DNA of 64,000 bases from Schleiferiaceae bacterium (GCA_018402665.1 JAGYIN010000002.1:124001-188000), one strand, 5' to 3'. Counted from the first letter of the stretch, positions 1-64,000 are shown. Notes: generated from the sequence alone by a model not told the origin. Made by a program: numbers and translations.

Positions 1-306
1 ACCTTTGTAGTGGAAAACGGCATAGGTACCGCTAGGAATTTCTAAGTGCTCAAAACCCTTATTTGGCGCTGCTACTTCCACACCTCCCCAATAGGTAAAG
101 GCTGGATTCGCTTCTGGTCCAAACCTGGGAATGCTATCGAAGTACCTTAAAGAAATGAGATCCTGATTCGTTCTATTGCCAATTTGACTTAAACGCGGCA
201 TTACACGGGACCACAGGGTCCATGGAATGAAGGATTGAAGTGTCATGGATGCAGAAGCTCCGCAAAGCACGGCACCTTCAAAATTCAAAATAGTGGGTTC
301 AATCAT
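1..306 (-). CDS. GyrI-like small-molecule-binding domain protein (partial)
   Basis: The first 102 codons are present and the gene runs off the left edge, so its C-terminus is missing. The reading frame is open from the ATG at 306. The segment ending in PSGTYAVFHYKG matches the strand typical of the GyrI-like/AraC effector-binding fold (family pattern ipaGkYavf), which binds small hydrophobic or cationic ligands in multidrug regulators and stand-alone proteins. No helix-turn-helix is visible in this N-terminal part, so it is probably a stand-alone binding protein rather than a regulator. Only 16 bases separate it from the upstream lepA stop codon, so it may be read from lepA mRNA. The family call is inferred from short matches. 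Confidence 0.6.
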   Translation of the reverse strand, partial: MIEPTILNFEGAVLCGASASMTLQSFIPWTLWSRVMPRLSQIGNRTNQDLISLRYFDSIPRFGPEANPAFTYWGGVEVAAPNKGFEHLEIPSGTYAVFHYKG

Positions 307-322
307 ACCCTCAAGTTACGTA

Positions 323-2119
323 CTAGTCGTTCAGTTTAAGAACGGCTAAGAAGGCACTTTGCGGAATCTCCACATTCCCAAGCTGGCGCATGCGTTTCTT
401 ACCTGCTTTTTGCTTTTCGAGCAGCTTGCGTTTACGTGAAATATCACCACCATAACACTTTGCAGTCACGTCTTTACGCAAGGCACTCAAAGTTTCGCGG
501 GCAATGATCTTATTACCGATTCCCGCTTGAATCGCAATCATAAACTGCTGACGCGGGATAAGTTCTTTCAACTTTAGACACATTTTCTTACCGATATCGT
601 ACGCATTGTCTCTGTGAATCAGCGCGCTTAAAGCATCAATAGGATCACCGTTGAGCATCACATCGACCTTTACCAAATGACTCTCTCTGTAGCCGATCGG
701 GTGGTAGTCAAAGGAAGCATACCCTTTAGAGATGGTTTTTAATCGGTCGTAGAAGTCAAAAACGATTTCAGCGAGCGGCATGTCAAAGCTGAGCTCTACA
801 CGGTCGCTGGTCAAATACGTTTGATTCGTTAAAATTCCGCGCTTGCCTATACACAGATTCATCACAGGCCCTACAAAGTCTGCGCTCGTAATGATTTGTG
901 CACGTATAAACGGCTCCTCCATGCGCTCCATTTGGGTTGGGTCAGGAAAATCAGTAGGGTTTTGCACCCATACCGTACGCTCAGGGTCGCTCTTTAAGTA
1001 CGACTTGTAACTTACGTTTGGAACGGTTGTGATTACCGTCATGTCGAACTCGCGTTCGAGTCGTTCCTGAATAATCTCCATATGGAGCATTCCTAAGAAG
1101 CCACAACGGAATCCGAAGCCTAATGCTGCAGAAGTTTCGGCTTCAAAAGTCAAGGAAGCATCGTTCAGTTGAAGTTTTTCCAAAGAGGAACGAAGCTCTT
1201 CAAATTCCTCAGTCTCCACTGGGTAAATACCCGCGAATACCATAGGTTTTACTTCTTCGAATCCGTCAATGCCCTTCTCAGCGGGTCGCTCAACAGAAGT
1301 TATGGTATCACCTACCTTTACTTCTTTCGCTTCTTTAATACCGGATATGATGTAACCTACGTCACCGGTTTTAATCTCTTTAGTAGGGAATTGCTTGATT
1401 AAATTCACGCCAATTTCGTCCGCATCGTATTGCTTACCTGTGGACATGAATTTAACGCGTTCCCCTTTTTTAATGGAACCATTGACCACTTTGAAAATGG
1501 CTTCAATTCCACGGAAAGGGTTATAGTGACTGTCAAATATGAGGGCTTGCAACGGTCCATCTGTATCACCAACTGGAGCCGGTACGCGCTCGATAATAGC
1601 ATCTAGAATTTCAGGAACACCCTTTCCAGTCTTCGCTGAAGCTAATAAAATATCTTCTCTTTTACAGCCGATAAGGTCGATGATCTGGTCGCCAATTTCT
1701 TCCGGGTTTGCGCTAGGCAGATCAATTTTATTCAGAATAGGAATAATCTCTAAATCGTGCTCGAGCGCGAGGTAAAGATTGGAAATGGTTTGCGCTTGAA
1801 TTCCTTGCGCGGCATCTACAATAAGTAAGGCACCTTCGCAGGCCGCAATAGACCTGGAAACTTCATAAGAGAAATCAACGTGTCCCGGAGTATCGATGAG
1901 GTTGATCGTATACTTTTCTCCGTTTTTGATATGATACATCTGTATCGCATGGGACTTAATGGTAATGCCACGTTCCCGCTCTAGATCCATGTTGTCTAGC
2001 AACTGGTCTTGCTTTTCGCGATCAGTTACAGATGAAGTGGCGTCTAATAGGCGGTCCGCTAACGTTGACTTACCGTGGTCAATGTGCGCGATGATACAGA
2101 AATTACGGATGTTTTTCAT
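323..2119 (-). CDS. lepA: Elongation factor 4 (LepA)
   Basis: A 598-residue translational GTPase that back-translocates or remodels stalled ribosomes, of normal length for LepA. G1 motif AHIDHGKST lies at residues 11-19, the G2 region at RGITIK near 50-55, G3 DTPGH at 76-80 and the NKID motif near 130. The C-terminal LepA-specific domain is intact: the basic tail contains [17 protein letters not shown], which binds the ribosome. The start ATG at 2119 follows a Bacteroidota-like box (TATTTTAG, one mismatch to TAnnTTTG) by only five bases, suggesting a leaderless or nearly leaderless message. The GyrI-like gene follows closely downstream. Identification is secure. Confidence 0.98.
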
Positions 2120-2124
2120 GGGGG

Positions 2125-2132
2125 CTAAAATA
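2125..2132 (-). promoter_or_regulatory. Probable -7 promoter box of lepA (TATTTTAG)
   Basis: Read on the minus strand this is TATTTTAG, one mismatch from the Bacteroidota -7 consensus TAnnTTTG. It ends five bases before the lepA ATG. No clear -33 TTG was assigned. Confidence 0.35.
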
Positions 2133-2134
2133 CA

Positions 2135-2485
2135 CTAAACGCCGCCTTCTCTAACGAACTTTGGCAGCTTTTGCCATACCAATTCATAACTGGTTTTTAT
2201 GAGTTCTTGAATCAATGTCCAATCGGCGTAATTATCGGCTATAACGGTATTCCAATGCACCTTGTTCGAATGGTATCCTGGAATAATCCAATCGTAGCGT
2301 TCGCGTAAAGCGATATTCACTTCCGGGTCATTTTTCACATTCATACGCGGCGGCTGTTCATCTAAACCGAGCGTCAGGAACATCTTTCCATGAACTTTAA
2401 ACACTAGCGTGTATTCGTCGAAGGGAAGGTGTTCGGTGGCTAAAGGAAGGGAAAGCGCAAATTCGCGGATGGACTCGTGATTCAT
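2135..2485 (-). CDS. MmcQ/YjbR family protein
   Basis: A 116-residue protein of the MmcQ/YjbR family, whose CyaY-like fold has been suggested to bind DNA; the cellular role is not known. Family traits are the N-terminal helix followed by LPLATEHLPFDEYTLVFKV, the central KMFLTLGLDEQPPRMNVK strands and the HSNKVHWNTV segment near residues 72-81. The length is typical. It has its own upstream region, shared with the divergent chloramphenicol acetyltransferase remnant, where the minus strand has a TATCTTTA box about 20 bases before the ATG. Its stop lies 15 bases before lepA. Confidence 0.85.
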   Translation of the reverse strand: MNHESIREFALSLPLATEHLPFDEYTLVFKVHGKMFLTLGLDEQPPRMNVKNDPEVNIALRERYDWIIPGYHSNKVHWNTVIADNYADWTLIQELIKTSYELVWQKLPKFVREGGV

Positions 2486-2508
2486 AAACTTAAAGATAGG
2501 GCAAATCG

Positions 2509-2516
2509 TATCTTTG
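2509..2516 (+). promoter_or_regulatory. Intact -7 promoter box (TATCTTTG) of the cat-like remnant
   Basis: TATCTTTG matches TAnnTTTG exactly and ends four bases before the ATG at 2521. The box is intact although the gene behind it is broken. Confidence 0.5.
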
Positions 2517-2520
2517 GAAG

Positions 2521-2837
2521 ATGGAGCAAAAAATTGATTTAGAACGCTGGTCTCGAAAAGAATCGTACGACTTTTTCAAGGCCTACCCTTAGATCCAAGG
2601 CCCGACCGCACCAATCTCATTTACGGAACTACACTTCCTTGGGTGACCTTCACTACGTTTAAACATCCCAAGAAAAATAACGACGACAGCATTCCTAGAA
2701 CAGTATTTGGTCGTTTTTATGAGCGCGACGGACGTTACCTTCTTCCATTTAATCTTGAAGTGGATCACGCGTTAATGGACGGTTTGCATTTGGCAAAGTT
2801 TTTCGAATTGGTCCAGTTAGAAGCAAAAGCGTTCTAG
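2521..2837 (+). pseudogene. Type A chloramphenicol acetyltransferase remnant with internal deletion
   Basis: Two ends of a CatA-like gene are joined here. The first 23 codons from the ATG at 2521 (reading ...IDLERWSRKESYDFFKAYP) match the family N-terminus and then hit TAG at 2590. In another frame, 2592-2837 encodes the family C-terminus: LPWVTFTTFKHPKK, then DSIPRTVFGRF, then VDHALMDGLH, which keeps the catalytic His in HxxxDG, and a terminal helix. Full-length members have about 210-220 residues, so about 110 central residues are missing. A GTG at 2643 could start a 64-residue peptide, but it lacks most of the acyl-CoA site. I conclude that the gene is broken by an internal deletion. Confidence 0.85.
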
Positions 2838-2863
2838 AGAGATTCCTTCCCGGTTTGCCCCAT

Positions 2864-3220
2864 TTATTCAATCAGATCAGTAAAGTACGCTGCTTGATCT
2901 AAATGTTCCATCGGGTCCCAGATGCATTGCTCGAAATTTTGAATTTGGTCTTCAACGACAAGAATTCCCTCGCTTTTTAGTAGGTCTTCCATAAGGGTAC
3001 TTCCTCCGAAAAAATGCTTACCCGTCAACACTCCTTTACGATTCACTACTCTGTGGGCAGGAACCGATGCATCGTTGTGAGAAGCATTCATGGCATATCC
3101 TACAACCCGTGCAGAACGCCCTGTGCCTAAAAAACGAGCAATATGTCCATACGTTGTGACGCGACCCTCAGGAATTTGACGGACTACTTTATAAACCTTA
3201 TCGAAAAATTCACTAGCCAT
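2864..3220 (-). CDS. Alkyltransferase-like protein (ATL; MGMT fold without the reactive Cys)
   Basis: A 118-residue protein with the DNA-binding domain of O6-alkylguanine-DNA alkyltransferases. IPEGRVTTYG (residues 16-25) carries the base-flipping Tyr24, and RSARVVGYAM carries the Arg38 finger. The normally catalytic PCHR motif reads PAHR (residues 54-57), so the alkyl-accepting cysteine is alanine. Proteins of this type bind alkylated guanines without repairing them and hand lesions to nucleotide excision repair. The C-terminus ends in an extra tail with WDPMEHLDQAAYFTDLIE. Its stop is 26 bases from the cat remnant, and it starts one base after the trmB stop, so the two are probably co-transcribed. 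Confidence 0.9.
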   Translation of the reverse strand: MASEFFDKVYKVVRQIPEGRVTTYGHIARFLGTGRSARVVGYAMNASHNDASVPAHRVVNRKGVLTGKHFFGGSTLMEDLLKSEGILVVEDQIQNFEQCIWDPMEHLDQAAYFTDLIE

Positions 3221-3934
3221 CTAGCGATTAAAGCTTTTCCAATGCGCCATGGCCGATTCTAGGCCATCTAGTTTGAAACGCAAATACGTGGTGGGTTTGC
3301 CTTGTTCAAGCCATATGCTTTCGTAATGTGTGATGACATCGAAGAGAATGCCCTCATTGGGTTGAATTTGGTCGTGAATGTCGTGGTACGCTTCCTCTAC
3401 TTCTAGACCGAGCATCTGAACGATACCGTGCGTATATCCGTGTAAATATTCACTATCGCATTTTAAATTCACGGAGCCACCAGGCTTGAGAAACTGTGCG
3501 TATTTCATGAGGTATTCCGGATGTGTGAGGCGGTGCTTAGCGCGCTTGTATTTTATTTGCGGATCGGGAAAAGTGATCCAGATTTCATCTACTTCATTGG
3601 CCCCGAACACTTGTTCTATCCAGTCTATTCTCGTGCGAAGGAAGGCTACGTTTTCCAGCCCATCTTCTGAAGCAGTTTTCGCACCGCGCCACAATCGAGC
3701 ACCTTTTATATCGATACCAATATGGTTTTTCTCGGGATTTCTTCGGCCTAATGCAACGGTATATTCGCCTTTTCCACAGCCCAATTCGAGTACGATTCCG
3801 TTGTCATTTTTAAAATGCGTAGCGGCCCAATTTCCTTTTAAGCCAAAACCGTGACGTACTTCTTCGGTCTTAGGCTCAACAACATTGTAGAGCGCACCAA
3901 TCTCCTTAAACTTCCGTAGTTTATCTTTTCCCAT
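3221..3934 (-). CDS. trmB: tRNA (guanine-N7-)-methyltransferase
   Basis: A 237-residue SAM-dependent enzyme that forms m7G46 in the tRNA variable loop. The SAM site is at VLELGCGKGEYT (about residues 49-60), followed by the acidic loop GIDIKGAR. Substrate-binding signatures of TrmB are WITFPDPQIKYKRAKHRLTHP near residues 118-138 and LKCDSEYLHGY. The ATG at 3934 is preceded by an exact TAnnTTTG box (TACTTTTG) only four bases upstream, so transcription probably starts at or beside the start codon. The alkyltransferase-like gene follows without a gap. Confidence 0.96.
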   Translation of the reverse strand: MGKDKLRKFKEIGALYNVVEPKTEEVRHGFGLKGNWAATHFKNDNGIVLELGCGKGEYTVALGRRNPEKNHIGIDIKGARLWRGAKTASEDGLENVAFLRTRIDWIEQVFGANEVDEIWITFPDPQIKYKRAKHRLTHPEYLMKYAQFLKPGGSVNLKCDSEYLHGYTHGIVQMLGLEVEEAYHDIHDQIQPNEGILFDVITHYESIWLEQGKPTTYLRFKLDGLESAMAHWKSFNR

Positions 3935-3938
3935 GCCG

Positions 3939-3946
3939 CAAAAGTA
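3939..3946 (-). promoter_or_regulatory. -7 promoter box of trmB (TACTTTTG), leaderless spacing
   Basis: Minus-strand TACTTTTG matches TAnnTTTG and is followed by CGGC and then the trmB ATG. It lies in the dead 3' end of the YdeI-like remnant. Confidence 0.55.
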
Positions 3947-3949
3947 GAA

Positions 3950-4211
3950 TTAATACTCGTTAAACCCTTTTCCAGCGAAAATCTTCGGAATACATTTTTC
4001 GATTCTATTGTACTGGGTTTGTTCTTGTTTGGCCGCGCTGATGTGAAGAACAAAACTGCGCTGTCTCCCGGGTGTCAAGGCATCCCAAGCGCGTAGTGAC
4101 CTTAAGCAAACGAGCTACGTGAGAATTTTCACCTGCAGGAACCAGTAGCTTTCCATCATCGCGCAGCAGTACGCCTTTGAAAAAGGATATGCCGCAGGCG
4201 TCTTTAATCAT
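3950..4211 (-). pseudogene. YdeI/DUF1801-family (OmpD-associated) gene remnant
   Basis: Two pieces of a YdeI-like gene lie in different frames. From 4211 the first frame reads DACGISFFKGVLLRDDGKLL and continues to ENSHVARLLKVTT, like the family core. After about position 4095 the next frame reads AWDALTPGRQRSFVLHISAA, then IEKCIPKIFAGKGFNEY, and stops at 3950; this is the conserved YdeI C-terminus (LTPxRQRgyvlHisxAK...RIEKcIPkIxxGkG). The family N-terminus and a stretch between the two pieces are absent. The apparent start at 4211 overlaps the CYTH stop. This is a frameshifted, doubly truncated relic. Confidence 0.85.
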
Positions 4212-4677
4212 TGCTCCAATTTTTGTAGGGATGTAGACTCAGTGCGCTATTCGAATATTTTCGATCGCCACTGACTTCATTTCCCAACCAGTTGGGTTTT
4301 ATAAAAGCTTCATCTTCACTGCCCAATTCTATTTCCGCTACAACCAATCCGTCGTTTGCCCCCTCGAAAACATCCACCTCCCAGACGTGTGGGCCGTTTG
4401 GAACGATGTAGCGCTTTTTCTCAATAGCCGGGTGTTCGCACAGTTGTAATAACGCGAGTGCATCGGACAATGGAATTTCATATTCAAATTCATCCCGAGT
4501 CAAGCCTTCTGTAATTCCCTTTATGGTCAGGTAGCCGGTCACCTCAGATGCACGAACGCGTACCGTGCGAAGTGAATCGTAGTTGAGGTATCCTTGACGA
4601 AACACGTGTACCTCAGCGATGTTTTCGCGCCACGCGTCATGGGCAACTAAAAACTTACGTTCAATTTCTTTAGCCAT
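4204..4677 (-). CDS. CYTH domain protein (predicted triphosphatase)
   Basis: A 157-residue single-domain CYTH protein. The signature ExExK is at residues 4-8 (EIERKFLV). Charged strands follow through RVRASEVTGYLTIKG, DEFEYEIP and EKKRYIV, and EVDVFEGANDGLVVAEIELG supplies the metal-binding acidic residues. CYTH proteins form a beta tunnel that hydrolyses inorganic tripolyphosphate or other triphosphates with divalent metal; bacterial members of this size are usually inorganic triphosphatases or adenylate-cyclase-like enzymes. The start is two bases after the RluA-type gene stop, so the two genes are likely co-transcribed. The exact substrate cannot be read from sequence. Confidence 0.88.
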   Translation of the reverse strand: MAKEIERKFLVAHDAWRENIAEVHVFRQGYLNYDSLRTVRVRASEVTGYLTIKGITEGLTRDEFEYEIPLSDALALLQLCEHPAIEKKRYIVPNGPHVWEVDVFEGANDGLVVAEIELGSEDEAFIKPNWLGNEVSGDRKYSNSALSLHPYKNWSND

Positions 4678-4679
4678 AA

Positions 4680-6353
4680 TTAAAAGTCAACAGGTGCTTT
4701 TATCGTAATGTGTTCTTTGCTTGTGGGATGGGTAAATTCCAATTTATGCGCATGCAGGTGCAAACGCTCACCGATAATCCCGTAAAGTTCGTCGCCGACC
4801 ATAGGCATGCCCAATCCTTCGGGGTGGGCGCAATGAACGCGCAGTTGATGCGTGCGGCCGGTAATGGGTTTTAGTGCTAATCGGGTAGTAGAATTGAAAC
4901 GTTCCAACACCGACCAGTGCGTTTCGGATGCTTTACCGGTATTGTGGCAAACCTTTTGTCGAGGGAGGTCATAGTAATCTGGTGCCAATGGAAGATTAAT
5001 GATGCCGTGCTCTGCTTCGACGTTACCTACGACATCTGCGATGTAGGTTTTTTGAACCTGGCGCTTAATGAATTGGCGCTGCATACGCTTGTTTGCCTTA
5101 GGGTTCAGCGTAAACATTAATAATCCGGAAGTACTCATGTCTAATCGGTGCAGCAGAATGGCACCGGTCGCATTAGGGTACTTGTTCTTAATGCGAGTGA
5201 GTGCTGAATCTTCGATTTCTACACCCGGAACGCTGAGCAATCCCGCAGGTTTGTTGACCACGACCAGATCATCATCTTCATAAACGACGGGCATGGGTTT
5301 ATCTTGGCCGTAGGTGAGTAATGGGTTTTCTTCGACCTCTAAACCTTGAAGCATATGCCCTAAAATGGGACGGCAGCGGGAGGCACACGAAGGGTAAAAG
5401 TACCCGTGTTGGCGAATCTCTTTATCGGGTGCACTGCCCCACCAAAATTCCCCAAGTGCAAGGGGCTGCAGCTCGTTTTTATAGGCGTATTGTAGAAGTT
5501 TTGGTGCGCAACAATCGCCGGATCCGCTCGGCGGATGCCGCAGGTCAAAATCTGGAAAGCATGCACTGAGCACTTGCGATTCGCCACGTGCATTGAGGAA
5601 GGTATAATGATCAAAAATTTCACGCTGTAAGGCGTTGGATTTAAGTCGACGTTCTTCTTTTAAATCGCTGATATCAGTATCGAATTGGTCCAATTTTTCG
5701 ACGAGCGCTTCTTGTTCAGCCAACCACTCCTTACTACTGTGTTTAAAGGCCAATTGGCCTTGTATACTTTCCTCAGCCAAGCGCTCGCAAATGCCTTCGA
5801 AATCTTCTTCACTTACAGTCGGTCGTACAGCTTCCCGGTACTTCTGGCGGGCTTTTTTGGCTTCTTTGAGTGCTGCACGGCCTTTGCGCAAGTGCTCGTT
5901 GATTTCATCGAGGCGATCTTGAAGTGCCTTTTTCCGTGCTTTGCGCTGTGGATCGTGTTCTAACGTTGCAATCGTACCGCTTATGGTATGGAGTTCAGCC
6001 TCTCCTTTTTTATAAAAAGATTGAGCGGCGTGAATGTCTGCTACAGGGGGGACAAAATAACCCTGCGGTTCTTCACTCAGTTTACCGGAATATGCAGCCA
6101 GCCAACCAAGATTGCCGTCTTGGTTTTGTACTACAAGCACGCCAAACATTTTACCTTGTTCGATCAAAGACTCGTGGGCTCCCAGTCCAAAGTTGTGCAC
6201 TAAAGTTCCTTTCAACATAAACGACTGCAGTTCATTCGCGGCAGCTTCAGTGAGCGGATGTGGTTGGTAGAAGAACGGATAGGTGAACTGCTTAGGTAAG
6301 GCAATTTTACTGATGTCCGAACGGAAAGGATGGAAGATTGGAGCTATGTTCAT
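4680..6353 (-). CDS. Large RluA-family pseudouridine synthase with N-terminal coiled coil
   Basis: A 557-residue protein from the ATG at 6353. An in-frame ATG at 6386 is possible, but a TATATTTA promoter-like box lies between the two. The N-terminal third carries a charged helical stretch (about residues 130-250, many Lys/Glu/Leu) predicted to form a coiled coil, then a Cys-rich piece (SCASRCRPILGH). The C-terminal 200 residues are an RluA catalytic domain: VVNKPAGLLSVPG, then LLHRLDMSTSGLLMF with catalytic Asp405, and GRTHQLRVHCA. It should isomerise uridines in rRNA or tRNA. Long members of this kind occur in several bacteria and their target is not established. Confidence 0.9.
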   Translation of the reverse strand: MNIAPIFHPFRSDISKIALPKQFTYPFFYQPHPLTEAAANELQSFMLKGTLVHNFGLGAHESLIEQGKMFGVLVVQNQDGNLGWLAAYSGKLSEEPQGYFVPPVADIHAAQSFYKKGEAELHTISGTIATLEHDPQRKARKKALQDRLDEINEHLRKGRAALKEAKKARQKYREAVRPTVSEEDFEGICERLAEESIQGQLAFKHSSKEWLAEQEALVEKLDQFDTDISDLKEERRLKSNALQREIFDHYTFLNARGESQVLSACFPDFDLRHPPSGSGDCCAPKLLQYAYKNELQPLALGEFWWGSAPDKEIRQHGYFYPSCASRCRPILGHMLQGLEVEENPLLTYGQDKPMPVVYEDDDLVVVNKPAGLLSVPGVEIEDSALTRIKNKYPNATGAILLHRLDMSTSGLLMFTLNPKANKRMQRQFIKRQVQKTYIADVVGNVEAEHGIINLPLAPDYYDLPRQKVCHNTGKASETHWSVLERFNSTTRLALKPITGRTHQLRVHCAHPEGLGMPMVGDELYGIIGERLHLHAHKLEFTHPTSKEHITIKAPVDF

Positions 6354-6409
6354 GGTGCCTGTACTGTCCGGTAAATATAGGTACAATATGTGGCTGCCAC
6401 GTCTTTGCT

Positions 6410-6532
6410 TTAGCGGGCGCCGTAAATATCGAATCGGTCAAAAAATTCCCAAATGAGGGTATTCATAGAAGCGCCATTTTCCTCGAAGCGGTACCAAACG
6501 TGTCCGCCGCCCAGCACTTTAATAGAATGTTG
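6410..6532 (-). pseudogene. C-terminal scrap of a polyhydroxybutyrate-depolymerase-like esterase
   Basis: A minus-strand open stretch of about 40 codons bounded by stops and without a usable start. It reads HSIKVLGGGHVWYR and later NTLIWEFFDRFDIYGAR before TAA. The GGGH motif followed by a TxxIWxFF helix is the C-terminal end of LpqC/PHB-depolymerase-like alpha/beta hydrolases, where the His is the catalytic histidine. The rest of the gene is gone; the scrap abuts the DUF2490 stop at 6539. It has the same appearance as the other two remnants in the first 7 kb. Confidence 0.65.
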
Positions 6533-6538
6533 CTATCG

Positions 6539-7183
6539 TTAGGTGTCAAAAATGAGGCCAAATTGAACATATTGTCCCGTTTTCGCCCCCACGGTTTGGA
6601 GGAGATATCCCAATTGGAATTGAATGTTAGGGGCGTATTTATACCCCAATCCAGTATAAAATCGATTGCGATCAAATGTGGTTTCTGAGGGTTGTAAAAA
6701 CAGTTCGTTGTAGATGCCTAAATACAGTGTGCCGGTCTCAATACGTTCAGTGTTGAGCGGGTGGAAAAGCATGCCGCGGTAACGGTAGCGCGTTTTGAAT
6801 TGGTCTTCCATCCATCGCTGTTCGTACCTGAACCTGTGCTCCAATTTCGTTCTTCCAAAATAATTCACGGCAATCAATTGCTGCCAAATGCGGTGTTCCT
6901 CCACCTCGGGACCTACACGAGCGGAATTATAGACATGGTTGGTAATGTTCGCGTATCCTCCTGTAACGATAAGACCATCTCGTATTTTATAATTTAATCC
7001 GGTCCGGAGTAAAAGCTGTTCAAGCTCGTCTGGGAAGAGCCCATAATTTCGATGCTGTGCTTCCGTATGAATACTCCATGTGTCGTTGATGGTGTTTGTT
7101 CCAAAGTACATGAACCAATTTCCTGGTCCCGTTTGCGCATAGCTAAGGGTACTGAAGAGCAAGCAAACAGTAAACAACCGCAT
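6539..7183 (-). CDS. DUF2490 family outer-membrane beta-barrel protein
   Basis: A 214-residue exported protein. The first 16 residues form a signal peptide with cleavage after SYA. The mature part alternates aromatic and polar residues in short strands (for example WSIHTEAQHRNYG, then EHRFRYEQRW) and ends in QFGLIFDT, as expected for a small beta-barrel. This pattern fits DUF2490, a Bacteroidota family of unknown function. There is no good partner gene: upstream is a nitroreductase and downstream an esterase scrap. The substrate or role is not known. Confidence 0.8.
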   Translation of the reverse strand: MRLFTVCLLFSTLSYAQTGPGNWFMYFGTNTINDTWSIHTEAQHRNYGLFPDELEQLLLRTGLNYKIRDGLIVTGGYANITNHVYNSARVGPEVEEHRIWQQLIAVNYFGRTKLEHRFRYEQRWMEDQFKTRYRYRGMLFHPLNTERIETGTLYLGIYNELFLQPSETTFDRNRFYTGLGYKYAPNIQFQLGYLLQTVGAKTGQYVQFGLIFDT

Positions 7184-7231
7184 AGGTCAATGAATTTTTC
7201 AGAATGTACTAAAAAGGCATTGCACCCTTTC

Positions 7232-7897
7232 TTACAAAGTCACTTTTTTTGAAAAGCTTTCCAATGCTTTGCCTTCTTCACGGAGCTTTCCTGGCATGAT
7301 CTGAGATGCTCTTTCGAGCGCATCTTTCGGGAAGATGAAGACGGCGCCGAGCATAATTTCCTCCATGGGTATCTCAAGAATTTTTCGCGCAGCCTCCTGA
7401 CGGAGAACGCCACCCGATGACCAATAGTTTGGGTATTCTTCAGCGGTCGCGCCTACTAACATATTTTGGATTGCCGCGCTTGTGGCAGCGATATGCTCCA
7501 TATTACGAAGGTTGCCTACAAAGGGCAGTGGCTCCATTTCTCGGCGTTCGGGTTGCGTTCCAAAAACATCGGGGAGCCATGTAGTAATGATTAAAAGTTC
7601 CGCAGCCCATAGCATATTTTGGATCTTGCCTGGAGGGGGACTTAGTGTTTCTAGTTTTGTAGCTAGTGTATTACAAGTGGCGCCATCTAGTGTATAGCAG
7701 CGAAAAGGAAGCGAACTGGTTTGTCCCCCAGTTTTATAACGCTCTGCACTCTTGTAGTGGTAAGGTGCCTTTGCGGCTAGGTTTAACAAGTGCTCGCGAA
7801 GCTGTTCTTGCTCGTCTGGTGTTAGTGAAGGCGCCCAAGGACTATCAGCAAGTACTTTTGCAGTTTGACGCGAGTGTATGGCTTCAGTGGTGTTCAT
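7232..7897 (-). CDS. Nitroreductase family protein
   Basis: A 221-residue FMN-dependent oxidoreductase of the nitroreductase superfamily. The N-terminus has a variant of the family opening EAIxxRxS (EAIHSRQTAKVLAD). A helix-rich middle contains AAATSAAIQNMLVGA-type sequence (residues about 150-165), then YWSSGG and an IMLGAVFIFPK strand that completes the flavin site. Substrates in this superfamily vary from quinones to nitro compounds. It starts on the base after the menB stop, so both genes are probably translated from one message. A link to menaquinone metabolism is suggested only by that neighbour. Confidence 0.82.
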   Translation of the reverse strand: MNTTEAIHSRQTAKVLADSPWAPSLTPDEQEQLREHLLNLAAKAPYHYKSAERYKTGGQTSSLPFRCYTLDGATCNTLATKLETLSPPPGKIQNMLWAAELLIITTWLPDVFGTQPERREMEPLPFVGNLRNMEHIAATSAAIQNMLVGATAEEYPNYWSSGGVLRQEAARKILEIPMEEIMLGAVFIFPKDALERASQIMPGKLREEGKALESFSKKVTL

Positions 7898-8740
7898 CTA
7901 TGGAAACTTCGGGAATTTCGAGAAATCGCGTGGTCGCTTTTCAAGGAAGGCATTGCGTCCCTCCACGGCTTCATCGGTGCCGTAGGCGAGTCGTGTAGCC
8001 TCACCGGCATAAACCTGCTGGCCAACGAGGCCGTCGTCAATGAGGTTAAATCCGAATTTGAGCATTTTGATGGCAGTAGGGCTTTTGGTCATGATTTCTT
8101 GCGCCCATTCGTAAGCAACTTGTTCCAATTCTTCGTGCGGAACTACCTTATTAACCATGCCCATTTCAAAGGCTTCTTGTGCTGAATATTCTGCGCCTAA
8201 AAAGAAAATTTCACGGGCGCGTTTTTGACCGACTTGACGTGCGAGGTAGGCAGAGCCAAAGCCGCCGTCAAAGCTGGCAACATCCGCATCCGTTTGTTTA
8301 AATATGGCATGCTCTTTACTGGCTAGGGTGAGGTCGCACACTACATGGAGACTATGACCCCCGCCGACGGCCCAACCCGGTACAACAGCAATGACCACTT
8401 TATTCATGAAGCGAATCTGACGTTGTACATCAAGAATGTTGAATCGGTTAATACCGTTAGCACCTTTATAGCCTGTGTTCGAACGCACGCGCTGGTCTCC
8501 TCCAGAACAAAAAGCCCAACCGCCGTCTTTAGAGGAGGGGCCTTCCCCGGTAATGAGCACGACGCCAATCTCTTGACTCTCGTGACAGATGATCAGCGCT
8601 TCCCACAGTTCGTCAACGGTTTTTGGTGTGAAGGCGTTACGCACTTCCGGGCGATTGAACGCAATACGCGCTACGCCGTTGAGCTGTTTAAACGTAATTT
8701 CCTCATACGTTTTGATGGTCTGCCATTCTAATTCTGCCAT
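7898..8740 (-). CDS. menB: 1,4-dihydroxy-2-naphthoyl-CoA synthase
   Basis: A 280-residue crotonase-fold enzyme that closes the second ring of menaquinone by converting o-succinylbenzoyl-CoA to DHNA-CoA. MenB-specific features are RPEVRNAFTPKTVDEL (about residues 30-45), the oxyanion-hole loop FCSGGDQRVR, AVGGGHSLHVVCDLTLAS and DADVASFDGGFGSAYLARQ with the catalytic Asp/Tyr region. The length is typical. A TACCTTTG promoter box lies 31 bases upstream of the ATG. Other men genes are not in the window. The cell is therefore expected to respire with menaquinone, consistent with the nearby electron-transfer flavoprotein genes. Confidence 0.97.
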   Translation of the reverse strand: MAELEWQTIKTYEEITFKQLNGVARIAFNRPEVRNAFTPKTVDELWEALIICHESQEIGVVLITGEGPSSKDGGWAFCSGGDQRVRSNTGYKGANGINRFNILDVQRQIRFMNKVVIAVVPGWAVGGGHSLHVVCDLTLASKEHAIFKQTDADVASFDGGFGSAYLARQVGQKRAREIFFLGAEYSAQEAFEMGMVNKVVPHEELEQVAYEWAQEIMTKSPTAIKMLKFGFNLIDDGLVGQQVYAGEATRLAYGTDEAVEGRNAFLEKRPRDFSKFPKFP

Positions 8741-8771
8741 AGTACTCTATTTAGGGTAATTCAATTCAACA

Positions 8772-8779
8772 CAAAGGTA
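8772..8779 (-). promoter_or_regulatory. -7 promoter box of menB-nitroreductase (TACCTTTG)
   Basis: Minus-strand TACCTTTG matches TAnnTTTG. It lies in the gap between the DUF2007 gene stop and menB and gives a leader of roughly 25 bases. Confidence 0.5.
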
Positions 8780-8797
8780 CCTCCTAACTAACTATTC

Positions 8798-9220
8798 CTA
8801 CAGGGTGTTGTTCATGTCCATTTCCTCGCCGCAGCGCTTACAGCGGTAGACCGTTTTAGAATAGAAGGGATAAATCATAAATAGAAAGGAGATGGCAAGG
8901 GTTAGCCAACCAAGGCTTGTTTTAAAACTTTTAAAACCACCGTAAATTTCATGTGATCCACAAGCCGCGCAAGTCAATGTTTCATTCGCTCGGTCTAAAT
9001 GCGGCCTTAATTCCCATTCTTCGATCAACGCTTTGGCTTTTGGCACATCTTCTTCCTTTATTTTTATTCTAATGCCGCCGACTGCTTGGCCATAAATAGG
9101 CATGATGTTATTGATATTCTCGTCGAAGATGTAGCATTCTATTCCTTCATTTTCGAGCCGTGTTTTGACCAAATGTGCAGATACAGAGTCGTTGAAGGTT
9201 TGTGCGGTGACCAATTTCAT
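8798..9220 (-). CDS. DUF2007 domain protein with membrane helix and zinc ribbon
   Basis: A 140-residue protein from the ATG at 9220; the longer frame would need a TTG start. Residues 1-65 are a DUF2007 (putative signal-transducing) domain: VSAHLVKTRLENEGIECYIF, then YGQAVGGIRIKIKEEDVPKA. The second half holds two CxxC-type pairs (CAACG and CKRCGEE) on either side of a hydrophobic segment (WLTLAISFLFMIYPFY), like a zinc ribbon split by a membrane helix. DUF2007 proteins are widespread in Bacteroidota and their function is unknown. It stands alone between recJ and menB. Confidence 0.75.
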   Translation of the reverse strand: MKLVTAQTFNDSVSAHLVKTRLENEGIECYIFDENINNIMPIYGQAVGGIRIKIKEEDVPKAKALIEEWELRPHLDRANETLTCAACGSHEIYGGFKSFKTSLGWLTLAISFLFMIYPFYSKTVYRCKRCGEEMDMNNTL

Positions 9221-9255
9221 GTGAATCAATTAGATGGCTAAGTAAGGTACGGATT

Positions 9256-10956
9256 TTAGCGCATTCGAATTCCAGTGGCCATCAGCTCCAGTGTAGTTTG
9301 TCCATTGAAGTGATTTTCCACGACGCTGGCTAAAACATCACAGGGCTGCCCTGAGGCGAGTGCTGCTGCTAGATGACCTTCGCCAAAAGCAATTCCATTG
9401 ATGGAAGAGGAGCCGTCCAAAGCCTTGAGGTGGAGCTTGAGGTGTTTAGCGTCGGCGCCTACCGCGCGGGTGTTGCCTGCGTTGATCAGGTTTTTAAAGA
9501 GAAAGACCGGGGCTTCGTTTTCGGGGCCATGGGGGGCCAGTTGGCGTAGAATGGCGTAGAATCGGTCCGTAATGGCATCGATGGTGGTCTCGGCGTCGTA
9601 TAGGAAGATCCGCTGTTTCTTTTCCTCGGGTAGATAGGCAGTGACGTAGGCCTCGAACGCTTTTTTAAAGTGGGGCAATTGGGCTTCGTCAAGGGTCATT
9701 CCCGCGGCATATTTATGCCCACCGAACTGCAGTAAATGGGATTCACAAGCTTCCAATGCATCGTACACGTCAAAATCTAAAACGCTTCGCGCAGATCCGG
9801 CCAGAACGTTGCCGCTTTTGGTGAGGATGATGGTCGGGCGGTAGTAGTGTTCGACCATTTTAGAGGCGACGATACCTACCACGCCTTTGTGCCAATGCGG
9901 GGCATACAGGACCGTGGAATTTGGAAACGATGCAGTGTCTAATAACGCTTTTGCTTCTTCGAAGATGTCTGATTGGGTAGATTGACGGTCGGTATTAAAA
10001 TCATTAATGGCATTGGCCAATTTATCTTGTTCCTCTTTGTTCTTTGAGCGGAGCAACTCCACAGCCCGAAGGCCATTTTCCATGCGCCCGGCCGCGTTTA
10101 TGCGAGGGCCTATTGAAAAGCCAATATCCCTAAAGGAAAGGGATTCAGGGCGTTTATTTGCCGCTTCGAGCAGGCTCAAGAAACCTGTACGGCATTGACT
10201 GGCTCGCAATCGCTCCAATCCGTAATGCGCTAAAATTCTATTTTCTCCCGTGACGTGCACGATGTCCGCGGCGATGGAAACGGCACAGAGGTCTAAGAGT
10301 GGGTAGAGGTACGGTTCGTGCGGCAGTCCCCAGCGTTCACAAAGCGCTTGGCAGAGTTTAAAACCTACGCCGCAAGCGGAGAGTTCTTTGTAGGGATACA
10401 GGCAGTCTGGTCTTTTCGGGTCGAGCACCGCATATGCTTTCGGCAGGGTTGCTTCCGGGCGGTGGTGGTCGCAGACAATCACATCTATGCCCAAGCTTCG
10501 TGCATGCGCAATCTGGTCAAACGCTTTAATACCACAATCCAAAGCGATCAGCAGCGTGATGCCCAATTCAGCCGCGAGGTTGATTCCGTCGAAGGACAGT
10601 CCATAGCCTTCTTTGTACCGGTCGGGGATGTATGCTTCTATAGGAAATTTGCCTTCAAGAAAGTCGCACATCAAAGCCACTGAGGTGGTGCCGTCCACAT
10701 CGTAATCGCCATAAATCATGACGTGCTCCTGTATTAAACGCGCTTGTTCAATGCGTTCCACGGCACGCTCCATATCCATCATTCGATAGGGGTCGTGCAG
10801 GTGGTTGAGGTTAGGCCTGAAGAAGGATTTTGCAGCTTCAAAAGAGTCTACCCCGCGCGCTACGAGCAAAGCGGCAAGCAAAGGATCTTTTGTGACCGCT
10901 GCGGCGAGCATCTGAACCGTGCCAGCGTTGGGCTGTGGTTTTTGACGCCACACCAT
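9256..10956 (-). CDS. recJ: Single-stranded-DNA-specific exonuclease RecJ
   Basis: A 566-residue DHH-family 5'-3' exonuclease acting in RecF recombination and mismatch or base-excision repair. The phosphoesterase motifs are present: YGDYDVDGTTS, then ALDCGIKA and VCDHHRPE, with GVGFK and INAAGRMENG between the two domains. DHHA1 follows (GHKYAAGMTLDE) and an OB-like C-terminal domain completes the protein. The start ATG shares one base with the stop of the upstream DAHP synthase gene (TAATG), so translation is likely coupled. Length and motifs are normal. Confidence 0.97.
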   Translation of the reverse strand: MVWRQKPQPNAGTVQMLAAAVTKDPLLAALLVARGVDSFEAAKSFFRPNLNHLHDPYRMMDMERAVERIEQARLIQEHVMIYGDYDVDGTTSVALMCDFLEGKFPIEAYIPDRYKEGYGLSFDGINLAAELGITLLIALDCGIKAFDQIAHARSLGIDVIVCDHHRPEATLPKAYAVLDPKRPDCLYPYKELSACGVGFKLCQALCERWGLPHEPYLYPLLDLCAVSIAADIVHVTGENRILAHYGLERLRASQCRTGFLSLLEAANKRPESLSFRDIGFSIGPRINAAGRMENGLRAVELLRSKNKEEQDKLANAINDFNTDRQSTQSDIFEEAKALLDTASFPNSTVLYAPHWHKGVVGIVASKMVEHYYRPTIILTKSGNVLAGSARSVLDFDVYDALEACESHLLQFGGHKYAAGMTLDEAQLPHFKKAFEAYVTAYLPEEKKQRIFLYDAETTIDAITDRFYAILRQLAPHGPENEAPVFLFKNLINAGNTRAVGADAKHLKLHLKALDGSSSINGIAFGEGHLAAALASGQPCDVLASVVENHFNGQTTLELMATGIRMR

Positions 10957-12041
10957 TACTTTGTTTTTTTGATCAGCGAGGTTTGTAGTTCAACGCTGTA
11001 TTTGTGTATGGTGGAGAACAGCTCCTTTAAGAAGGCATCGGAAAGACCTGCCTCACTGCCGTTACTGTGTTCGCCAACGAGTTTCATCCAGCGTTTCATG
11101 TGGAAAATACTCATCCCTTCGCGATCTTTGATGTTGGCTATATCCTCGACGATGTGCATACGTTTGCGGAGTACATCGACAATCTGTGCATCTAATTGGT
11201 CCAATTCTGAGCGCAACTGCGCCAATTCCTCGTTGGCGACAATAGGCACATCGTTGTGGAACTTCAATTCCTTCATCAGTTGCCCCACCGCCTCCGGACT
11301 AATCTGTTGACGCGCATCACTCCAAGCATCATCTGGACTGATATGACTTTCAATCATGAGGCCGTCCATGCCTAAATCCATGGCTACCTGGCTGACCTCA
11401 CTTACGAGACCTCTATCGCCTGCAATATGGCTAGGGTCACAAATGATTTTAATCTCGGGCAAAAGGGCACGCAGATCGAAACTGTGCTGCCAATCGGGCG
11501 CGTTTCTGTACATGCTTTTAGACGAAGAAAAGAACCCTCTGTGAATTGCAGCGACGTGGCTAATCCCTAAATTTTGAAAACGCTCGATCGCTCCTGCCCA
11601 CAATCCTATCTCAGCGTGAATGGGGTTTTTTACGAGCACAGGGATGTTTACCCCACGCAGCGCTTCTGCAATTTCCTGAACATAGAAGGGATTTACAGTC
11701 GTACGCGCACCAATCCATAATACATCTACACCCGCTTTCAAAGCGATCTCAACGTGCTGTGCATTAGCGACTTCGGTCGTAACGGGTGTATTGATGGCAC
11801 GACCGGCATCGATCAACCATTGCATGGCTTCTGCACCGACGCCCTCAAAACTTCCGGGTTTTGTTCGGGGTTTCCAAACGCCACCGCGCAATAAACTTAT
11901 CGGCGTATGCGCTTTCAATTGCCTAGCCGTATCCAGTACTTGTTCCGGCGATTCTACCGAACACGGTCCTGAAATGAGCAAGGGCGACTCGGTGGGTTGC
12001 TCCATCCAATTTCTAATGGATTGTATGCTGGCTTTTATCAT
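10956..12041 (-). CDS. Bifunctional DAHP synthase / chorismate mutase type II
   Basis: A 361-residue fusion that catalyses the first step of the shikimate pathway and the first step of Phe/Tyr synthesis. Residues about 1-265 are a type I-beta DAHP synthase: SGPCSVESPEQ, KPRTKPGSF, IGARTTVNPFYVQEIAEALR and CDPSHIAGDRGLV with metal and phosphoenolpyruvate ligands. Residues about 270-355 are an AroQ chorismate mutase helix bundle (ELAQLRSELDQLDAQIVDVL, then KRMHIVEDIANIKDREG). This fusion order is characteristic of Bacteroidota, where the mutase also mediates feedback control. The upstream gap to rsmI is 38 bases. Confidence 0.95.
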   Translation of the reverse strand: MIKASIQSIRNWMEQPTESPLLISGPCSVESPEQVLDTARQLKAHTPISLLRGGVWKPRTKPGSFEGVGAEAMQWLIDAGRAINTPVTTEVANAQHVEIALKAGVDVLWIGARTTVNPFYVQEIAEALRGVNIPVLVKNPIHAEIGLWAGAIERFQNLGISHVAAIHRGFFSSSKSMYRNAPDWQHSFDLRALLPEIKIICDPSHIAGDRGLVSEVSQVAMDLGMDGLMIESHISPDDAWSDARQQISPEAVGQLMKELKFHNDVPIVANEELAQLRSELDQLDAQIVDVLRKRMHIVEDIANIKDREGMSIFHMKRWMKLVGEHSNGSEAGLSDAFLKELFSTIHKYSVELQTSLIKKTK

Positions 12042-12079
12042 GGGTATATAACGCTAAACGGCGGTAGTTGTTGCAGAAA

Positions 12080-12751
12080 TTAAGCGCCAATGCAAAGGAC
12101 CAATTCTCCTTTCAATCCGCCGCGCTCTTCTACTATCGCTAATACTTCAGCCGCAGTTCCCCGCAGGGTTTCTTCAAACTTTTTTGAAATCTCTCTACTG
12201 ATAGTCACTGGACGTTCACTTCCGCAATATTCTACGATTTGACCCAAGGTCTTAATGATTTTGTGCGGGCTCTCGTATAGCACTACTGTTCGGTCCGAAG
12301 CGGCTATTTTTTCAAATTTAGTTTGTCTTCCTTTTTTCGGCGGTAGGAAACCTTCAAAATAGAAGGTATCGCAGGGCAAGCCACTGCTTACCAATGCAGG
12401 AACAAAAGCTGTTGCTCCAGGCAGTGTGATGATCTCAATACCCGCGGCGGCGGCAGCACGGATCAATAAAAATCCAGGATCGCTAATGCCAGGGGTTCCC
12501 GCGTCACTGACTAAAGCGATGTTTGCGCCGCCAGTTAATTGGTCCACAAATCGGTCCACGACCTTGTGTTCGTTATGCATATGGAAGGCCTGCTTCGGCG
12601 TCGAAATGTCGTAATGACTGGTCAACTTTCCGGTCGTACGTGTATCTTCTGCGAGAATGAGATCCGAGGCTTTCAGCACCTTAATGGCACGAAACGTCAT
12701 GTCCTCTAAATTTCCCACTGGTGTGGGAACCACATGAAGTATACCGGCCAT
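12080..12751 (-). CDS. rsmI: 16S rRNA (cytidine(1402)-2'-O)-methyltransferase
   Basis: A 223-residue SAM-dependent methyltransferase of the tetrapyrrole-methylase fold that modifies C1402 in the decoding centre. Typical sequence: LHVVPTPVGNLEDMTFRA at the start, LILAEDTRTTGKL, ALVSDAGTPGISDPGFLL around residues 78-95 and LPGATAFVPALVSSGLP. It is slightly short because the C-terminal helix-turn-helix-like extension found in many RsmI proteins is absent. Two bases separate it from the upstream conserved acidic protein, so the two genes form one unit. Confidence 0.95.
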   Translation of the reverse strand: MAGILHVVPTPVGNLEDMTFRAIKVLKASDLILAEDTRTTGKLTSHYDISTPKQAFHMHNEHKVVDRFVDQLTGGANIALVSDAGTPGISDPGFLLIRAAAAAGIEIITLPGATAFVPALVSSGLPCDTFYFEGFLPPKKGRQTKFEKIAASDRTVVLYESPHKIIKTLGQIVEYCGSERPVTISREISKKFEETLRGTAAEVLAIVEERGGLKGELVLCIGA

Positions 12752-12753
12752 AC

Positions 12754-13656
12754 TTAGTTAAATTTTGTGGCCACTGCCGTCATGAATCGCTCTGCCATCT
12801 CTTCCTGCTGGTCCCATTTGTATTCTGGCGCCACGTACGTCTCGATGAATGCGGTTGCCTCATCGAATGAGCTGAGGGTGTTTAATTGGCTTACGACCCT
12901 ATTAAAATCTTCTTGATTGCCTTCAAAGAGTGCTTTGACAAACCCAATTCTATCGTTCAGTCCAAATTTTAAAACCTTTTGCGCAAAACGATCATTCAAA
13001 CTTTTAGATGCGCCGCTCTGCTGCGCACGTTCTGACAGCGTGGTATTTTCTTTAGAAACAGGGCTTTCTCTTGGAGGCAAAGGCGCTTCGTCAAGGGGAA
13101 GAGCATCGCTACGCTCAATACCGGCTGCAGCATCTAGAGCGATGACTTCTTTTTGCGGGGTTGCCTCTTCACTGGGCGATTCTTTCACAACTAGTTTTAT
13201 GGACTCTAAATCTTCTGGTTCTGCGGGTATATCAGGACTTAGATCAAGCCCGGGTTCTTCGCTTGCAGACGGAATTTCGAGTGGGACAGGTTGGGGATCG
13301 GGTAGCGGATTTGTTTGTTGTTCTTCGAATACTGGAGCTGGACCATCCGTTTGCGTTGGTGCCACTTTAGTTTCAGGTACATCAAAAGCTTCACCTTCTT
13401 CTACACTAACCTCAGGGGTTTCAATTTCAGCGGTCAAGGTACTCAAGCGCGCTTCGAGTTCAATGCGCATTTGTTCTTCGACGTCTTCCAGCTGATGCCT
13501 TACTGCGGATTCCATTTCGGCGAGCTTGAATTTCCGGAACAGTTGCAACAACGTCGCCGCTGCATCACTGTCCGATTTCTCGCCGATGTGTAGTGCAAAA
13601 GCAGTTAATTCTTGTTCTAATTCTTTTCTGCTGGGTGAAGGGCTTTGGCTCTGCAT
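12754..13656 (-). CDS. Conserved acidic protein of unknown function
   Basis: A 300-residue protein I cannot assign to a named family. Three parts are visible. An N-terminal helical region (residues 5-85) contains a predicted coiled coil rich in Glu/Leu. A long low-complexity linker (about 85-210) is full of Pro, Glu, Ser and Thr. The C-terminal 85 residues are well ordered: SLNDRFAQKV, then KFGLNDRIGFVKALFEG and QEDFNRVVSQLNTL. In Bacteroidota I associate the last block with uncharacterised proteins encoded beside rsmI/tdk. No signal peptide or membrane segment is seen, so it is probably cytoplasmic. It is divergent from tdk by 47 bases. Confidence 0.7.
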   Translation of the reverse strand: MQSQSPSPSRKELEQELTAFALHIGEKSDSDAAATLLQLFRKFKLAEMESAVRHQLEDVEEQMRIELEARLSTLTAEIETPEVSVEEGEAFDVPETKVAPTQTDGPAPVFEEQQTNPLPDPQPVPLEIPSASEEPGLDLSPDIPAEPEDLESIKLVVKESPSEEATPQKEVIALDAAAGIERSDALPLDEAPLPPRESPVSKENTTLSERAQQSGASKSLNDRFAQKVLKFGLNDRIGFVKALFEGNQEDFNRVVSQLNTLSSFDEATAFIETYVAPEYKWDQQEEMAERFMTAVATKFN

Positions 13657-13703
13657 CTTATTATCTACCTTTAATGCTTTGAATGTAGCACGAAAGTCCC
13701 CTC

Positions 13704-14303
13704 ATGTTTCAACCCGGAGTAGAATTTAACCAACAATTAGGCGGCTGGATCGAAGTCGTCTGTGGTCCCATGTTTAGCGGTAAAACCGAAGAGTTGATCC
13801 GTCGTATGCGTCGTGCGCAGATTGCCGGCCAAAAAGTGGAGATTTTCAAACCTGTTTCGGACGTTCGTTACGACAAAGAAGAGGTGGTAAGTCACGATAA
13901 AAATTCAATCCCTTCGATGCCCGTGGAGAGTTCTTCGAACATGCTTTTACTCGCAGATGATGTACAGGTAGTGGGCATAGATGAAGCACAATTTTTTGAC
14001 GACGGTATCGTAGAAGTCGCAAATACCCTTGCCAATCAAGGCAAGCGCGTAGTCATTGCGGGTTTAGATAAGGACTTCAAGGGCCGCCCTTTTGGCCCGA
14101 TGCCCCAGTTGCTCGCAACGGCGGAATACGTTACGAAACTTCACGCCATTTGTCGCAGAACGGGCGGCCCCGCCCATTTCTCGTACAGAAAAGTTGCAGG
14201 CGACCAAACGTTTATGCTCGGTGAAACGGGCGAATACGAACCGGTCAGCAGGACTATATACAATCAATTGAACAACGCATCAGGTGCTACTGAAAGCGAT
14301 TGA
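13704..14303 (+). CDS. tdk: Thymidine kinase (type II)
   Basis: A 199-residue salvage enzyme that phosphorylates thymidine with ATP. The P-loop is CGPMFSGKTEELIRR (about residues 20-34), the Walker B-like segment is VVGIDEAQFFDD and the lasso loop is near CRRTGGPAHFSYRK. The usual four-Cys zinc site of type II kinases appears reduced to a single Cys in this last region, as in several Bacteroidota homologues. The start at 13704 gives a 20-residue lead-in before the P-loop. Its 3' end overlaps the GTG start of murF-alr by 20 bases. Confidence 0.95.
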   Translation: MFQPGVEFNQQLGGWIEVVCGPMFSGKTEELIRRMRRAQIAGQKVEIFKPVSDVRYDKEEVVSHDKNSIPSMPVESSSNMLLLADDVQVVGIDEAQFFDDGIVEVANTLANQGKRVVIAGLDKDFKGRPFGPMPQLLATAEYVTKLHAICRRTGGPAHFSYRKVAGDQTFMLGETGEYEPVSRTIYNQLNNASGATESD

Positions 14304-16605
14304 CATAGCACAAACGGCCGGTGCAACCCTTCACGGTAATGCGGCTCAGAATTTCGAGGCTTTCGCCTTCGATTCGCGTCGTATTCATGCCGCGATTCCT
14401 TCCTGTTTTATTGCACTAGTGACCCCACATGCAGACGGTCACCACTATATAGAAGAAGCCATCTCACGCGGTGCTACAACCATCATTTGTACTGATGCTG
14501 CAGAACGTGCAGGGGCGCATCCAGATTTGGCTTTTATTGCGCACCCGAACCCTTTAGCCGTCGTTCAATCCTGGGCGAAGCACAAACGCGATGGGCTTCG
14601 CGGTCCGTTGCTGACCATTACAGGAAGTACGGGTAAAACGGTGGTCAAAGAATGGCTGTTTCAGTTGATGGGAACGCCCCTTGAGGTGCACCGCACACCA
14701 GGAAGTTTTAATAGCGCGCTCGGAATAGCGCTGGCGATGAGCAGTTTAAAAGAATCGCATTCGAAAGCAATCATAGAAGTTGGCATCGACCGTCCTGGAA
14801 CGATGGAAGCGCATGCACAATGGCTGCGTCCGGCACTAGGTATATTTACGAACCTCGGTAATGCCCATTCAGAGCATTTCAAGGATGAAAATGAGCATTT
14901 TACGGAAAAATGGCTCCTTTTTTCTCAATGCGAACGTATTGCAACGCACAGAAAATGGTGGGATAAGGCACAATCTTTAGGTTTGCCAACGCCGCCGGCG
15001 TTGCTTTGGGGAGCTGGTGAAGAATTGGATCCGGAGGTATTAAAGGAGGTTGCCTTTACCGGCGGATACGTGCTTGAAAATGCCATGAATGCTTTGGCAG
15101 GAGCGGTGCTGCTCGGCGTACCGCTGCCGGAAGCACTGGCGCGATTAAAAACAGTAGAACCTTTACCCATGCGTCTTCAAGAGATTGAAGCCAAAGATGG
15201 AGGGAAGTTGATAGAGGATACGTACAGCTCGGATTTAGACAGCTTGCGTTTGGCACTCGAGCAATTAATGATGCAGCAAAGTACCTCCAAAAAATGGGCG
15301 GTTCTGAGCACTCTTGCCACGCCAGAGCTTACTGCAGCTGCGCAGACAATGGCGAACAAAATGGAATTGGACCGGATCTGGTGGGTCAAGGATCAAGCTG
15401 AGGTTCGGGAGGTCGTTACGGCTTTTGAAGGACTGTCTTTGCAGGATACCACAGTACTGATCAAAGGGCAACGCCGTTTCAAGCTGGAAGAATTGGCCAT
15501 TACTTTGCGCCGTCAACACCACAGTACATGGGCAGAAATTAACTTGGGTGCAATGCGCCGAAATCTACAGAAGTTTCAGGCGAAGCTTGAGCCTAATACG
15601 TTAGTGATGGCCATGGTGAAAGCCTCGGGTTATGGCACTGGAAGTTTTGAAGTTGCTCGCGCACTGCAGGAAATGCACATCGATTATTTGGGTGTGGCAT
15701 TTGCGCAAGAAGCGCTGAGTTTACGTGCACGAGGTATACAATGTCCTATCCTTGTCTTGAATTCAGAGGCTGCTCAGTTGCCTATGTTGGCTCAGGCAGG
15801 GTGTGAAGTAGAATTGTTTGACTTGCACCAATTAAAAGATTGGTTGGCGGTACCTCATCAGGAATACCTCTTACAAGTCCACATCAAAGTAGATACAGGC
15901 ATGCACCGTTTGGGTTTCTCACCGGATGTAGTGCAAAAGGTATTGGAGGTGTTGCAATCGCGCAAGGACATCACGGTCACCGGAATTATGACGCATTTAA
16001 GTGCAAGTAATGATCCGTCGGAGGATGCTTTTACAAAAACCCAATTGGACCAATTCCAAACCGCATGCGACCACATTCGTCGCCACTATCCAAACGCTAA
16101 AGCGCATGCCTTGAATTCGTATGGTATTGCCCGCCACACTGAGGCACAGCACGAAATGGTGCGTTTGGGCTTGGGTCTGTATGGTTTGGGAACCTACGAG
16201 GGAATTGATCGACTCGAAGAGGTGCTGGCTTGGAAATGCACCGTATCTCAAGTGGGAGTACTCCAGCCCGGCGAAACCTTAGGGTATTCGCGCGCTTTTA
16301 AAGCAGCAACCCGTACCCATTACGCCACTTTACCGGTGGGCTATGCAGACGGTTTGCAACGCTGTTTATCGCAGGGGAAAGGTGCCGTTTATATTCGTGG
16401 AAAGCGGTGTGCCATTTTAGGCAATGTTTGTATGGATATGGTCATGGTGGAATTGACAGATCTGCAAATTGCACCGGGGGAAGAAGCGGTCCTCATTGGT
16501 CCCGAGCAATCGGCCAGTGCCATGGCAAAAGATGCAGGAACCATCTCCTATGAAATTTTAACGGGCCTTGGCGCTCGGATTCCCCGTTTGTATCTGCAGG
16601 ATTAA
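14284..16605 (+). CDS. MurF-Alr fusion: D-Ala-D-Ala-adding ligase / alanine racemase
   Basis: A 773-residue peptidoglycan enzyme that joins two activities. Residues about 1-410 are MurF, which adds D-Ala-D-Ala to the UDP-MurNAc-tripeptide: DSRRI near 33, P-loop TGSTGKT near 119-125 and a glutamate ligase C-terminal domain. Residues about 415-773 are a PLP alanine racemase: the PLP lysine is Lys446 in MVKASGYG, and the opposing Tyr lies in LPVGYADG; NVCMDMVMVEL follows. Such fusions are typical of Bacteroidota. The start is GTG, inside tdk. The last 48 bases overlap the end of the convergent O-antigen-ligase-like gene. Confidence 0.95.
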   Translation: MLLKAIDIAQTAGATLHGNAAQNFEAFAFDSRRIHAAIPSCFIALVTPHADGHHYIEEAISRGATTIICTDAAERAGAHPDLAFIAHPNPLAVVQSWAKHKRDGLRGPLLTITGSTGKTVVKEWLFQLMGTPLEVHRTPGSFNSALGIALAMSSLKESHSKAIIEVGIDRPGTMEAHAQWLRPALGIFTNLGNAHSEHFKDENEHFTEKWLLFSQCERIATHRKWWDKAQSLGLPTPPALLWGAGEELDPEVLKEVAFTGGYVLENAMNALAGAVLLGVPLPEALARLKTVEPLPMRLQEIEAKDGGKLIEDTYSSDLDSLRLALEQLMMQQSTSKKWAVLSTLATPELTAAAQTMANKMELDRIWWVKDQAEVREVVTAFEGLSLQDTTVLIKGQRRFKLEELAITLRRQHHSTWAEINLGAMRRNLQKFQAKLEPNTLVMAMVKASGYGTGSFEVARALQEMHIDYLGVAFAQEALSLRARGIQCPILVLNSEAAQLPMLAQAGCEVELFDLHQLKDWLAVPHQEYLLQVHIKVDTGMHRLGFSPDVVQKVLEVLQSRKDITVTGIMTHLSASNDPSEDAFTKTQLDQFQTACDHIRRHYPNAKAHALNSYGIARHTEAQHEMVRLGLGLYGLGTYEGIDRLEEVLAWKCTVSQVGVLQPGETLGYSRAFKAATRTHYATLPVGYADGLQRCLSQGKGAVYIRGKRCAILGNVCMDMVMVELTDLQIAPGEEAVLIGPEQSASAMAKDAGTISYEILTGLGARIPRLYLQD

Positions 16606-17757
16606 AAAAGCCAGTAAGAAAACCCCTGCTTGCCTTTCTAATAAACTTTCCGTCATCCCTGTGCATAAAAATAGCGCCCAAGCGTAACGCCAGGGTCCTC
16701 GAGACTGCAAGAATCCAACGGTAAATAAAAACAGGATTAGCACCACTCCGACCAACCCGCCCTCGGCGAAGTTTTGCAGCATGATGTTGTGAAAGTCGTA
16801 TTTGAACTCATAGAGGTAATACGGCTCTTTTTTCCTGTAAAATACGGCCTCACAGGATTGAAGCGCCTCGTGCAGGAGTTCATCGCCTGCTCCATTTCCC
16901 ACGCCGATCAGGGGAGCTTCCTTCGCTACATTCCAGCCGTATTTCCATAAATAGACCCGGTGGTTGGTTTGCTTACCGTCGACCACTCCACCTATACTGC
17001 GCCATTCATTTTTAAGATCAGTCAGTCGTCGTGAGGTTCCAGGCAAGACTGCCATGAGCGTTACCATGGATATAATGATTCCAGCAGCCCACAGACTCGC
17101 CTTTTTCTTGTTAGCGATTTTTCCTCGTAGTAAGTCAAGCGTGCGTACAAGAATAAAAACAGGTAGGAGTAGAAGGTGAATACGTGCACTGAGCATGATA
17201 CAGCCGAAGAGCAGCCATACAACCAACAGCAGATGAAGGAGTCGGTGTTTTTTGCGGGCACTGTTCCAGAGTTGGGCTTCAAGGATAAATGCGGCGACGA
17301 GCAGGTAGAGGCTTTGGTAGTGGATGCCTAATCGGCCCCCTAATTCGAGGTCATTGTATTGTACCCAGCCGTGCTTGAATAGGCTCTCCGCAACTGTCCA
17401 ACTCCACGCTGCAACAGTAGCATATGCAAAGAGCAACCCCCAATTTTGGTGCGCTTTCATTTCCACGTCCTTTGAGCGGGATCCCACGATAAGTCCCATC
17501 AGTACGATTGGGAGAATCATGACGAGATCGTCCCAACCTTCACTGCGGTAAGGACTCCACCAAACACTGATCAGCTCCCAGTCGAAGAACGCCGCTGTTG
17601 CAAAAAGCAACCACTTATTAAGATGCCATTTGCCCTGAAAGAGCAGTGCTGCCCCTACTAAAATAAGCCCGTAAAGCGGGCTGAGCCACTCAAAGGCAAA
17701 AGGTAAAAGCACCGCCGCACTAGCGACGGCATAAAAGAGAAAAGATCGATTTTGCAT
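16558..17757 (-). CDS. O-antigen ligase / polymerase-like membrane protein
   Basis: A 399-residue integral membrane protein with about ten hydrophobic segments. The large loop between the last membrane helices carries GVGNGAGDELLHEALQ, then FKYDFHNIMLQNFAEGG, the His/Asn/Gly pattern of the Wzy_C (O-antigen ligase) family. Such proteins join or polymerise lipid-linked glycans at the periplasmic face. No glycosyltransferase cluster surrounds it, so its acceptor is unknown. It starts on the base after the protease stop, implying one message. Its final 16 codons overlap murF-alr on the other strand, which is unusual but leaves both frames open. Confidence 0.85.
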   Translation of the reverse strand: MQNRSFLFYAVASAAVLLPFAFEWLSPLYGLILVGAALLFQGKWHLNKWLLFATAAFFDWELISVWWSPYRSEGWDDLVMILPIVLMGLIVGSRSKDVEMKAHQNWGLLFAYATVAAWSWTVAESLFKHGWVQYNDLELGGRLGIHYQSLYLLVAAFILEAQLWNSARKKHRLLHLLLVVWLLFGCIMLSARIHLLLLPVFILVRTLDLLRGKIANKKKASLWAAGIIISMVTLMAVLPGTSRRLTDLKNEWRSIGGVVDGKQTNHRVYLWKYGWNVAKEAPLIGVGNGAGDELLHEALQSCEAVFYRKKEPYYLYEFKYDFHNIMLQNFAEGGLVGVVLILFLFTVGFLQSRGPWRYAWALFLCTGMTESLLERQAGVFLLAFLILQIQTGNPSAKAR

Positions 17758-19407
17758 TTAAAGAGTAACGCTCAACAGTTCCGACATCGTTTGTGGATTT
17801 AAGACAATTTCTGCTGCACGAGCAATAACTTCATCTTTTTGCAATCCACGTTCAAGCGCACCGGGCATGGAATATTTACGTTGGATCAAATAATCGGAGA
17901 GGTAGTCACTAATAGCCGCTTTTTCAGATTTTAGTACGTGGTCCTTACGCGTTTTAATGGCTTCGAGCACAGGATTTAAATCTTCCTCACCGAGATAATC
18001 CATTTCACTGGCCAATTCTTGCAACTCCTTTAAGCGTAACTCACTCATGCTTTCATACGTGAATTTTTCCTGGGTCAGGAAGTTGGTGAAATCGGTCCAA
18101 AACACCTCGTCGATTTCAAAATCACCGACAGTCATATCCTCAGGCATTTTTCCAATGGTGCGGGCGGCAAATTTCAAATCCAAGCCTTCGGCACTCAACG
18201 CTGCCACAAACTCTGGATAATAGTCGTTCGCTAGTAGAGAATCTGGTATAATACCGTTGCCATCGACGACGATTCGACCGTTTTTCGTCGCGAATGTATG
18301 CAGGTCTGCTTTGTCGATCCGCTTTCCTGCACCATCACGGTCATACGTCACTTTTTGAATGCAACGTCCCGACGGTGTGTAGTATTTTGCTACCGTCACT
18401 TTCATTTGTGCCCCAAAAGGTAAGGGGTGGATTTGTTGAACCAATCCTTTGCCAAAACTGGGCTCGCCTAAAATTACTGCACGGTCAAGGTCTTGAAGGG
18501 CTCCTGCCACAATCTCGCTGGCCGAAGCACTCGAACCGTCCGTAAGAACAGCCAGTGGAATTTCGGGTAAAATGGGTTGGCCTATAGTGCGGTAAACGTC
18601 TTGAACTTCACCTCCTCGACCGCGGGTAGAAACCAATGTATCACTCGAAGAAACAAACAAACTCACAATTTTCACTGCCTCCATAAGTAAGCCTCCGCCG
18701 TTTCCGCGAAGATCTAAGAGCAATGCTTTAGGATCTTGTTTTTTTAATGCTAAAGCAGCGTTCTTCACTTGCGCACCTGCCTGCTCAGTGAACGACTCCA
18801 GGTAGATATACGCCACGCCATCTTCGCGCATGCCATAATAGGGTACGGCATCTTTTGTAATGGTTTCGCGCTCAAAAGTGAAGTTCAATACCGGCGCATC
18901 GAAGCGCTTTGCAGAAATCGTCACTTCAGTTCCGGGCGTTCCCTTGAGCAAGGTGCTGACTTCATTCACACGAAGATTTTCAACGGGTTTTCCGTCTACA
19001 AAAAGCAACGCATCACCCACCAGCAAACCGGCTTTATCGGCAGGTCCTCCAGGGTCAATGTCCGAAATTAGTACCGCATCATCTATTTTTTGAATAATAC
19101 AGCCTATGCCACCATATTCCCCCGTTTGTAGCAACCGAACATCTTCAATCTGATCTTCCGGATAGTACACCGTATAGGGGTCCAATTCTTTCAGCATTCC
19201 CGTTATAGCCGCCCCTACAGCTTGCTCTGCACTCACCGGGTCTACATAAACGTTTTGCACCTCGCGAAGCACCGCCGTAAACACCTCTAACTGTTTGCTC
19301 GTTTCGAACGGATCGCCCGCCGATGCGCTCGTCAATAGCCCCGCGCAACCAATGATTGCCGGTAATAAAAGCTTTTTAGCCCAATGGATCACTGGAGATT
19401 TCTTCAT
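17758..19407 (-). CDS. C-terminal processing peptidase, S41 family (CtpA-like)
   Basis: A 549-residue exported protease from the ATG at 19407 (MKKSPVIHW...), which gives a signal peptide ending near LTSASA. The PDZ domain covers about residues 80-160 (GGIGCIIQK, PADKAGLLVGDALLFVDGKP). The S41 core follows with LDLRGNGGGLL, then the catalytic Ser in DGSSASASEIVAGAL and Lys in GEPSFGKGLVQ. A C-terminal helical extension of about 150 residues is typical of Bacteroidota members. It trims C-termini of periplasmic or outer-membrane proteins. The first 32 bases lie inside rnpA. Confidence 0.93.
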   Translation of the reverse strand: MKKSPVIHWAKKLLLPAIIGCAGLLTSASAGDPFETSKQLEVFTAVLREVQNVYVDPVSAEQAVGAAITGMLKELDPYTVYYPEDQIEDVRLLQTGEYGGIGCIIQKIDDAVLISDIDPGGPADKAGLLVGDALLFVDGKPVENLRVNEVSTLLKGTPGTEVTISAKRFDAPVLNFTFERETITKDAVPYYGMREDGVAYIYLESFTEQAGAQVKNAALALKKQDPKALLLDLRGNGGGLLMEAVKIVSLFVSSSDTLVSTRGRGGEVQDVYRTIGQPILPEIPLAVLTDGSSASASEIVAGALQDLDRAVILGEPSFGKGLVQQIHPLPFGAQMKVTVAKYYTPSGRCIQKVTYDRDGAGKRIDKADLHTFATKNGRIVVDGNGIIPDSLLANDYYPEFVAALSAEGLDLKFAARTIGKMPEDMTVGDFEIDEVFWTDFTNFLTQEKFTYESMSELRLKELQELASEMDYLGEEDLNPVLEAIKTRKDHVLKSEKAAISDYLSDYLIQRKYSMPGALERGLQKDEVIARAAEIVLNPQTMSELLSVTL

Positions 19408-19768
19408 AATAGGTGTTGTAGCTGTCAATCAATTTTAGAAATCCGTCTTCTAAAAAAGTATATTCATTGCGTCGATTGCCCAGATAACGTAAAGACCACG
19501 CCTGTTGTTGCGTGGGACCTTTGATCAGGTGTTTGTTCAGTCGGTATAATTCGCGCATTTGTCTTTTAATGCGGTTTCTGTGTACGGCGCTTTTGATAGA
19601 ACGTTTTGGAACCACAATAGCGACCTGCCGTTGTACCTCCGGTTCGAGCGATGCATCAATAAAGCGCAAAGAAAAGGGAAAGGACTTTAAAGTCTTTCCT
19701 TCTTTGTGAATGGCATCGAACAGCCGTGGGCTGGTCAGTTTTTCGTCTTTGGAAAAGGTAAAGCGCAT
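19376..19768 (-). CDS. rnpA: Ribonuclease P protein component
   Basis: A 130-residue basic protein that supports the RNase P RNA in tRNA 5' maturation. The family core is FPFSLRFIDA, then VAIVVPKRSIKSAVHRNRIK (residues about 45-70), including the RNR-type motif, followed by RQMRELYR. The N-terminus RFTFSKDEKLTSPRLFDAI fits other RnpA starts, so the ATG at 19768 is very likely right. The odd feature is that this ATG sits directly after the T-run of a strong terminator hairpin for hemD, leaving no leader between hairpin and start. The 3' end overlaps the protease gene. Confidence 0.95.
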   Translation of the reverse strand: MRFTFSKDEKLTSPRLFDAIHKEGKTLKSFPFSLRFIDASLEPEVQRQVAIVVPKRSIKSAVHRNRIKRQMRELYRLNKHLIKGPTQQQAWSLRYLGNRRNEYTFLEDGFLKLIDSYNTYYEEISSDPLG

Positions 19769-19796
19769 AAAAAAAGCCCGGCTGAACGCCGGGCTT
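19769..19796 (-). terminator. Rho-independent terminator after hemD
   Basis: On the minus strand a 9-bp stem (AAGCCCGGC / GCCGGGCTT) with a five-base loop is followed by seven T. The T-run ends at the rnpA ATG. Confidence 0.85.
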
Positions 19797-19813
19797 GTAA
19801 ATTAAGGATTTTC

Positions 19814-20578
19814 TTACTTCTTATTGACATCCTTGATATAATCGCTGATGGCTTTAGTCATAGACGGTGCATCCGGCGTTGGCGCAGGAATATCTACAAT
19901 CAATCCGTGGCTTTCTGCCTCTTTTTGAGTCGTCGATCCAAAACAGGCTAGACGCGTGTTATTCTGCTTAAAATCGGGGAAATTCTCGTAAAGGGATTTG
20001 ATACCTGAAGGAGAGAAAAAGACCAAGATGTCGTAAAATACGTCTTCGAGGTCACTTAAATCACTCACCACGGTATTGAACAGTACAGCACGTGTGTAGT
20101 CTAAACCCGCAGACTCGAGCGCAGCAGGAATAGATGGCTTTAGACTATCAGAAGAGGGCATTAAAAACTTCTCATTCTTGAATTTTTTCAAGGTAGGAAT
20201 GAGTTCATCAATCTTCAAGTTGCCGTGGTAAATCTTGCGCTTACGGTACACGACGTATTTCTGTAAGTAATAGGCGATCGCTTCAGAAATACAGAAATAG
20301 CGAGTATCTGCCGAGATTTGTACACGCATCTCTTCACACATTCTAAAATAGTGGTCCACCGCATTCTTAGAAGTGAAGATGACATTGCGGTATTCACGAA
20401 TTTGAATTTTATCCTTTCTAAAGTTGGATGCATTCACGCCTTCAACGTGGATAAAAGAACGAAAGTCAACATCTATTTTATGCTTATCTGCAAGTGTAAA
20501 AAAAGGGTGACTTTCAGTGGTGGGTTCTGGTTGCGAAACTAGAATGGACCTCACCTTTACTTTTCGGGTGTCTGTCAT
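19814..20578 (-). CDS. hemD: Uroporphyrinogen-III synthase
   Basis: A 254-residue protein of the HemD fold, which cyclises hydroxymethylbilane to uroporphyrinogen III in haem synthesis. Signs are the N-terminal SILVSQPEPT strand, VIFTSKNAVDHYF (residues about 65-77), FLMPSSDSLKPSIPAAL, ILVFFSPSGIKSLYENF and ACFGSTTQKEAESHGL; the two alpha/beta lobes are both present. Bacteroidota HemD proteins are divergent, and this matches that version. It lies eight bases after DUF4271, a pairing I recognise from Bacteroidota, and ends in a strong terminator. Confidence 0.92.
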   Translation of the reverse strand: MTDTRKVKVRSILVSQPEPTTESHPFFTLADKHKIDVDFRSFIHVEGVNASNFRKDKIQIREYRNVIFTSKNAVDHYFRMCEEMRVQISADTRYFCISEAIAYYLQKYVVYRKRKIYHGNLKIDELIPTLKKFKNEKFLMPSSDSLKPSIPAALESAGLDYTRAVLFNTVVSDLSDLEDVFYDILVFFSPSGIKSLYENFPDFKQNNTRLACFGSTTQKEAESHGLIVDIPAPTPDAPSMTKAISDYIKDVNKK

Positions 20579-20585
20579 GTGTGTG

Positions 20586-21152
20586 TTATTGGACGGCTAT
20601 TACTAACGGGGCTAGTTCAAGTCCACAAAGGTACAAAATCGCGTAAACTCTAGTTCCAAATGTCTTAAAAACAACGAATCCCGGTTGTTTCACGGCGAAA
20701 TAGACCATTCCGAGCACATGAAAGGACAAGAATACATAACGGCTGCGCTCTTCTGAAAAGTAACCTGTGAGTGATAAGAGCAAGAGAAAGGCAGCTGTGA
20801 AGGCGTACCAAAGCGATAATAACGCGGTCATGGTGCCCAGTTTCCATACCGCACGAACGCCTTCCTCTTTGAGCAGAAAATGAATCAAAAATGAAAAGCT
20901 AAAGCGTAAAAAAAGCAAGGAAGGGATGGCTAATAACAGAAGGGGATGCGCTTCGTATCCCGCGAAGTACAGGCTGATGGCGCCAAAAACAGCCATGGAT
21001 GCCCAAAGAAAAATTTGGGTACTCACTTTTATCGGATGTTCTGAGATACTATTTAAATCGGCTCTTACCCAACGTTTAAAGAACGTTGGTTGAGTCACTC
21101 GCAAAAAGGCGAGGACTGCAAGTAGTGCGATAAAAATCCATTTCGTGCCCAT
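20586..21152 (-). CDS. DUF4271 membrane protein
   Basis: A 188-residue integral membrane protein with about five or six hydrophobic helices, starting at the ATG at 21152 (the codon before it is TTG). The pattern of spaced helices ending in a conserved C-terminal YAILYLCGLELAPLV fits DUF4271, a Bacteroidota family of unknown function encoded directly before hemD. The family role is unknown; co-transcription with hemD suggests a link to haem metabolism or membrane supply, but this is inference. A TAACTTTG box that overlaps the end of the upstream gene gives the pair its own promoter. Confidence 0.85.
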   Translation of the reverse strand: MGTKWIFIALLAVLAFLRVTQPTFFKRWVRADLNSISEHPIKVSTQIFLWASMAVFGAISLYFAGYEAHPLLLLAIPSLLFLRFSFSFLIHFLLKEEGVRAVWKLGTMTALLSLWYAFTAAFLLLLSLTGYFSEERSRYVFLSFHVLGMVYFAVKQPGFVVFKTFGTRVYAILYLCGLELAPLVIAVQ

Positions 21153-21159
21153 CAAGGCA

Positions 21160-21167
21160 CAAAGTTA
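21160..21167 (-). promoter_or_regulatory. -7 promoter box of DUF4271-hemD (TAACTTTG)
   Basis: Minus-strand TAACTTTG matches TAnnTTTG exactly, overlaps the stop codon of the preceding gene and ends seven bases before the DUF4271 ATG. Confidence 0.5.
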
Positions 21168-21992
21168 CTGTAAAACAATGTGCTTGTACTGTATGGTACC
21201 GTCTTTGAATAGGGCGTGAAGGATATAATTACCTCGCGGCAGGCTGCTGATATCGAACTGATCATTACCCGTAGCAGACCAGGACTGGTCCATACTTAAA
21301 AAGCGTCCGATCGTGTTGTATAAGCGGACCTCTTTCAATCCTTCAGCTTTCACAGTGATGTACGCTGTCGCAGGAGAAGGATAGACCTTCAAGGCCGATT
21401 GTATGTGATTTTCAGTCCGTCCCATAACAAGGCCAGGGTAGAGTGTTTTAGACGCAGTAACTACATAATCTCCAGAGGTTGTTCCATTGCTGTTGGTGTA
21501 GTTGACCGCAACATAAATAGTTACTGAATCCCCCATATTTCCTGTATCCCAGTCCCATACCCAACTAATGGCATTGTTCGAAACAGCCGTTGAAGAACTC
21601 TTGTGGGTAACGTAGTTTGAACTCGTGATTTTCGTGTTGGTTGAAGACGGTGTGGATAGCGTACCAATGTGATTGCCGCTTGCATCTTCAATACTCGCTG
21701 AGAAACCAATTTTTGAACTTCCGGCAGCAGCAACATCCAGGTATACACGAGTCTGAATAGAGTCTCTTATCGTATCGCTGTAGTTGCTCATACCCGCATC
21801 AGGCGTAACATTTACTTTAATATCGATCAGTTCATTTCCGTTAGGACTCCCTCCGCCGTGGCAGTAGCCTCCTGAACAAGTTTGTCCGTTGGATGCCGGT
21901 GAGCCGCTCTTGCCGCCTGGTGAGCCGCCAGAATTCGTGTACGAATAGTTAACGATTCCAATGAGTGCGAATAGCAAGGCGAATTTCTTCAT
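21165..21992 (-). CDS. Secreted choice-of-anchor V protein with type IX sorting domain
   Basis: A 275-residue exported protein from the ATG at 21992. A signal peptide (MKKFALLFALIGIVNYSYT) is followed by the choice-of-anchor V opening SGSPASNGQTCSGGYCHGGG. Most members have a CxxCH haem-like motif here; this one reads CSGGYCH, that is Cx4CH. The middle is a Reeler-like beta domain. The last 75 residues (LKVYPSPATAYITVKAEG, then GNYILHALFKDG and KHIVLQ) form a type A C-terminal sorting domain for type IX secretion. The protein is thus probably exported to the cell surface. Function and ligand are unknown. Confidence 0.85.
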   Translation of the reverse strand: MKKFALLFALIGIVNYSYTNSGGSPGGKSGSPASNGQTCSGGYCHGGGSPNGNELIDIKVNVTPDAGMSNYSDTIRDSIQTRVYLDVAAAGSSKIGFSASIEDASGNHIGTLSTPSSTNTKITSSNYVTHKSSSTAVSNNAISWVWDWDTGNMGDSVTIYVAVNYTNSNGTTSGDYVVTASKTLYPGLVMGRTENHIQSALKVYPSPATAYITVKAEGLKEVRLYNTIGRFLSMDQSWSATGNDQFDISSLPRGNYILHALFKDGTIQYKHIVLQ

Positions 21993-22116
21993 AACAGGGT
22001 CCAATTTTCTTTCTGCATTAAAGATGCGAATATCTCTTGATTGTAAACAACAATAATTCGGCCATTGTGTTTTAATTTCAACACCTCTTTTAATTTGAAC
22101 CTTAAATTGAACAGGC

Positions 22117-23289
22117 ATGGATGCATTCCACCACCCGGACTATTACCAATTGGACGATTTACTCTCCGAGGAACATAAAATGGTTCGCGATGCGACAAGA
22201 GATTGGATCAAAAGATCCGTCAGTCCCATCATCGAAGATTACGCGCAGCGCGCCGCTTTTCCAGATCATCTGGTTAAAGAAATGGGTGAAATCGGCTTGT
22301 TTGGTCCTTATATCCCTGAAGAATACGGCGGCGCAGGGTTGGATCACATGAGTTATGGCTTAATGATGCAAGAGGTGGAACGCGGTGATTCCGGAGTTCG
22401 CTCCACGTGTTCCGTTCAAAGTTCACTAGTGATGTTCCCCATCTTCGCTTATGGATCTGAGGAGCAAAAGCGTAAGTTTTTGCCGAAGCTTGCTACGGGT
22501 GAGTTTCTAGGTTCTTTCGGTTTGACAGAACCTAATTTCGGATCGAATCCCGGCGGCATGACCACAAACTTCAAGGAAGATGGTGACGATGTCATCTTGA
22601 ACGGTGCGAAAATGTGGATTTCAAATGCGCCGTTCTGTGATGTCGCGGTAGTTTGGGCGAAAAACGAAGCGGGACGTATTAAAGGGATTATCGTTGAACG
22701 CGGTATGGAAGGTTTTACAACGCCTGAAACGCACAATAAATGGTCGCTTCGCGCGTCAGCGACCGGAGAATTGGTCTTTGATAACGTACGCGTGCCGAAA
22801 TCAAATATTTTACCGGGTCGTGACGGTCTAGGTGCGCCACTTTCCTGTCTAGACAGTGCACGTTTTGGTATTGCTTGGGGTGCCTTAGGAGCTGCTATGG
22901 ATTGTTACGATACTGCGTTGCGTTATTCGAAAGAACGCATCCAGTTTGGTAAGCCGATCGCAGGTTTCCAGCTGCAACAGAAAAAATTGGCTGAGATGAT
23001 TACTGAAATCACGAAAGCACAACTGTTGACCTACAGACTGGGGCAACTTAAGAATGAAGGTAAAGCCACTACTGGACAGATTTCCATGGCAAAAAGAAAT
23101 AATGTTGAGATTGCATTGAATATTGCTCGAGAAGCCCGTCAAATGCTGGGTGGAATGGGAATTACCGGCGATTTCTCCATCATGCGCCACATGATGAACC
23201 TAGAATCTGTTGTAACCTATGAAGGTACTCATGACATTCACTTGCTCATTACGGGATTAGACATCACCGGAGAGAACGCGTTTGTTTAA
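22117..23289 (+). CDS. Acyl-CoA dehydrogenase, glutaryl-CoA dehydrogenase type
   Basis: A 390-residue FAD enzyme. Family motifs are EEYGGAGLDHMSYGLM, GLTEPNFGSNPGGM, KMWISNAPFCDVAVVWAK, the FAD-binding ERIQFGKPIAGFQLQQKKLA and the C-terminal catalytic base in VVTYEGTHDIH. The Tyr-Glu-Gly-Thr-His-Asp-Ile-His form with the Glu at this position and the overall sequence fit glutaryl-CoA dehydrogenase, which decarboxylates glutaryl-CoA to crotonyl-CoA during lysine or tryptophan breakdown. Electrons would pass to the ETF encoded at 36-37.8 kb. It stands alone and ends in a strong terminator. Confidence 0.92.
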   Translation: MDAFHHPDYYQLDDLLSEEHKMVRDATRDWIKRSVSPIIEDYAQRAAFPDHLVKEMGEIGLFGPYIPEEYGGAGLDHMSYGLMMQEVERGDSGVRSTCSVQSSLVMFPIFAYGSEEQKRKFLPKLATGEFLGSFGLTEPNFGSNPGGMTTNFKEDGDDVILNGAKMWISNAPFCDVAVVWAKNEAGRIKGIIVERGMEGFTTPETHNKWSLRASATGELVFDNVRVPKSNILPGRDGLGAPLSCLDSARFGIAWGALGAAMDCYDTALRYSKERIQFGKPIAGFQLQQKKLAEMITEITKAQLLTYRLGQLKNEGKATTGQISMAKRNNVEIALNIAREARQMLGGMGITGDFSIMRHMMNLESVVTYEGTHDIHLLITGLDITGENAFV

Positions 23290-23317
23290 CGAATCAAAAC
23301 ATCAAGAAATACGCCTA

Positions 23318-23347
23318 AAATCGCTCCAGAAATGGGGCGATTTTTTT
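23318..23347. terminator. Shared terminator between the acyl-CoA dehydrogenase and lipoprotein genes
   Basis: A 10-bp stem (AAATCGCTCC / GGGGCGATTT, one G-T pair) with a six-base loop is followed by seven T on the plus strand and four T on the minus strand. It therefore fits as a terminator for both convergent genes; the lipoprotein stop codon lies in the T-run. Confidence 0.85.
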
Positions 23348-23807
23348 AGTTGGTAATGCGGATGATGTTCCCGCCGTCAAATTGGCAAGAGAACTCTTTG
23401 ACCGGTAGGATGTAGGAAGTATCTATGCTTTGTCCATCCAAGGCTTGGTACTTGTGGTCGTTACATCCGCAGGTAAGATAAAGATCACCCATGCTGCTAC
23501 TCAGTAATCCGCAACCATCATTCCAGTGGTAGGGGCAGGCCAGTTCATAGGCCGCAAAATCGTAGTACTCTTGATCGAAATAGCGACGGTAAATTAAGAT
23601 GCCTCCATGTCCTGCGTTTGGGAGAAGAAGTTGTCCACCCACAACCGTCAAATTAAAACTCGATGGATCGCTCAAATAGACCGTTTCATCCACCAAAGGT
23701 TCCGGAATATCGTACTGTACTGTTGTGGAATTACAGCCGAAAGCGACGAGTGACAGGCTGAAAATTGCAACTAAACGTCTGAAATTCAATAGAATTGTTC
23801 TTTCCAT
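23346..23807 (-). CDS. Rieske-like lipoprotein
   Basis: A 153-residue protein from the ATG at 23807 with a short basic N-terminus, a hydrophobic core and a lipobox ending LVAFGC, so it should be a lipid-anchored envelope protein. The second half resembles Rieske [2Fe-2S] domains, with two Cys/His clusters: ACPYH near residue 93 and TCGCNDHKYQALDG near residue 116, followed by a closing LPVKEF strand. The clusters are CxxH and CxxH (classic Rieske is CxH and CxxH), so cluster binding is not certain. Small Rieske-like lipoproteins are common in Flavobacteriales. The partner is unknown. Confidence 0.65.
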   Translation of the reverse strand: MERTILLNFRRLVAIFSLSLVAFGCNSTTVQYDIPEPLVDETVYLSDPSSFNLTVVGGQLLLPNAGHGGILIYRRYFDQEYYDFAAYELACPYHWNDGCGLLSSSMGDLYLTCGCNDHKYQALDGQSIDTSYILPVKEFSCQFDGGNIIRITN

Positions 23808-23860
23808 AGGTTTACGCAAGATATGCACAAATTGGTTGTGGTTTCTGCCGGTCTACTTCT

Positions 23861-23868
23861 TATATTTA
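23861..23868 (+). promoter_or_regulatory. Probable -7 promoter box of the TonB receptor operon (TATATTTA)
   Basis: TATATTTA is one base from TAnnTTTG, with a TTG about 22 bases upstream. It gives a leader of about 25-30 bases. Confidence 0.4.
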
Positions 23869-23901
23869 CATCCTTATAACCCAAAAGTAATGCCAGTTTT
23901 T

Positions 23902-26900
23902 ATGGTTAAAAGAATACTCACGCTCGTTTTGACACTTAGTGTTGCGTTCAGTTTTGCGCAATCTCGTCCCGGATCAGTTAAGGGAACGGTCAAGGATAAG
24001 CGCACCGGTGAAGTCATTCCGTTCGCTACCGTCATTGTTAAAGACCGCGACGTAGTCGTAACAACCGGTACCACGGATTTTGATGGGAAGTTCAATATCA
24101 ATCCAGTAAACGCTGGGGTGTATAATCTAACTTGTAAGTTTATCGGTTATGCCGACTTCAACTTGAATGGTGTAACAGTGAATGCTGGAAAGCCAAAAGT
24201 AGTTGACTTCGATATGACGGTTGAATCAACGATGATTCAAGAAGTTACGGTCACCGCTCAAGAAGAGCTCATTGAAACGGGTAAAACCTCCGATATCGTT
24301 AGCGCAGAAGAAATTAAAAACCTTCCGTACCGTAACCTCAGTCAAATTGTAGGTACGACGGCAGGTGTCTTCCAACAAGATGGATCTGGTTCATTCAACG
24401 TACGTGGTGCACGTTCTTCAACGAACGTAGTATTTATTGATGGTGTTAAAGTTCGTGGGGATGTGAATATTCCTCGTGATGCGATTCTCTCTACGGAGGT
24501 AATCACTGGTGGACTTCCGGCACAGTACGGTGATGTTACCGGGGGTGTGATTTCAACAACAACTAAGGGCCCTGCTCCGTATTATTTCGGTTCATCTGAA
24601 GTATTGAGCAGTTCCTTATTTGATCAATACCATTATAATTTGGGCGCACTTACTTTAGGTGGACCCATCATTAGAAGTAAATCCGGTCAACCTATAGTAG
24701 GTTTTCTTCTTGCGTCAGAATTCCAGTACAATAAAGACGGTTCGCCCAGATCATTAGCCACCTACAAGGTGAACGATGATAAATTGGCAGAACTTCAAGC
24801 AAACCCATTGACGCCGGCTTCGAGCGGCTTCGGGGTATTAAATTCTGCAGATTTCTTGACCGCTAATGATTTAGTCACGCAGAATTTCCGTGAAAATGTT
24901 GCCAGCACAGCGGTGCGTATGTCGGGTAACTTAAAGTTTGTTACTTCAGAGAAAACGACCCTAACTATTGGGGGGCGTTATAATTTGAACCGCGGTCGTT
25001 CCGGCAGTCGTTTTAATGAGCTTATGAATTACGATAATAATGCAGAATTTTTCCGTCAGGATTGGTCAACTTATGTGCGTTTCCAGCAGCGTTTTGGGAA
25101 TGCTTCAGATTCTTCGAATTCGATCATTCGAAATGCCTTCTACACCATTCAAATGGATTTCACGCGTAACACTGGTTTCAACAGAGATGCGCGTCACAAA
25201 GAAAACTTCTTTAACTATGGGCATATTGGTACGTTCAAAACGACCTACCGACCGCTCTACACATTAGGTACAGATACGATTACAGATCCTAATGATCCTA
25301 ACTATGGTAAGGTGATGAACGCTTATACCCAAGCGGTATGGCAGAGTGTCAACGTAGATTACACTCCATCAGAGAATAATCCAATCCTAGCCAACTACAC
25401 TTCGAACTTCTTCAATTTTGTAGAAACCAACTCCATTTTCAATAATGCGCGTTCACTTGAGGACATCCGTGCAGGTGGCGGATTGCTCAATGGTGATCAA
25501 CCATCGAGTGTATATGGACTTTGGGGAAATGTCGGTGTGAATCAGAGCGGCTATAGTAAGTTTTTGAACGACCAGTTCCGTATTACTACATCTTCTACTT
25601 TCGACATCGGTGATCACGCGCTGATCGTCGGTGTAGAATACGAACAACGTTTTGACCGCTCTTACGGTTTAGGAACGACAGGATTGTGGACGTTAATGCG
25701 CTTGTTGCAAAATGATGCCATTCGAGAATTGGACCTCAATAATCCAGTGGCCTCTTATGATAACAATGGCGTTTTCCAAGACACCCTTTCCTACAACAGA
25801 TTGTTTGATGCAGAAAAGCCTAGAACATTTGACCGTAAGCTACGCGAGGCCTTAGGATACGACCCGAACGGAACGGATTGGCTAGATATTGATAGCTATG
25901 ATCCGTCAACCTTTAGTTTAGATATGTTCTCGGCAAATGAGCTTTTGAACATCGGTTCTGGTGCGTATGTAAGCTACTACGGCTTCGACTATCTAGGGAA
26001 CCAATTAACTACGCGTCCATCGTTGAACGATTTTTATGCGACAGATGCTCAGGGAAATTCAAAGCGTTTGATCGGTGCGTTTGAGCCAATCTACATGGCC
26101 GGATACATTCAGGACCAATTCACTTTTGAAGATCTTTTTTTCAACATCGGTGTGCGTGTAGACCGCTTCGATGCCAACCAGCCAGTACTTGCAGATCCAT
26201 TCGTGTTGTACCCCGCTTATACGGTGGGAGATTTGGCCAGTACGGCGCTCGCAGGTGCTCAAGTGCCTAGCGGGATGAGTGAAAACGCCGTGGTTTACGT
26301 AGACGATCAAGAAAACCCCTCAACTATAGTGGGGTACCGCGACGCATTTACTTGGTATACTGCCAATGGAGATGTCGAAGCGAATCCGAAGAACATTGCT
26401 GATGCCAGCGGTGGTATTAAACCGTTCTTAAAGCAGCCTGGAATTGAAGAGCAAAAGTTATCTGTAACGGCAAACGAAAGCTTCAAAGATTACGCGCCAC
26501 AGGTGACGGTAAGCCCGCGTGTTTCATTCCAGTTCCCTATTTCGGATGAAGCGGAATTTTTCGCGCATTATGACATTCTTGTTCAACGTCCTGATCCAGG
26601 GTTGAACCGTATGAACCCCATTACCTATTTACAGTTAGAGAACGGTGATAATGGAAATATTCTAGCCAATCCAGATCTTAAGCCACAGCGCACGACAGAT
26701 TACGAGATCGGTTTCCGTCAAAAACTGAACGAGAATAGTGCGCTTAAATTAAGTGCGTTCTACCGCGAGATGCGTGATATGATGCAGACCTTAAGTATGA
26801 CTGAGGCTTATCCTATTACATACATCGCTTATGGAAACTTGGATTTTGCAACGACCAAAGGATACACGGTTTCTTACGATCTCCGTAGAACGGGAAATGT

Positions 26901-27549
26901 ACGTATGAATGCCAACTACACCTTACAGTTCGCTGACGGTACAGGTTCGGGCGCGAATTCAGGTGCGAACATTGCGCGTTCAGGACAGCCTAACTTGCGT
27001 TACATCTTACCATTAACTTATGATTCTCGTCACCAGGTAGTCATGAATATTGATTACCGTTACGGCGGTGGAGGGGCATACAACGGCCCAATCCTCTTCG
27101 GAAAGCGTCTTCTTGAGAATGCGGGTGTCAATGTAGTTTTGAATGCAAATTCTGGTACGCCATACACGCGTCGTGGTCTGGCCTTTGGACTTACCGATGC
27201 TGCCACACCGATCACGGGTAACATCAACGGTTCAAGATTGCCCTGGAGTTTCAGAATTGATGCGACTGCGAATAAGGTTTGGAACCTCAAGCAGGAGGCA
27301 ACATTTAGCAACTTCGAGGTCTATGTACAAATTTTAAATGGTTTGAATACACAAAACATCTTGGGGGTTTATTCGTTCACCGGGTCGCCATCGGATGATG
27401 GTTACTTGAGCTCGCCACAAGGACAAAATGCAGTTCAGTTCCAGACCAGCGCGCAGTCTTTTGCAGATTTGTATAACATCAGTTTGGCTAACCCAGGACT
27501 TTACAGTTTACCACGTCGAATCCGTCTAGGATTGCGTCTAGGATTATAA
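23902..27549 (+). CDS. TonB-dependent receptor with carboxypeptidase-like regulatory domain
   Basis: A 1215-residue outer-membrane receptor from the ATG at 23902; an ATG four codons earlier at 23890 is also possible. A signal peptide (VKRILTLVLTLSVAFSFAQ) is followed by a CarboxypepD_reg-like beta domain (SVKGTVKDKRTGEVIPFATV, about residues 25-110). The plug domain covers about 150-270 (GSFNVRGARSSTNVVFIDGV, then YGDVTGGVISTTTKG). A long beta-barrel ends in PRRIRLGLRLGL. It should import a bulky ligand with TonB energy. It is first in a three-gene unit with a large secreted protein and a PorV-family protein, and the substrate cannot be read from sequence. Confidence 0.93.
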   Translation: MVKRILTLVLTLSVAFSFAQSRPGSVKGTVKDKRTGEVIPFATVIVKDRDVVVTTGTTDFDGKFNINPVNAGVYNLTCKFIGYADFNLNGVTVNAGKPKVVDFDMTVESTMIQEVTVTAQEELIETGKTSDIVSAEEIKNLPYRNLSQIVGTTAGVFQQDGSGSFNVRGARSSTNVVFIDGVKVRGDVNIPRDAILSTEVITGGLPAQYGDVTGGVISTTTKGPAPYYFGSSEVLSSSLFDQYHYNLGALTLGGPIIRSKSGQPIVGFLLASEFQYNKDGSPRSLATYKVNDDKLAELQANPLTPASSGFGVLNSADFLTANDLVTQNFRENVASTAVRMSGNLKFVTSEKTTLTIGGRYNLNRGRSGSRFNELMNYDNNAEFFRQDWSTYVRFQQRFGNASDSSNSIIRNAFYTIQMDFTRNTGFNRDARHKENFFNYGHIGTFKTTYRPLYTLGTDTITDPNDPNYGKVMNAYTQAVWQSVNVDYTPSENNPILANYTSNFFNFVETNSIFNNARSLEDIRAGGGLLNGDQPSSVYGLWGNVGVNQSGYSKFLNDQFRITTSSTFDIGDHALIVGVEYEQRFDRSYGLGTTGLWTLMRLLQNDAIRELDLNNPVASYDNNGVFQDTLSYNRLFDAEKPRTFDRKLREALGYDPNGTDWLDIDSYDPSTFSLDMFSANELLNIGSGAYVSYYGFDYLGNQLTTRPSLNDFYATDAQGNSKRLIGAFEPIYMAGYIQDQFTFEDLFFNIGVRVDRFDANQPVLADPFVLYPAYTVGDLASTALAGAQVPSGMSENAVVYVDDQENPSTIVGYRDAFTWYTANGDVEANPKNIADASGGIKPFLKQPGIEEQKLSVTANESFKDYAPQVTVSPRVSFQFPISDEAEFFAHYDILVQRPDPGLNRMNPITYLQLENGDNGNILANPDLKPQRTTDYEIGFRQKLNENSALKLSAFYREMRDMMQTLSMTEAYPITYIAYGNLDFATTKGYTVSYDLRRTGNVRMNANYTLQFADGTGSGANSGANIARSGQPNLRYILPLTYDSRHQVVMNIDYRYGGGGAYNGPILFGKRLLENAGVNVVLNANSGTPYTRRGLAFGLTDAATPITGNINGSRLPWSFRIDATANKVWNLKQEATFSNFEVYVQILNGLNTQNILGVYSFTGSPSDDGYLSSPQGQNAVQFQTSAQSFADLYNISLANPGLYSLPRRIRLGLRLGL

Positions 27550-27573
27550 TAAATAAGCATAGGAAAACAGCAT

Positions 27574-30500
27574 ATGAAAAGAGTGTACCTCCTTTTACTT
27601 TCAACAGCTCTCGCTTTACCACTTTCAGCACGCGAGGTGCAAGGTATGAACAAGACCACTCAAACAACGGGATCATTGAAGACCGTTGAAGAATTGTGTC
27701 AACCTTCAAAAGCGCAAAGTGATTTAAGTATTAATAATGTTCGTACTACCATTCTTGGTGGTGGTGATATGTGGTGGGATTTGAACACCGCGCGTTACGA
27801 AGTACCAAAGGGATCTAACAAGCATTCGATGTTTGCAGGTTCGTTGTGGCTCGGTGGTGTAGATGAGGGTAACCAATTAAAATTGGCTGCCATGACCTAC
27901 CGTCAAGCAGGTAATGATTACTGGCCAGGTCCGCTAACTAGTGATGGTACAGCGTCTACAAACAAAGAAATTTGTGATAAATACGACCGTCATTGGATCA
28001 TTTACCGTGAGGAAGTGGAAATTCACAAGGCGTGGTTGGAATGTTTAGACGATCCCAATTGTGATGAAGCGGAATTATTCCCAGGTTACGAAAGTCAAAT
28101 TCCAGAGTCAATCAAAGATTGGCCAGGAAATGGAGTCGATGGCGAATTGCCCTACCAATTGGCACCATTTATCGATAGCGATGGCGATGGTGTCTACGAT
28201 TACCTTGTAGATTACCCGGCTTACGATATTGATAAGGAGTACGATTGTCGTGATAAAGAGACTGATGTACTCTACGGTGATCAAACCATCTGGTGGGTCT
28301 ATAACGATCGTGGTAACGTACACACAGAATCACAAGCTGGAGCCTTAGGTTTTGAAATTCGCGCACAAGCTTTTGCGTTCTCAACCAACGATGAGGTGAA
28401 CAACATGACGTTCTACAACTACCGCATTATTAACCGCTCTACCTTCCGTTTGACCAATACCTATTTCTCAACTTGGTTTGATCCGGATTTAGGAAACTAC
28501 ACCGATGATATCATAGGTTGTGATATTGCACGTGGTTTAGGTTACTGTTACAATTCAGATTCTGATGATGAAGGTCCACTAGGTTACGGTTTGAACCCGC
28601 CAGCCGTAGGATTTGACTTCTTCCAAGGTCCGTTTGCAGATTACTATGACGGTATAGACAACGACCGCGACGGTTGTGTGGATGGTGTGAAAGATCCGGA
28701 AACAGGATTGTGTGTGGCTGAAGATCCAGCGACCGGTGTGAACGAGCGTATTATCATGAGTCATTTCATGTACTACAACAACACCGCTTCGAACATCTCC
28801 GGTAACCCAGATAACGCGACGCATTTCTACAATTACATGCGTGCGCTTTGGAAAAACGGTTCGGAATTGATTATCGAAACGCCATCAGGTCCCGGTGATC
28901 TGGGCAATGGTGATGGTTTCGTTGCTTCAGGTAGTGGAACTTCAACACAGTTTGCCTACCCAGGGATGTCTTACGACACCACTGGCGCTTACCCTCCATA
29001 TGCACCAGTAAACTGGTGGGAAAGTCCAGCGAATAAAGAAGATAAGCGCGGTTTGCACAGTGCTGGTCCATTCTCATTGGCTCCAGGAGCATTGAACTTT
29101 GTAACTACTGGGGTAGTTTGGGAGCGTGATCTCATTAATAATGATTTGTTCGCTTCTGTAGAGAAGGTAATTATTGCTGATGATAAGGCGCAGAAACTCT
29201 TTGATAACTGCTTTCAAGTATTGAACGGTCCGGATGCACCAGATGTGGAAATTCAAGAATTGGACCGTGAGCTTATTTTGAAGTTAACCTATGGACCGGG
29301 AAGCAACAATGAGGCATTCAGCTATCGTGAGCGCGATCCATTAATTACGGTTAGTCCTGACGATCGCGATTCTATTTTGAATGTAAATCCGGATTATTTC
29401 GACTACAAATTCGAAGGTTTCCAGGTATTCCAATTGGCGAATAGCGACGTAAGTATCTCTGATATTTATGATCCTACGCAAAGTCGTTTAGTGGCTCAAT
29501 GTGATGTTAAAAACGGCATTACCCAGTTAATCAATTGGGAAGTTGATCCAGATTTGAATGCGCTCGTGCCACAAGACATGACGCTTACCACTAATAACAG
29601 CGGTGTATTCACGTCGTTCCAAGTGCGTGAGGATGTTTTCGCAACAGGGGATCGTTCGTTGATCAACCACAAAGAGTACTACTTCACCATTATAGCCTAC
29701 GGTCAAAACCAATACGAAGTATTTAATCCTACTATTGCTCCGGGTGGTCAAAAAATTCCATTCTTAGCGGGTCGTCGTAATATTAAGACCTACACGGCCA
29801 TTCCTCACCAGATAGATTCTGAGAAGGGCGGTACGATTCAGGTTGCGCAGTACGGCGATGGTCCGGAGATTACGCGATTAGATGGTGTAGGTAATGGCGG
29901 CGGAGAGTTAGAGCTCACGTTGACTGAAGTCAAAGACATCATGGATGGTAACGGTACTGGCCAACCCACTTATATGGGCGGTTTAGGACCAGTAGCCATT
30001 AAGGTTGTTGATCCTTTGGAAGTGAAAAATGGCGAATATACGTTGACGCTTGATGGCGCGAATGGCAATGCTCAGTGGGAAATTACGGACGGTAGTGGTG
30101 CAGTTATAGCGACCGCAGATACGACCATTTCTTTCTACAATGAGCAAATTATTCCTGAATTGGGCTTATCCGTTGCAATGCAACAAGCTCCAGCACCGGG
30201 TGGTGATGATGAAGGCACCTATGATAATGGTGTGATTTTCTCTGAAATCATTTACGAAGACCCGTCAAAGGAATGGTGGTCAGGAATTAGTGACGATAAA
30301 AGCTATACTCCATACAACTGGATTCTAGCGGGAACGAACAGTTTCCCAACAGAGGAACCAGCGACCTTGTATCCAGATCAAGACGGAGATGCAAAAGGTT
30401 ATTTTGAAAATATAGTAGATGGAACTTGGGGGCCGTATATGTATGCATCGGCAAACAACCGTTCTACCGTAAATGGGTTCAATAACTACGGTATGGGTCC

Positions 30501-31596
30501 AGCTCAGAGTATCGGGAGAAATTTAAATGATGCTTCCGATCTTCATTCTGTAGATATTGTATTCACTACGGATCCCAGTAAATGGACGCGCGTCCCGGTA
30601 TTTGAAATGGCTGAGGATGATGCGTTGAGTGAGCACGGTGATAAGAAATTGACCCAGCGTCAAGATACTTCCTGGACCCTTGAAAATGGGGTGCTAAAAA
30701 GAGACCCAAGTCTAGAGCCGGGTTGGTCTTACTTCCCTGGATATGCCATTGATATTGAAACGGGCAGGCGCTTGAATATGGCCTTTGGAGAGAACTCGTG
30801 GCTACCCGGTGAAAATGGTAACGATATGCTGTGGAATCCGACGGACAGAGAATTCTTGCCACCAGGAAACACTGTAAATGGCGGATATGTCTTTGGTGGA
30901 CAGCACGTGATTTATGTCTTCGCGGATGAAGATAAGATTGGCGGTTCGAACACTGATCTTGAATACAAAGGAGCGAATATTAACGATTGGCCTTTGAAAG
31001 ACCTGATGGCGGACCTCGTAAAATCTGGAGGTCAAGGAAACATAGCGAAAGCAAACTTCTGGAGAGCTTGTCGTTGGATTGGTATGCCGACATTGAGATT
31101 TGGAATGGATTTCGATCCGTATACGGAGTTGCCAACACAAACGCGCATTCGTATTCGTATGAACGCTGCATACGCGAATAGAGATTTGGCAGACGCTCCA
31201 AACGATGGTAATCCGCAATTCCTATTCAATACCTCGAATATTGCGACGAGAACGTACCAGGATACTATTGGTAAGAGTGCGATGGAGACCATTCGAGTAG
31301 TACCTAACCCGTACTACGGCTTTAGTACCTACGAATCTTCGCAGTTAGACAACATCGTTAAGATTACGAATCTTCCGGAAACGTGTACCATAAGCATCTT
31401 TACGCCAAACGGTACCATGATTCGTCAGATACGTAAGGATAATAGCATGACCTATGTGGAATGGGATATGAAAAACACGTACAGTGTGCCAATTGCATCT
31501 GGTGTTTACATCATTCACGTCGATGCAGGTGAGCTCGGTGAAAAAATTGTGAAATGGTTCGGTGCTTTACGTCCGGTCGATTTGAACTCATTCTAA
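27574..31596 (+). CDS. Very large secreted protein with type IX-like C-terminal domain
   Basis: A 1340-residue exported protein that starts 24 bases after the receptor stop. A signal peptide of about 20 residues (MKRVYLLLLSTALALPLSA) is followed by a Trp/Gly/Asp-rich region with GGGDMWWDL and repeated calcium-loop-like motifs (DSDGDGVYDYLVDYP near 200; DGIDNDRDGCVDG near 360, resembling MopE/thrombospondin-3 loops). The C-terminal 100 residues begin VVPNPYYGF and contain WDMKNTYSVPIASGVYIIHV, a FlgD-like/type IX sorting fold. They end unusually with GEKIVKWFGALRPVDLNSF, extending past the usual terminus. I do not recognise a catalytic domain. It is probably surface-exposed and works with its neighbours. 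Confidence 0.8.
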   Translation: MKRVYLLLLSTALALPLSAREVQGMNKTTQTTGSLKTVEELCQPSKAQSDLSINNVRTTILGGGDMWWDLNTARYEVPKGSNKHSMFAGSLWLGGVDEGNQLKLAAMTYRQAGNDYWPGPLTSDGTASTNKEICDKYDRHWIIYREEVEIHKAWLECLDDPNCDEAELFPGYESQIPESIKDWPGNGVDGELPYQLAPFIDSDGDGVYDYLVDYPAYDIDKEYDCRDKETDVLYGDQTIWWVYNDRGNVHTESQAGALGFEIRAQAFAFSTNDEVNNMTFYNYRIINRSTFRLTNTYFSTWFDPDLGNYTDDIIGCDIARGLGYCYNSDSDDEGPLGYGLNPPAVGFDFFQGPFADYYDGIDNDRDGCVDGVKDPETGLCVAEDPATGVNERIIMSHFMYYNNTASNISGNPDNATHFYNYMRALWKNGSELIIETPSGPGDLGNGDGFVASGSGTSTQFAYPGMSYDTTGAYPPYAPVNWWESPANKEDKRGLHSAGPFSLAPGALNFVTTGVVWERDLINNDLFASVEKVIIADDKAQKLFDNCFQVLNGPDAPDVEIQELDRELILKLTYGPGSNNEAFSYRERDPLITVSPDDRDSILNVNPDYFDYKFEGFQVFQLANSDVSISDIYDPTQSRLVAQCDVKNGITQLINWEVDPDLNALVPQDMTLTTNNSGVFTSFQVREDVFATGDRSLINHKEYYFTIIAYGQNQYEVFNPTIAPGGQKIPFLAGRRNIKTYTAIPHQIDSEKGGTIQVAQYGDGPEITRLDGVGNGGGELELTLTEVKDIMDGNGTGQPTYMGGLGPVAIKVVDPLEVKNGEYTLTLDGANGNAQWEITDGSGAVIATADTTISFYNEQIIPELGLSVAMQQAPAPGGDDEGTYDNGVIFSEIIYEDPSKEWWSGISDDKSYTPYNWILAGTNSFPTEEPATLYPDQDGDAKGYFENIVDGTWGPYMYASANNRSTVNGFNNYGMGPAQSIGRNLNDASDLHSVDIVFTTDPSKWTRVPVFEMAEDDALSEHGDKKLTQRQDTSWTLENGVLKRDPSLEPGWSYFPGYAIDIETGRRLNMAFGENSWLPGENGNDMLWNPTDREFLPPGNTVNGGYVFGGQHVIYVFADEDKIGGSNTDLEYKGANINDWPLKDLMADLVKSGGQGNIAKANFWRACRWIGMPTLRFGMDFDPYTELPTQTRIRIRMNAAYANRDLADAPNDGNPQFLFNTSNIATRTYQDTIGKSAMETIRVVPNPYYGFSTYESSQLDNIVKITNLPETCTISIFTPNGTMIRQIRKDNSMTYVEWDMKNTYSVPIASGVYIIHVDAGELGEKIVKWFGALRPVDLNSF

Positions 31597-31609
31597 GCGA
31601 AAAAGACCT

Positions 31610-32653
31610 ATGAAATTAAAATCTTATATCGCAGCTTTTCTTTCTGTAGCCGTAATGGGTGCAGCAAATGCAGGTAACCCACAACGTGCAGGTTCTGCAG
31701 GTGCGGGAGAACTATTGATTAATCCGTTTGCACGCTCAGCGGGATGGGGTTCAGTGAACGTAGCCGGCGCTACCGGAATGGACGCGACTTTCCTGAATAT
31801 TGCGGGTATTGCAGCTACGGATTTGAACACGCAAGTCACTTTTAACAACACGCAATGGTTGGTTGGCGCAGGCATTAATATGAACGGTGCTACACTCATC
31901 CAGCGCGTAAGTGATGTGGGTGTACTTAGTCTAGGATTGTCCGCTTTTGATTACGGTCAGTGGGAAGTAACCACGGAAGACCAGCCGGAAGGAACGGGAG
32001 CGACTATTAGTCCACAGAGTTTGATCATCAATATGGGGTATGCACAGAAGTTTACTGAGAATATTTACGGAGGGGTGAACGTGAAACTTTACAGCAGTTC
32101 TATTTCTAACTTGAACACCAATGGTGTTTGTTTTGATGCAGGTGTGCAGTACCGTACTGGAGATGAAGACCGATTCAAATTTGGCATTACCTTGAAAAAC
32201 GTTGGGCCAAGTATCACTTACCAGGGGGATGGATTGGGAATTACCTTACCCGTACCTACCTATGGTGTAGCCTATTCTCAAACGTTTGAAAGCCGTTCGG
32301 CAAAGTTTGAATTACCTACGCAGTTGAGTATTGGTGGCTCTTACGATTGGTTCTTAGCCAATGGTAAAGTGACTGGTGCGTTGAACTTTAGCTCAAATTC
32401 CTTTGAGAAAGACACCTACCATGCGGGAGTGCAATACAGCTTAAAAGACTTGTTCCAAGTGCGCGTGGGCTACAAGGCCTTCGATAATCGTGCAGACGAT
32501 CTAGGAACGAGCGCCATCTCAGGAATCTGTGGTGGATTTAGCTTTAATGTACCTACAAGTGATGAAGGTAGCTTTGCTATAGATTATTCGTACCGCGGTA
32601 CGACATCGGCCTTTGGAGGTATTCACTCTATTGGTGTGCGCATTAACTTGTAA
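31610..32653 (+). CDS. PorV/PorQ family outer-membrane protein
   Basis: A 347-residue beta-barrel of the FadL-like PorV/PorQ group. A signal peptide ends near VMGAANA. The mature N-terminus (QRAGSAGAGELLINPFARSA, then GSVNVAGATGMDATFLNIAG) is the hallmark of the family. Alternating beta-strands end in FGGIHSIGVRINL. PorV shuttles type IX substrates from the SprA/Sov translocon to the attachment site, and paralogues like this one are often encoded beside a single large type IX substrate. Here it follows the 1340-residue protein by 13 bases and is followed by a terminator, so I infer that it is dedicated to that protein. Confidence 0.88.
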   Translation: MKLKSYIAAFLSVAVMGAANAGNPQRAGSAGAGELLINPFARSAGWGSVNVAGATGMDATFLNIAGIAATDLNTQVTFNNTQWLVGAGINMNGATLIQRVSDVGVLSLGLSAFDYGQWEVTTEDQPEGTGATISPQSLIINMGYAQKFTENIYGGVNVKLYSSSISNLNTNGVCFDAGVQYRTGDEDRFKFGITLKNVGPSITYQGDGLGITLPVPTYGVAYSQTFESRSAKFELPTQLSIGGSYDWFLANGKVTGALNFSSNSFEKDTYHAGVQYSLKDLFQVRVGYKAFDNRADDLGTSAISGICGGFSFNVPTSDEGSFAIDYSYRGTTSAFGGIHSIGVRINL

Positions 32654-32665
32654 TAGATAAAATAC

Positions 32666-32673
32666 TAACTTTG
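32666..32673 (+). promoter_or_regulatory. -7 promoter box of greA (TAACTTTG)
   Basis: TAACTTTG matches TAnnTTTG. The predicted start (about 32680) lies just before the terminator hairpin at 32684, so greA mRNA would begin with that hairpin. Confidence 0.5.
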
Positions 32674-32683
32674 TACCTACAGG

Positions 32684-32708
32684 AGAGGCCATTATGGCCT
32701 CTTTTTTA
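32684..32708 (+). terminator. Terminator hairpin between the porV-like gene and greA
   Basis: A 7-bp stem (AGAGGCC / GGCCTCT) with loop ATTAT is followed by a run of T. It ends the TonB-receptor operon but also lies downstream of the greA promoter box. Confidence 0.8.
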
Positions 32709-32723
32709 GTAATACCATTGACT

Positions 32724-33200
32724 ATGTCATCAGTAAGTTATTACACCGCTGAAGGGCTTAAAAAGCTCAAGGCGGAATTGGAACACATGAAGAATGTAGA
32801 GCGCCCTAGAATCTCGCAGCAGATTGGAGAAGCGAGAGATAAGGGAGATCTTAGTGAAAACGCAGAATACGATGCGGCCAAAGAGGCGCAGGGCATGCTT
32901 GAGATGAAAATCTCAAAACTTGAGGATACGCTCGCCGGTGCTCGGGTTTTGGATACGGCAAATATTGACCTTTCCAAGGTTGGTGTGTTGACAAAGGTGA
33001 AGTTGAAAAATGTCACGAACGGTGCCACTATGGTTTACAGTTTAGTCGCAGAGAAAGAAGCCGATATTAAGCAAAGCAAAATTTCTGTATCTAGTCCTAT
33101 AGGAAAAGGCTTATTAGGTAAGAAGGTCGGGGAGATTGCGGAAATTCAAGTCCCACGCGGGGTAATGAGTTTTGAGATCTTAGAGATCACCTCGGCGTAA
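32724..33200 (+). CDS. greA: Transcription elongation factor GreA
   Basis: A 158-residue cleavage factor that rescues backtracked RNA polymerase. The ATG at 32724 gives the standard GreA start (SYYTAEGLKKLKAELEHM) and length; an in-frame ATG at 32694 lies in a terminator loop and is unlikely. The coiled coil tip with the conserved acidic pair is in DKGDLSENAEYDAAKEAQG, and the C-terminal FKBP-like domain ends with EIQVPRGVMSFEIL. Its promoter and leader are unusual because a terminator hairpin lies between them. The HIT gene follows 13 bases later. Confidence 0.97.
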   Translation: MSSVSYYTAEGLKKLKAELEHMKNVERPRISQQIGEARDKGDLSENAEYDAAKEAQGMLEMKISKLEDTLAGARVLDTANIDLSKVGVLTKVKLKNVTNGATMVYSLVAEKEADIKQSKISVSSPIGKGLLGKKVGEIAEIQVPRGVMSFEILEITSA

Positions 33201-33213
33201 AAAAGTTCGAGCG

Positions 33214-33618
33214 ATGGGAAGTATTTTCACAAAGATCATCAACGGTGAGATTCCTTGTTACAAAGTAGGGGAGGATGCTTCTAATATTGCTTTTCTAGAC
33301 ATTCGTCCTTTAAAACGTGGTCACGTCTTGTGTGTACCTAAGCGCGAGGTGGATGAATTGTACGAATTACCTGCTGAAGACTATACGAGTCTCATGCTCT
33401 TTTCGCAGCGTATTGCACGTGCTATTAAAGCAGCTGTGCCTTGTAAACGCATAGGCTCAATGGTCTTAGGCATGGAGGTGCCTCATGCGCATTTGCATTT
33501 AGTTCCTTTGGATGCTGAGCATGAATTGAGTTTTTCGAATACTCCGTTGCAGTTGAGTGCAGCGGAGATGGAATCTATTCGTGCTTCTATTTCAAACGCT
33601 CTGGATGCTGTTGGATAA
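33214..33618 (+). CDS. HIT family nucleotide-binding hydrolase
   Basis: A 134-residue protein with the histidine triad in VPHAHLHLVPL (residues about 89-99) and the typical opening SIFTKIINGEIPCYKV. HIT proteins hydrolyse or transfer nucleotidyl groups, for example from adenosine 5'-phosphoramidates or dinucleoside polyphosphates. It probably shares greA mRNA. Its last 32 bases overlap the end of ruvC on the other strand. The exact substrate cannot be told. Confidence 0.92.
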   Translation: MGSIFTKIINGEIPCYKVGEDASNIAFLDIRPLKRGHVLCVPKREVDELYELPAEDYTSLMLFSQRIARAIKAAVPCKRIGSMVLGMEVPHAHLHLVPLDAEHELSFSNTPLQLSAAEMESIRASISNALDAVG

Positions 33619-34180
33619 ATTGGTCCCAGCTGCTACTACGGCCCTTTTTAGACTTAGATTTTGTTGCGCCACTGCCGTGTTTTGGAGCGCTAATGCCTGA
33701 GGTTTGGCTTTGATGACATACCGCCACGGCGAGCGCATCAGAAGCATCTAAATAATCGTGTGCTATACCCGGGAACATGGCTTGAAGCATTCCGCCTACT
33801 TGTTCTTTACTGGCATTACCATTCCCCACAATACTTTGTTTCACGAGTCGAGGACTGTATTCGAAAACGGGTATCTTCTTTGAAAGGGCGGTGGCCATGC
33901 AGATGCCTTGGGCCCGACCTAATTTCAGCATCGATTGTACGTTCTTACCAAAGAACGGCGCCTCTAAGGCCATTTCATCGGGCTTGTGTTGATCCACAAC
34001 AATGCTTAGTTCATCAAATATTTTAGCAAGTCGGGTGTAGTGGTCCAATTTCGTGTTGAGCTTGATGATATCCATCAACACGGGGTGTACTTTGCCTTTT
34101 ATGATGTGCACGACACTGTACCCCATGACTACAGTACCTGGATCTACACCAAGGATGATTTTATCGATGGTGTTTTCCAT
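33587..34180 (-). CDS. ruvC: Crossover junction endodeoxyribonuclease RuvC
   Basis: A 197-residue Holliday-junction resolvase. The active-site acids lie in ILGVDPGTVVMGY (Asp near 13), ALEAPFFGKN (Glu near 71) and HDYLDASDALAVAVCH (Asp pair near 145). The last 30 residues form a Ser/Lys-rich tail (GSGATKSKSKKGRSSSWDQF) not needed for the fold, and this tail is what overlaps the HIT gene. It follows the nucleoside transporter by five bases, making ruvC the last gene of a DUF151-transporter-ruvC unit. Confidence 0.96.
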   Translation of the reverse strand: MENTIDKIILGVDPGTVVMGYSVVHIIKGKVHPVLMDIIKLNTKLDHYTRLAKIFDELSIVVDQHKPDEMALEAPFFGKNVQSMLKLGRAQGICMATALSKKIPVFEYSPRLVKQSIVGNGNASKEQVGGMLQAMFPGIAHDYLDASDALAVAVCHQSQTSGISAPKHGSGATKSKSKKGRSSSWDQFIQQHPERLK

Positions 34181-34185
34181 AGTGC

Positions 34186-35472
34186 TTAAATCATTAGTCC
34201 AACAATGGCGGCAGTATACAATGAAGCCACCGTTCCGGCGATAAGGGCTTTAATACTCAACTCACTCAGGTCTTTTCTTCGGCTCGGGGCCAAAACCCCA
34301 ATTCCTCCGATCTGAATACCTATGCTCGCAATGTTAGCAAAGCCACAAAGCATATAAGTTGAAAGGATGACGCTGCGTTCTGACGTGAAGAGGCCTTCGT
34401 TTTTCATTTCAGTTAAACTGACGTAGGCGTAAAATTCATTCAAAATGGTTTTTTCTCCGAGCAGCTGTCCTACGAGCATGAGATCTGCAGGCGGTACACC
34501 TAGAATCCAAGCAATGGGGCTTAGGAGTGCGCCCATGATGAATTGGAGGGAGAAGGAGTCGTAGCGACCGTTGGTGACTTCGGCGGCCCAAACGTTGAGA
34601 CCGGTCCATGATCCTACACCTTCTACAAAAATGTAATTGGCTCCGTAAACGATTGCTGTAAATACGAGCAACATGGCTCCAACATTAACGGCTAATTTCA
34701 CCCCTTCCGTAGTTCCGTTGGAAATAGCATCGAGTGCGTTAGACCCCATATCAGCTGAGCTAATTTCAGCTACTTCTATAACGTCTTCTGTTTCGGGCAA
34801 TAGAATCTTCGCACTAATGAGTGCTGCAGGGGCACTGAGGACGGAGGCGGTGAGTAGGTGTTTGGCAAAGAATAATTGGCCCTCTTGGGTATCTCCACCA
34901 AGGTAGCCAATGTAAGCGGCTAATACTCCTCCGGCTATGGTCGCCATCCCTCCACTCATTAAACTGAGCAATTCCGAACGGCTCATTCCCGCGATGTACG
35001 GCTTCACCAATAACGGCGCCTCGGTTTGGCCAATAAAAATGTTACCGGCGGCAGCTAATGATTCCGCACCGGAGAGCTTTAAGGTTTTCTGCATGACCCA
35101 AGCCATGGCCTTAACCACGCGCTGGAGAATGCCGTAGTAGTAGAGCAATGAGGTGACGGCTGAGAAAAAGATGACTGTGGGAAGGACTTGGAAGGCGAAG
35201 AGATACCCGAAGTTATCGGTTTCTGTAATGAGGGAGCCGAAGAGGAAGGTCGATCCTTCACGTGTAAAATCTAGCAATGTGACTGCGACGAGGCTGAATT
35301 TTTCAAAAGCCCAGGAAACTCCCGGTACTTTTAAAACGGCTAAAGCCAGCACGAATTGCAGGAGCAGTCCTTTACCGACCATGGCCCAATTCACCTTGCG
35401 TTTGTTCGAACTAAACAGCCATAAAACTGCAGTGAGTACTGCAATTCCCAATAAGCTTCTAAGAATCATCAT
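34186..35472 (-). CDS. Concentrative nucleoside transporter (NupC/CNT)
   Basis: A 428-residue inner-membrane protein of the CNT family that imports nucleosides with H+ or Na+. Typical blocks are the N-terminal helices, SLITETDNFGYLFAFQVLP, FIGQTEAPLLVKPYI (substrate site), MSGGMATIAGGVLAAYIG, and GQLLGEKTILNEFYAYVSL near the C-terminus, followed by AGTVASLYTAAIVGL. Both nucleoside-contact motifs (GQTEAP and the NEF-containing motif) are intact. It overlaps the DUF151 gene by four bases. Together with tdk it supports nucleoside salvage. Confidence 0.94.
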   Translation of the reverse strand: MMILRSLLGIAVLTAVLWLFSSNKRKVNWAMVGKGLLLQFVLALAVLKVPGVSWAFEKFSLVAVTLLDFTREGSTFLFGSLITETDNFGYLFAFQVLPTVIFFSAVTSLLYYYGILQRVVKAMAWVMQKTLKLSGAESLAAAGNIFIGQTEAPLLVKPYIAGMSRSELLSLMSGGMATIAGGVLAAYIGYLGGDTQEGQLFFAKHLLTASVLSAPAALISAKILLPETEDVIEVAEISSADMGSNALDAISNGTTEGVKLAVNVGAMLLVFTAIVYGANYIFVEGVGSWTGLNVWAAEVTNGRYDSFSLQFIMGALLSPIAWILGVPPADLMLVGQLLGEKTILNEFYAYVSLTEMKNEGLFTSERSVILSTYMLCGFANIASIGIQIGGIGVLAPSRRKDLSELSIKALIAGTVASLYTAAIVGLMI

Positions 35473-36059
35473 AGCTTGTCCAACTTATCGCGCAACCGCG
35501 CGGCCAATTCGTAATCTTCGTTTTCTACAGCTTCAGTAAGGCGCAGTTCTAACTCTTCTCGTGTTGCTACTTGTGCTACTTCTGGCTCATCAAAATCATC
35601 TTCGTCTTCTTCCAAAGCGCGAGCATCCGCTTTTGACTCTTCCTTTTCCGTAATGCCGGCGTGTTCCATGATTTCTGGAGTGGCAAAAATGGAACATTCA
35701 AAACGAACGGCTAAAGCCACAGCGTCCGAAGGGCGAGAATCGAAAACATGTGTTCCACCAGAACCATCAACAGTATATAGACTGGCATAGAACACACCAT
35801 TTACCAATCTGTGAATGACAATCTTTTCTAGGGTAACCCCGAGCTCATCAAGCATGTTTTTCCATGTGTCGTGTGTGAGCGGTCGCGGCGGCGCCACAGA
35901 CTTTTCCATGGCTACAGCAATGCTCTGCGCTTCAGCGCCGCCTATAACGACAGGAAGCTTACGACCTCCTTCACCGGTCTCGGCTAGAATGAGTGCGTAA
36001 GCTCCTGATTTACCTTGACTGTAGGATAATCCTTTAACAGTGAGTTCTATGTGTTGCAT
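35469..36059 (-). CDS. DUF151 bifunctional nuclease family protein with UVR motif
   Basis: A 196-residue protein. Residues about 1-130 are a DUF151/BFN domain (GAYALILAETGEGGRKLPVV, RPLTHDTWKNMLDELGV, FDSRPSDAVALAVRF). An acidic linker follows, and residues about 163-196 form a UvrB/UvrC interaction motif (ELELRLTEAVENEDYELAA, then RLRDKLDKL). This arrangement is frequent in Bacteroidota. The plant BFN1 founder has nuclease activity, but bacterial function is not settled; the UVR motif hints at contact with excision repair. It sits one base from etfA and overlaps the transporter. Confidence 0.9.
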   Translation of the reverse strand: MQHIELTVKGLSYSQGKSGAYALILAETGEGGRKLPVVIGGAEAQSIAVAMEKSVAPPRPLTHDTWKNMLDELGVTLEKIVIHRLVNGVFYASLYTVDGSGGTHVFDSRPSDAVALAVRFECSIFATPEIMEHAGITEKEESKADARALEEDEDDFDEPEVAQVATREELELRLTEAVENEDYELAARLRDKLDKL

Positions 36060-37001
36060 TTATTGTCCGGCCTTGAAGGCGCGCATTGCGTTCACCAATT
36101 GGGGAACGACTTCAAATGCATCACCTACAATACCGTAGTCTGCAGCCTTAAAAAATGGGGCTTCAGCGTCTGTATTTACTACGACAATGGTCTTTGATGC
36201 ACTGACCCCAGCAAGGTGCTGGATGGCGCCAGAAATTCCTATCGCAATATACAGATTCGGGTTGACTTGGATACCGGTTTGTCCCACGTGTTCACTATGT
36301 GGTCTCCAGCCGATATCACTTACTGGTTTCGAACAAGCAGTGGCAGCTCCTAAAACGGAGGCGAGCTCTTCGATCATAGCCCAGTTTTCAGGCCCTTTGA
36401 GGCCTCTACCGGCACTGACAACGACCTCCGCTTCGGGCAGGGCGACTTTACCAGAAGCGATTGTTTTTTCGGTAACCTGCAACAAATCGGTTCCAGTGGT
36501 ATCCATAGATTCCACAGCACCTGCTCCGGCGCGCTCCTGAATACCGACGCTGTTGGGTACAAAGGAAACCATGGGTAGGCCTCCTGTAAGTTCGATGGTT
36601 TCGATACCTTTTGAGCTGAACGCACCGCGTACAACGGTCACCGGAGCTGTACCGGTTGGTATACTGGTAGTATTGGTACTTAATGCGCCGCCGGCCAATG
36701 CCGCCAGGGCTGGAGCGATGGAACGCCCAATGCTCGTCCCGGCGATCACCATACCCGCTGCGCCTTCAGCCATTGCAGCCAATTGTTGCGCTATTCCGTA
36801 GGGCGTTGCAGCAAGCACAATCGTTACGATGCGATCGGCGCCATAGGTGGCTAATGCCGCCGGATCTGCGGCACCGCGACTCGTAACTGCAGTGACGGTA
36901 GTTCCCGCCAGTTCAGCCCACGACTTTGCGTATGAAACGGCTTCGAATGACGCTTTTTTGAATTGGTTATTCCACTCTTCAGCAAATACAATTATTGACA
37001 T
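36060..37001 (-). CDS. etfA: Electron transfer flavoprotein subunit alpha
   Basis: A 313-residue subunit that carries the FAD of ETF. The C-terminal FAD domain contains VVSAGRGLKGPENWAMIEE, KPVSDIGWRPHSEHVGQTG and YIAIGISGAIQHLAG, followed by VNTDAEAPFFKAADYGIVGD. The N-terminal domain starts MSIIVFAEEWNN. ETF collects electrons from acyl-CoA dehydrogenases such as the one at 22.1 kb and passes them to the quinone pool. It follows etfB by 11 bases. Confidence 0.97.
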   Translation of the reverse strand: MSIIVFAEEWNNQFKKASFEAVSYAKSWAELAGTTVTAVTSRGAADPAALATYGADRIVTIVLAATPYGIAQQLAAMAEGAAGMVIAGTSIGRSIAPALAALAGGALSTNTTSIPTGTAPVTVVRGAFSSKGIETIELTGGLPMVSFVPNSVGIQERAGAGAVESMDTTGTDLLQVTEKTIASGKVALPEAEVVVSAGRGLKGPENWAMIEELASVLGAATACSKPVSDIGWRPHSEHVGQTGIQVNPNLYIAIGISGAIQHLAGVSASKTIVVVNTDAEAPFFKAADYGIVGDAFEVVPQLVNAMRAFKAGQ

Positions 37002-37012
37002 AAGGCTCGGAA

Positions 37013-37753
37013 TTAAATGGCTTTCGCCTCGTTGTGTAATAAATGGACCAATTCGTCGACGTTATCGACCAATTTTACTGCCGACTTAACCGCTGGCTTC
37101 ACAAACTTCACCGCTCGTGTCGCTGCATCATGTTCAGTGGCCTCCAAAACCTGTAGTGGTTTTGAACGCGCCGTCATGATGCCGCGCATGTTAGGGATAC
37201 GGAGGTCTTTTTCTTCAACCAAACCTTTTTTACCGCCTACAACCAATGGAAGGTTACCGGTATAGGTCGCATGACCACCATCAATTTCTCCAGTTGCGGT
37301 TGCCGATGAGCCGTCAATCACTAGATCAACACAAGCATTGACAAAAGGCAGGTTCAACAACGCTGCGAGCATTGCAGGTACCTGCTGTCCATTATAGTCG
37401 ATACTTTCTTGCCCGCACAAAATCAAATCATATGTATTCGCCGCAATGTGGTTCTTGAGTTCTTTGGCTACTGTGATAGCGTCCGTAGGGGTGGCGTTAA
37501 TACGTATGGCTTGATCGGCTCCTATGGCAAGGGCTTTTCTAAGGGTTGGTTCAGTTTCGGGTCCACCGACATTGAGTACGGTGATGGTGCCGCCGTGGGC
37601 TTCTTTTAGGTGCAAGGCTTTGGTCAAGCTGAATTCGTCGTAAGGGTTAATGACGAATTGGACCCCGGTGGCATCGAGTGCAGTTCCCGCCGCATCAAAA
37701 TTGATTTTGGCAGTGGTATCTGGCACGTGGCTAATACAAACTAATAGGTTCAT
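37013..37753 (-). CDS. etfB: Electron transfer flavoprotein subunit beta
   Basis: A 246-residue AMP-binding partner of EtfA. I take the ATG at 37753 because it gives the standard start MNLLVCISHVPDTTAKI; an earlier in-frame ATG adds a non-conserved lead. Family features are FVINPYDEFSLTKAL, LCGQESIDYNGQQVPAMLA with the signature loop and LRIPNMRGIMTARSKPLQVL near the C-terminus. A TAAATTTA box about 30 bases upstream is a weak promoter candidate. It is divergent from pdhB. Confidence 0.97.
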   Translation of the reverse strand: MNLLVCISHVPDTTAKINFDAAGTALDATGVQFVINPYDEFSLTKALHLKEAHGGTITVLNVGGPETEPTLRKALAIGADQAIRINATPTDAITVAKELKNHIAANTYDLILCGQESIDYNGQQVPAMLAALLNLPFVNACVDLVIDGSSATATGEIDGGHATYTGNLPLVVGGKKGLVEEKDLRIPNMRGIMTARSKPLQVLEATEHDAATRAVKFVKPAVKSAVKLVDNVDELVHLLHNEAKAI

Positions 37754-37877
37754 ACGGGTTTTCCTTATATAATTGACCCTAAATTTACTATGCATGCATA
37801 ATAATTCCAAAGAAAAGTGGTCCGATTTACGCTTTTATCTATTCTTTAACCTGCGAGCGAAAAAGCCCGTTAGTTTT

Positions 37878-37900
37878 TTAAGAATTGGTCCAATTTTTAA
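37878..37900. repeat. Imperfect palindrome with core AATTGGTCCAATT
   Basis: Eleven-base arms centred on the T at 37889 pair except for one position (TTAAGAATTGG / CCAATTTTTAA). It lies in the 249-bp gap between etfB and pdhB and could be an operator for either. The rest of this gap (37754-38002) holds promoters for the two genes and nothing else I can identify. The 13-base core recurs four more times in the window, all inside genes. Confidence 0.5.
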
Positions 37901-37973
37901 GGAATGCGTAAGGAACCTCCAAAAAATTGAAGCTCCAACCTACGAAAGGGTGCGCTAGGTCCTCTTTGCACCT

Positions 37974-37981
37974 TATATTTG
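37974..37981 (+). promoter_or_regulatory. -7 promoter box of pdhB (TATATTTG)
   Basis: TATATTTG matches TAnnTTTG exactly and lies 21 bases before the pdhB ATG. Confidence 0.55.
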
Positions 37982-38002
37982 CCGCCTACTACATCAAGAT
38001 TT

Positions 38003-38983
38003 ATGAAAACAATTCAGTTTAGAGAGGCCGTTTGTGAGGCCATGACCGAAGAAATGCGCCGCGATGAGAACATCTATTTGATGGGCGAAGAAGTTGCGGA
38101 GTACAACGGTGCTTACAAAGCATCTAAAGGCATGTTGGACGAATTTGGTCCCAAGCGTGTTTTAGATACTCCTATTGCAGAATTAGGTTTTGCAGGAATT
38201 TCAGTGGGTGCAGCAATGAATGGATTGCGTCCTATCGTGGAATTCATGACCTTCAACTTCTCGATGGTAGCGATCGATCAGATCATCAACAACGCTGCGA
38301 AAATGAAGCAGATGTCGGGCGGTCAGATCAATGTCCCGATCGTTTTCCGCGGTCCTACTGCTTCCGCCGGCCAATTGGCAGCGACGCATTCACAAGCATT
38401 TGAAAGTTGGTATGCGAACTGTCCAGGTTTGAAAGTAGTCGTTCCTTCAAATCCTTACGATTGTAAAGGCCTTTTGAAAAGCGCCATCAGAGATAACGAT
38501 CCTGTCATCTTCATGGAAAGTGAGCAGATGTATGGTGATAAAGGTGAAGTGCCAGAGGGCGAATACCTCCTTCCTATCGGCGTAGCAGATATCAAGCGCA
38601 AGGGAACAGATGTGACTATTGTAAGTTTTGGTAAAATCATCAAGGTCGCCTACGAAGCAGCGGATATCCTCGCGAAAGAAGGTATTTCTTGTGAGATCAT
38701 CGACTTGCGCACCGTTCGTCCTATCGACTACGATACGGTTATTGAAAGTGTCAAAAAGACGAACCGTCTGGTTTGTCTCGAAGAAGCTTGGCCTTTGGGC
38801 TCCATTGCTACTGAGATTACCTACAAAGTACAATCGGAGGCTTTCGACTACCTCGATGCCCCAGTGAAACGTATTACCACAACAGATACGCCGGCACCGT
38901 ATTCACCAACCTTGCTTGAAGCGTTCCTACCACAAGTTGGACAGGTGATTGACGCGGTTAAATCTGTGATGTACGTTAAATAA
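38003..38983 (+). CDS. pdhB: Pyruvate dehydrogenase E1 subunit beta
   Basis: A 326-residue transketolase-like subunit starting MKTIQFREAVCEAMTEEM at the ATG at 38003. It contains VYLMGEEV-like sequence (NIYLMGEEVAEYNGAYK), TPIAELGFAGISVGAAM, PIVEFMTFNFSMVAIDQI and FRGPTASAGQLAATHSQ, then VSFGKIIKVAYEAADIL in the C-terminal domain. With E1 alpha it decarboxylates pyruvate (or another 2-oxoacid) on thiamine diphosphate. E1 alpha and E2 are not adjacent, which is usual in Flavobacteriales. Motifs fit pyruvate best, though a branched-chain role cannot be excluded. Confidence 0.92.
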   Translation: MKTIQFREAVCEAMTEEMRRDENIYLMGEEVAEYNGAYKASKGMLDEFGPKRVLDTPIAELGFAGISVGAAMNGLRPIVEFMTFNFSMVAIDQIINNAAKMKQMSGGQINVPIVFRGPTASAGQLAATHSQAFESWYANCPGLKVVVPSNPYDCKGLLKSAIRDNDPVIFMESEQMYGDKGEVPEGEYLLPIGVADIKRKGTDVTIVSFGKIIKVAYEAADILAKEGISCEIIDLRTVRPIDYDTVIESVKKTNRLVCLEEAWPLGSIATEITYKVQSEAFDYLDAPVKRITTTDTPAPYSPTLLEAFLPQVGQVIDAVKSVMYVK

Positions 38984-39027
38984 GCAACACGATTTATTTA
39001 GAGGTTCGAACGAACGACTCTAAGACT

Positions 39028-39035
39028 TATATTTG
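39028..39035 (+). promoter_or_regulatory. -7 promoter box of hppA (TATATTTG)
   Basis: TATATTTG matches TAnnTTTG exactly. It is followed at once by a 13-bp inverted repeat. Confidence 0.55.
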
Positions 39036-39064
39036 CAGCCCTTTCCGTAACACGGGAGGGGCTG
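39036..39064 (+). promoter_or_regulatory. 13-bp hairpin at the hppA transcription start and leader
   Basis: Positions 39036-39048 pair with 39052-39064 (two G-T pairs) around the loop AAC. The hairpin begins on the base after the promoter box and ends 25 bases before the hppA ATG. It may be a regulatory leader structure, or a terminator for pdhB without a proper T-run. Confidence 0.5.
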
Positions 39065-39089
39065 ATTATTTAAATCAAACCATAATAAA

Positions 39090-41615
39090 ATGGAAAACAT
39101 GCTTTTATTGGTACCTGTATTTGGTATCGTTGGTCTAATCTACATGTTCTTTTTGCGCAATTGGGTCGTAAAACAAGATTCAGGCTCAGAAAAAATGACA
39201 AAGTTGGCAGCCTACATCAAAGCAGGCGCTTTGGCATTCTTGAATGCGGAGTACCGCATTTTAGCAATCTTCGTAGTAGTGGCAGGTGCCCTTCTCGGAA
39301 TTGTTTCTTCTATCGTTGAAACCACGCACTGGTTCATCGTTGTTGCATTCGTTATTGGTGCATTTTTCTCCGCAGTAGCAGGAAACATCGGTATGCGTAT
39401 CGCTACAGATGCTAACGTTAGAACAACACAGGCCGCCCGTACCTCTTTGCCACAAGCGTTGAAAGTTTCTTTCCGCGGTGGAACTGTAATGGGATTGGGT
39501 GTTGCCGGTCTAGCCGTTTTCGGTTTAGGTATATTATTTATCATCTTGACCAACTGGTTCATCATTGGTGAGGACACGTTCTACAGCGAGATGACCGTTG
39601 TTCTTGAAGCGCTCGCTGGTTTCTCACTAGGTGCTGAATCCATTGCTCTTTTTGCACGTGTAGGTGGTGGTATCTACACGAAAGCTGCTGATGTTGGTGC
39701 TGACCTTGTAGGTAAAGTTGAAGCAGGTATTCCTGAAGATGATCCACGTAACCCTGCAACTATAGCAGATAACGTAGGTGATAACGTAGGTGATGTTGCT
39801 GGTATGGGTGCCGATTTGTTTGGTTCTTATGTAGCAACGGTATTGGCTTCTATGGTTCTTGGGAACTATGTCATCAACGATAATTTGATCAGTACGGGTA
39901 ACTTCCTTGAGAACCATGGTCCTATCATGCTTCCTATGATGATCGCTGGTGTAGGAATTATTTTCTCCATCATCGGAACGTTCTTCATTCGCATTAAAGA
40001 CAACAATGCTAAAGAGCCGGAAGTACAGCGTGCATTGAACATGGGTAACTGGGTATCTATCATCCTTACGGGTATCGGTTCATACGTATTGATCCAAATG
40101 CTTCTACCTGAAACATTGAGCATGAAGTTCTTTGGTGAAGGTTTTAAAGACGTTACACGCAATGCCGTATTCGGTGCGGTTATCGTAGGTCTCGTAGTAG
40201 GTGCGTTAATTTCTTACTTCACTGAGTATTACACAGGATTGGGTAAAAAACCAATTTTAGATATCGTTCAAAAATCAGCTACAGGTGCTGCGACAAATAT
40301 CATCGCCGGTTTGGGAGTAGGTATGATTTCAACTTTCGCACCGATCCTTCTTTTCGCTGCTGCGATCTGGTCTTCGTATGCTTTTGCAGGCTTCTATGGC
40401 GTTGCTATTGCAGCTTCTGCAATGATGGCAACGACTGCCATGCAGTTGGCTATTGATGCCTTCGGTCCTATCGCGGACAACGCGGGTGGTATTGCTGAAA
40501 TGAGTGACTTACCGGACGAAGTACGCGAGCGTACAGATATCCTGGATTCTGTAGGTAATACTACTGCGGCAATCGGTAAAGGTTTTGCGATCGCTTCTGC
40601 TGCATTGACGGCATTGGCATTGTTCGCTGCCTTCGTAACCTTCACAGGTATTGACGGTATCAACATCTTTAAAGCACCTGTACTTGCGATGCTATTCGTT
40701 GGAGGTATGGTGCCGGTCGTATTCTCTGCTCTTGCAATGAATGCAGTAGGTAAAGCGGCCATGGAAATGGTGAAAGAAGTACGTCGTCAGTTTAAAGAGA
40801 TTCCAGGAATTATGGAATACAAAGCTGAGCCTGAGTACGACAAGTGTGTTGCCATCTCTACAGAGGCTTCTTTGAAAGAAATGATGTTGCCGGGTGCGAT
40901 GACTATTATCTTCCCATTGGTGGTAGCCTTCTTACCTATGGCCTTTGGTTATACGGGTCAAGAAGCTGCTGAAATGCTAGGTGGTTATATGGCCGGTGTT
41001 GCTGTATCAGGTGTGCTTTGGGCAATCTTCCAAAACAATGCTGGTGGTGCTTGGGACAACGCTAAGAAGTCCTTCGAGGCCGGTGTTATGATTGATGGTG
41101 AAATGACCTACAAAGGTTCTGAAGCACACAAAGCTGCAGTTACGGGTGATACCGTAGGTGATCCGTTTAAGGATACTTCAGGTCCATCGATGAACATCTT
41201 GATTAAATTGACATGTTTGGTAGGTCTTGTGATCGCACCAATCTTAGGAGACGGACACGATACACACAGTGAAGTTGCAACAGCAGCACCTGTGGAACTT
41301 CGTCAAGAAGTAATGAAAATGAAGCTCAAAGGTGTTGATGCGAATGTTCATGGTCCAGTGTTCCAGGGTCTCGTTAAAGTCGCCATGGATGTAACTGTTG
41401 ATAGCGATCGTGTTACTGAGGCTGTGATGAACTTGACCGCTGAGGACGGTGCATTTGAAGCCACATTCAGCAGTGTAGAAGGCATTTTCGACGGCATGAT
41501 GTTTCATGCTTCAGGTACCGTAACTACGAAAGACGATACACAGTTTAATGCGGATGTGGATTTCCACCGCAATGAAAATGGTGATGTAATCGAATTCAAT
41601 ATTGCTATTCACTAG
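39090..41615 (+). CDS. hppA: Membrane-bound ion-pumping pyrophosphatase with C-terminal extension
   Basis: An 841-residue integral membrane pump that couples pyrophosphate hydrolysis to H+ or Na+ transport. About 16 membrane helices fill residues 1-720. Active-site loops include YTKAADVGADLVGKVEAGIP, DDPRNPATIADNVGDNVGD, AFGPIADNAGGIAEM and the C-terminal DNAKKSFEAG. VGNTTAAIGKG has Ala where K+-independent enzymes have Lys, so it should need K+. The last 115 residues after GDGHDTHSE form a soluble, beta-rich tail not found in standard enzymes. It has its own promoter, leader hairpin and terminator. Confidence 0.95.
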   Translation: MENMLLLVPVFGIVGLIYMFFLRNWVVKQDSGSEKMTKLAAYIKAGALAFLNAEYRILAIFVVVAGALLGIVSSIVETTHWFIVVAFVIGAFFSAVAGNIGMRIATDANVRTTQAARTSLPQALKVSFRGGTVMGLGVAGLAVFGLGILFIILTNWFIIGEDTFYSEMTVVLEALAGFSLGAESIALFARVGGGIYTKAADVGADLVGKVEAGIPEDDPRNPATIADNVGDNVGDVAGMGADLFGSYVATVLASMVLGNYVINDNLISTGNFLENHGPIMLPMMIAGVGIIFSIIGTFFIRIKDNNAKEPEVQRALNMGNWVSIILTGIGSYVLIQMLLPETLSMKFFGEGFKDVTRNAVFGAVIVGLVVGALISYFTEYYTGLGKKPILDIVQKSATGAATNIIAGLGVGMISTFAPILLFAAAIWSSYAFAGFYGVAIAASAMMATTAMQLAIDAFGPIADNAGGIAEMSDLPDEVRERTDILDSVGNTTAAIGKGFAIASAALTALALFAAFVTFTGIDGINIFKAPVLAMLFVGGMVPVVFSALAMNAVGKAAMEMVKEVRRQFKEIPGIMEYKAEPEYDKCVAISTEASLKEMMLPGAMTIIFPLVVAFLPMAFGYTGQEAAEMLGGYMAGVAVSGVLWAIFQNNAGGAWDNAKKSFEAGVMIDGEMTYKGSEAHKAAVTGDTVGDPFKDTSGPSMNILIKLTCLVGLVIAPILGDGHDTHSEVATAAPVELRQEVMKMKLKGVDANVHGPVFQGLVKVAMDVTVDSDRVTEAVMNLTAEDGAFEATFSSVEGIFDGMMFHASGTVTTKDDTQFNADVDFHRNENGDVIEFNIAIH

Positions 41616-41639
41616 GCGGCACGCCGCTAGAAATATAAA

Positions 41640-41670
41640 CCCCCGGCGCATCGCGCCGGGGGGTTTTTTT
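41640..41670 (+). terminator. Strong rho-independent terminator after hppA
   Basis: A 10-bp GC-rich stem (CCCCCGGCGC / GCGCCGGGGG) with loop ATC is followed by seven T. Confidence 0.92.
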
Positions 41671-41676
41671 ATGCCC

Positions 41677-43179
41677 TTATTCGGGAAACTTTCCCGCGCT
41701 CCACAATTGCATCACTACAGTGTAGAAGTCGACCATGGTATTAAATCCGTTAACAGAAATGCGCTCGTTAGTGCCGTGAATTCCCCCAACTTCCTCCGCA
41801 CTTAAAGCGATAGGAAGGAATCGGTAGGTGTTTTGCGCCAGCCCTTCAAAGTTTTTACTGTCCGTTCCGCCAATGGTCAAATAGGGACTTACCAATGCTT
41901 CTGGGAAAACGTGTTTTACAGCCTGACCAAGCTTCACAAAATCCTCATGTTCCGTCGAAGAAGTTGGGCTGGCTCCACTGCCAATGTTATTGTAAGGGGC
42001 AGCTGTGCCATCGAATTTGCCCGCGAGCGCGGCATAGCGTTCGAGAACGTCCTCGGGAGTAGTGCCCGGTAAAATCCGGGTGTTGCACACCACACGCGCG
42101 CTCGCGGGCACCACATTATCTTTTATTCCAGAAGAAATCATGGTAGCTACTGCTGTGTTATTCGTCAAGGCACGTCCGGTATGGCTTTGCTGGTAAATGT
42201 TCAAGAGGAGCGGCTCTGTTAGAAATCGGTTCGCAAAAACTGATTTTAATGTCCACGGCATTTCTGGTGCGAGATGGGTAATAAATCCTTCTAATGGAGC
42301 TGAAAATTCGGATTGAAAAAGTCCGTCGTTCAGGGCTTCTGTGAAGGCGGCGGCTTTTGTAATTGCGGTTTCGGCGTTGGGCATGCTACTGTGCCCTCCG
42401 GCGACGTTAAAACTTACTTCTACGCTGAGGTAGCCTTTCTCTGCGGTTCCGATAAGCGCCACTGGTGTATCCTTGAGCCCCGGTATACTTCCAGTAGAAA
42501 TGATGCCGCCTTCATCTAAAATTGCATCAAAGCGAAGTCCCTTTTCACGGCAATGAGCGGCTACGATTGCCGCTCCGGCCCTTCCGCCAATCTCTTCATC
42601 TTGTCCAAAGCAGAAATACAAATGTTCTTTCGGCTGGAAACCCGAATATGAAAGTGACTCAATGGTTTCCATTAGTGCAATAAGTGCGCTTTTATCGTCA
42701 AGTGTACCCCGACCGTAAATCCACCCTTCTACGCCGCCTGTGGAGTCGGCCACAAAGTCACCGGAGAACGGCGCTGCCGACCAATCAGTGCTGCTTTTCT
42801 TATCTACCGGGACCACATCTTGATGGGCAATAAAGAGGTAGTTTTTAGTTGCCTCATCGGTACCGGGCCAATGCAAGAGATAGGTATGCGTACTAAAAGT
42901 GTCCACTGCTACCGTCTCGAAAACACTGGGGTAAGATGCACGAAGGAATTGGCCAAAGGCGTCAAAAGTAGCCGTATCCAACATACGAGGATCTTGACTA
43001 ATGGTCTTGAATTGTATACTCTTCGCCAACCGGTCTTGCGACCCTCGAAGCGGCGGAAATACGACGGCTTCTGTCGGGACTTCATAGTACGATTGAATGG
43101 ACTTTAAGTTCAACAGCGGTACGAGACCAACAAGAACGGCGAATACAAGAATAAGCGTGGATAAAATGTATTTTTTCAC
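41677..43179 (-). CDS. M20 family metallopeptidase with N-terminal membrane anchor
   Basis: A 500-residue zinc peptidase like the PM20D1/carboxypeptidase S group. A GTG start at 43179 leads into a single membrane helix (residues about 4-25), so the catalytic domain probably faces the periplasm. Metal and catalytic motifs are IAHQDVVPV, YGRGTLDDKSALI, CFGQDEEIGGRAGAAIV and, at the C-terminus, IHGTNERISVNGF. The dimerisation domain is inserted in the middle as usual. It probably cleaves peptides or N-acyl amino acids; the substrate is unknown. It is convergent with hppA and divergent from a small membrane protein gene. Confidence 0.9.
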   Translation of the reverse strand: MKKYILSTLILVFAVLVGLVPLLNLKSIQSYYEVPTEAVVFPPLRGSQDRLAKSIQFKTISQDPRMLDTATFDAFGQFLRASYPSVFETVAVDTFSTHTYLLHWPGTDEATKNYLFIAHQDVVPVDKKSSTDWSAAPFSGDFVADSTGGVEGWIYGRGTLDDKSALIALMETIESLSYSGFQPKEHLYFCFGQDEEIGGRAGAAIVAAHCREKGLRFDAILDEGGIISTGSIPGLKDTPVALIGTAEKGYLSVEVSFNVAGGHSSMPNAETAITKAAAFTEALNDGLFQSEFSAPLEGFITHLAPEMPWTLKSVFANRFLTEPLLLNIYQQSHTGRALTNNTAVATMISSGIKDNVVPASARVVCNTRILPGTTPEDVLERYAALAGKFDGTAAPYNNIGSGASPTSSTEHEDFVKLGQAVKHVFPEALVSPYLTIGGTDSKNFEGLAQNTYRFLPIALSAEEVGGIHGTNERISVNGFNTMVDFYTVVMQLWSAGKFPE

Positions 43180-43206
43180 AGTGGAGTAGTGCTTCGTGAG
43201 GATTCG

Positions 43207-43214
43207 TAACTTTG
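43207..43214 (+). promoter_or_regulatory. -7 promoter box (TAACTTTG) of the 43.2-kb membrane protein-hflX unit
   Basis: TAACTTTG matches TAnnTTTG exactly and ends 16 bases before the ATG at 43231. Confidence 0.5.
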
Positions 43215-43230
43215 TGAAAAATACGAATAG

Positions 43231-43668
43231 ATGTACACAGGATTACTACACTTGCATCATTGGCTGCCATTTGTCTACTTATTGTTGATGTTGGTGGTTT
43301 TGGTTCAGAACTTTTTAGTTTGGAAATCGGACATCCCGTTTACGGATAAATTGGCACGTCAAAATAAAATAGCCGTACTGCTTACGCATCTTCAGATCAC
43401 CATAGGATTGATCATGTTGTTTGGGTTTAATCTCGACATGTTCTCTGATATGGGCACGCTGATGGGCGATGCTGCATTGCGATTTAAATATGTAGAGCAC
43501 CCGACGACCATGATTTTGGCTGCAGTCCTCATTACGATCGGAAATGCCAAATCGAAGCGTGCGGAAGCGGCTTCGGCAAAGGCTAAATCTGTGGTAGTTT
43601 GGTTCGGTATAGGATTGTTCTTAATAGCCCTTCGCATGCCGTGGGCTGAATTTCTGCAAGGCGCCTAA
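43231..43668 (+). CDS. Small four-helix membrane protein (cytochrome-b-like family)
   Basis: A 145-residue integral membrane protein with four hydrophobic segments. The first helix carries HLHHWLPFVYLLLMLVVL, with several His residues. Related Flavobacteria proteins starting MYTGLLHLHS are often labelled cytochrome B, but haem ligation has not been shown to my knowledge. A second conserved feature is the HLQITIGLIMLFG helix, and a basic loop KSKRAEAASAKAKS precedes the last helix. It has its own promoter and is followed 15 bases later by hflX. Function unknown. Confidence 0.75.
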   Translation: MYTGLLHLHHWLPFVYLLLMLVVLVQNFLVWKSDIPFTDKLARQNKIAVLLTHLQITIGLIMLFGFNLDMFSDMGTLMGDAALRFKYVEHPTTMILAAVLITIGNAKSKRAEAASAKAKSVVVWFGIGLFLIALRMPWAEFLQGA

Positions 43669-43683
43669 GGGCACTACAACTTT

Positions 43684-44877
43684 ATGATTGAGCTTAAGAA
43701 AAAGAACACGCTCGAGCGAGAGCGTTGCATTCTTATTGGTATTGTCAACCGCGATCAAGACGAAGAGAAGTCTCGGGAATATCTCGAGGAACTTCGCTTT
43801 TTGGCCGATACCGCAGGTGCAGATACCATACATATGTTCACTCAGAAGCTGACACAAGCAAACTCTAGAACGTTTCTGGGTTCTGGGAAAATGGAAGATA
43901 TCAAAGGGTTTGTTCAGGCAGAGCACATTGATATGATTGTCTTTGATGATGAACTCACTCCATCCCAGCTGAAGAACATAGAAGCATTAATGGAGGTGAA
44001 GGTCATGGATCGGACAAATTTGATCCTCGATATTTTTGCCGCACGAGCGCAGACCTCTTATGCGAGAACCCAAGTAGAATTGGCCCAGTACCAATACCTA
44101 CTTCCACGTTTGACACGCATGTGGACACACCTCGAACGTCAAAAAGGGGGTATTGGGATGCGTGGTCCGGGGGAAACACAGATTGAAACGGACCGTCGTA
44201 TTATCCAGGAAAAAATTTCTTTACTCAAGAAGAAATTGGCGAAGATTGATGTTCAAATGAGCACACAACGCGGGAACCGTGGAAAAGTGGTACGTGTTGC
44301 TTTAGTCGGCTATACCAACGTAGGAAAAAGTACGCTGCTCAACTTACTTTGTAAGACGGATGTGTTGGCAGAGAATAAACTATTTGCTACGCTCGACACG
44401 ACGGTGCGTAAGATCAACATCGATAACCTACCCCTGTTACTTACGGATACTGTGGGTTTCATCCGGAAACTTCCTACCCAATTGGTGGAGAGCTTTAAAT
44501 CGACCCTTGATGAGGTTCGAGAGGCCGACGTTTTACTTCATGTAGTGGATATCAGCCATCCTAGCTTTATGGACCACATCGAAAGCGTGAATATCATTCT
44601 ACAGGAAATTGAAAGTATGGATAAGCCTTGCATCATGGTCTTCAATAAGATTGATGCATTTACCTATAACGAGCCGGATGAATTTGACTTAGAGCTTACC
44701 GAAGAGAACTACGATTTAGCACAATGGAAGCGTACTTGGATGAATAAAGTAGGCGAACGAGCCGTCTTTATTAGTGCGCAAGACAAAAATAATATTGATG
44801 AACTCAGACAAACCCTGTATCGCGTGGCCGCCGAAATCCACGCTACAAGGTTTCCGTTCAACACCTTTTTATACTAA
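43684..44877 (+). CDS. hflX: GTPase HflX
   Basis: A 397-residue ribosome-associated GTPase that splits stalled ribosomes under stress. The N-terminal HflX domain includes FLGSGKMEDIKGFVQ and FDDELTPSQLKNIEAL. A long helical linker contains GIGMRGPGETQIETDRR. The G domain has GYTNVGKSTLLNLL (P-loop near residue 205), LTDTVGFIRKLP and MVFNKIDAF. The C-terminal domain is short. It is followed 12 bases later by the malic enzyme. Confidence 0.97.
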   Translation: MIELKKKNTLERERCILIGIVNRDQDEEKSREYLEELRFLADTAGADTIHMFTQKLTQANSRTFLGSGKMEDIKGFVQAEHIDMIVFDDELTPSQLKNIEALMEVKVMDRTNLILDIFAARAQTSYARTQVELAQYQYLLPRLTRMWTHLERQKGGIGMRGPGETQIETDRRIIQEKISLLKKKLAKIDVQMSTQRGNRGKVVRVALVGYTNVGKSTLLNLLCKTDVLAENKLFATLDTTVRKINIDNLPLLLTDTVGFIRKLPTQLVESFKSTLDEVREADVLLHVVDISHPSFMDHIESVNIILQEIESMDKPCIMVFNKIDAFTYNEPDEFDLELTEENYDLAQWKRTWMNKVGERAVFISAQDKNNIDELRQTLYRVAAEIHATRFPFNTFLY

Positions 44878-44889
44878 TTTTCACTCATT

Positions 44890-47169
44890 ATGAGTCAAAG
44901 ACCTATTAAAAAGAAGGATAGCCTTCACTACCACCAAATGCCTAAACCAGGTAAAATCGAGGTAGTACCTACAAAGCCTTCTAATTCGCAACGCGACCTG
45001 AGTATAGCGTATTCACCTGGCGTAGCCGACCCGTGTTTGGAAATTGCTGCAAATCCTGAAGACGTCTATAAGTATACAGCGAAGGGGAATTTAGTAGCAG
45101 TAATTACGAACGGAACGGCCGTATTAGGTTTGGGTGATATCGGTCCAGAAGCCTCAAAGCCGGTAATGGAAGGTAAGGGCGTGCTTTTCAAGATTTTCGC
45201 AGATATCGATGTGTTTGATCTTGAATTGGATGCAAATGATCCGGATAAATTTATAGAAACGGTAAAGGCGGTTGCCCCAACCTTTGGAGGAATCAACCTC
45301 GAGGATATTAAAGCACCGGATTGTTTCTACATTGAGCAACGACTCAAGGAAGAATTGGACATTCCTATCATGCACGACGATCAGCACGGCACGGCTATTA
45401 TTACTGCTGCTGCGCTGCTGAATGCGCTAGAGATTTCTGAAAAGAAGATTGAGAAAGTAAAGGTAGTATTTAACGGAGCGGGTGCTTCTGCCATTTCTTG
45501 TGCGAAGTTGTATTTGGCCCTAGGTGTGAAGCCAGAGAACTTATTCATGTGTGATTCCAAAGGACTCATCATTACCTCTCGTGGTGTACTGACTCCGGAA
45601 AAGGAAATCTTTGCGAAAGATCATAAGGAAGCAAAGCTGGCAGATCTAATGAAAGGTGCGGATGTATTCGTCGGCCTTTCAAAAGGTGGTATAGTATCGA
45701 AAGCTATGGTGAAAAGTATGGCCCCGAACCCTATCGTCTTCGCTTTAGCTAATCCAGACCCAGAGATTACCTATGAAGATGCTCTGGACGCTCGTGAGGA
45801 TATCATTATGGCCACTGGACGTAGCGATAACCCGAACCAGGTGAACAATGTACTGGGCTTTCCATTCATTTTCCGTGGCGCTTTAGATGTTCGTGCGACG
45901 AAGATTAATGAGGAAATGAAATTGGCCGCTGTTCGTGCCATTGCAGAACTAGCGAAAGAGCCCGTACCGGAGATAGTGAACCTCGCTTATGCGGAAAGTA
46001 ATTTAACTTTTGGTCACACGTATATTATTCCGAAGCCTTTTGATCCACGTTTGATCACGACCGTTGCCCCTGCCGTTGCTCGCGCAGCTATGGAAAGTGG
46101 TGTAGCGAAGGCTCCCATTACGAATTGGAAGGCATACAGTCGTGAATTGAGCGACCGCTTGGGCCGCGATGATAAGTTCATTCGTCTGTTGAATGAAAAT
46201 GCGCGCAGTCATCCGCAGCGTATTGTCTTCACCGAAGGTGATAATTACCGCATACTGAAGGCAGCGGAAATCTTGATAAGCAATGGGGTTGCAAAACCTA
46301 TTCTATTGGGGTCAAAAGAAAAAATGGAAGCCATTATTGACGAATTCCAGTTGGAACTTCAAGAAGCGGAATTTATTGATGTCACAGCTGATAGTGCGGG
46401 TCGCGAGGCGTACGCAGCTCAGATGTACGAATTTAGAAAACGCAGAGGCTGGACCATGGGCGAATGCCGCTCTAAAATTAAATCGCGCGAATACTATGGA
46501 AACATGATGCTCCGTGATGGTGGTGCAGATGCTTTAATTAGTGGTTTGACCGTGAAGTACCCAACAGCCTTACGTCCTATTCTTCGTATTATCGGGATGG
46601 AGGAAGGAATGCGCAAAGCGGCCGGAATGTATATTCTTTTGAGTAAGCGTGGTCCCATGTTCTTCGCTGACACCACTATTAATTTAGATCCTACCGTTGA
46701 AGATTTGGTTCAGATGGTGTTGAATGTTGCAGATACCGTAAAGCGTACGAACATCGTCCCGAAAGTGGTACTGTTAAGCTATTCTAATTTCGGGTCTTCA
46801 AACGGACCGGATGCGCGCAAAATGGCCCAGGCCAGTGCGATTCTTCGCAAAGAGCATCCCGATTTGATTGTCGATGGTGAAATGCAAGCAAATTTCGCTT
46901 TGGAGCCGGAATTATTGAAAGAAAGTTTCCCGTTTTCAGATCTGGTAGGGCACCAAGCGAATGTGTTTATTTTCCCGAACCTTGCAGCAGGAAACATTAC
47001 CTATAAAATGCTTCAGAGCTTTGGTGCGGCTGAGGCCATAGGTCCGATGTTGATTGGCACAAAGCGCAGTGCGCATGTATTGCAATTGGGCGCATCTGTT
47101 CGCGAGATTGTGAACATGGCGACTTTAGCGGCTGTGGATGCACGCAATAGAAAAGTGAAAAAAGGCTAG
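44890..47169 (+). CDS. maeB: NADP-dependent malic enzyme with phosphotransacetylase domain
   Basis: A 759-residue fusion. Residues 1-430 are a malic enzyme that decarboxylates malate to pyruvate and makes NADPH: YSPGVADPCLEI, ITNGTAVLGLGDIG, MHDDQHGTAII, VFNGAGASAISCAKL and ALANPDPEITYEDA. The second part (about 435-759) is a phosphotransacetylase-like domain with GDNYRILKAAEIL and PNLAAGNITYKMLQ, which in MaeB proteins has a regulatory acetyl-CoA-binding role. The length is typical for MaeB. Its last four bases overlap the convergent cyclase gene. Confidence 0.95.
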   Translation: MSQRPIKKKDSLHYHQMPKPGKIEVVPTKPSNSQRDLSIAYSPGVADPCLEIAANPEDVYKYTAKGNLVAVITNGTAVLGLGDIGPEASKPVMEGKGVLFKIFADIDVFDLELDANDPDKFIETVKAVAPTFGGINLEDIKAPDCFYIEQRLKEELDIPIMHDDQHGTAIITAAALLNALEISEKKIEKVKVVFNGAGASAISCAKLYLALGVKPENLFMCDSKGLIITSRGVLTPEKEIFAKDHKEAKLADLMKGADVFVGLSKGGIVSKAMVKSMAPNPIVFALANPDPEITYEDALDAREDIIMATGRSDNPNQVNNVLGFPFIFRGALDVRATKINEEMKLAAVRAIAELAKEPVPEIVNLAYAESNLTFGHTYIIPKPFDPRLITTVAPAVARAAMESGVAKAPITNWKAYSRELSDRLGRDDKFIRLLNENARSHPQRIVFTEGDNYRILKAAEILISNGVAKPILLGSKEKMEAIIDEFQLELQEAEFIDVTADSAGREAYAAQMYEFRKRRGWTMGECRSKIKSREYYGNMMLRDGGADALISGLTVKYPTALRPILRIIGMEEGMRKAAGMYILLSKRGPMFFADTTINLDPTVEDLVQMVLNVADTVKRTNIVPKVVLLSYSNFGSSNGPDARKMAQASAILRKEHPDLIVDGEMQANFALEPELLKESFPFSDLVGHQANVFIFPNLAAGNITYKMLQSFGAAEAIGPMLIGTKRSAHVLQLGASVREIVNMATLAAVDARNRKVKKG

Positions 47170-47885
47170 CCTAAACTGTAGAGTAGCGGGCGTGAAGGTG
47201 CGGCGTCGTTTTCAAGCGGTGCTACCTGAAGCAATAAGGCATAGGGACCATCGGCTACGGCCGGTGGTACATAAACAAGCTCCGTAATGGTGCGGTGCAG
47301 GGACTCCTCAGGTTGTGGTCCCCAAAAGGCATGATGACAAGCAAGTGCTCCGCCATCCTCTTCCTGGTCTACACTGGGTTGATCAATGATTAAATGATCC
47401 ACCCCTTGCTCACGGAGAAAACTACCGATGGCTGCTTCGAGATACGGCCAGTCGGTTCCACTATATGATTTTACGCGAGGATCATCCCCTTCATTGGTTC
47501 TGAATACCACAGATCTTGCAGCGAAGGTCCAGCCCTTTGCTTCGGCTTGAGCCCAAATCGCGCGAAAGTCTTCAAAACGAACACGTCCTTCTTGAGGCCT
47601 AAGTGTGAGCACGAGCGATTTCGTCATGAAATCGCGAAAATGCGCGTTGATACTATGGCGTTTTTCGGTGATATGCCCGGCAGTTTCGGTATGTGTGCCG
47701 TGGGCGTGCGGGTTGAACTGAACGTTGAAAAAATTGACACTACCACCTTGCGCAACACTTCCGGTCCATTCCCCCAACACCACCGGTGAAAAGTGCGGTG
47801 CGTCTATATACCATGCTCGCGCAACATCACTTACAGCTAAGCTTAAATCTGCGATGGGTTCGGAAAAATCAATAGTTAATTTCAT
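47166..47885 (-). CDS. Cyclase family protein (kynurenine-formamidase-like)
   Basis: A 239-residue metal-dependent hydrolase of the cyclase family from the ATG at 47885, giving MKLTIDFSEPIADLSL. The metal site is NPHAHGTHTETAGHI (residues about 62-76), a variant of the HxGTHxDxPxH motif with Glu-Thr in place of Asp-Xaa-Pro. The C-terminal part has LIIDQPSVDQEEDGG and HHAFWG. Members include N-formylkynurenine formamidases and isatin hydrolases. No tryptophan-degradation genes adjoin it, so the substrate is left open. Confidence 0.85.
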   Translation of the reverse strand: MKLTIDFSEPIADLSLAVSDVARAWYIDAPHFSPVVLGEWTGSVAQGGSVNFFNVQFNPHAHGTHTETAGHITEKRHSINAHFRDFMTKSLVLTLRPQEGRVRFEDFRAIWAQAEAKGWTFAARSVVFRTNEGDDPRVKSYSGTDWPYLEAAIGSFLREQGVDHLIIDQPSVDQEEDGGALACHHAFWGPQPEESLHRTITELVYVPPAVADGPYALLLQVAPLENDAAPSRPLLYSLG

Positions 47886-47967
47886 ACTGCACGGTAGGGC
47901 CAAATGCTGGTAGTCCTAGGGATTTAGTTTTATTTTCAAGATACGCTCTTTTCAGAGAATAGGGATT

Positions 47968-49107
47968 TTAGTCCGCATCAGGACTTATAAATAGTTCGGC
48001 AATGATGGCGTCGCTTTGCATCCAATACTCAGGGGGTATGGTGAAACCTTTTTCTGAACACTTCAGCAGGCCTATCGCTTCGGATTTTTTAACGCTTTGC
48101 CGTACATGTTCTAGCAGTGTGGGGTCCATACCGAAGGGTACATCACTTTCCCAAAGAAAACCCTTGGCGGTTCTCAGTCGAACCATGAGCCGCTCATTGA
48201 GCAGATCTATTAAAGTAAGCTCCTCGCTAGGCACTTCCGCCCCTTGAGCGTATAAGGTGTTGTTTGAAACGTTCCACCAGCGTTTCTTACCGCAGAAGGA
48301 GTGTGCACCAGGACCGATTCCTAGATACGGTTGACCACTCCAATAATGGCTGTTGTGTCGGCTGTATTTATCGGGTTGAGCGAAATTTGAGAGTTCATAA
48401 TGCGTGTACCCTTGTTCCGAAGCCCATGCGCGCAAGGCCTCAAATTGGGCAACAATAACCTCGTCTGAAGGCAGGGTGGTTTTTCCGGAGCGCACATTGT
48501 GGTAGAGTACAGTTTTCTCTTCAACAGTGAGCGCATAGCAGCTGAGGTGCGGTGGAAGGTAGGTGGCCAATTGGTCCAATTGACGCGTCCAACTTTCCAC
48601 AGTGCTCCCAGGTATTCCGTACATAAAGTCTACGCTGTAATTCCGAATAGGACCATCAGCGATCCATTCCAAACATTGGACGGAATGGGATGCATCGTGT
48701 GCTCTGTTCATGGATTGCAGTTCACGGTTATTAAAACTCTGTAGACCTATGCTTAATCGGGTTATCCCTATACTGTGCCATGTCTCCAGATTTTCTGGCG
48801 TAATGTCGTCCGGATTGGCTTCTAGAGTGATTTCTGCCGCCGTATTAAAAGAAAATAGTGCCTGTGCCTTCGCAATAAGTTGGGCAAGATCCGCCACTGC
48901 TAAAAAGCTGGGGGTTCCGCCGCCAAAGTAAAGACTATTGATCCGACTGCCTTTCCAGGGTTCTTGCTGCGCACGTTTTGCCAGTTCCGCATGCATGGCC
49001 TTCACCACTGCAGCTTCCGTCGAACGTTGTGTTGAAAAATGAAAGTCACAATAGTGACAGGCTTGCTTGCAATAGGGGATGTGTAAATAAAGTGTGGTCG
49101 TATTCAT
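47968..49107 (-). CDS. hemW: HemW-like radical SAM protein
   Basis: A 379-residue radical SAM protein. The [4Fe-4S] Cys cluster is in PYCKQACHYCDFHF (CxxxCxxC, residues about 13-25), followed by SLYFGGGTPSFL, LEANPDDITPENLE and LSIGLQSFNNRELQSMNR, and then the HemW C-terminal region. The Cys upstream of the cluster that marks true coproporphyrinogen dehydrogenase (HemN) is absent, which fits HemW, a haem chaperone. The start ATG shares a base with the stop of the histidine kinase gene, so they are translationally coupled. Confidence 0.93.
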   Translation of the reverse strand: MNTTTLYLHIPYCKQACHYCDFHFSTQRSTEAAVVKAMHAELAKRAQQEPWKGSRINSLYFGGGTPSFLAVADLAQLIAKAQALFSFNTAAEITLEANPDDITPENLETWHSIGITRLSIGLQSFNNRELQSMNRAHDASHSVQCLEWIADGPIRNYSVDFMYGIPGSTVESWTRQLDQLATYLPPHLSCYALTVEEKTVLYHNVRSGKTTLPSDEVIVAQFEALRAWASEQGYTHYELSNFAQPDKYSRHNSHYWSGQPYLGIGPGAHSFCGKKRWWNVSNNTLYAQGAEVPSEELTLIDLLNERLMVRLRTAKGFLWESDVPFGMDPTLLEHVRQSVKKSEAIGLLKCSEKGFTIPPEYWMQSDAIIAELFISPDAD

Positions 49108-50258
49108 CAAGCCAGCGGAAGCGAAATTTTAAAGGCGGTTCCTTCCCCGGGAATACTTTGTTCAAGGGTCAATTTTCCGCCGTGGTATTCCTCTATAATG
49201 CGCTTAGCTAGACTAAGACCCAATCCCCATCCGCGACTTTTGCTCGTGAAACCGGGTTCGAAAATTTTGCGTTGATCGGCAGGAGTAATGCCTCGACCTG
49301 TATCCCTAATCCATACGATAGCGCTCCCGGACTGTATTTTCTTTTCGACCGTAATCACACCCGAACCGTCCATTGCGTCGGCAGAATTTTTAATCATATT
49401 TTCCAGGACCCAACTGATCAATTGTTGGTTGTGATTCGATGCTTTCGCGCCTTCCATTTCTAGGGTAAGCGTAATTTTTTTACCCAATCGACTTCGCAAG
49501 TACTCTACCGTACGCGCCACGGTGTCGTCCAAATCTTTATCTGTCCGCTCGGGTTGGGATCCTATTTTACTGAAGCGGTCTGTAATGTCCGTTAATCGGT
49601 CAATATCTCTTTCCATTTCTCCGAAGGCAATTTCCTGAGGATACTGCTCTTTGAGATAGGCCAGCCAGCCCATCAATGCGCTCAATGGGGTGCCGATCTG
49701 GTGCGCAGTTTCTTTTGCCATTCCGGTCCAAACTTTATTTTGTTCGGAGCGGCGGGCATTTGAAAAGGCCATGTAGCTAATGAGCATGTACACTCCGATC
49801 ACGCCCAATAGAATGAGCGGGTAAAGGCGCAATTTCGTGAGCAGGTTGGATCCCTTGTAGTAGAGGAAATTGATTTGGCCGTCCGCATATGAATTCTCTA
49901 AAACGTTTCCGCTCGATTTGAATTCTTCTAATTTTCGAGCAAGGTATTTTTCAGGATTGCTTTCTGGTGTTATTAGGTTTCGGTGCGCAATAATAGTACC
50001 CTGACTATCCGTTAGAATGACTGGGATGGTCGTGTTATCTTGTATGATTTGAGTGTAGAAACTCAGGTTTACATCATCTTCGGCGAAGAAAACCGCCTCT
50101 ACGGCATCAGCCCAACGTTTGATTTTTAGTTCCTCTTCTGCACGCAGTTCTTTCAAGAAGGATTCGGTGTAAAACAAAGAAGCAAGGCCAATGACGGTCC
50201 CGAATGCGATGAGCGCAATCTTCCAGTGAATTTTTCGTGTATACACATCCCAGTTCAT
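49107..50258 (-). CDS. Membrane sensor histidine kinase (orphan)
   Basis: A 383-residue two-helix sensor kinase. Membrane segments are at about 12-30 and 143-165, with an extracytoplasmic sensor of about 110 residues between them. The H-box is ETAHQIGTPLSALMGW with phospho-acceptor His186. The ATP domain has NMIKNSADAMDG (N-box), IRDTGRGI (G1), a lid with GFTSKSRGWGLGLSLAKRII (G2) and a C-terminal strand. No response regulator gene is adjacent. It is co-transcribed with hemW and divergent from a glycosyltransferase gene by 37 bases, with overlapping promoters. The stimulus is unknown. Confidence 0.92.
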   Translation of the reverse strand: MNWDVYTRKIHWKIALIAFGTVIGLASLFYTESFLKELRAEEELKIKRWADAVEAVFFAEDDVNLSFYTQIIQDNTTIPVILTDSQGTIIAHRNLITPESNPEKYLARKLEEFKSSGNVLENSYADGQINFLYYKGSNLLTKLRLYPLILLGVIGVYMLISYMAFSNARRSEQNKVWTGMAKETAHQIGTPLSALMGWLAYLKEQYPQEIAFGEMERDIDRLTDITDRFSKIGSQPERTDKDLDDTVARTVEYLRSRLGKKITLTLEMEGAKASNHNQQLISWVLENMIKNSADAMDGSGVITVEKKIQSGSAIVWIRDTGRGITPADQRKIFEPGFTSKSRGWGLGLSLAKRIIEEYHGGKLTLEQSIPGEGTAFKISLPLA

Positions 50259-50262
50259 ACTA

Positions 50263-50270
50263 CTAAACTA
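50263..50270 (-). promoter_or_regulatory. Probable -7 box of the kinase-hemW unit (TAGTTTAG)
   Basis: Minus-strand TAGTTTAG differs by one base from TAnnTTTG and ends four bases before the kinase ATG. Confidence 0.4.
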
Positions 50271-50283
50271 GCGCTTTCTTTCC

Positions 50284-50291
50284 TACATTTG
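50284..50291 (+). promoter_or_regulatory. -7 promoter box of the glycosyltransferase gene (TACATTTG), leaderless spacing
   Basis: TACATTTG matches TAnnTTTG exactly and is followed by CTGC and the ATG at 50296. Confidence 0.55.
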
Positions 50292-50295
50292 CTGC

Positions 50296-51018
50296 ATGTC
50301 ACGCGCATTAGTCATTATACCTACATACAACGAGATTGAAAACATCGAAAAGATGCTGAATACTGTTATGGCTTTGCCCGGCGGTTACGAAGTGTTGATT
50401 GTTGATGACGGATCTCCTGATGGAACGGCAGACGTTGTGCGCAAATTAATGGATGTACATGGCGGACGTATTCACCTTGAGGAACGTACGGGTAAACAGG
50501 GTTTGGGAACGGCTTATATCCATGGTTTTAAATGGGCTTTGGCACGTGAATATGCCTACATTTTTGAGATGGATTGTGATTTTTCTCATAACCCAAAGGA
50601 TTTACCGAGGTTGTTGGAGGCGTGCGAGAATGGCGCTGATCTGAGCATAGGTTCGCGCTACGTGCAAGGCGTAAATGTGGTGAATTGGCCCATGAGTAGA
50701 GTATTATTGAGCTACTTCGCCTCTGTTTATGTTCGTTTCATCACTGGGATGCCGATCCAAGACGCGACGGCTGGTTTTAAATGCTATACGCGTGAAACGT
50801 TAGCTGCCATTGATTTTTCAAAAATCCATTTTGTCGGTTATGCCTTCCAGATTGAAATGAAATTTACGGTGTGGCGCAAAGGGCTCGTTGTTAAAGAAGT
50901 CCCAGTCATTTTTACGGACCGTACAGAAGGCACAAGTAAAATGTCTAGAGGCATCATCAAAGAAGCCATCTTTGGTGTTATTAAATTGAAAATTTTGAGC
51001 TGGTTTACCAAACCCTAA
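50296..51018 (+). CDS. Polyprenol monophosphomannose synthase-like glycosyltransferase (GT2)
   Basis: A 240-residue GT-A glycosyltransferase of the Dpm1/PPM type. It has IIPTYNEIENIEKML at the start, VDDGSPDGTADVVRKL, GLGTAYIHGFKWAL, the metal-binding EMDCDFSHNP and GSRYVQGVNVVNWP, then DATAGFKCYTRE. These enzymes transfer a sugar (usually mannose) from a nucleotide to undecaprenyl or another polyprenyl phosphate at the membrane. No membrane helix follows the catalytic domain, as in the soluble subclass. It begins the unit leading to dihydroorotase. Confidence 0.9.
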   Translation: MSRALVIIPTYNEIENIEKMLNTVMALPGGYEVLIVDDGSPDGTADVVRKLMDVHGGRIHLEERTGKQGLGTAYIHGFKWALAREYAYIFEMDCDFSHNPKDLPRLLEACENGADLSIGSRYVQGVNVVNWPMSRVLLSYFASVYVRFITGMPIQDATAGFKCYTRETLAAIDFSKIHFVGYAFQIEMKFTVWRKGLVVKEVPVIFTDRTEGTSKMSRGIIKEAIFGVIKLKILSWFTKP

Positions 51019-51036
51019 ATAACCCCTATCTGATAA

Positions 51037-52380
51037 ATGTTGAAATCGTATCTCATTAAAAATGCCCGCATGGTCAATGAGGGTGAAGTCTTTGAAGGTG
51101 ATTTACTCGTTGAAAACGGCAGAATTGCAAAAATTGACGATTCTATCGGCCCGAAAAATGGGAGTGTAACCATAATCGATGCTAATGGTAAATTTCTTTT
51201 GCCAGGAATTATTGATGACCAGGTGCATTTTAGAGAGCCTGGTCTTACACATAAAGGTGATATTCATTCAGAATCGCGTGCTGCGGTGGCTGGGGGAATA
51301 ACTTCCTACATGGAGCAACCCAATACCAAGCCGGCTGCCCTCACTATCGAGGAGCTGGAGAAAAAATATGCGCGTGCCGCTCAGGTTTCGTTGGCCAATT
51401 ACAGTTTTAATATGGGTGCTTCAAACGACAACTTGGAAGAGTTGAAGAAGGTGAGTAAGCGCGACGTGGCCGGGATAAAAATCTTCATGGGTTCTTCTAC
51501 GGGCAACATGTTGGTTGACGAGCAGAAAACCTTAGAGGGCATTTTCCAATTGGACCATCAACTCATTACACATTGCGAGGACGAAGCCACCATAAAAGCA
51601 AACTTAGAGCGCGCTAAAACCGAGTTTGGGGAGCATATTCCAATGGCACAGCACCCGGTTATTCGTAGCGAAGAGGCGTGTTATTTGAGTTCCACTACGG
51701 CAGTGGATTTGGCGAAGAAATACAATAGCCGCCTGCACGTTTTTCACATCAGCACCGGAATAGAAACAAAGTTATTTTCGAACCGAAAGCCCTTAGCTGA
51801 GAAGCGAATCACTGCTGAAGTTTGTGTGCATCATTTGTGGTTTGATGATAGTCAATACGCAAAAAAAGGCAGCCATATCAAATGGAATCCAGCAGTCAAG
51901 ACGGCGGAGGATAGAGATGCGCTTTGGAAAGCACTGCTGGACGATCGCTTGGATGTGATTGCTACAGATCATGCGCCACATACCCTTGAAGAAAAGGCAA
52001 GCACCTATTTAAACGCTCCTTCTGGCGGTCCTTTAGTTCAGCATGCACTGCCGGCAATGATGGAGCGCGTGCACGACGGAACGTTTACCATCGAAAAAAT
52101 GGTAGAAAAGATGTGTCACAACCCTGCGATTTTGTTCCGAATGGAGGAGCGGGGCTTTTTGCGCGAAGGATACCATGCAGATTTAGTTCTAGTTGAGCCC
52201 AACCAGCCCTGGAACGTGAACAAGCAAAACATATTGTACAAATGCGGTTGGTCCCCGTTTGAAGGGACCCTGTTTAAATCCAAAGTGACGCACACTTTTG
52301 TAGGCGGTCACCTTGCGTTCAAAGAAGGCAAAATAGACGATAGTGTATTGGGTGCACGTTTAGTATTTGATAGGGACTAG
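51037..52380 (+). CDS. pyrC: Dihydroorotase
   Basis: A 447-residue amidohydrolase for pyrimidine synthesis. The zinc ligands are in DDQVHFREPG (residues about 59-68), IKIFMGSSTG, HCEDEATI and LHVFHISTG, and ATDHAPHTLEEKA holds the catalytic Asp. The bridging lysine expected near residue 148 is seen in the VAGIKIFMGS segment. The length fits the type I (AllB/PyrC-like) subgroup used by Bacteroidota. It ends just before a small lipoprotein gene. Confidence 0.93.
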   Translation: MLKSYLIKNARMVNEGEVFEGDLLVENGRIAKIDDSIGPKNGSVTIIDANGKFLLPGIIDDQVHFREPGLTHKGDIHSESRAAVAGGITSYMEQPNTKPAALTIEELEKKYARAAQVSLANYSFNMGASNDNLEELKKVSKRDVAGIKIFMGSSTGNMLVDEQKTLEGIFQLDHQLITHCEDEATIKANLERAKTEFGEHIPMAQHPVIRSEEACYLSSTTAVDLAKKYNSRLHVFHISTGIETKLFSNRKPLAEKRITAEVCVHHLWFDDSQYAKKGSHIKWNPAVKTAEDRDALWKALLDDRLDVIATDHAPHTLEEKASTYLNAPSGGPLVQHALPAMMERVHDGTFTIEKMVEKMCHNPAILFRMEERGFLREGYHADLVLVEPNQPWNVNKQNILYKCGWSPFEGTLFKSKVTHTFVGGHLAFKEGKIDDSVLGARLVFDRD

Positions 52381-52383
52381 AAG

Positions 52384-52755
52384 ATGATGCGACTCGGGAA
52401 CTATGCAGTAAGCGTACTATTCATCCTTTTCATAGGGTGCGCTTCACCCGAGGTGAAGATTCCTCAAAACGTGTTGACACCTGAGCAGATGATGCCGATC
52501 ATGGTAGACATTCATGTTATAGAAGGTGCGCGCAATGGTGCGATCATGCTTGGCGATACGAACGGTATTGAAGATTATTACGCGAAGGTCTATGAAAAGC
52601 ATGGAATCACTGAAGTCCAATTCAAATCCAGCTTTGCCTTTTTCAGCGATAACCCGACGATCTTCATACCTATCTATGAAGAAGTCTTGGATTCGCTAAA
52701 AGCAAACGGTGCGCTATTGGCTAAAAAAGGGGTGGAGATCGACTATGAAGATTAA
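52384..52755 (+). CDS. DUF4296 lipoprotein
   Basis: A 123-residue protein with a signal sequence and lipobox ending LFIGC (Cys near residue 19), so it should be lipid-anchored in the envelope. The mature part has LTPEQMMPIMVDIHVIEGAR and a YEKHGITEVQFKSSFAFF helix, the pattern of DUF4296, a Bacteroidota family of unknown function often encoded after dihydroorotase. It overlaps the next gene by 11 bases. Confidence 0.85.
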   Translation: MMRLGNYAVSVLFILFIGCASPEVKIPQNVLTPEQMMPIMVDIHVIEGARNGAIMLGDTNGIEDYYAKVYEKHGITEVQFKSSFAFFSDNPTIFIPIYEEVLDSLKANGALLAKKGVEIDYED

Positions 52756-53164
52756 TACACTCCTTCTGTTTTGGGCCTGCACCGCGAGCACCCTGGTTGC
52801 TCAAGAACAAACAGGTTTATACTTCACCTGTGCGTCCGCTGAGCACTACCCGACCCGTATCGCATACGAAGTAATAGATGCCAATGAAGAACGACTTGCA
52901 GTGGGCTTTGAAGATATAAAGTCTTCCAGAGATACCGTGTATGTTGCGCTACAACTGCCCGAACGGTTCATGGTACAGGTGTATGAAGATGCCAATCGCA
53001 ATGATAAATTGGACCGTGGACTATTTACGCAACCGCTCGAGCGCTACGACTTCAGTAATAAAGCTTGGGTATTCTTAGGCAAGCCCGATGTAGCAGATGC
53101 GCTCGTAAAACGTCAAGGACCGATACATTACTTGCATTTTGAACTTAAGGACGTTCTAGACTAG
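52745..53164 (+). CDS. DUF2141-like exported protein
   Basis: A 139-residue protein from the ATG at 52745; a signal peptide ends near TASTLVAQ. The mature part is a small beta-sandwich with VQVYEDANRNDKLDRGLF and QPLERYDFSNKAW, matching the DUF2141 pattern (yhDxNxNgkLDxxxxGxPxExyGFSNn). Function unknown. It overlaps the lipoprotein gene at its start and the convergent alpha/beta hydrolase gene by nine bases at its end. Confidence 0.78.
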   Translation: MKINTLLLFWACTASTLVAQEQTGLYFTCASAEHYPTRIAYEVIDANEERLAVGFEDIKSSRDTVYVALQLPERFMVQVYEDANRNDKLDRGLFTQPLERYDFSNKAWVFLGKPDVADALVKRQGPIHYLHFELKDVLD

Positions 53165-53935
53165 ATCTTTCAGGAAGTCCACTACCAATTCTGAAAACGG
53201 TTCTCGTGCTTCTGCATGTACCCAGTGCCCTGCATGAGCAATGGTCTCGATATGCGCCGCAGGGAAATGGTCTAAAATAGCATCTTCGTCTTCCGCGGTA
53301 ATGTAGCCGCTTGCGCCGCCTGCGATGAATAAAGTGGGACGATCAAAGTAGCCAAATTCCAAAGGTGTGCCTACTTCTTGTAGCTGATCTTCGAGGGCAT
53401 CGAGATTAAATCGGAATGCCAATTTCTCTTTGGTCTGCCAGTGTAAACTTTTCATAAAGAATTGGCGAATGCCCGCATTATCAACACTTACAGAAAGAAT
53501 CTTCTCTACTGCACCGCGCGAGCGAATGGCATCAAAATCAACGGACTTCATAGCATTAATGTAGCCCTGATGGTGAATGGGGTATGCCTTTGGTGCAATA
53601 TCTACAACGATTAAGGCCCGAACTCGTTCCGGACGACTTACGGCAAAATGCATGGCTGTTTTTCCACCCATACTGTGGCCTAAGACCACGGCCGTTTGTA
53701 ATCCTTTTGCATCCATGTATGCTTCCAGATCGGAGGCCATTGCATCATAGTTATGGACACTGTGATGCGGCGACTTTCCATGGTTGCGCTGGTCGACGGC
53801 ATGTATTTGCCAGCCTAATTCTGCCCAATGTTTTGCATGTGTCGCCCAATTGTCCCCCATGCCAAACAATCCGTGAAGGATAATCAGTGGTGCGCCGTCT
53901 CCGTAGACTTTCGAGAATAACGGTACTACTTCCAT
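53156..53935 (-). CDS. Alpha/beta fold hydrolase (YbfF-like)
   Basis: A 259-residue serine hydrolase. The oxyanion HG is in [11 protein letters not shown], the [10 protein letters not shown] segment follows, the nucleophile lies in [15 protein letters not shown] (Ser near residue 100) and the catalytic His lies in [11 protein letters not shown] near the C-terminus. This set matches the YbfF group of acyl-ester or thioester hydrolases. Its start lies within the last codons of pdxJ, so the two are coupled. The substrate is unknown. Confidence 0.9.
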
Positions 53936-54666
53936 GCGGACGGGTTCAAACAGTTTCTGTATTGTTGTATGGTATTGTGGAGTCCCAAATAAAGTGCATC
54001 AGCAATCAATGCGTGACCGACGCTTACTTCGTCTAAACTTCCGTGAAGCTTTTGCGCAAAGAAGCTGAGGTTTTCTAAGCTGAGGTCGTGGCCGGCATTG
54101 ACACCGAGCCCAATGCTTTTCGCAAAGGCAGCGCTACTTACAAAAGGAGCAACTGCTGCCGCGCTATCTTTTGCATAACCGACAGCATACGATTCCGTGT
54201 ACAATTCGATGCGATCCGTACCCGTTGTTTTTGCTGCTGCAATCTGTTCGTGATCCGTTTCAATAAATATAGATGTACGAATACCGGCATCTTTAAAAGT
54301 TGTGATGACCTTTGTAAGGAAATCTTTGTGCCCAATGGCGTCCCAACCTGCATTTGAAGTCAAAACCCCTGGAGGGTCGGGAACAAGCGTGACTTGTGCG
54401 GGGCGATTCGCGAGCACAAGCGCAATGAATTCTTCGTTTGGATACCCTTCTATATTGAACTCTGTGGTCACCGCAGGAGCTAAATCTGCCACATCGCTGT
54501 AGCGAATGTGACGTTGATCGGGTCTCGGGTGCACGGTAATCCCTTCGGCACCAAACCGCTCACAATCCAGTGCAATTTTCAAGACATTCGGGACATCGCC
54601 GCCTCTTGCATTTCGAAGGGTAGCAATTTTATTAATATTAACGCTGAGTTTTGTGTGATCGTTCAT
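53926..54666 (-). CDS. pdxJ: Pyridoxine 5'-phosphate synthase
   Basis: A 246-residue TIM-barrel enzyme that makes pyridoxine 5'-phosphate from 1-deoxyxylulose 5-phosphate and aminoacetone phosphate. The ATG at 54666 gives [20 protein letters not shown], the standard opening. Also seen are [41 protein letters not shown] and [14 protein letters not shown]. An exact TAGCTTTG box ends five bases upstream, predicting a leaderless transcript, and this promoter is back to back with that of the CBS gene. Confidence 0.96.
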
Positions 54667-54671
54667 GGGGG

Positions 54672-54679
54672 CAAAGCTA
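54672..54679 (-). promoter_or_regulatory. -7 promoter box of pdxJ (TAGCTTTG), leaderless spacing
   Basis: Minus-strand TAGCTTTG matches TAnnTTTG and is followed by five C and the pdxJ ATG. Confidence 0.55.
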
Positions 54680-54690
54680 AAGAAAAGGGC

Positions 54691-54698
54691 TATGTTTG
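54691..54698 (+). promoter_or_regulatory. -7 promoter box of the CBS-nadK operon (TATGTTTG)
   Basis: TATGTTTG matches TAnnTTTG exactly and ends seven bases before the ATG at 54706; 11 bases separate it from the pdxJ box. Confidence 0.55.
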
Positions 54699-54705
54699 TT
54701 ATGAA

Positions 54706-55374
54706 ATGTTGCAAGAAACACTACATACAGAACCCATTAAGGGGATTCTTCCGCAGACAACAATAGCGGAGGCTTTGGAGTTCATGGAGGATCTAAAAAT
54801 TAGCCATCTTCCCGTGGTTACGGATGAAGGCGTTTATATGGGCCTTTTAAGTGAAGACGCGCTTTATGAAGCCGAAGACGATACGCTATCCGTGCAAAAT
54901 GCTTTGCGCGCGGCCTTCGTTCCCCACGTGAATGCCGGTGCGCATTTTTTTGAGGTCATGGAAGTGTGTACCCAGCACCGCATCACTTTAGTTCCCGTGG
55001 TGACTAAGGAGGGGCGCTACATGAATTCCTACCTATTGTCGGATATTTTAGAATTCTTTAGAGCTACACCTACATTGCTTCAAACGGGAGCCATCTTGGT
55101 AGTAAGTATTGCAGCCGAACAGTACAGTTTGATAGAGATTGCGCACGCCGTAGAACATAACGATGCCAAGCTTCTAGGGCTGTGGATGACCCACAAGGCA
55201 GTTGAAACTTCTTTACAATTGACTTTGAAAGTCAATTTAGAGCATACAGCGCCTATTATCAAGAGTTTACAACGCTACGGCTACGAAATAGAAGGTATCT
55301 TTGGCGATGAATCTTACGAAGCCGATTACCGCGAACGGTACGAACATTTAATGAACTATTTGAAGTACTCATGA
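54706..55374 (+). CDS. CBS domain pair protein
   Basis: A 222-residue cytoplasmic protein from the ATG at 54706. Two CBS motifs lie in residues 1-135 ([20 protein letters not shown] and [20 protein letters not shown]), which usually bind adenine nucleotides. The C-terminal part ([20 protein letters not shown], then [19 protein letters not shown]) looks like an ACT-type fold. It overlaps nadK by four bases (ATGA), and the pair is conserved in Bacteroidota, so it could sense adenylates near NAD metabolism; this is inference. Confidence 0.85.
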
Positions 55375-56261
55375 GAATTGCACTCTTTGGACGCACGACT
55401 AAACCCGCAAACCTGCCTTACTTAGAGGTAGTGTTGGAAAAATTGGTCGAGGAAGGCGTTGATTTTGCAGTATATCATACCATGGTCAGCGCTTGCGATG
55501 AGATCAAGACGGAAGAGTTCCCGGAAATGCATTTCTCGACGTTTGCAGACGAGGAAGAATTAGAGAACTTTGACCCGCACTTCCTTATTTCATTGGGTGG
55601 AGATGGAACCATTCTCGATGCAACTGTACTCATACAGAACAAAGACATTCCTATTTTAGGCATCAATATGGGCCGATTAGGCTTTCTTGCAAACGTTGCG
55701 AAAAGCAACATCGAGACCTCCTTAGATGCACTTTTTAGCGGGCGGTTTCAGTTGGATTTCCGGTCGCTTTTGCAGCTGCGCACTTCCTGCAACCGGGTGG
55801 TTAAACCGAATTTCGCTCTCAATGAAATTACCATTGCACGGAAAGAAACAACAAGCATGATCACGGTACACACCTACCTGAACGGCGCTTATCTCAACAG
55901 TTACTGGGCGGACGGCTTAATCGTGAGCACGCCGACAGGTTCGACAGGTTATAGTTTAAGTTGTGGCGGCCCCATTATTATGCCGAATAGCGAAAATTTT
56001 GTCCTTACCCCGATCGCTCCGCACAATTTGACCATGCGTCCCTTCGTTATCTCTGACAATAACACGCTCCGCCTTCGCATAGAAAGTCGAGAAAACGAAT
56101 TTTTAACCTCATTAGACAGTCGAATACACAGTTTTGATACCACTACGGAACTCTTCATTCAAAAAGCCGATTTCCGTATCGCTTTAGTCCAAACTGAACT
56201 TCAAGATTTCCCATCTACGCTCCGGAATAAATTAAGCTGGGGGTTAGATTACAGGAACTAA
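55371..56261 (+). CDS. nadK: NAD kinase
   Basis: A 296-residue enzyme that phosphorylates NAD to NADP. The active-site GGDGTILDA lies near residues 75-83, followed by ILGINMGRLGFLA. The NE motif is in FALNEITIAR, and TPTGSTGYSLSCGGPIIMP with TPIAPHNLTMRP completes the site. The length is usual. It is second in the CBS-nadK-DUF6089-uppS-bamA operon. Confidence 0.97.
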   Translation: MRIALFGRTTKPANLPYLEVVLEKLVEEGVDFAVYHTMVSACDEIKTEEFPEMHFSTFADEEELENFDPHFLISLGGDGTILDATVLIQNKDIPILGINMGRLGFLANVAKSNIETSLDALFSGRFQLDFRSLLQLRTSCNRVVKPNFALNEITIARKETTSMITVHTYLNGAYLNSYWADGLIVSTPTGSTGYSLSCGGPIIMPNSENFVLTPIAPHNLTMRPFVISDNNTLRLRIESRENEFLTSLDSRIHSFDTTTELFIQKADFRIALVQTELQDFPSTLRNKLSWGLDYRN

Positions 56262-56264
56262 TTC

Positions 56265-57086
56265 ATGAAAAAAGTACTCCTTTATTTCCTGCTTTTTAGC
56301 AGTTCTTTCCTCCATGCTCAATTTTATGAGTTAGGCTTAGGCGGCTCTGGAACATTGTTTCACGGAGATGTTGGTGCAGTGGGTACCAATGCACAAGGGG
56401 TCTATGGATTCTTACCCAACCAACCGGTGGGTCAAATCACCTTACGCCGTCAATACAACTGGCATTGGAGCACGCGAATGAATTATTACCGCGGCTACGT
56501 CGGTGCATCCGACGCTTGGGCGAGGGATGATTTCAAATTAAATAGAGGCATCGCCTTTCGCACAGAAATTTCCGAATTCAGCTACATGACGGAGTTCAAT
56601 TTCTGGCCGTACGGCACAGGAACGAAATTCAAGCGCTCCTTTTATATTTTCGGAGGACTGGGCTTGACTTTTTATAATCCGCAGGGCTTTTACCAAGACG
56701 AATGGCACAACCTGCGCGAGTTAGGCACGGAAGGCCAGCAAACGGAACTTAGTGATCAATTATTTTACGGAAATACCACCCTTACCGTACCCTTTGGGAT
56801 GGGCTACCGTCAGAGTTTAGGACGTGATTTTAGTTGGTCTGCAGAAATTGGCTGGCGCCGTTACGGGACGGATTATATGGACGATACTGGCGGAGATTAC
56901 GTGGATGCAGTTGCGCTGGAAGAGGAGCGAAATGCAGTTGCCGCCTATTTTTCAAACCCTGGAAACGTCTCTTATTCAAATGGATTGGCTCGAGGCACTG
57001 CTGAACAGCGAGATTGGACTATTTTTGCCGGACTGACCATTTTTTATAACCTAAGTCCTCGAGATGAACGCTGCAGTGGATTCTAA
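56265..57086 (+). CDS. DUF6089 outer-membrane protein
   Basis: A 273-residue exported beta-barrel protein. A signal peptide ends near LHAQ, and the mature start FYELGLGGSGTLFHGDVG is typical of the DUF6089 family, which is encoded between nadK and uppS in many Bacteroidota. Aromatic strands such as RQYNWHWSTRMNYYRG follow, ending in WTIFAGLTIFYNLSPRDER. Its function is unknown, but its constant place beside bamA suggests a role in the outer membrane. It overlaps uppS by 23 bases. Confidence 0.85.
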   Translation: MKKVLLYFLLFSSSFLHAQFYELGLGGSGTLFHGDVGAVGTNAQGVYGFLPNQPVGQITLRRQYNWHWSTRMNYYRGYVGASDAWARDDFKLNRGIAFRTEISEFSYMTEFNFWPYGTGTKFKRSFYIFGGLGLTFYNPQGFYQDEWHNLRELGTEGQQTELSDQLFYGNTTLTVPFGMGYRQSLGRDFSWSAEIGWRRYGTDYMDDTGGDYVDAVALEEERNAVAAYFSNPGNVSYSNGLARGTAEQRDWTIFAGLTIFYNLSPRDERCSGF

Positions 57087-57849
57087 AGTTTTTAAGGCTA
57101 ATCGGCTTAAAGCCGGATTAGACCCAAAGCATATGCCCGAGCATATTGCGGTCATTATGGACGGCAACGGTCGCTGGGCAAAGCAGCAGGGTTTCATATC
57201 TCGTGTGCGCGGGCATGAAGTGGGAGTCGAGGCATTGAGAAGAATCACGACGGCGTCTGCAGAATTGGGCCTAAGCTACCTTACGGTTTATGCCTTCTCT
57301 ACTGAAAATTGGAACCGACCGAAGTCGGAGGTAGACGCGCTCATGAATATCCTGATGACTGCCTTGGAGAAGGAGTTGCCCACATTAATGGACAATAACG
57401 TGCGTCTGCGTTCCATCGGTAATTTAGATACCCTCCCGCCAAAAGCAAATAAAAAGTTAATGTCTGTCATTCAGGCTACAGCAAAGAATGATGGGTTAAC
57501 TTTGACGCTTGCGTTGAGTTACGGCTCACAGAATGAAATGGTACAAGCCATTCGCAAGATTGCTCAAAAAGTAGCTGAAGGAACCATGGATGCTGCAGAT
57601 ATTAACGAGGCGGCAGTAGAACAACATTTGTTCACTGCTGGAATGCCGCATCCAGATCTTATGATTAGAACCAGCGGCGAGCAGCGAATAAGCAACTATT
57701 TGTTATGGCAATTGGCCTATGCAGAGTTGTATTTCACACCAGTTCTATGGCCAGATTTTGACGCATCCGGTTTGTACGATGCAATAGCGGCTTTTCAAAA
57801 ACGCGAACGCAGGTTTGGACAAACCTCAGAACAGTTAACGGCAGAATAA
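57064..57849 (+). CDS. uppS: Isoprenyl transferase (undecaprenyl diphosphate synthase)
   Basis: A 261-residue cis-prenyltransferase that makes the C55 lipid carrier for cell-wall and glycan precursors. The catalytic Asp is in AVIMDGNGRWAKQQG (residues about 29-43). LTVYAFSTENWNRP follows, and PHPDLMIRTSGEQRISNYLL and YAELYFTPVLWPDF close the active site. Length and motifs are complete. It lies inside the operon leading to bamA. Confidence 0.97.
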   Translation: MNAAVDSKVFKANRLKAGLDPKHMPEHIAVIMDGNGRWAKQQGFISRVRGHEVGVEALRRITTASAELGLSYLTVYAFSTENWNRPKSEVDALMNILMTALEKELPTLMDNNVRLRSIGNLDTLPPKANKKLMSVIQATAKNDGLTLTLALSYGSQNEMVQAIRKIAQKVAEGTMDAADINEAAVEQHLFTAGMPHPDLMIRTSGEQRISNYLLWQLAYAELYFTPVLWPDFDASGLYDAIAAFQKRERRFGQTSEQLTAE

Positions 57850-57853
57850 AGAC

Positions 57854-60322
57854 ATGAAGAATACCCTTTGGGCACTTGTACTCACTTTAGTTTCTTTTAC
57901 GACCACTGCGCAAGTGGTGCAAAACGGTGATTTTGGCCTCATTCCAGGAATAGATTATGAGGTAGCTGGCATTACAGTGAGCGGCGCGCAGGATTTAGAT
58001 CCGAACGTTGTAATCATGTTGACCAACATTCGTGTCGGTGATAATATCCAATTCCCTGATCCTAAGATTTCAGATGCCATAAAAACACTGTGGCGTCAAC
58101 AGCTCTTTGAGAACATCACGTTCAGTGTAGTGAACAAGAGCGGTAAAAAAGTCTATTTAGACATTCGCCTGCAGGAGCTTCCTAAGATGAGTAAGTATTT
58201 TATTACGGGCGTGAAGAAATCTTGGAAAGATGATATCCGTGAAGAATTGGATCTGCGCGCGGGAAAAGTGGTGAATGAGAACCTCGTGGTCATGAGTCGC
58301 AACAAGATTCAGTCCTACTTCCGTGAAAAGGGCTATTTAAACGCCACGGTAGCTATTACGCAAGAACGCGATACGACTTTCAACAATGCCGTAATTCTTG
58401 GATTCAGAGTGAAGCCTGGTGAACGTGTGAAAATCGGCGAAATTGCCTTTGTCGGCAATGAAGCAGTGGCAGATAAGGTTCTTTTGAAAGCAATGAAGAA
58501 CACGAAGATGAAAGGCAAAGCCATCTTTAAGGTTTCAAAGCTTCGCAAGAAGGAATACAGAGAAGATATGCGGGCTTTAGTTGCTAAATACAACAGCATG
58601 GGTTACCGGGATGCCCGCGTCATACGGGATACGAATTACCGAGTAGATGACGAACTCATCAATATTGAAATTACTGTAGAAGAAGGTCGCAAGTACTATT
58701 TTGGGGACATTACGTTCGTTGGCAATACGAAATACGACACGCCGCTGTTGCGCAGCATTTTGAAAATCAATCGCGGCGATATCTATGACAGCCAGCATTT
58801 AAATGAGCGCGTGAGTTTCGATCCAAACGGGAACGATGTAGCATCCATCTATTTGAATAACGGATACCTCTTCTCGCAAGTAGTTCCGATCGAAAAAAAC
58901 GTTCAGAACGATACGATAGATGTGGAAATCCGCATTCAGGAAGGGCGCCAAGCGACTATTCGTAAAGTCAGCATCACCGGTAATGAGCGCACGAACGACC
59001 ACGTTATTTACCGCGAGGTGAGGACGCGTCCAGGGGATCTATTTTCAAAGGCTATGATTCAGCGTACTATTCGAGAACTGTCTCAATTGGGGTATTTCGA
59101 TCAAACGCAGATCGGTGTAAACCCGGTGCCGGATCCTCAAACAGGTACGGTGGATCTTGAATATACTGTAGTCGAAAAGTCAACTTCACAGCTGGAGTTG
59201 CAAGGGGGTTGGGGTGCCAACCGTGTAGTCGGTACGCTTGGTTTGAACTTCAACAACTTCTCTGCAAAAAATATTGGAAACAAACGCGCTTGGCAGCCGC
59301 TGCCGACAGGTGATGGACAAACCATCAATATTCGCGCGCAGTCAAATGGTTTGTATTTCCAGAGCTATAATGCCTCTTTCACGGAGCCGTGGTTAGGGGG
59401 TAAAAAGCCGAACAGCTTTACAGGAACCATCTACCACAACGTTCAAAGCAACGGTGTACAGGCAAGCGATCCGAACCGTCAAAGTCTATTGATCACGGGG
59501 ATTAATTTTGGCCTGGGGCAACGTTTAAAGTGGCCGGATGATTATTTCACCTTGTACCAAGGATTGGAATTCCGCCGCTTTAATCTGAACAACTTCCCCA
59601 CGGGATTCTTGAATTACAACAAAGGAATATCGAACAACGTCAACTACAAGTTTACATTGGGTCGTAACAATACGGATGTGCCTATTTTCCCGACGCGTGG
59701 ATCGCAGATAAGTTTCGCTGCGGAATTGACACCGCCGTTCAGTTTGTTGCGTGATGATATTGATTACAAGAGCCTCTCATCAGAAGAGCGTTTTAAATTG
59801 GTTGAATACCATAAGTGGAAGTTGAATGCAGATTGGTTTGCGCCGATCACGTCAAAATTTGTCATTCGCACGCACGGTGAGTTTGGTTATTTGGGCAGCT
59901 ACAATAAAGATTTGGGCTTACCGCCGTTTGAACGTTTCTATGTGGGTGGAGATGGATTGGCCAATTTCGTCATTGATGGTCGTGAAATCATCGGTCTTCG
60001 TGGCTACACTAATAATTCGATCACGCCAGGTGGTGGTGGTGCGCTCTACAACAAATACGTCTTCGAGATGCGATACATCATCGCAAACAATCCTTCAGCA
60101 CAAGTCTTCCCGCTCATCTTTATGGAAGGCGGAAACAACTATGATAATTTCTGGGACTACCGTGCGTTTAATTTGAAGCGTAGTGCAGGTGCCGGTTTGC
60201 GTATGTACATGCCTATGTTTGGATTGATGGGAGTGGATGTTGCCTATGGATTTGACCCTGAGCCAAATGGTGCAGCGGCAAGCGGATGGCAGACGCATTT
60301 CATCATTGGACAACAGTTCTAA
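57854..60322 (+). CDS. bamA: Outer membrane protein assembly factor BamA
   Basis: An 822-residue Omp85 protein. A signal peptide ends near TTAQ. POTRA domains fill about residues 30-440 (one ends VVPIEKNVQNDTIDVEIRI). The barrel occupies the remainder and contains the conserved Omp85 signature around GLRGYTNNSITPGGGGALYN, closing with GWQTHFIIGQQF. It inserts beta-barrel proteins such as the TonB receptor, PorV-like protein and DUF6089 seen here. It follows uppS by four bases and precedes two ompH genes. Confidence 0.96.
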   Translation: MKNTLWALVLTLVSFTTTAQVVQNGDFGLIPGIDYEVAGITVSGAQDLDPNVVIMLTNIRVGDNIQFPDPKISDAIKTLWRQQLFENITFSVVNKSGKKVYLDIRLQELPKMSKYFITGVKKSWKDDIREELDLRAGKVVNENLVVMSRNKIQSYFREKGYLNATVAITQERDTTFNNAVILGFRVKPGERVKIGEIAFVGNEAVADKVLLKAMKNTKMKGKAIFKVSKLRKKEYREDMRALVAKYNSMGYRDARVIRDTNYRVDDELINIEITVEEGRKYYFGDITFVGNTKYDTPLLRSILKINRGDIYDSQHLNERVSFDPNGNDVASIYLNNGYLFSQVVPIEKNVQNDTIDVEIRIQEGRQATIRKVSITGNERTNDHVIYREVRTRPGDLFSKAMIQRTIRELSQLGYFDQTQIGVNPVPDPQTGTVDLEYTVVEKSTSQLELQGGWGANRVVGTLGLNFNNFSAKNIGNKRAWQPLPTGDGQTINIRAQSNGLYFQSYNASFTEPWLGGKKPNSFTGTIYHNVQSNGVQASDPNRQSLLITGINFGLGQRLKWPDDYFTLYQGLEFRRFNLNNFPTGFLNYNKGISNNVNYKFTLGRNNTDVPIFPTRGSQISFAAELTPPFSLLRDDIDYKSLSSEERFKLVEYHKWKLNADWFAPITSKFVIRTHGEFGYLGSYNKDLGLPPFERFYVGGDGLANFVIDGREIIGLRGYTNNSITPGGGGALYNKYVFEMRYIIANNPSAQVFPLIFMEGGNNYDNFWDYRAFNLKRSAGAGLRMYMPMFGLMGVDVAYGFDPEPNGAAASGWQTHFIIGQQF

Positions 60323-60341
60323 TTGAAGTACCTTCAAGGCC

Positions 60342-60845
60342 GTGAAAAAAATAGGATTATTACTTGCTGTGCTCTTTTCCACCTCGCTAATGGCCCAGCG
60401 TTATGGTGTGGTGGATACGGATTACATCTTGAAGAATTTGCCTGAATATGCCCAGGCAAAATCCCAAGTAGACCAGCTCAGTACGCAATGGGCCGGTGAA
60501 GTAAGTGCACTTCAGAGTGAACTGCAGAGTTTGAAAGATGCATTAGCGGCGGAGCAAATATTGCTTTCACCGGAAAAATTGGAAAAACGCGAGGCAGCTA
60601 TTGTGCAAAAAGCAGAAGAAGTGCTTGCTTTGCAACAAAAATATTTTGGACCAGAAGGAATGCTTTTCGAAAAGCGAACACAGCTGGTTCAGCCCATTCA
60701 GGACAAGGTTTTTGGAGCGGTTCAGGCGTTGGCTCAGAAGCGTAAATTAGAATTGGTTCTGGATAAAAGTGCTCAAAGTGGTGTACTCTTTGTTGAAAAA
60801 GAGAAAGACTACACCGAAGAGGTTTTAAATAGTTTAAAGAAATAA
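60342..60845 (+). CDS. OmpH/Skp family periplasmic chaperone (first copy)
   Basis: A 167-residue protein with a GTG start, a signal peptide ending near SLMAQ and a long helical middle (residues about 40-125) of Gln/Glu/Ala/Leu heptads that forms the Skp arms. VVDTDYILKNLPEYAQAKSQ at the mature N-terminus is the family opening. Skp holds unfolded outer-membrane proteins on the way to BamA, which is encoded just upstream. Confidence 0.92.
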   Translation: MKKIGLLLAVLFSTSLMAQRYGVVDTDYILKNLPEYAQAKSQVDQLSTQWAGEVSALQSELQSLKDALAAEQILLSPEKLEKREAAIVQKAEEVLALQQKYFGPEGMLFEKRTQLVQPIQDKVFGAVQALAQKRKLELVLDKSAQSGVLFVEKEKDYTEEVLNSLKK

Positions 60846-60856
60846 ATCAACAGACA

Positions 60857-61366
60857 ATGAAAAGAGTATTACTCGCTATCGCCTTGACCTTAGGCTTCGC
60901 AGGAACCGCAGTTGCCCAGCAAAAAGTAGGTCACATCAATGTAGACGAATTGATTTCTGTAATGCCAGAATACAAGGCTGCTGAGGCTGAAATTCAGAAG
61001 TATGCAGGTCAATTGGAAAGCGATGCTACAGCCATGCAGGAAGAGTACATGACGAAACTGCAAAACGCTCAAGCGAACATGGACACTTGGACAGAATTGC
61101 GTCTTCAGAAAGAAAATGAAGAGTTGCAAACTATGGGTCAGCGCATCCAGATGTTCAACCAAAGTGCGCAGCAAGAGTTGCAGCGCAAGCAAATGGATCT
61201 CATGTTACCGATCAGCGAGAAAGCGCAAGCGGCAGTGGAGAAAGTAGCTGCAGCGAATGGATTCACTTACATTCTGGATGCATCGGCATCAAAGGCAGTA
61301 GTCATTTACCTTGACGGTGGTGAGGATATCTTGCCGTTGGTAAAAGCGGAATTAGGCATTAACTAG
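60857..61366 (+). CDS. OmpH/Skp family periplasmic chaperone (second copy)
   Basis: A 169-residue paralogue of the preceding gene. A signal peptide ends near GTAVAQ, and the mature start QKVGHINVDELISVMPEYKA resembles the first copy. The helical arms are rich in Gln and Met (QRIQMFNQSAQQELQRKQMD). Tandem ompH genes after bamA are standard in Bacteroidota. A terminator follows. Confidence 0.93.
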   Translation: MKRVLLAIALTLGFAGTAVAQQKVGHINVDELISVMPEYKAAEAEIQKYAGQLESDATAMQEEYMTKLQNAQANMDTWTELRLQKENEELQTMGQRIQMFNQSAQQELQRKQMDLMLPISEKAQAAVEKVAAANGFTYILDASASKAVVIYLDGGEDILPLVKAELGIN

Positions 61367-61387
61367 ACTGGCGTAAAAATTTTTGAG

Positions 61388-61416
61388 GCCCCGCACGCAG
61401 CTCGCGGGGCTTATTT
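61388..61416 (+). terminator. Terminator after the second ompH gene
   Basis: A 7-bp GC stem (GCCCCGC / GCGGGGC) with a nine-base loop is followed by TTATTT, a weaker T-run, so read-through into murI is possible. Confidence 0.65.
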
Positions 61417-61431
61417 GGTATTTTGCGTGCT

Positions 61432-62211
61432 GTGAAAAAGCAACGCAAAATAGGACTATTCGACAGCGGCTTGGGCGGACTTACGGTCCTGCATGCGTTA
61501 GAAGAAAAACTACCCGGGGTGGATAAGGTGTATTTTGGTGATACGCTTCATTTACCGTACGGTGATAAAAGTGACGAAGCCATTCGCAGCTTCAGTCGAG
61601 AGATTGTAGGATTCTTAGCGGATGAAGGTTGCGACGTGATCGTGATTGCTTGCAATAGTGCAAGTGCTGCGGCAGGTTCGATGCTCGAAGAATCCTTTCC
61701 TCATTTGACGTTTATCAATGTGATTGATCCTGTAGTAGCTGCATTGGCCGGGAGTGCTCCGCGGAAGACGGCCCTGTTGGGAACGCGCGCGACTGTGCGT
61801 AGCGGCGCCTATACAACGCGCTTAGAGGCCTTTAAAGTGCCACACGAATTAGTGGCATTGCCCACACCATTACTGGTGCCGCTTATTGAAGATGGATTTT
61901 TAGGTACGGGAATAGAGGAAAGCGTGCTCGAGCACTATCTGAACGATCCTTCTTTGAACGGGATTGAAGCTATAGTTCCAGGTTGCACGCATTACCCGCT
62001 TTTGCGCGAGGCGGCAGCGAAATTACGCCCCGGTGTGGATTGGATTGATGCACCCGCTATAGTGGCTGAAGCAGTCGTTTCGGCTTGGGCTGGAGCTGGA
62101 GAAGGATCAGGGACCACGACCTATTATTTAAGCGATGCAACCCCCAGTTTCTTAGCACTGGCATCCAGTACCTTTGGCATTAAAGCGCATTGGGAGAAAA
62201 AAGTGCTCTAA
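61432..62211 (+). CDS. murI: Glutamate racemase
   Basis: A 259-residue enzyme that supplies D-glutamate for peptidoglycan. I take the GTG at 61432 (KKQRKIGLFDSGLGG); a TTG three codons earlier is also open. The two catalytic cysteines are in VIACNSASA (near residue 75) and VPGCTHYPLL (near 185). The substrate site FDSGLGGLTVL and DTLHLPYG are intact. Its last four bases overlap the convergent small membrane protein gene. Confidence 0.95.
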   Translation: MKKQRKIGLFDSGLGGLTVLHALEEKLPGVDKVYFGDTLHLPYGDKSDEAIRSFSREIVGFLADEGCDVIVIACNSASAAAGSMLEESFPHLTFINVIDPVVAALAGSAPRKTALLGTRATVRSGAYTTRLEAFKVPHELVALPTPLLVPLIEDGFLGTGIEESVLEHYLNDPSLNGIEAIVPGCTHYPLLREAAAKLRPGVDWIDAPAIVAEAVVSAWAGAGEGSGTTTYYLSDATPSFLALASSTFGIKAHWEKKVL

Positions 62212-62564
62212 CCCTGACGCGCTCCGTAACGGTACATCCAAGAGCTGATTATTGAGACGAGCAGGCTAAAGAGGATGGCTGTCCAAACACTTGCTACTTC
62301 TAAACCGTCTATCCACTGGTCTGCAACTCCGATGATAATGGCATTGATGATTAAAAGAAACAGGCCCAAAGTCATGAAGGTTAGGGGAATGGTAATGATG
62401 ATCAGCAGTGGTTTCAAAGTGGCATTCAGGAGTCCAAGCACAATGGCGACACCAACGGCTGTTGAAAAACTGCTGATGTTGATACCGGGAAGAATCCAAT
62501 CGGCCAGGAAAACGGCAATGGAACTCACAACAAGTCTTGAAAGAAGTCCAGGTTTTTGTCTCAT
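62208..62564 (-). CDS. Phage-holin-like small membrane protein (PF04020 type)
   Basis: A 118-residue protein from the ATG at 62564 with four hydrophobic helices. The second carries SIAVFLADWILPGINI, then VAIVLGLLNATLKPLLIIIT and FLLIINAIIIG, the pattern of the family called phage holin IV. These proteins are chromosomal and widespread; they are not evidence of a prophage. Function unknown. The divergent gap to the M1 peptidase gene is 35 bases and contains an imperfect palindrome. Confidence 0.85.
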   Translation of the reverse strand: MRQKPGLLSRLVVSSIAVFLADWILPGINISSFSTAVGVAIVLGLLNATLKPLLIIITIPLTFMTLGLFLLIINAIIIGVADQWIDGLEVASVWTAILFSLLVSIISSWMYRYGARQG

Positions 62565-62577
62565 GTGCGGTATATTC

Positions 62578-62592
62578 ACTTTTTCGAAAAGT
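62578..62592. repeat. Imperfect palindrome ACTTTTtCGAAAAGT
   Basis: Fifteen bases with matching arms around TTCGAA, located between two divergent start codons. It could be an operator for either gene; only the symmetry supports this. Confidence 0.35.
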
Positions 62593-62599
62593 ACATAAA

Positions 62600-64000
62600 A
62601 TGAAAAGAATGAAGAGCTTCCTTTTCGCTGCATTTTTAGCATCGGTCACACTTTTTAGTTGCCAGCCTACGACCACTGTAGATACCGTATCTACTGAGCG
62701 GCCACCAATGATTGGTGATACGACGCTTCGAGCGGAACTGTTCGTTGACCCGCACAGCTTTAGTACGCCAGAGGCAACGGTAACGCATTTGGAGTGGGAT
62801 GCAAGTGTAGATTTCGATGCGCAAGAGATTCATGCAACGGCGGTCTGGACGTTATCAGAAACGCATGGAGACCGGGTAGTTTTTGATACGAAGGCACTTC
62901 AGATTGAATCGGTCCTGCTGGACGGTCAAGAGGCGCAATGGGGCTTTGAGGAAGAAGATGATTTATTGGGTGCTGCTTTGGTCGTTTATGATCTTAGTCC
63001 CGCCTCTAAAGAGGTAAGCATTACGTATGTGACTGCAGAAGGTGCTGAAGCGGTACAGTGGTTTCCGGCAGCATTGACTCAAGGTAAGCGCATGCCCTTT
63101 TTATTTACCCAAAGTCAAGCCATTCTCGCACGTACTTGGATTCCCTGTCAAGACCGTCCTGGAGTGCGTTTTACTTACAATGCGAGCGTGCAAGTTCCGC
63201 AGGGGATGTTAGCACTGATGAGTGCCTCCAACCCAACGCAGAAATCGGCCAATGGTAAGTATGAGTTTGCGATGCCGCAGCCTATTCCTAGTTATCTCAT
63301 GGCTTTAGGCGCTGGCGATTTAGAGTTTATTGCATTAGGTGAGCGATCGGGCGTGTATGCTGAACCTGAAATGGTGCGCAATGCCGCCTTCGAATTCGGG
63401 CAGACGGAGAAGATGATCGAAAAGGCAGAAGAACTCTACGGACCGTACTATTGGGGCCGTTATGATATGCTGGTATTGCCGCCGAGTTTCCCATTTGGTG
63501 GAATGGAAAACCCTCGTTTGACCTTCCTAACGCCCACGGTTGTGGTGGGTGATTTGAGCTTAGTGAGTCTCATTGCTCATGAATTGGCCCACAGTTGGAG
63601 TGGGAATTTGGTGACCAATGGAACTTGGAACGATTTCTGGCTGAATGAAGGCTTTACCGTTTATTTCGAAATGCGCATCATGGAGCGCGTGTATGGACCT
63701 GATTTCGCGGATATGCTTGTTGCATTGAGTTATGACGACCTTCAAAAAGAATTGGCGTACATGCTCGAGAACGATCCAGAGGCTACCATTTTGAAACAGA
63801 ATTTAGCAGGTAAGAATCCCGACGATGGTGTAAATGCCATTGCTTACGATAAAGGATTTCATTTCTTGAAATTGTGCGAGCAGACCGTGGGAAGAGAAAC
63901 TTGGGATGGGTTTATTAAAGGCTATTTCGAGAAGTATAGATTCAAAACCATGGTTACGGAGCAGTTTTTACAAGAATTGGCGCAGTTGCTCACCCAGGAA
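62600..64000 (+). CDS. M1 family aminopeptidase lipoprotein (partial)
   Basis: The first 467 codons are present and the gene continues past the right edge. The N-terminus MKRMKSFLFAAFLASVTLFSC ends in a lipobox Cys at 21, so it should be lipid-anchored. The catalytic domain has FGGMENPRLTFLTP (substrate-binding GxMEN, near residue 302) and the zinc site IAHELAHSWSGN with WLNEGFTVYFE 18 residues on. The N-terminal beta domain and GGMENP form resemble leukotriene-A4-hydrolase-like M1 peptidases. It should trim N-terminal residues from peptides in the periplasm or outside. Confidence 0.93.
   Translation, partial: MKRMKSFLFAAFLASVTLFSCQPTTTVDTVSTERPPMIGDTTLRAELFVDPHSFSTPEATVTHLEWDASVDFDAQEIHATAVWTLSETHGDRVVFDTKALQIESVLLDGQEAQWGFEEEDDLLGAALVVYDLSPASKEVSITYVTAEGAEAVQWFPAALTQGKRMPFLFTQSQAILARTWIPCQDRPGVRFTYNASVQVPQGMLALMSASNPTQKSANGKYEFAMPQPIPSYLMALGAGDLEFIALGERSGVYAEPEMVRNAAFEFGQTEKMIEKAEELYGPYYWGRYDMLVLPPSFPFGGMENPRLTFLTPTVVVGDLSLVSLIAHELAHSWSGNLVTNGTWNDFWLNEGFTVYFEMRIMERVYGPDFADMLVALSYDDLQKELAYMLENDPEATILKQNLAGKNPDDGVNAIAYDKGFHFLKLCEQTVGRETWDGFIKGYFEKYRFKTMVTEQFLQELAQLLTQE

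Follow-up and report, generated by a model that had tools for sequence, protein, structure and literature searches.

All type A cargo of the T9SS is described as travelling via a single shuttle, PorV, and private barrels of the PorP/SprF kind are described for type B cargo only (PMC12618676). PorV collects C-terminal domains (CTDs) from SprA (PMC10994853). Type B cargo is both carried and anchored by its private PorP/SprF barrels (PMC9143113, PMC12618676). Two further T9SS proteins, PorZ and PorU, are reported to retain their CTDs without cleavage, PorQ and PorV binding them, in the sub-complexes PorZ:PorQ and PorU:PorV (PMC5562754, PMC10202324), in the former of which PorQ anchors PorZ (PMC5562754). 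Here we compare with these systems a locus in which a protein with a CTD of the PorU/PorZ kind is encoded between a TonB-dependent receptor and a PorV-family barrel.

The window, that is, the whole stretch of DNA analysed, comprises 64,000 nucleotides of a Schleiferiaceae bacterium. Three contiguous ORFs were found on its + strand, encoding in order a TonB-dependent receptor (TBDR; 23890..27549), a secreted T9SS-type protein of 1340 residues, hereafter BIG (27574..31596), and a PorV-family barrel of 347 residues (31610..32653). They are separated by 24 and 13 bases, and a signal peptide is readable at the start of each protein. The direction and spacing of the three genes were thus as the original prediction had given them. 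It had also proposed one promoter-like box and one terminator, and of these the terminator stood, as a strong intrinsic hairpin with a T run at about 32681..32707 on the + strand (-17.7 kcal/mol, z -4.2). A simple terminator scan missed this hairpin, probably owing to G-U pairs that take up the T run. The proposed box, TATATTTAC (23861..23869, + strand), was read in the sequence and resembles the -7 motif of the Bacteroidota, TAnnTTTG, but it is a consensus-like match only. No substrate gene recurred beside the triad in the neighborhoods examined. A GWxTD gene lay immediately 3' of the triad in 26 triads from nine lineages.

The ORF call of the TBDR opens at GTG 23725, but the signal peptide points to ATG 23890 or 23902 as the start codon. 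ORF, Pfam, and NCBIfam analyses gave a signal peptide followed by a CarboxypepD_reg domain (Pfam, 7.9e-18), a TonB-box-like EVTVTA, a plug (Pfam, 1.1e-10), and a barrel, in agreement with the regulatory, plug, and barrel domains claimed for this receptor. It had no match to SusC/RagA (TIGR04056) at E 1 in NCBIfam, and neither of its neighbors gave a SusD-family match in Pfam or NCBIfam. The locus is therefore not a SusCD system, in agreement with the original prediction.

BIG was identified from its ORF and from homologue searches. Its N terminus, MKRVYLLLLSTALALPLSA, reads as a Sec signal peptide and, combined with a C-terminal Ig-like CTD (predicted fold and HMM matches), gives BIG the features of T9SS cargo. 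No Pfam match was found, and searches by sequence returned no relative of solved structure except the CTD of PorZ. AlphaFold2 modeled residues 21-748 with a pLDDT of 84.5 and residues 640-1340 with a pLDDT of 85.7. In these models, residues of about 42-549 (27697..29220, + strand) are predicted to form a beta supersandwich that resembles the N-domains of GH65/GH94/GH15/GH116 enzymes. VIA-align matched it to 9ju0 at a Z of 19.4 (252 residues, 3.1 A), and Foldseek gave an E of 6.9e-5. The strand pattern places a putative Fn3/Ig-like domain, with a conserved FEGY.VFQ...YYF.V.AY, at residues of about 557-720 (29242..29733, + strand). The model of residues 640-1340, viewed as a whole and including the middle of BIG (about 740-1225), is nearly all beta, and no (alpha/alpha)6 helical barrel was seen in it.

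Conservation in BIG is highest in the Asp-rich segment WFDPDLGNYTDDIIGCD...GYCYNSDSD at residues 301-332 (28474..28569, + strand), in which D303, D305, G307, D311, D312, G315, D317, N327, and D332 are invariant over 26 sequences. Two DxDGDG-like loops lie near this segment in the sequence. The calcium-loop-like motifs read in BIG are DSDGDGVYDY at residues 201-210 (28174..28203), which is moderately conserved, and GIDNDRDGCVDG at residues 360-371 (28651..28686), both on the + strand. Residues 301-332 are a possible metal site. As the N terminus of BIG has a glycosidase-type supersandwich fold, a glycan ligand is conceivable, but this is only a guess from a model, and the fold alone is no proof of glycan binding.

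The CTD covers residues 1230-1340 (31261..31596, + strand) and was classified by VIA-align and HMMs as PorZ/PorU-like. It reads PNPYYG...NLP...WDM...ASGVYIIHV...GEKIVKW and ends in the tail RPVDLNSF. The last 100 residues of BIG matched the end of the NCBIfam PorZ model (2.5e-7), whereas the full PorZ model (NF052228) reached 29.5 bits over the CTD only, below its cut-off of 260. The type A model TIGR04183 (Por_Secre_tail) gave 20.9 bits, below the cut-off of 23, with no match to the type A model PF18962, and no type B CTD (TIGR04131/PF13585, CHU_C) was matched at E 1. In VIA-align comparisons of the modeled CTD, the best solved match was PorZ (5m11; Z 10.7, 2.5 A, 91 residues, 25% identity), followed by PorU (6za2; Z 9.1, 2.8 A, 86 residues). 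The very large exported protein, the calcium-loop motifs, and the type IX-like C terminus of the original prediction were thus all recovered, the last as a PorZ/PorU-like CTD.

The barrel scored 150.8 bits against the PorV/PorQ family NF033709 (cut-off, 90), which places it in the family to which it had been assigned. Its scores against the narrower models remained below their cut-offs: 69.3 bits for PorV (NF033710; cut-off, 250), 74.8 bits for PorQ (NF033711; cut-off, 220), and 20.7 bits for the putative PorV2 of NCBIfam (NF052325; cut-off, 325). In a tree, the 161 triad barrels grouped as a single clan (support, 0.962), which excluded 16 other members of the family, PorV and PorQ among them. 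The host genome (1.95 Mb, 89% complete) also holds SprA, PorZ, a canonical PorV (446 bits, locus L002), and a canonical PorQ that reaches 217.8 bits (cut-off, 220) and adjoins lon- and cmk-like genes; a fourth PorV-family gene lies on contig 22. Since the canonical PorV and PorQ are found elsewhere in the genome, the barrel of the window is an additional member of the family rather than the general shuttle.

Of 395 genomes from across the phylum, 176 held homologues of BIG, a count that is an upper estimate of true carriers because the weakest matches (E near 1e-6) may be those of a CTD to other cargo. BIG was present, partly as fragments, in 25/25 genomes of the genus and in 12/12 further members of the family, with 48 of 60 relatives positive overall; lineages with the triad include the cultured Schleiferia thermophila and Thermaurantimonas aggregans. 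All 176 BIG-positive genomes held SprA, while none of 92 SprA-negative genomes held BIG (Fisher p 4.5e-29, uncorrected for phylogeny). This co-occurrence is phylogenetic in part. BIG was found in only 8 of 92 SprA-positive genomes of the class Bacteroidia, compared to 168 of 211 in other classes, and it is missing from families that keep the T9SS, for example, family f3. The restriction to SprA-positive genomes and the T9SS-type CTD both point to the predicted export of BIG by the T9SS.

Gene order was read around 241 BIG-family genes of at least 450 residues each. A barrel was adjacent to 174 and absent from 48, and 19 were cut by contig ends, so that the barrel adjoins 174 of 222 testable genes. 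The receptor was visible upstream in 166 of the 174 barrel-linked cases. Where both flanks were readable (122 BIG genes), the order TBDR-BIG-barrel and the strand were kept in at least 112, which supports the proposal that the three genes form one unit; in three of the 10 exceptions, BIG was split by an in-frame stop or a frame change. The median gaps in the triads were 23 and 19 bases. Conversely, of 20 barrels without a recorded BIG match, 17 had BIG directly upstream, two followed a receptor without BIG, and one was cut by a contig end. At the level of whole genomes, 163 held both BIG and the barrel, 13 held BIG alone, 10 held the barrel alone, and 209 held neither. The linkage of the triad is far beyond chance. 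Homologues lying mostly without receptor and barrel had been named as an outcome adverse to the original prediction, and these counts favor it. Covariation between the BIG CTD and the barrel (173 pairs, Neff about 116) gave top scores barely above those of within-clade shuffles. The best-scoring pairs, which involve N38-F40 and I64 of the barrel, look like lineage-signature positions.

In barrel-linked BIGs, the CTD spans at least 92 residues (median, 97) when counted from PNP to the C terminus, has PNPY in 167/174, and carries an additional segment after PNPY as well as a C-terminal tail past the conserved lysine. An HMM of this CTD was trained on half of the triads and tested on the held-out triads and on stand-alone BIG paralogues, which share the N-terminal part of BIG and so serve as a natural control. 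The held-out triads all scored at least 105.9 bits. The stand-alone paralogues were bimodal, with 18 at 101.7 bits or more, 28 at 26.4 bits or less, and an empty gap between them; the low-scoring 28 mostly end in ordinary type A CTDs. The distinct CTD was thus present in all 174 barrel-linked BIGs but in only 18 of 46 stand-alone ones (p 1.3e-23). A triad-type barrel is also present in the genome of origin of each of the 18, as established by direct reading for three of four Crocinitomix-type loci and L177, by triads read in that genome for most of the others, and by barrel matches within the triad score range for the remainder. Because such CTD-bearing copies, with neither barrel nor receptor adjacent, exist in Crocinitomix-type and some other genomes, one barrel may serve several cargos. 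A barrel that does so, Fjoh_1677, is described (PMC12618676).

Six genomes were then searched separately with the CTD profile and the PorV family, adjacency being judged from coordinates only. A PorV-family gene lay directly 3' of 29 of 33 genes with the distinct CTD (at least 40 bits), but of none of the 75 best-ranked ordinary type A genes examined in these six genomes (p 2e-22). When weaker CTD matches were counted, up to 11 CTD-barrel pairs occurred in one genome. In three genomes the profile also weakly matched the gene directly before the highest-scoring PorV, which is the place of PorU. Given the 29/33 and 0/75 counts, the triad is the best-conserved case of a broader CTD-barrel pairing. 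As the CTD class tracks the barrel both here and in the 174 linked BIGs, the genomic pattern also supports the view that the barrel is a private partner of the large protein. The phylum-wide triad, the general CTD-barrel pairing, and the glycosidase-type supersandwich domain of BIG go beyond the original prediction.

Taken together, the triad probably encodes an outer membrane unit in which BIG, exported by the T9SS and anchored by its own barrel, captures a ligand for the TBDR, a reading we hold with some confidence. Sec would take BIG across the inner membrane, and the T9SS channel SprA would take it across the outer one. The CTD of BIG, which is of the PorU/PorZ kind, would escape removal by the sortase. 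The PorV-family barrel encoded next to BIG would collect and keep this CTD, and would so both carry BIG and anchor it permanently, in the manner of PorQ with PorZ. We infer this export and tethering through a retained CTD from the PorV, PorQ, and SprF precedents combined with the genomic pattern. The constant presence of the receptor upstream suggests that anchored BIG serves it, the simplest role being that of a capture subunit. BIG, which has supersandwich, Fn3-like, and metal-loop regions, would sit beside or over the receptor and capture a ligand, perhaps a glycan, that is then taken up with TonB energy. BIG would then be a functional analogue of SusD, tethered by a T9SS CTD and a barrel instead of a lipid.

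BIG and its barrel could instead form an anchored adhesin or structural protein, the co-transcribed receptor having a task of its own with a small ligand, for example, a siderophore or cofactor. Receptor-less stand-alone BIG paralogues are indeed common, some of them in tandem arrays, and pairs of type B cargo and SprF without a receptor are adhesins (PMC12618676). However, the receptor precedes 166 of the 174 barrel-linked BIGs across the phylum, and the short median gaps argue for co-expression, so we regard this explanation as rather unlikely, albeit deserving of real weight. We give a smaller chance to a role in envelope biogenesis, in which the receptor would spend TonB energy on moving or maturing BIG or some other surface molecule, comparable to the maturation of LPS-linked cargo by PorU/V/Q/Z. 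The CTD and barrel resemble the attachment complex, the presence in 168 of 211 SprA-positive genomes outside the class Bacteroidia has a housekeeping-like breadth, and the GWxTD gene would fit as well. Against this, the receptor has ordinary import-type domains, and the triad has been lost from most T9SS-keeping Bacteroidia families (8/92 have it), indicating that it is dispensable for T9SS function as such.

The barrel might also be a FadL-like channel for hydrophobic compounds, with BIG an ordinary type A cargo carried by PorV and cleaved by PorU, and the genes merely traveling together. The PorV family does belong among FadL-like barrels (PMC12578637), and the CTD of BIG is related to type A, but the bimodal CTD classes track the barrel, no barrel adjoins the 75 ordinary type A genes, and the genome already holds a canonical PorV. 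We consider this very improbable. We retain ligand capture by a barrel-anchored BIG as the preferred reading.

In the open-access literature, to which the search was confined (no subscription papers or preprints), neither the triad nor any private partner of the PorV family other than PorV and PorQ turned out to be described, and searches for the PorV/PorQ family and for PorV2 likewise gave nothing. The parts are of known kinds, while their combination and the CTD-barrel rule appear to be new. The genomic pattern is that of a further CTD class, close to PorU and PorZ, which has PorV-family barrels of its own across the phylum. One such pair is linked to a TonB-dependent receptor in very many species. 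We tentatively propose, leaning slightly to the side of doubt, that this represents a third, unrecognized, phylum-wide class of T9SS carriers, in which PorU/PorZ-like CTDs are served by dedicated barrels of the PorV family (as many as about 11 pairs in one genome) and whose most conserved use is the triad, a TonB uptake machine with a barrel-tethered T9SS subunit in place of the SusD lipoprotein. Such pairing would explain the many unexplained PorV/PorQ-family genes per genome and would predict cargo-barrel pairs, and the triad would point to non-SusCD TonB-dependent uptake in lineages including S. thermophila and T. aggregans.

Among known systems, PorZ-PorQ and PorU-PorV offer the closest analogy, in that a T9SS-exported protein with an uncleaved CTD would be held by a PorV-family barrel, and the modeled CTD of BIG is structurally nearest to those of PorZ and PorU. 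Unlike them, BIG has a predicted supersandwich and an Fn3-like domain rather than propellers or a protease, the triad barrel falls in a clan apart from theirs, the operon includes a receptor, and the host's PorZ, PorQ, and PorV lie elsewhere. By analogy with type B cargo and PorP/SprF (SprB-SprF, PG1035-PorP), a private barrel encoded next to its cargo may act as carrier and anchor; however, the CTD of BIG has no TIGR04131/CHU_C match, the triad barrel is of the PorV family, and there is no PorE. The N-terminal supersandwich predicted in BIG recalls GH65, GH94, and GH116, but the (alpha/alpha)6 catalytic barrel of these enzymes was not seen in the BIG models. As in SusC-SusD, a receptor and a large surface partner are encoded alongside each other, but the triad has no SusD, its receptor falls outside SusC/RagA, and the partner is of T9SS type rather than a lipoprotein.

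In the triad, in which a TonB-dependent receptor gene is followed by the gene of the large secreted protein (BIG) and that of a PorV-family barrel, probably its private partner, a GWxTD-domain gene stands directly 3' of the barrel gene in 26 triads from 9 lineages (for example, L098:3215-4573 and L314:11042-12433). It was assigned to TIGR04514 in L098 and is represented elsewhere by similar ORFs of 450 to 460 residues; in other classes, it is probably a fourth member of the triad. In the window, the triad is followed by greA and a HIT-like gene (32694-33618), an order that recurs behind about 90 triads in 8 lineages. The listed greA start, 32694, falls within the triad terminator, and the ATG at 32727 is the likelier start.

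On the other side, an ORF for a small, lipoprotein-like protein whose C/H pairs resemble the Rieske type (23346-23828, minus strand) diverges from the triad. It had no match in Pfam or NCBIfam, and its relatives occupy the same place in 58 triads from 5 lineages. The choice-of-anchor V protein encoded at 21165-22118 (minus strand), which has an ordinary type A T9SS tail, lies near the triad yet is unrelated to it.

Contig 22 of the source genome carries a second receptor/PorV-family pair (L286:4933-15580, minus strand). Its members are a 706-residue protein with a PorZ-like C-terminal domain (CTD), a 733-residue type A cargo, a 462-residue protein, a 935-residue receptor, a 325-residue PorV-family protein, and a 394-residue lipoprotein-like protein. 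The portion comprising the receptor, the barrel, and the protein of about 390 residues was found again in one relative (L310).

The triad of Phaeocystidibacter luteus is intact except that its BIG gene (L138:7938-12017) is split, as read, by a single in-frame TAG near residue 1180, either a real stop or a sequencing error. Crocinitomix-type genomes harbor an extra BIG with a barrel-type CTD (L180:7965-12776, L183:7977-12814, and L184:8001-12812), and a small ORF, OMP_b-brl_2 in L180 and L184, lies downstream where the PorV-family gene would stand. Short BIG paralogues from genomes in the same family (L107:6488-8179, L108:6411-8081, and L109:3654-5357) consist, over about 560 residues, of the N-domain and a type A end that is either weak or degenerate; that of L107 is flanked by TrhO-like and HgmA-like genes. 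In other classes (L227, L245, and L218), BIG-like genes form tandem arrays of up to four, most with ordinary type A ends.

At L316:5784-10733 and L319:2278-7248, a further PorV-family barrel lies behind another receptor, about 1.3 kb away, and BIG is absent, indicating that the pairing of receptor and barrel recurs with other partners.
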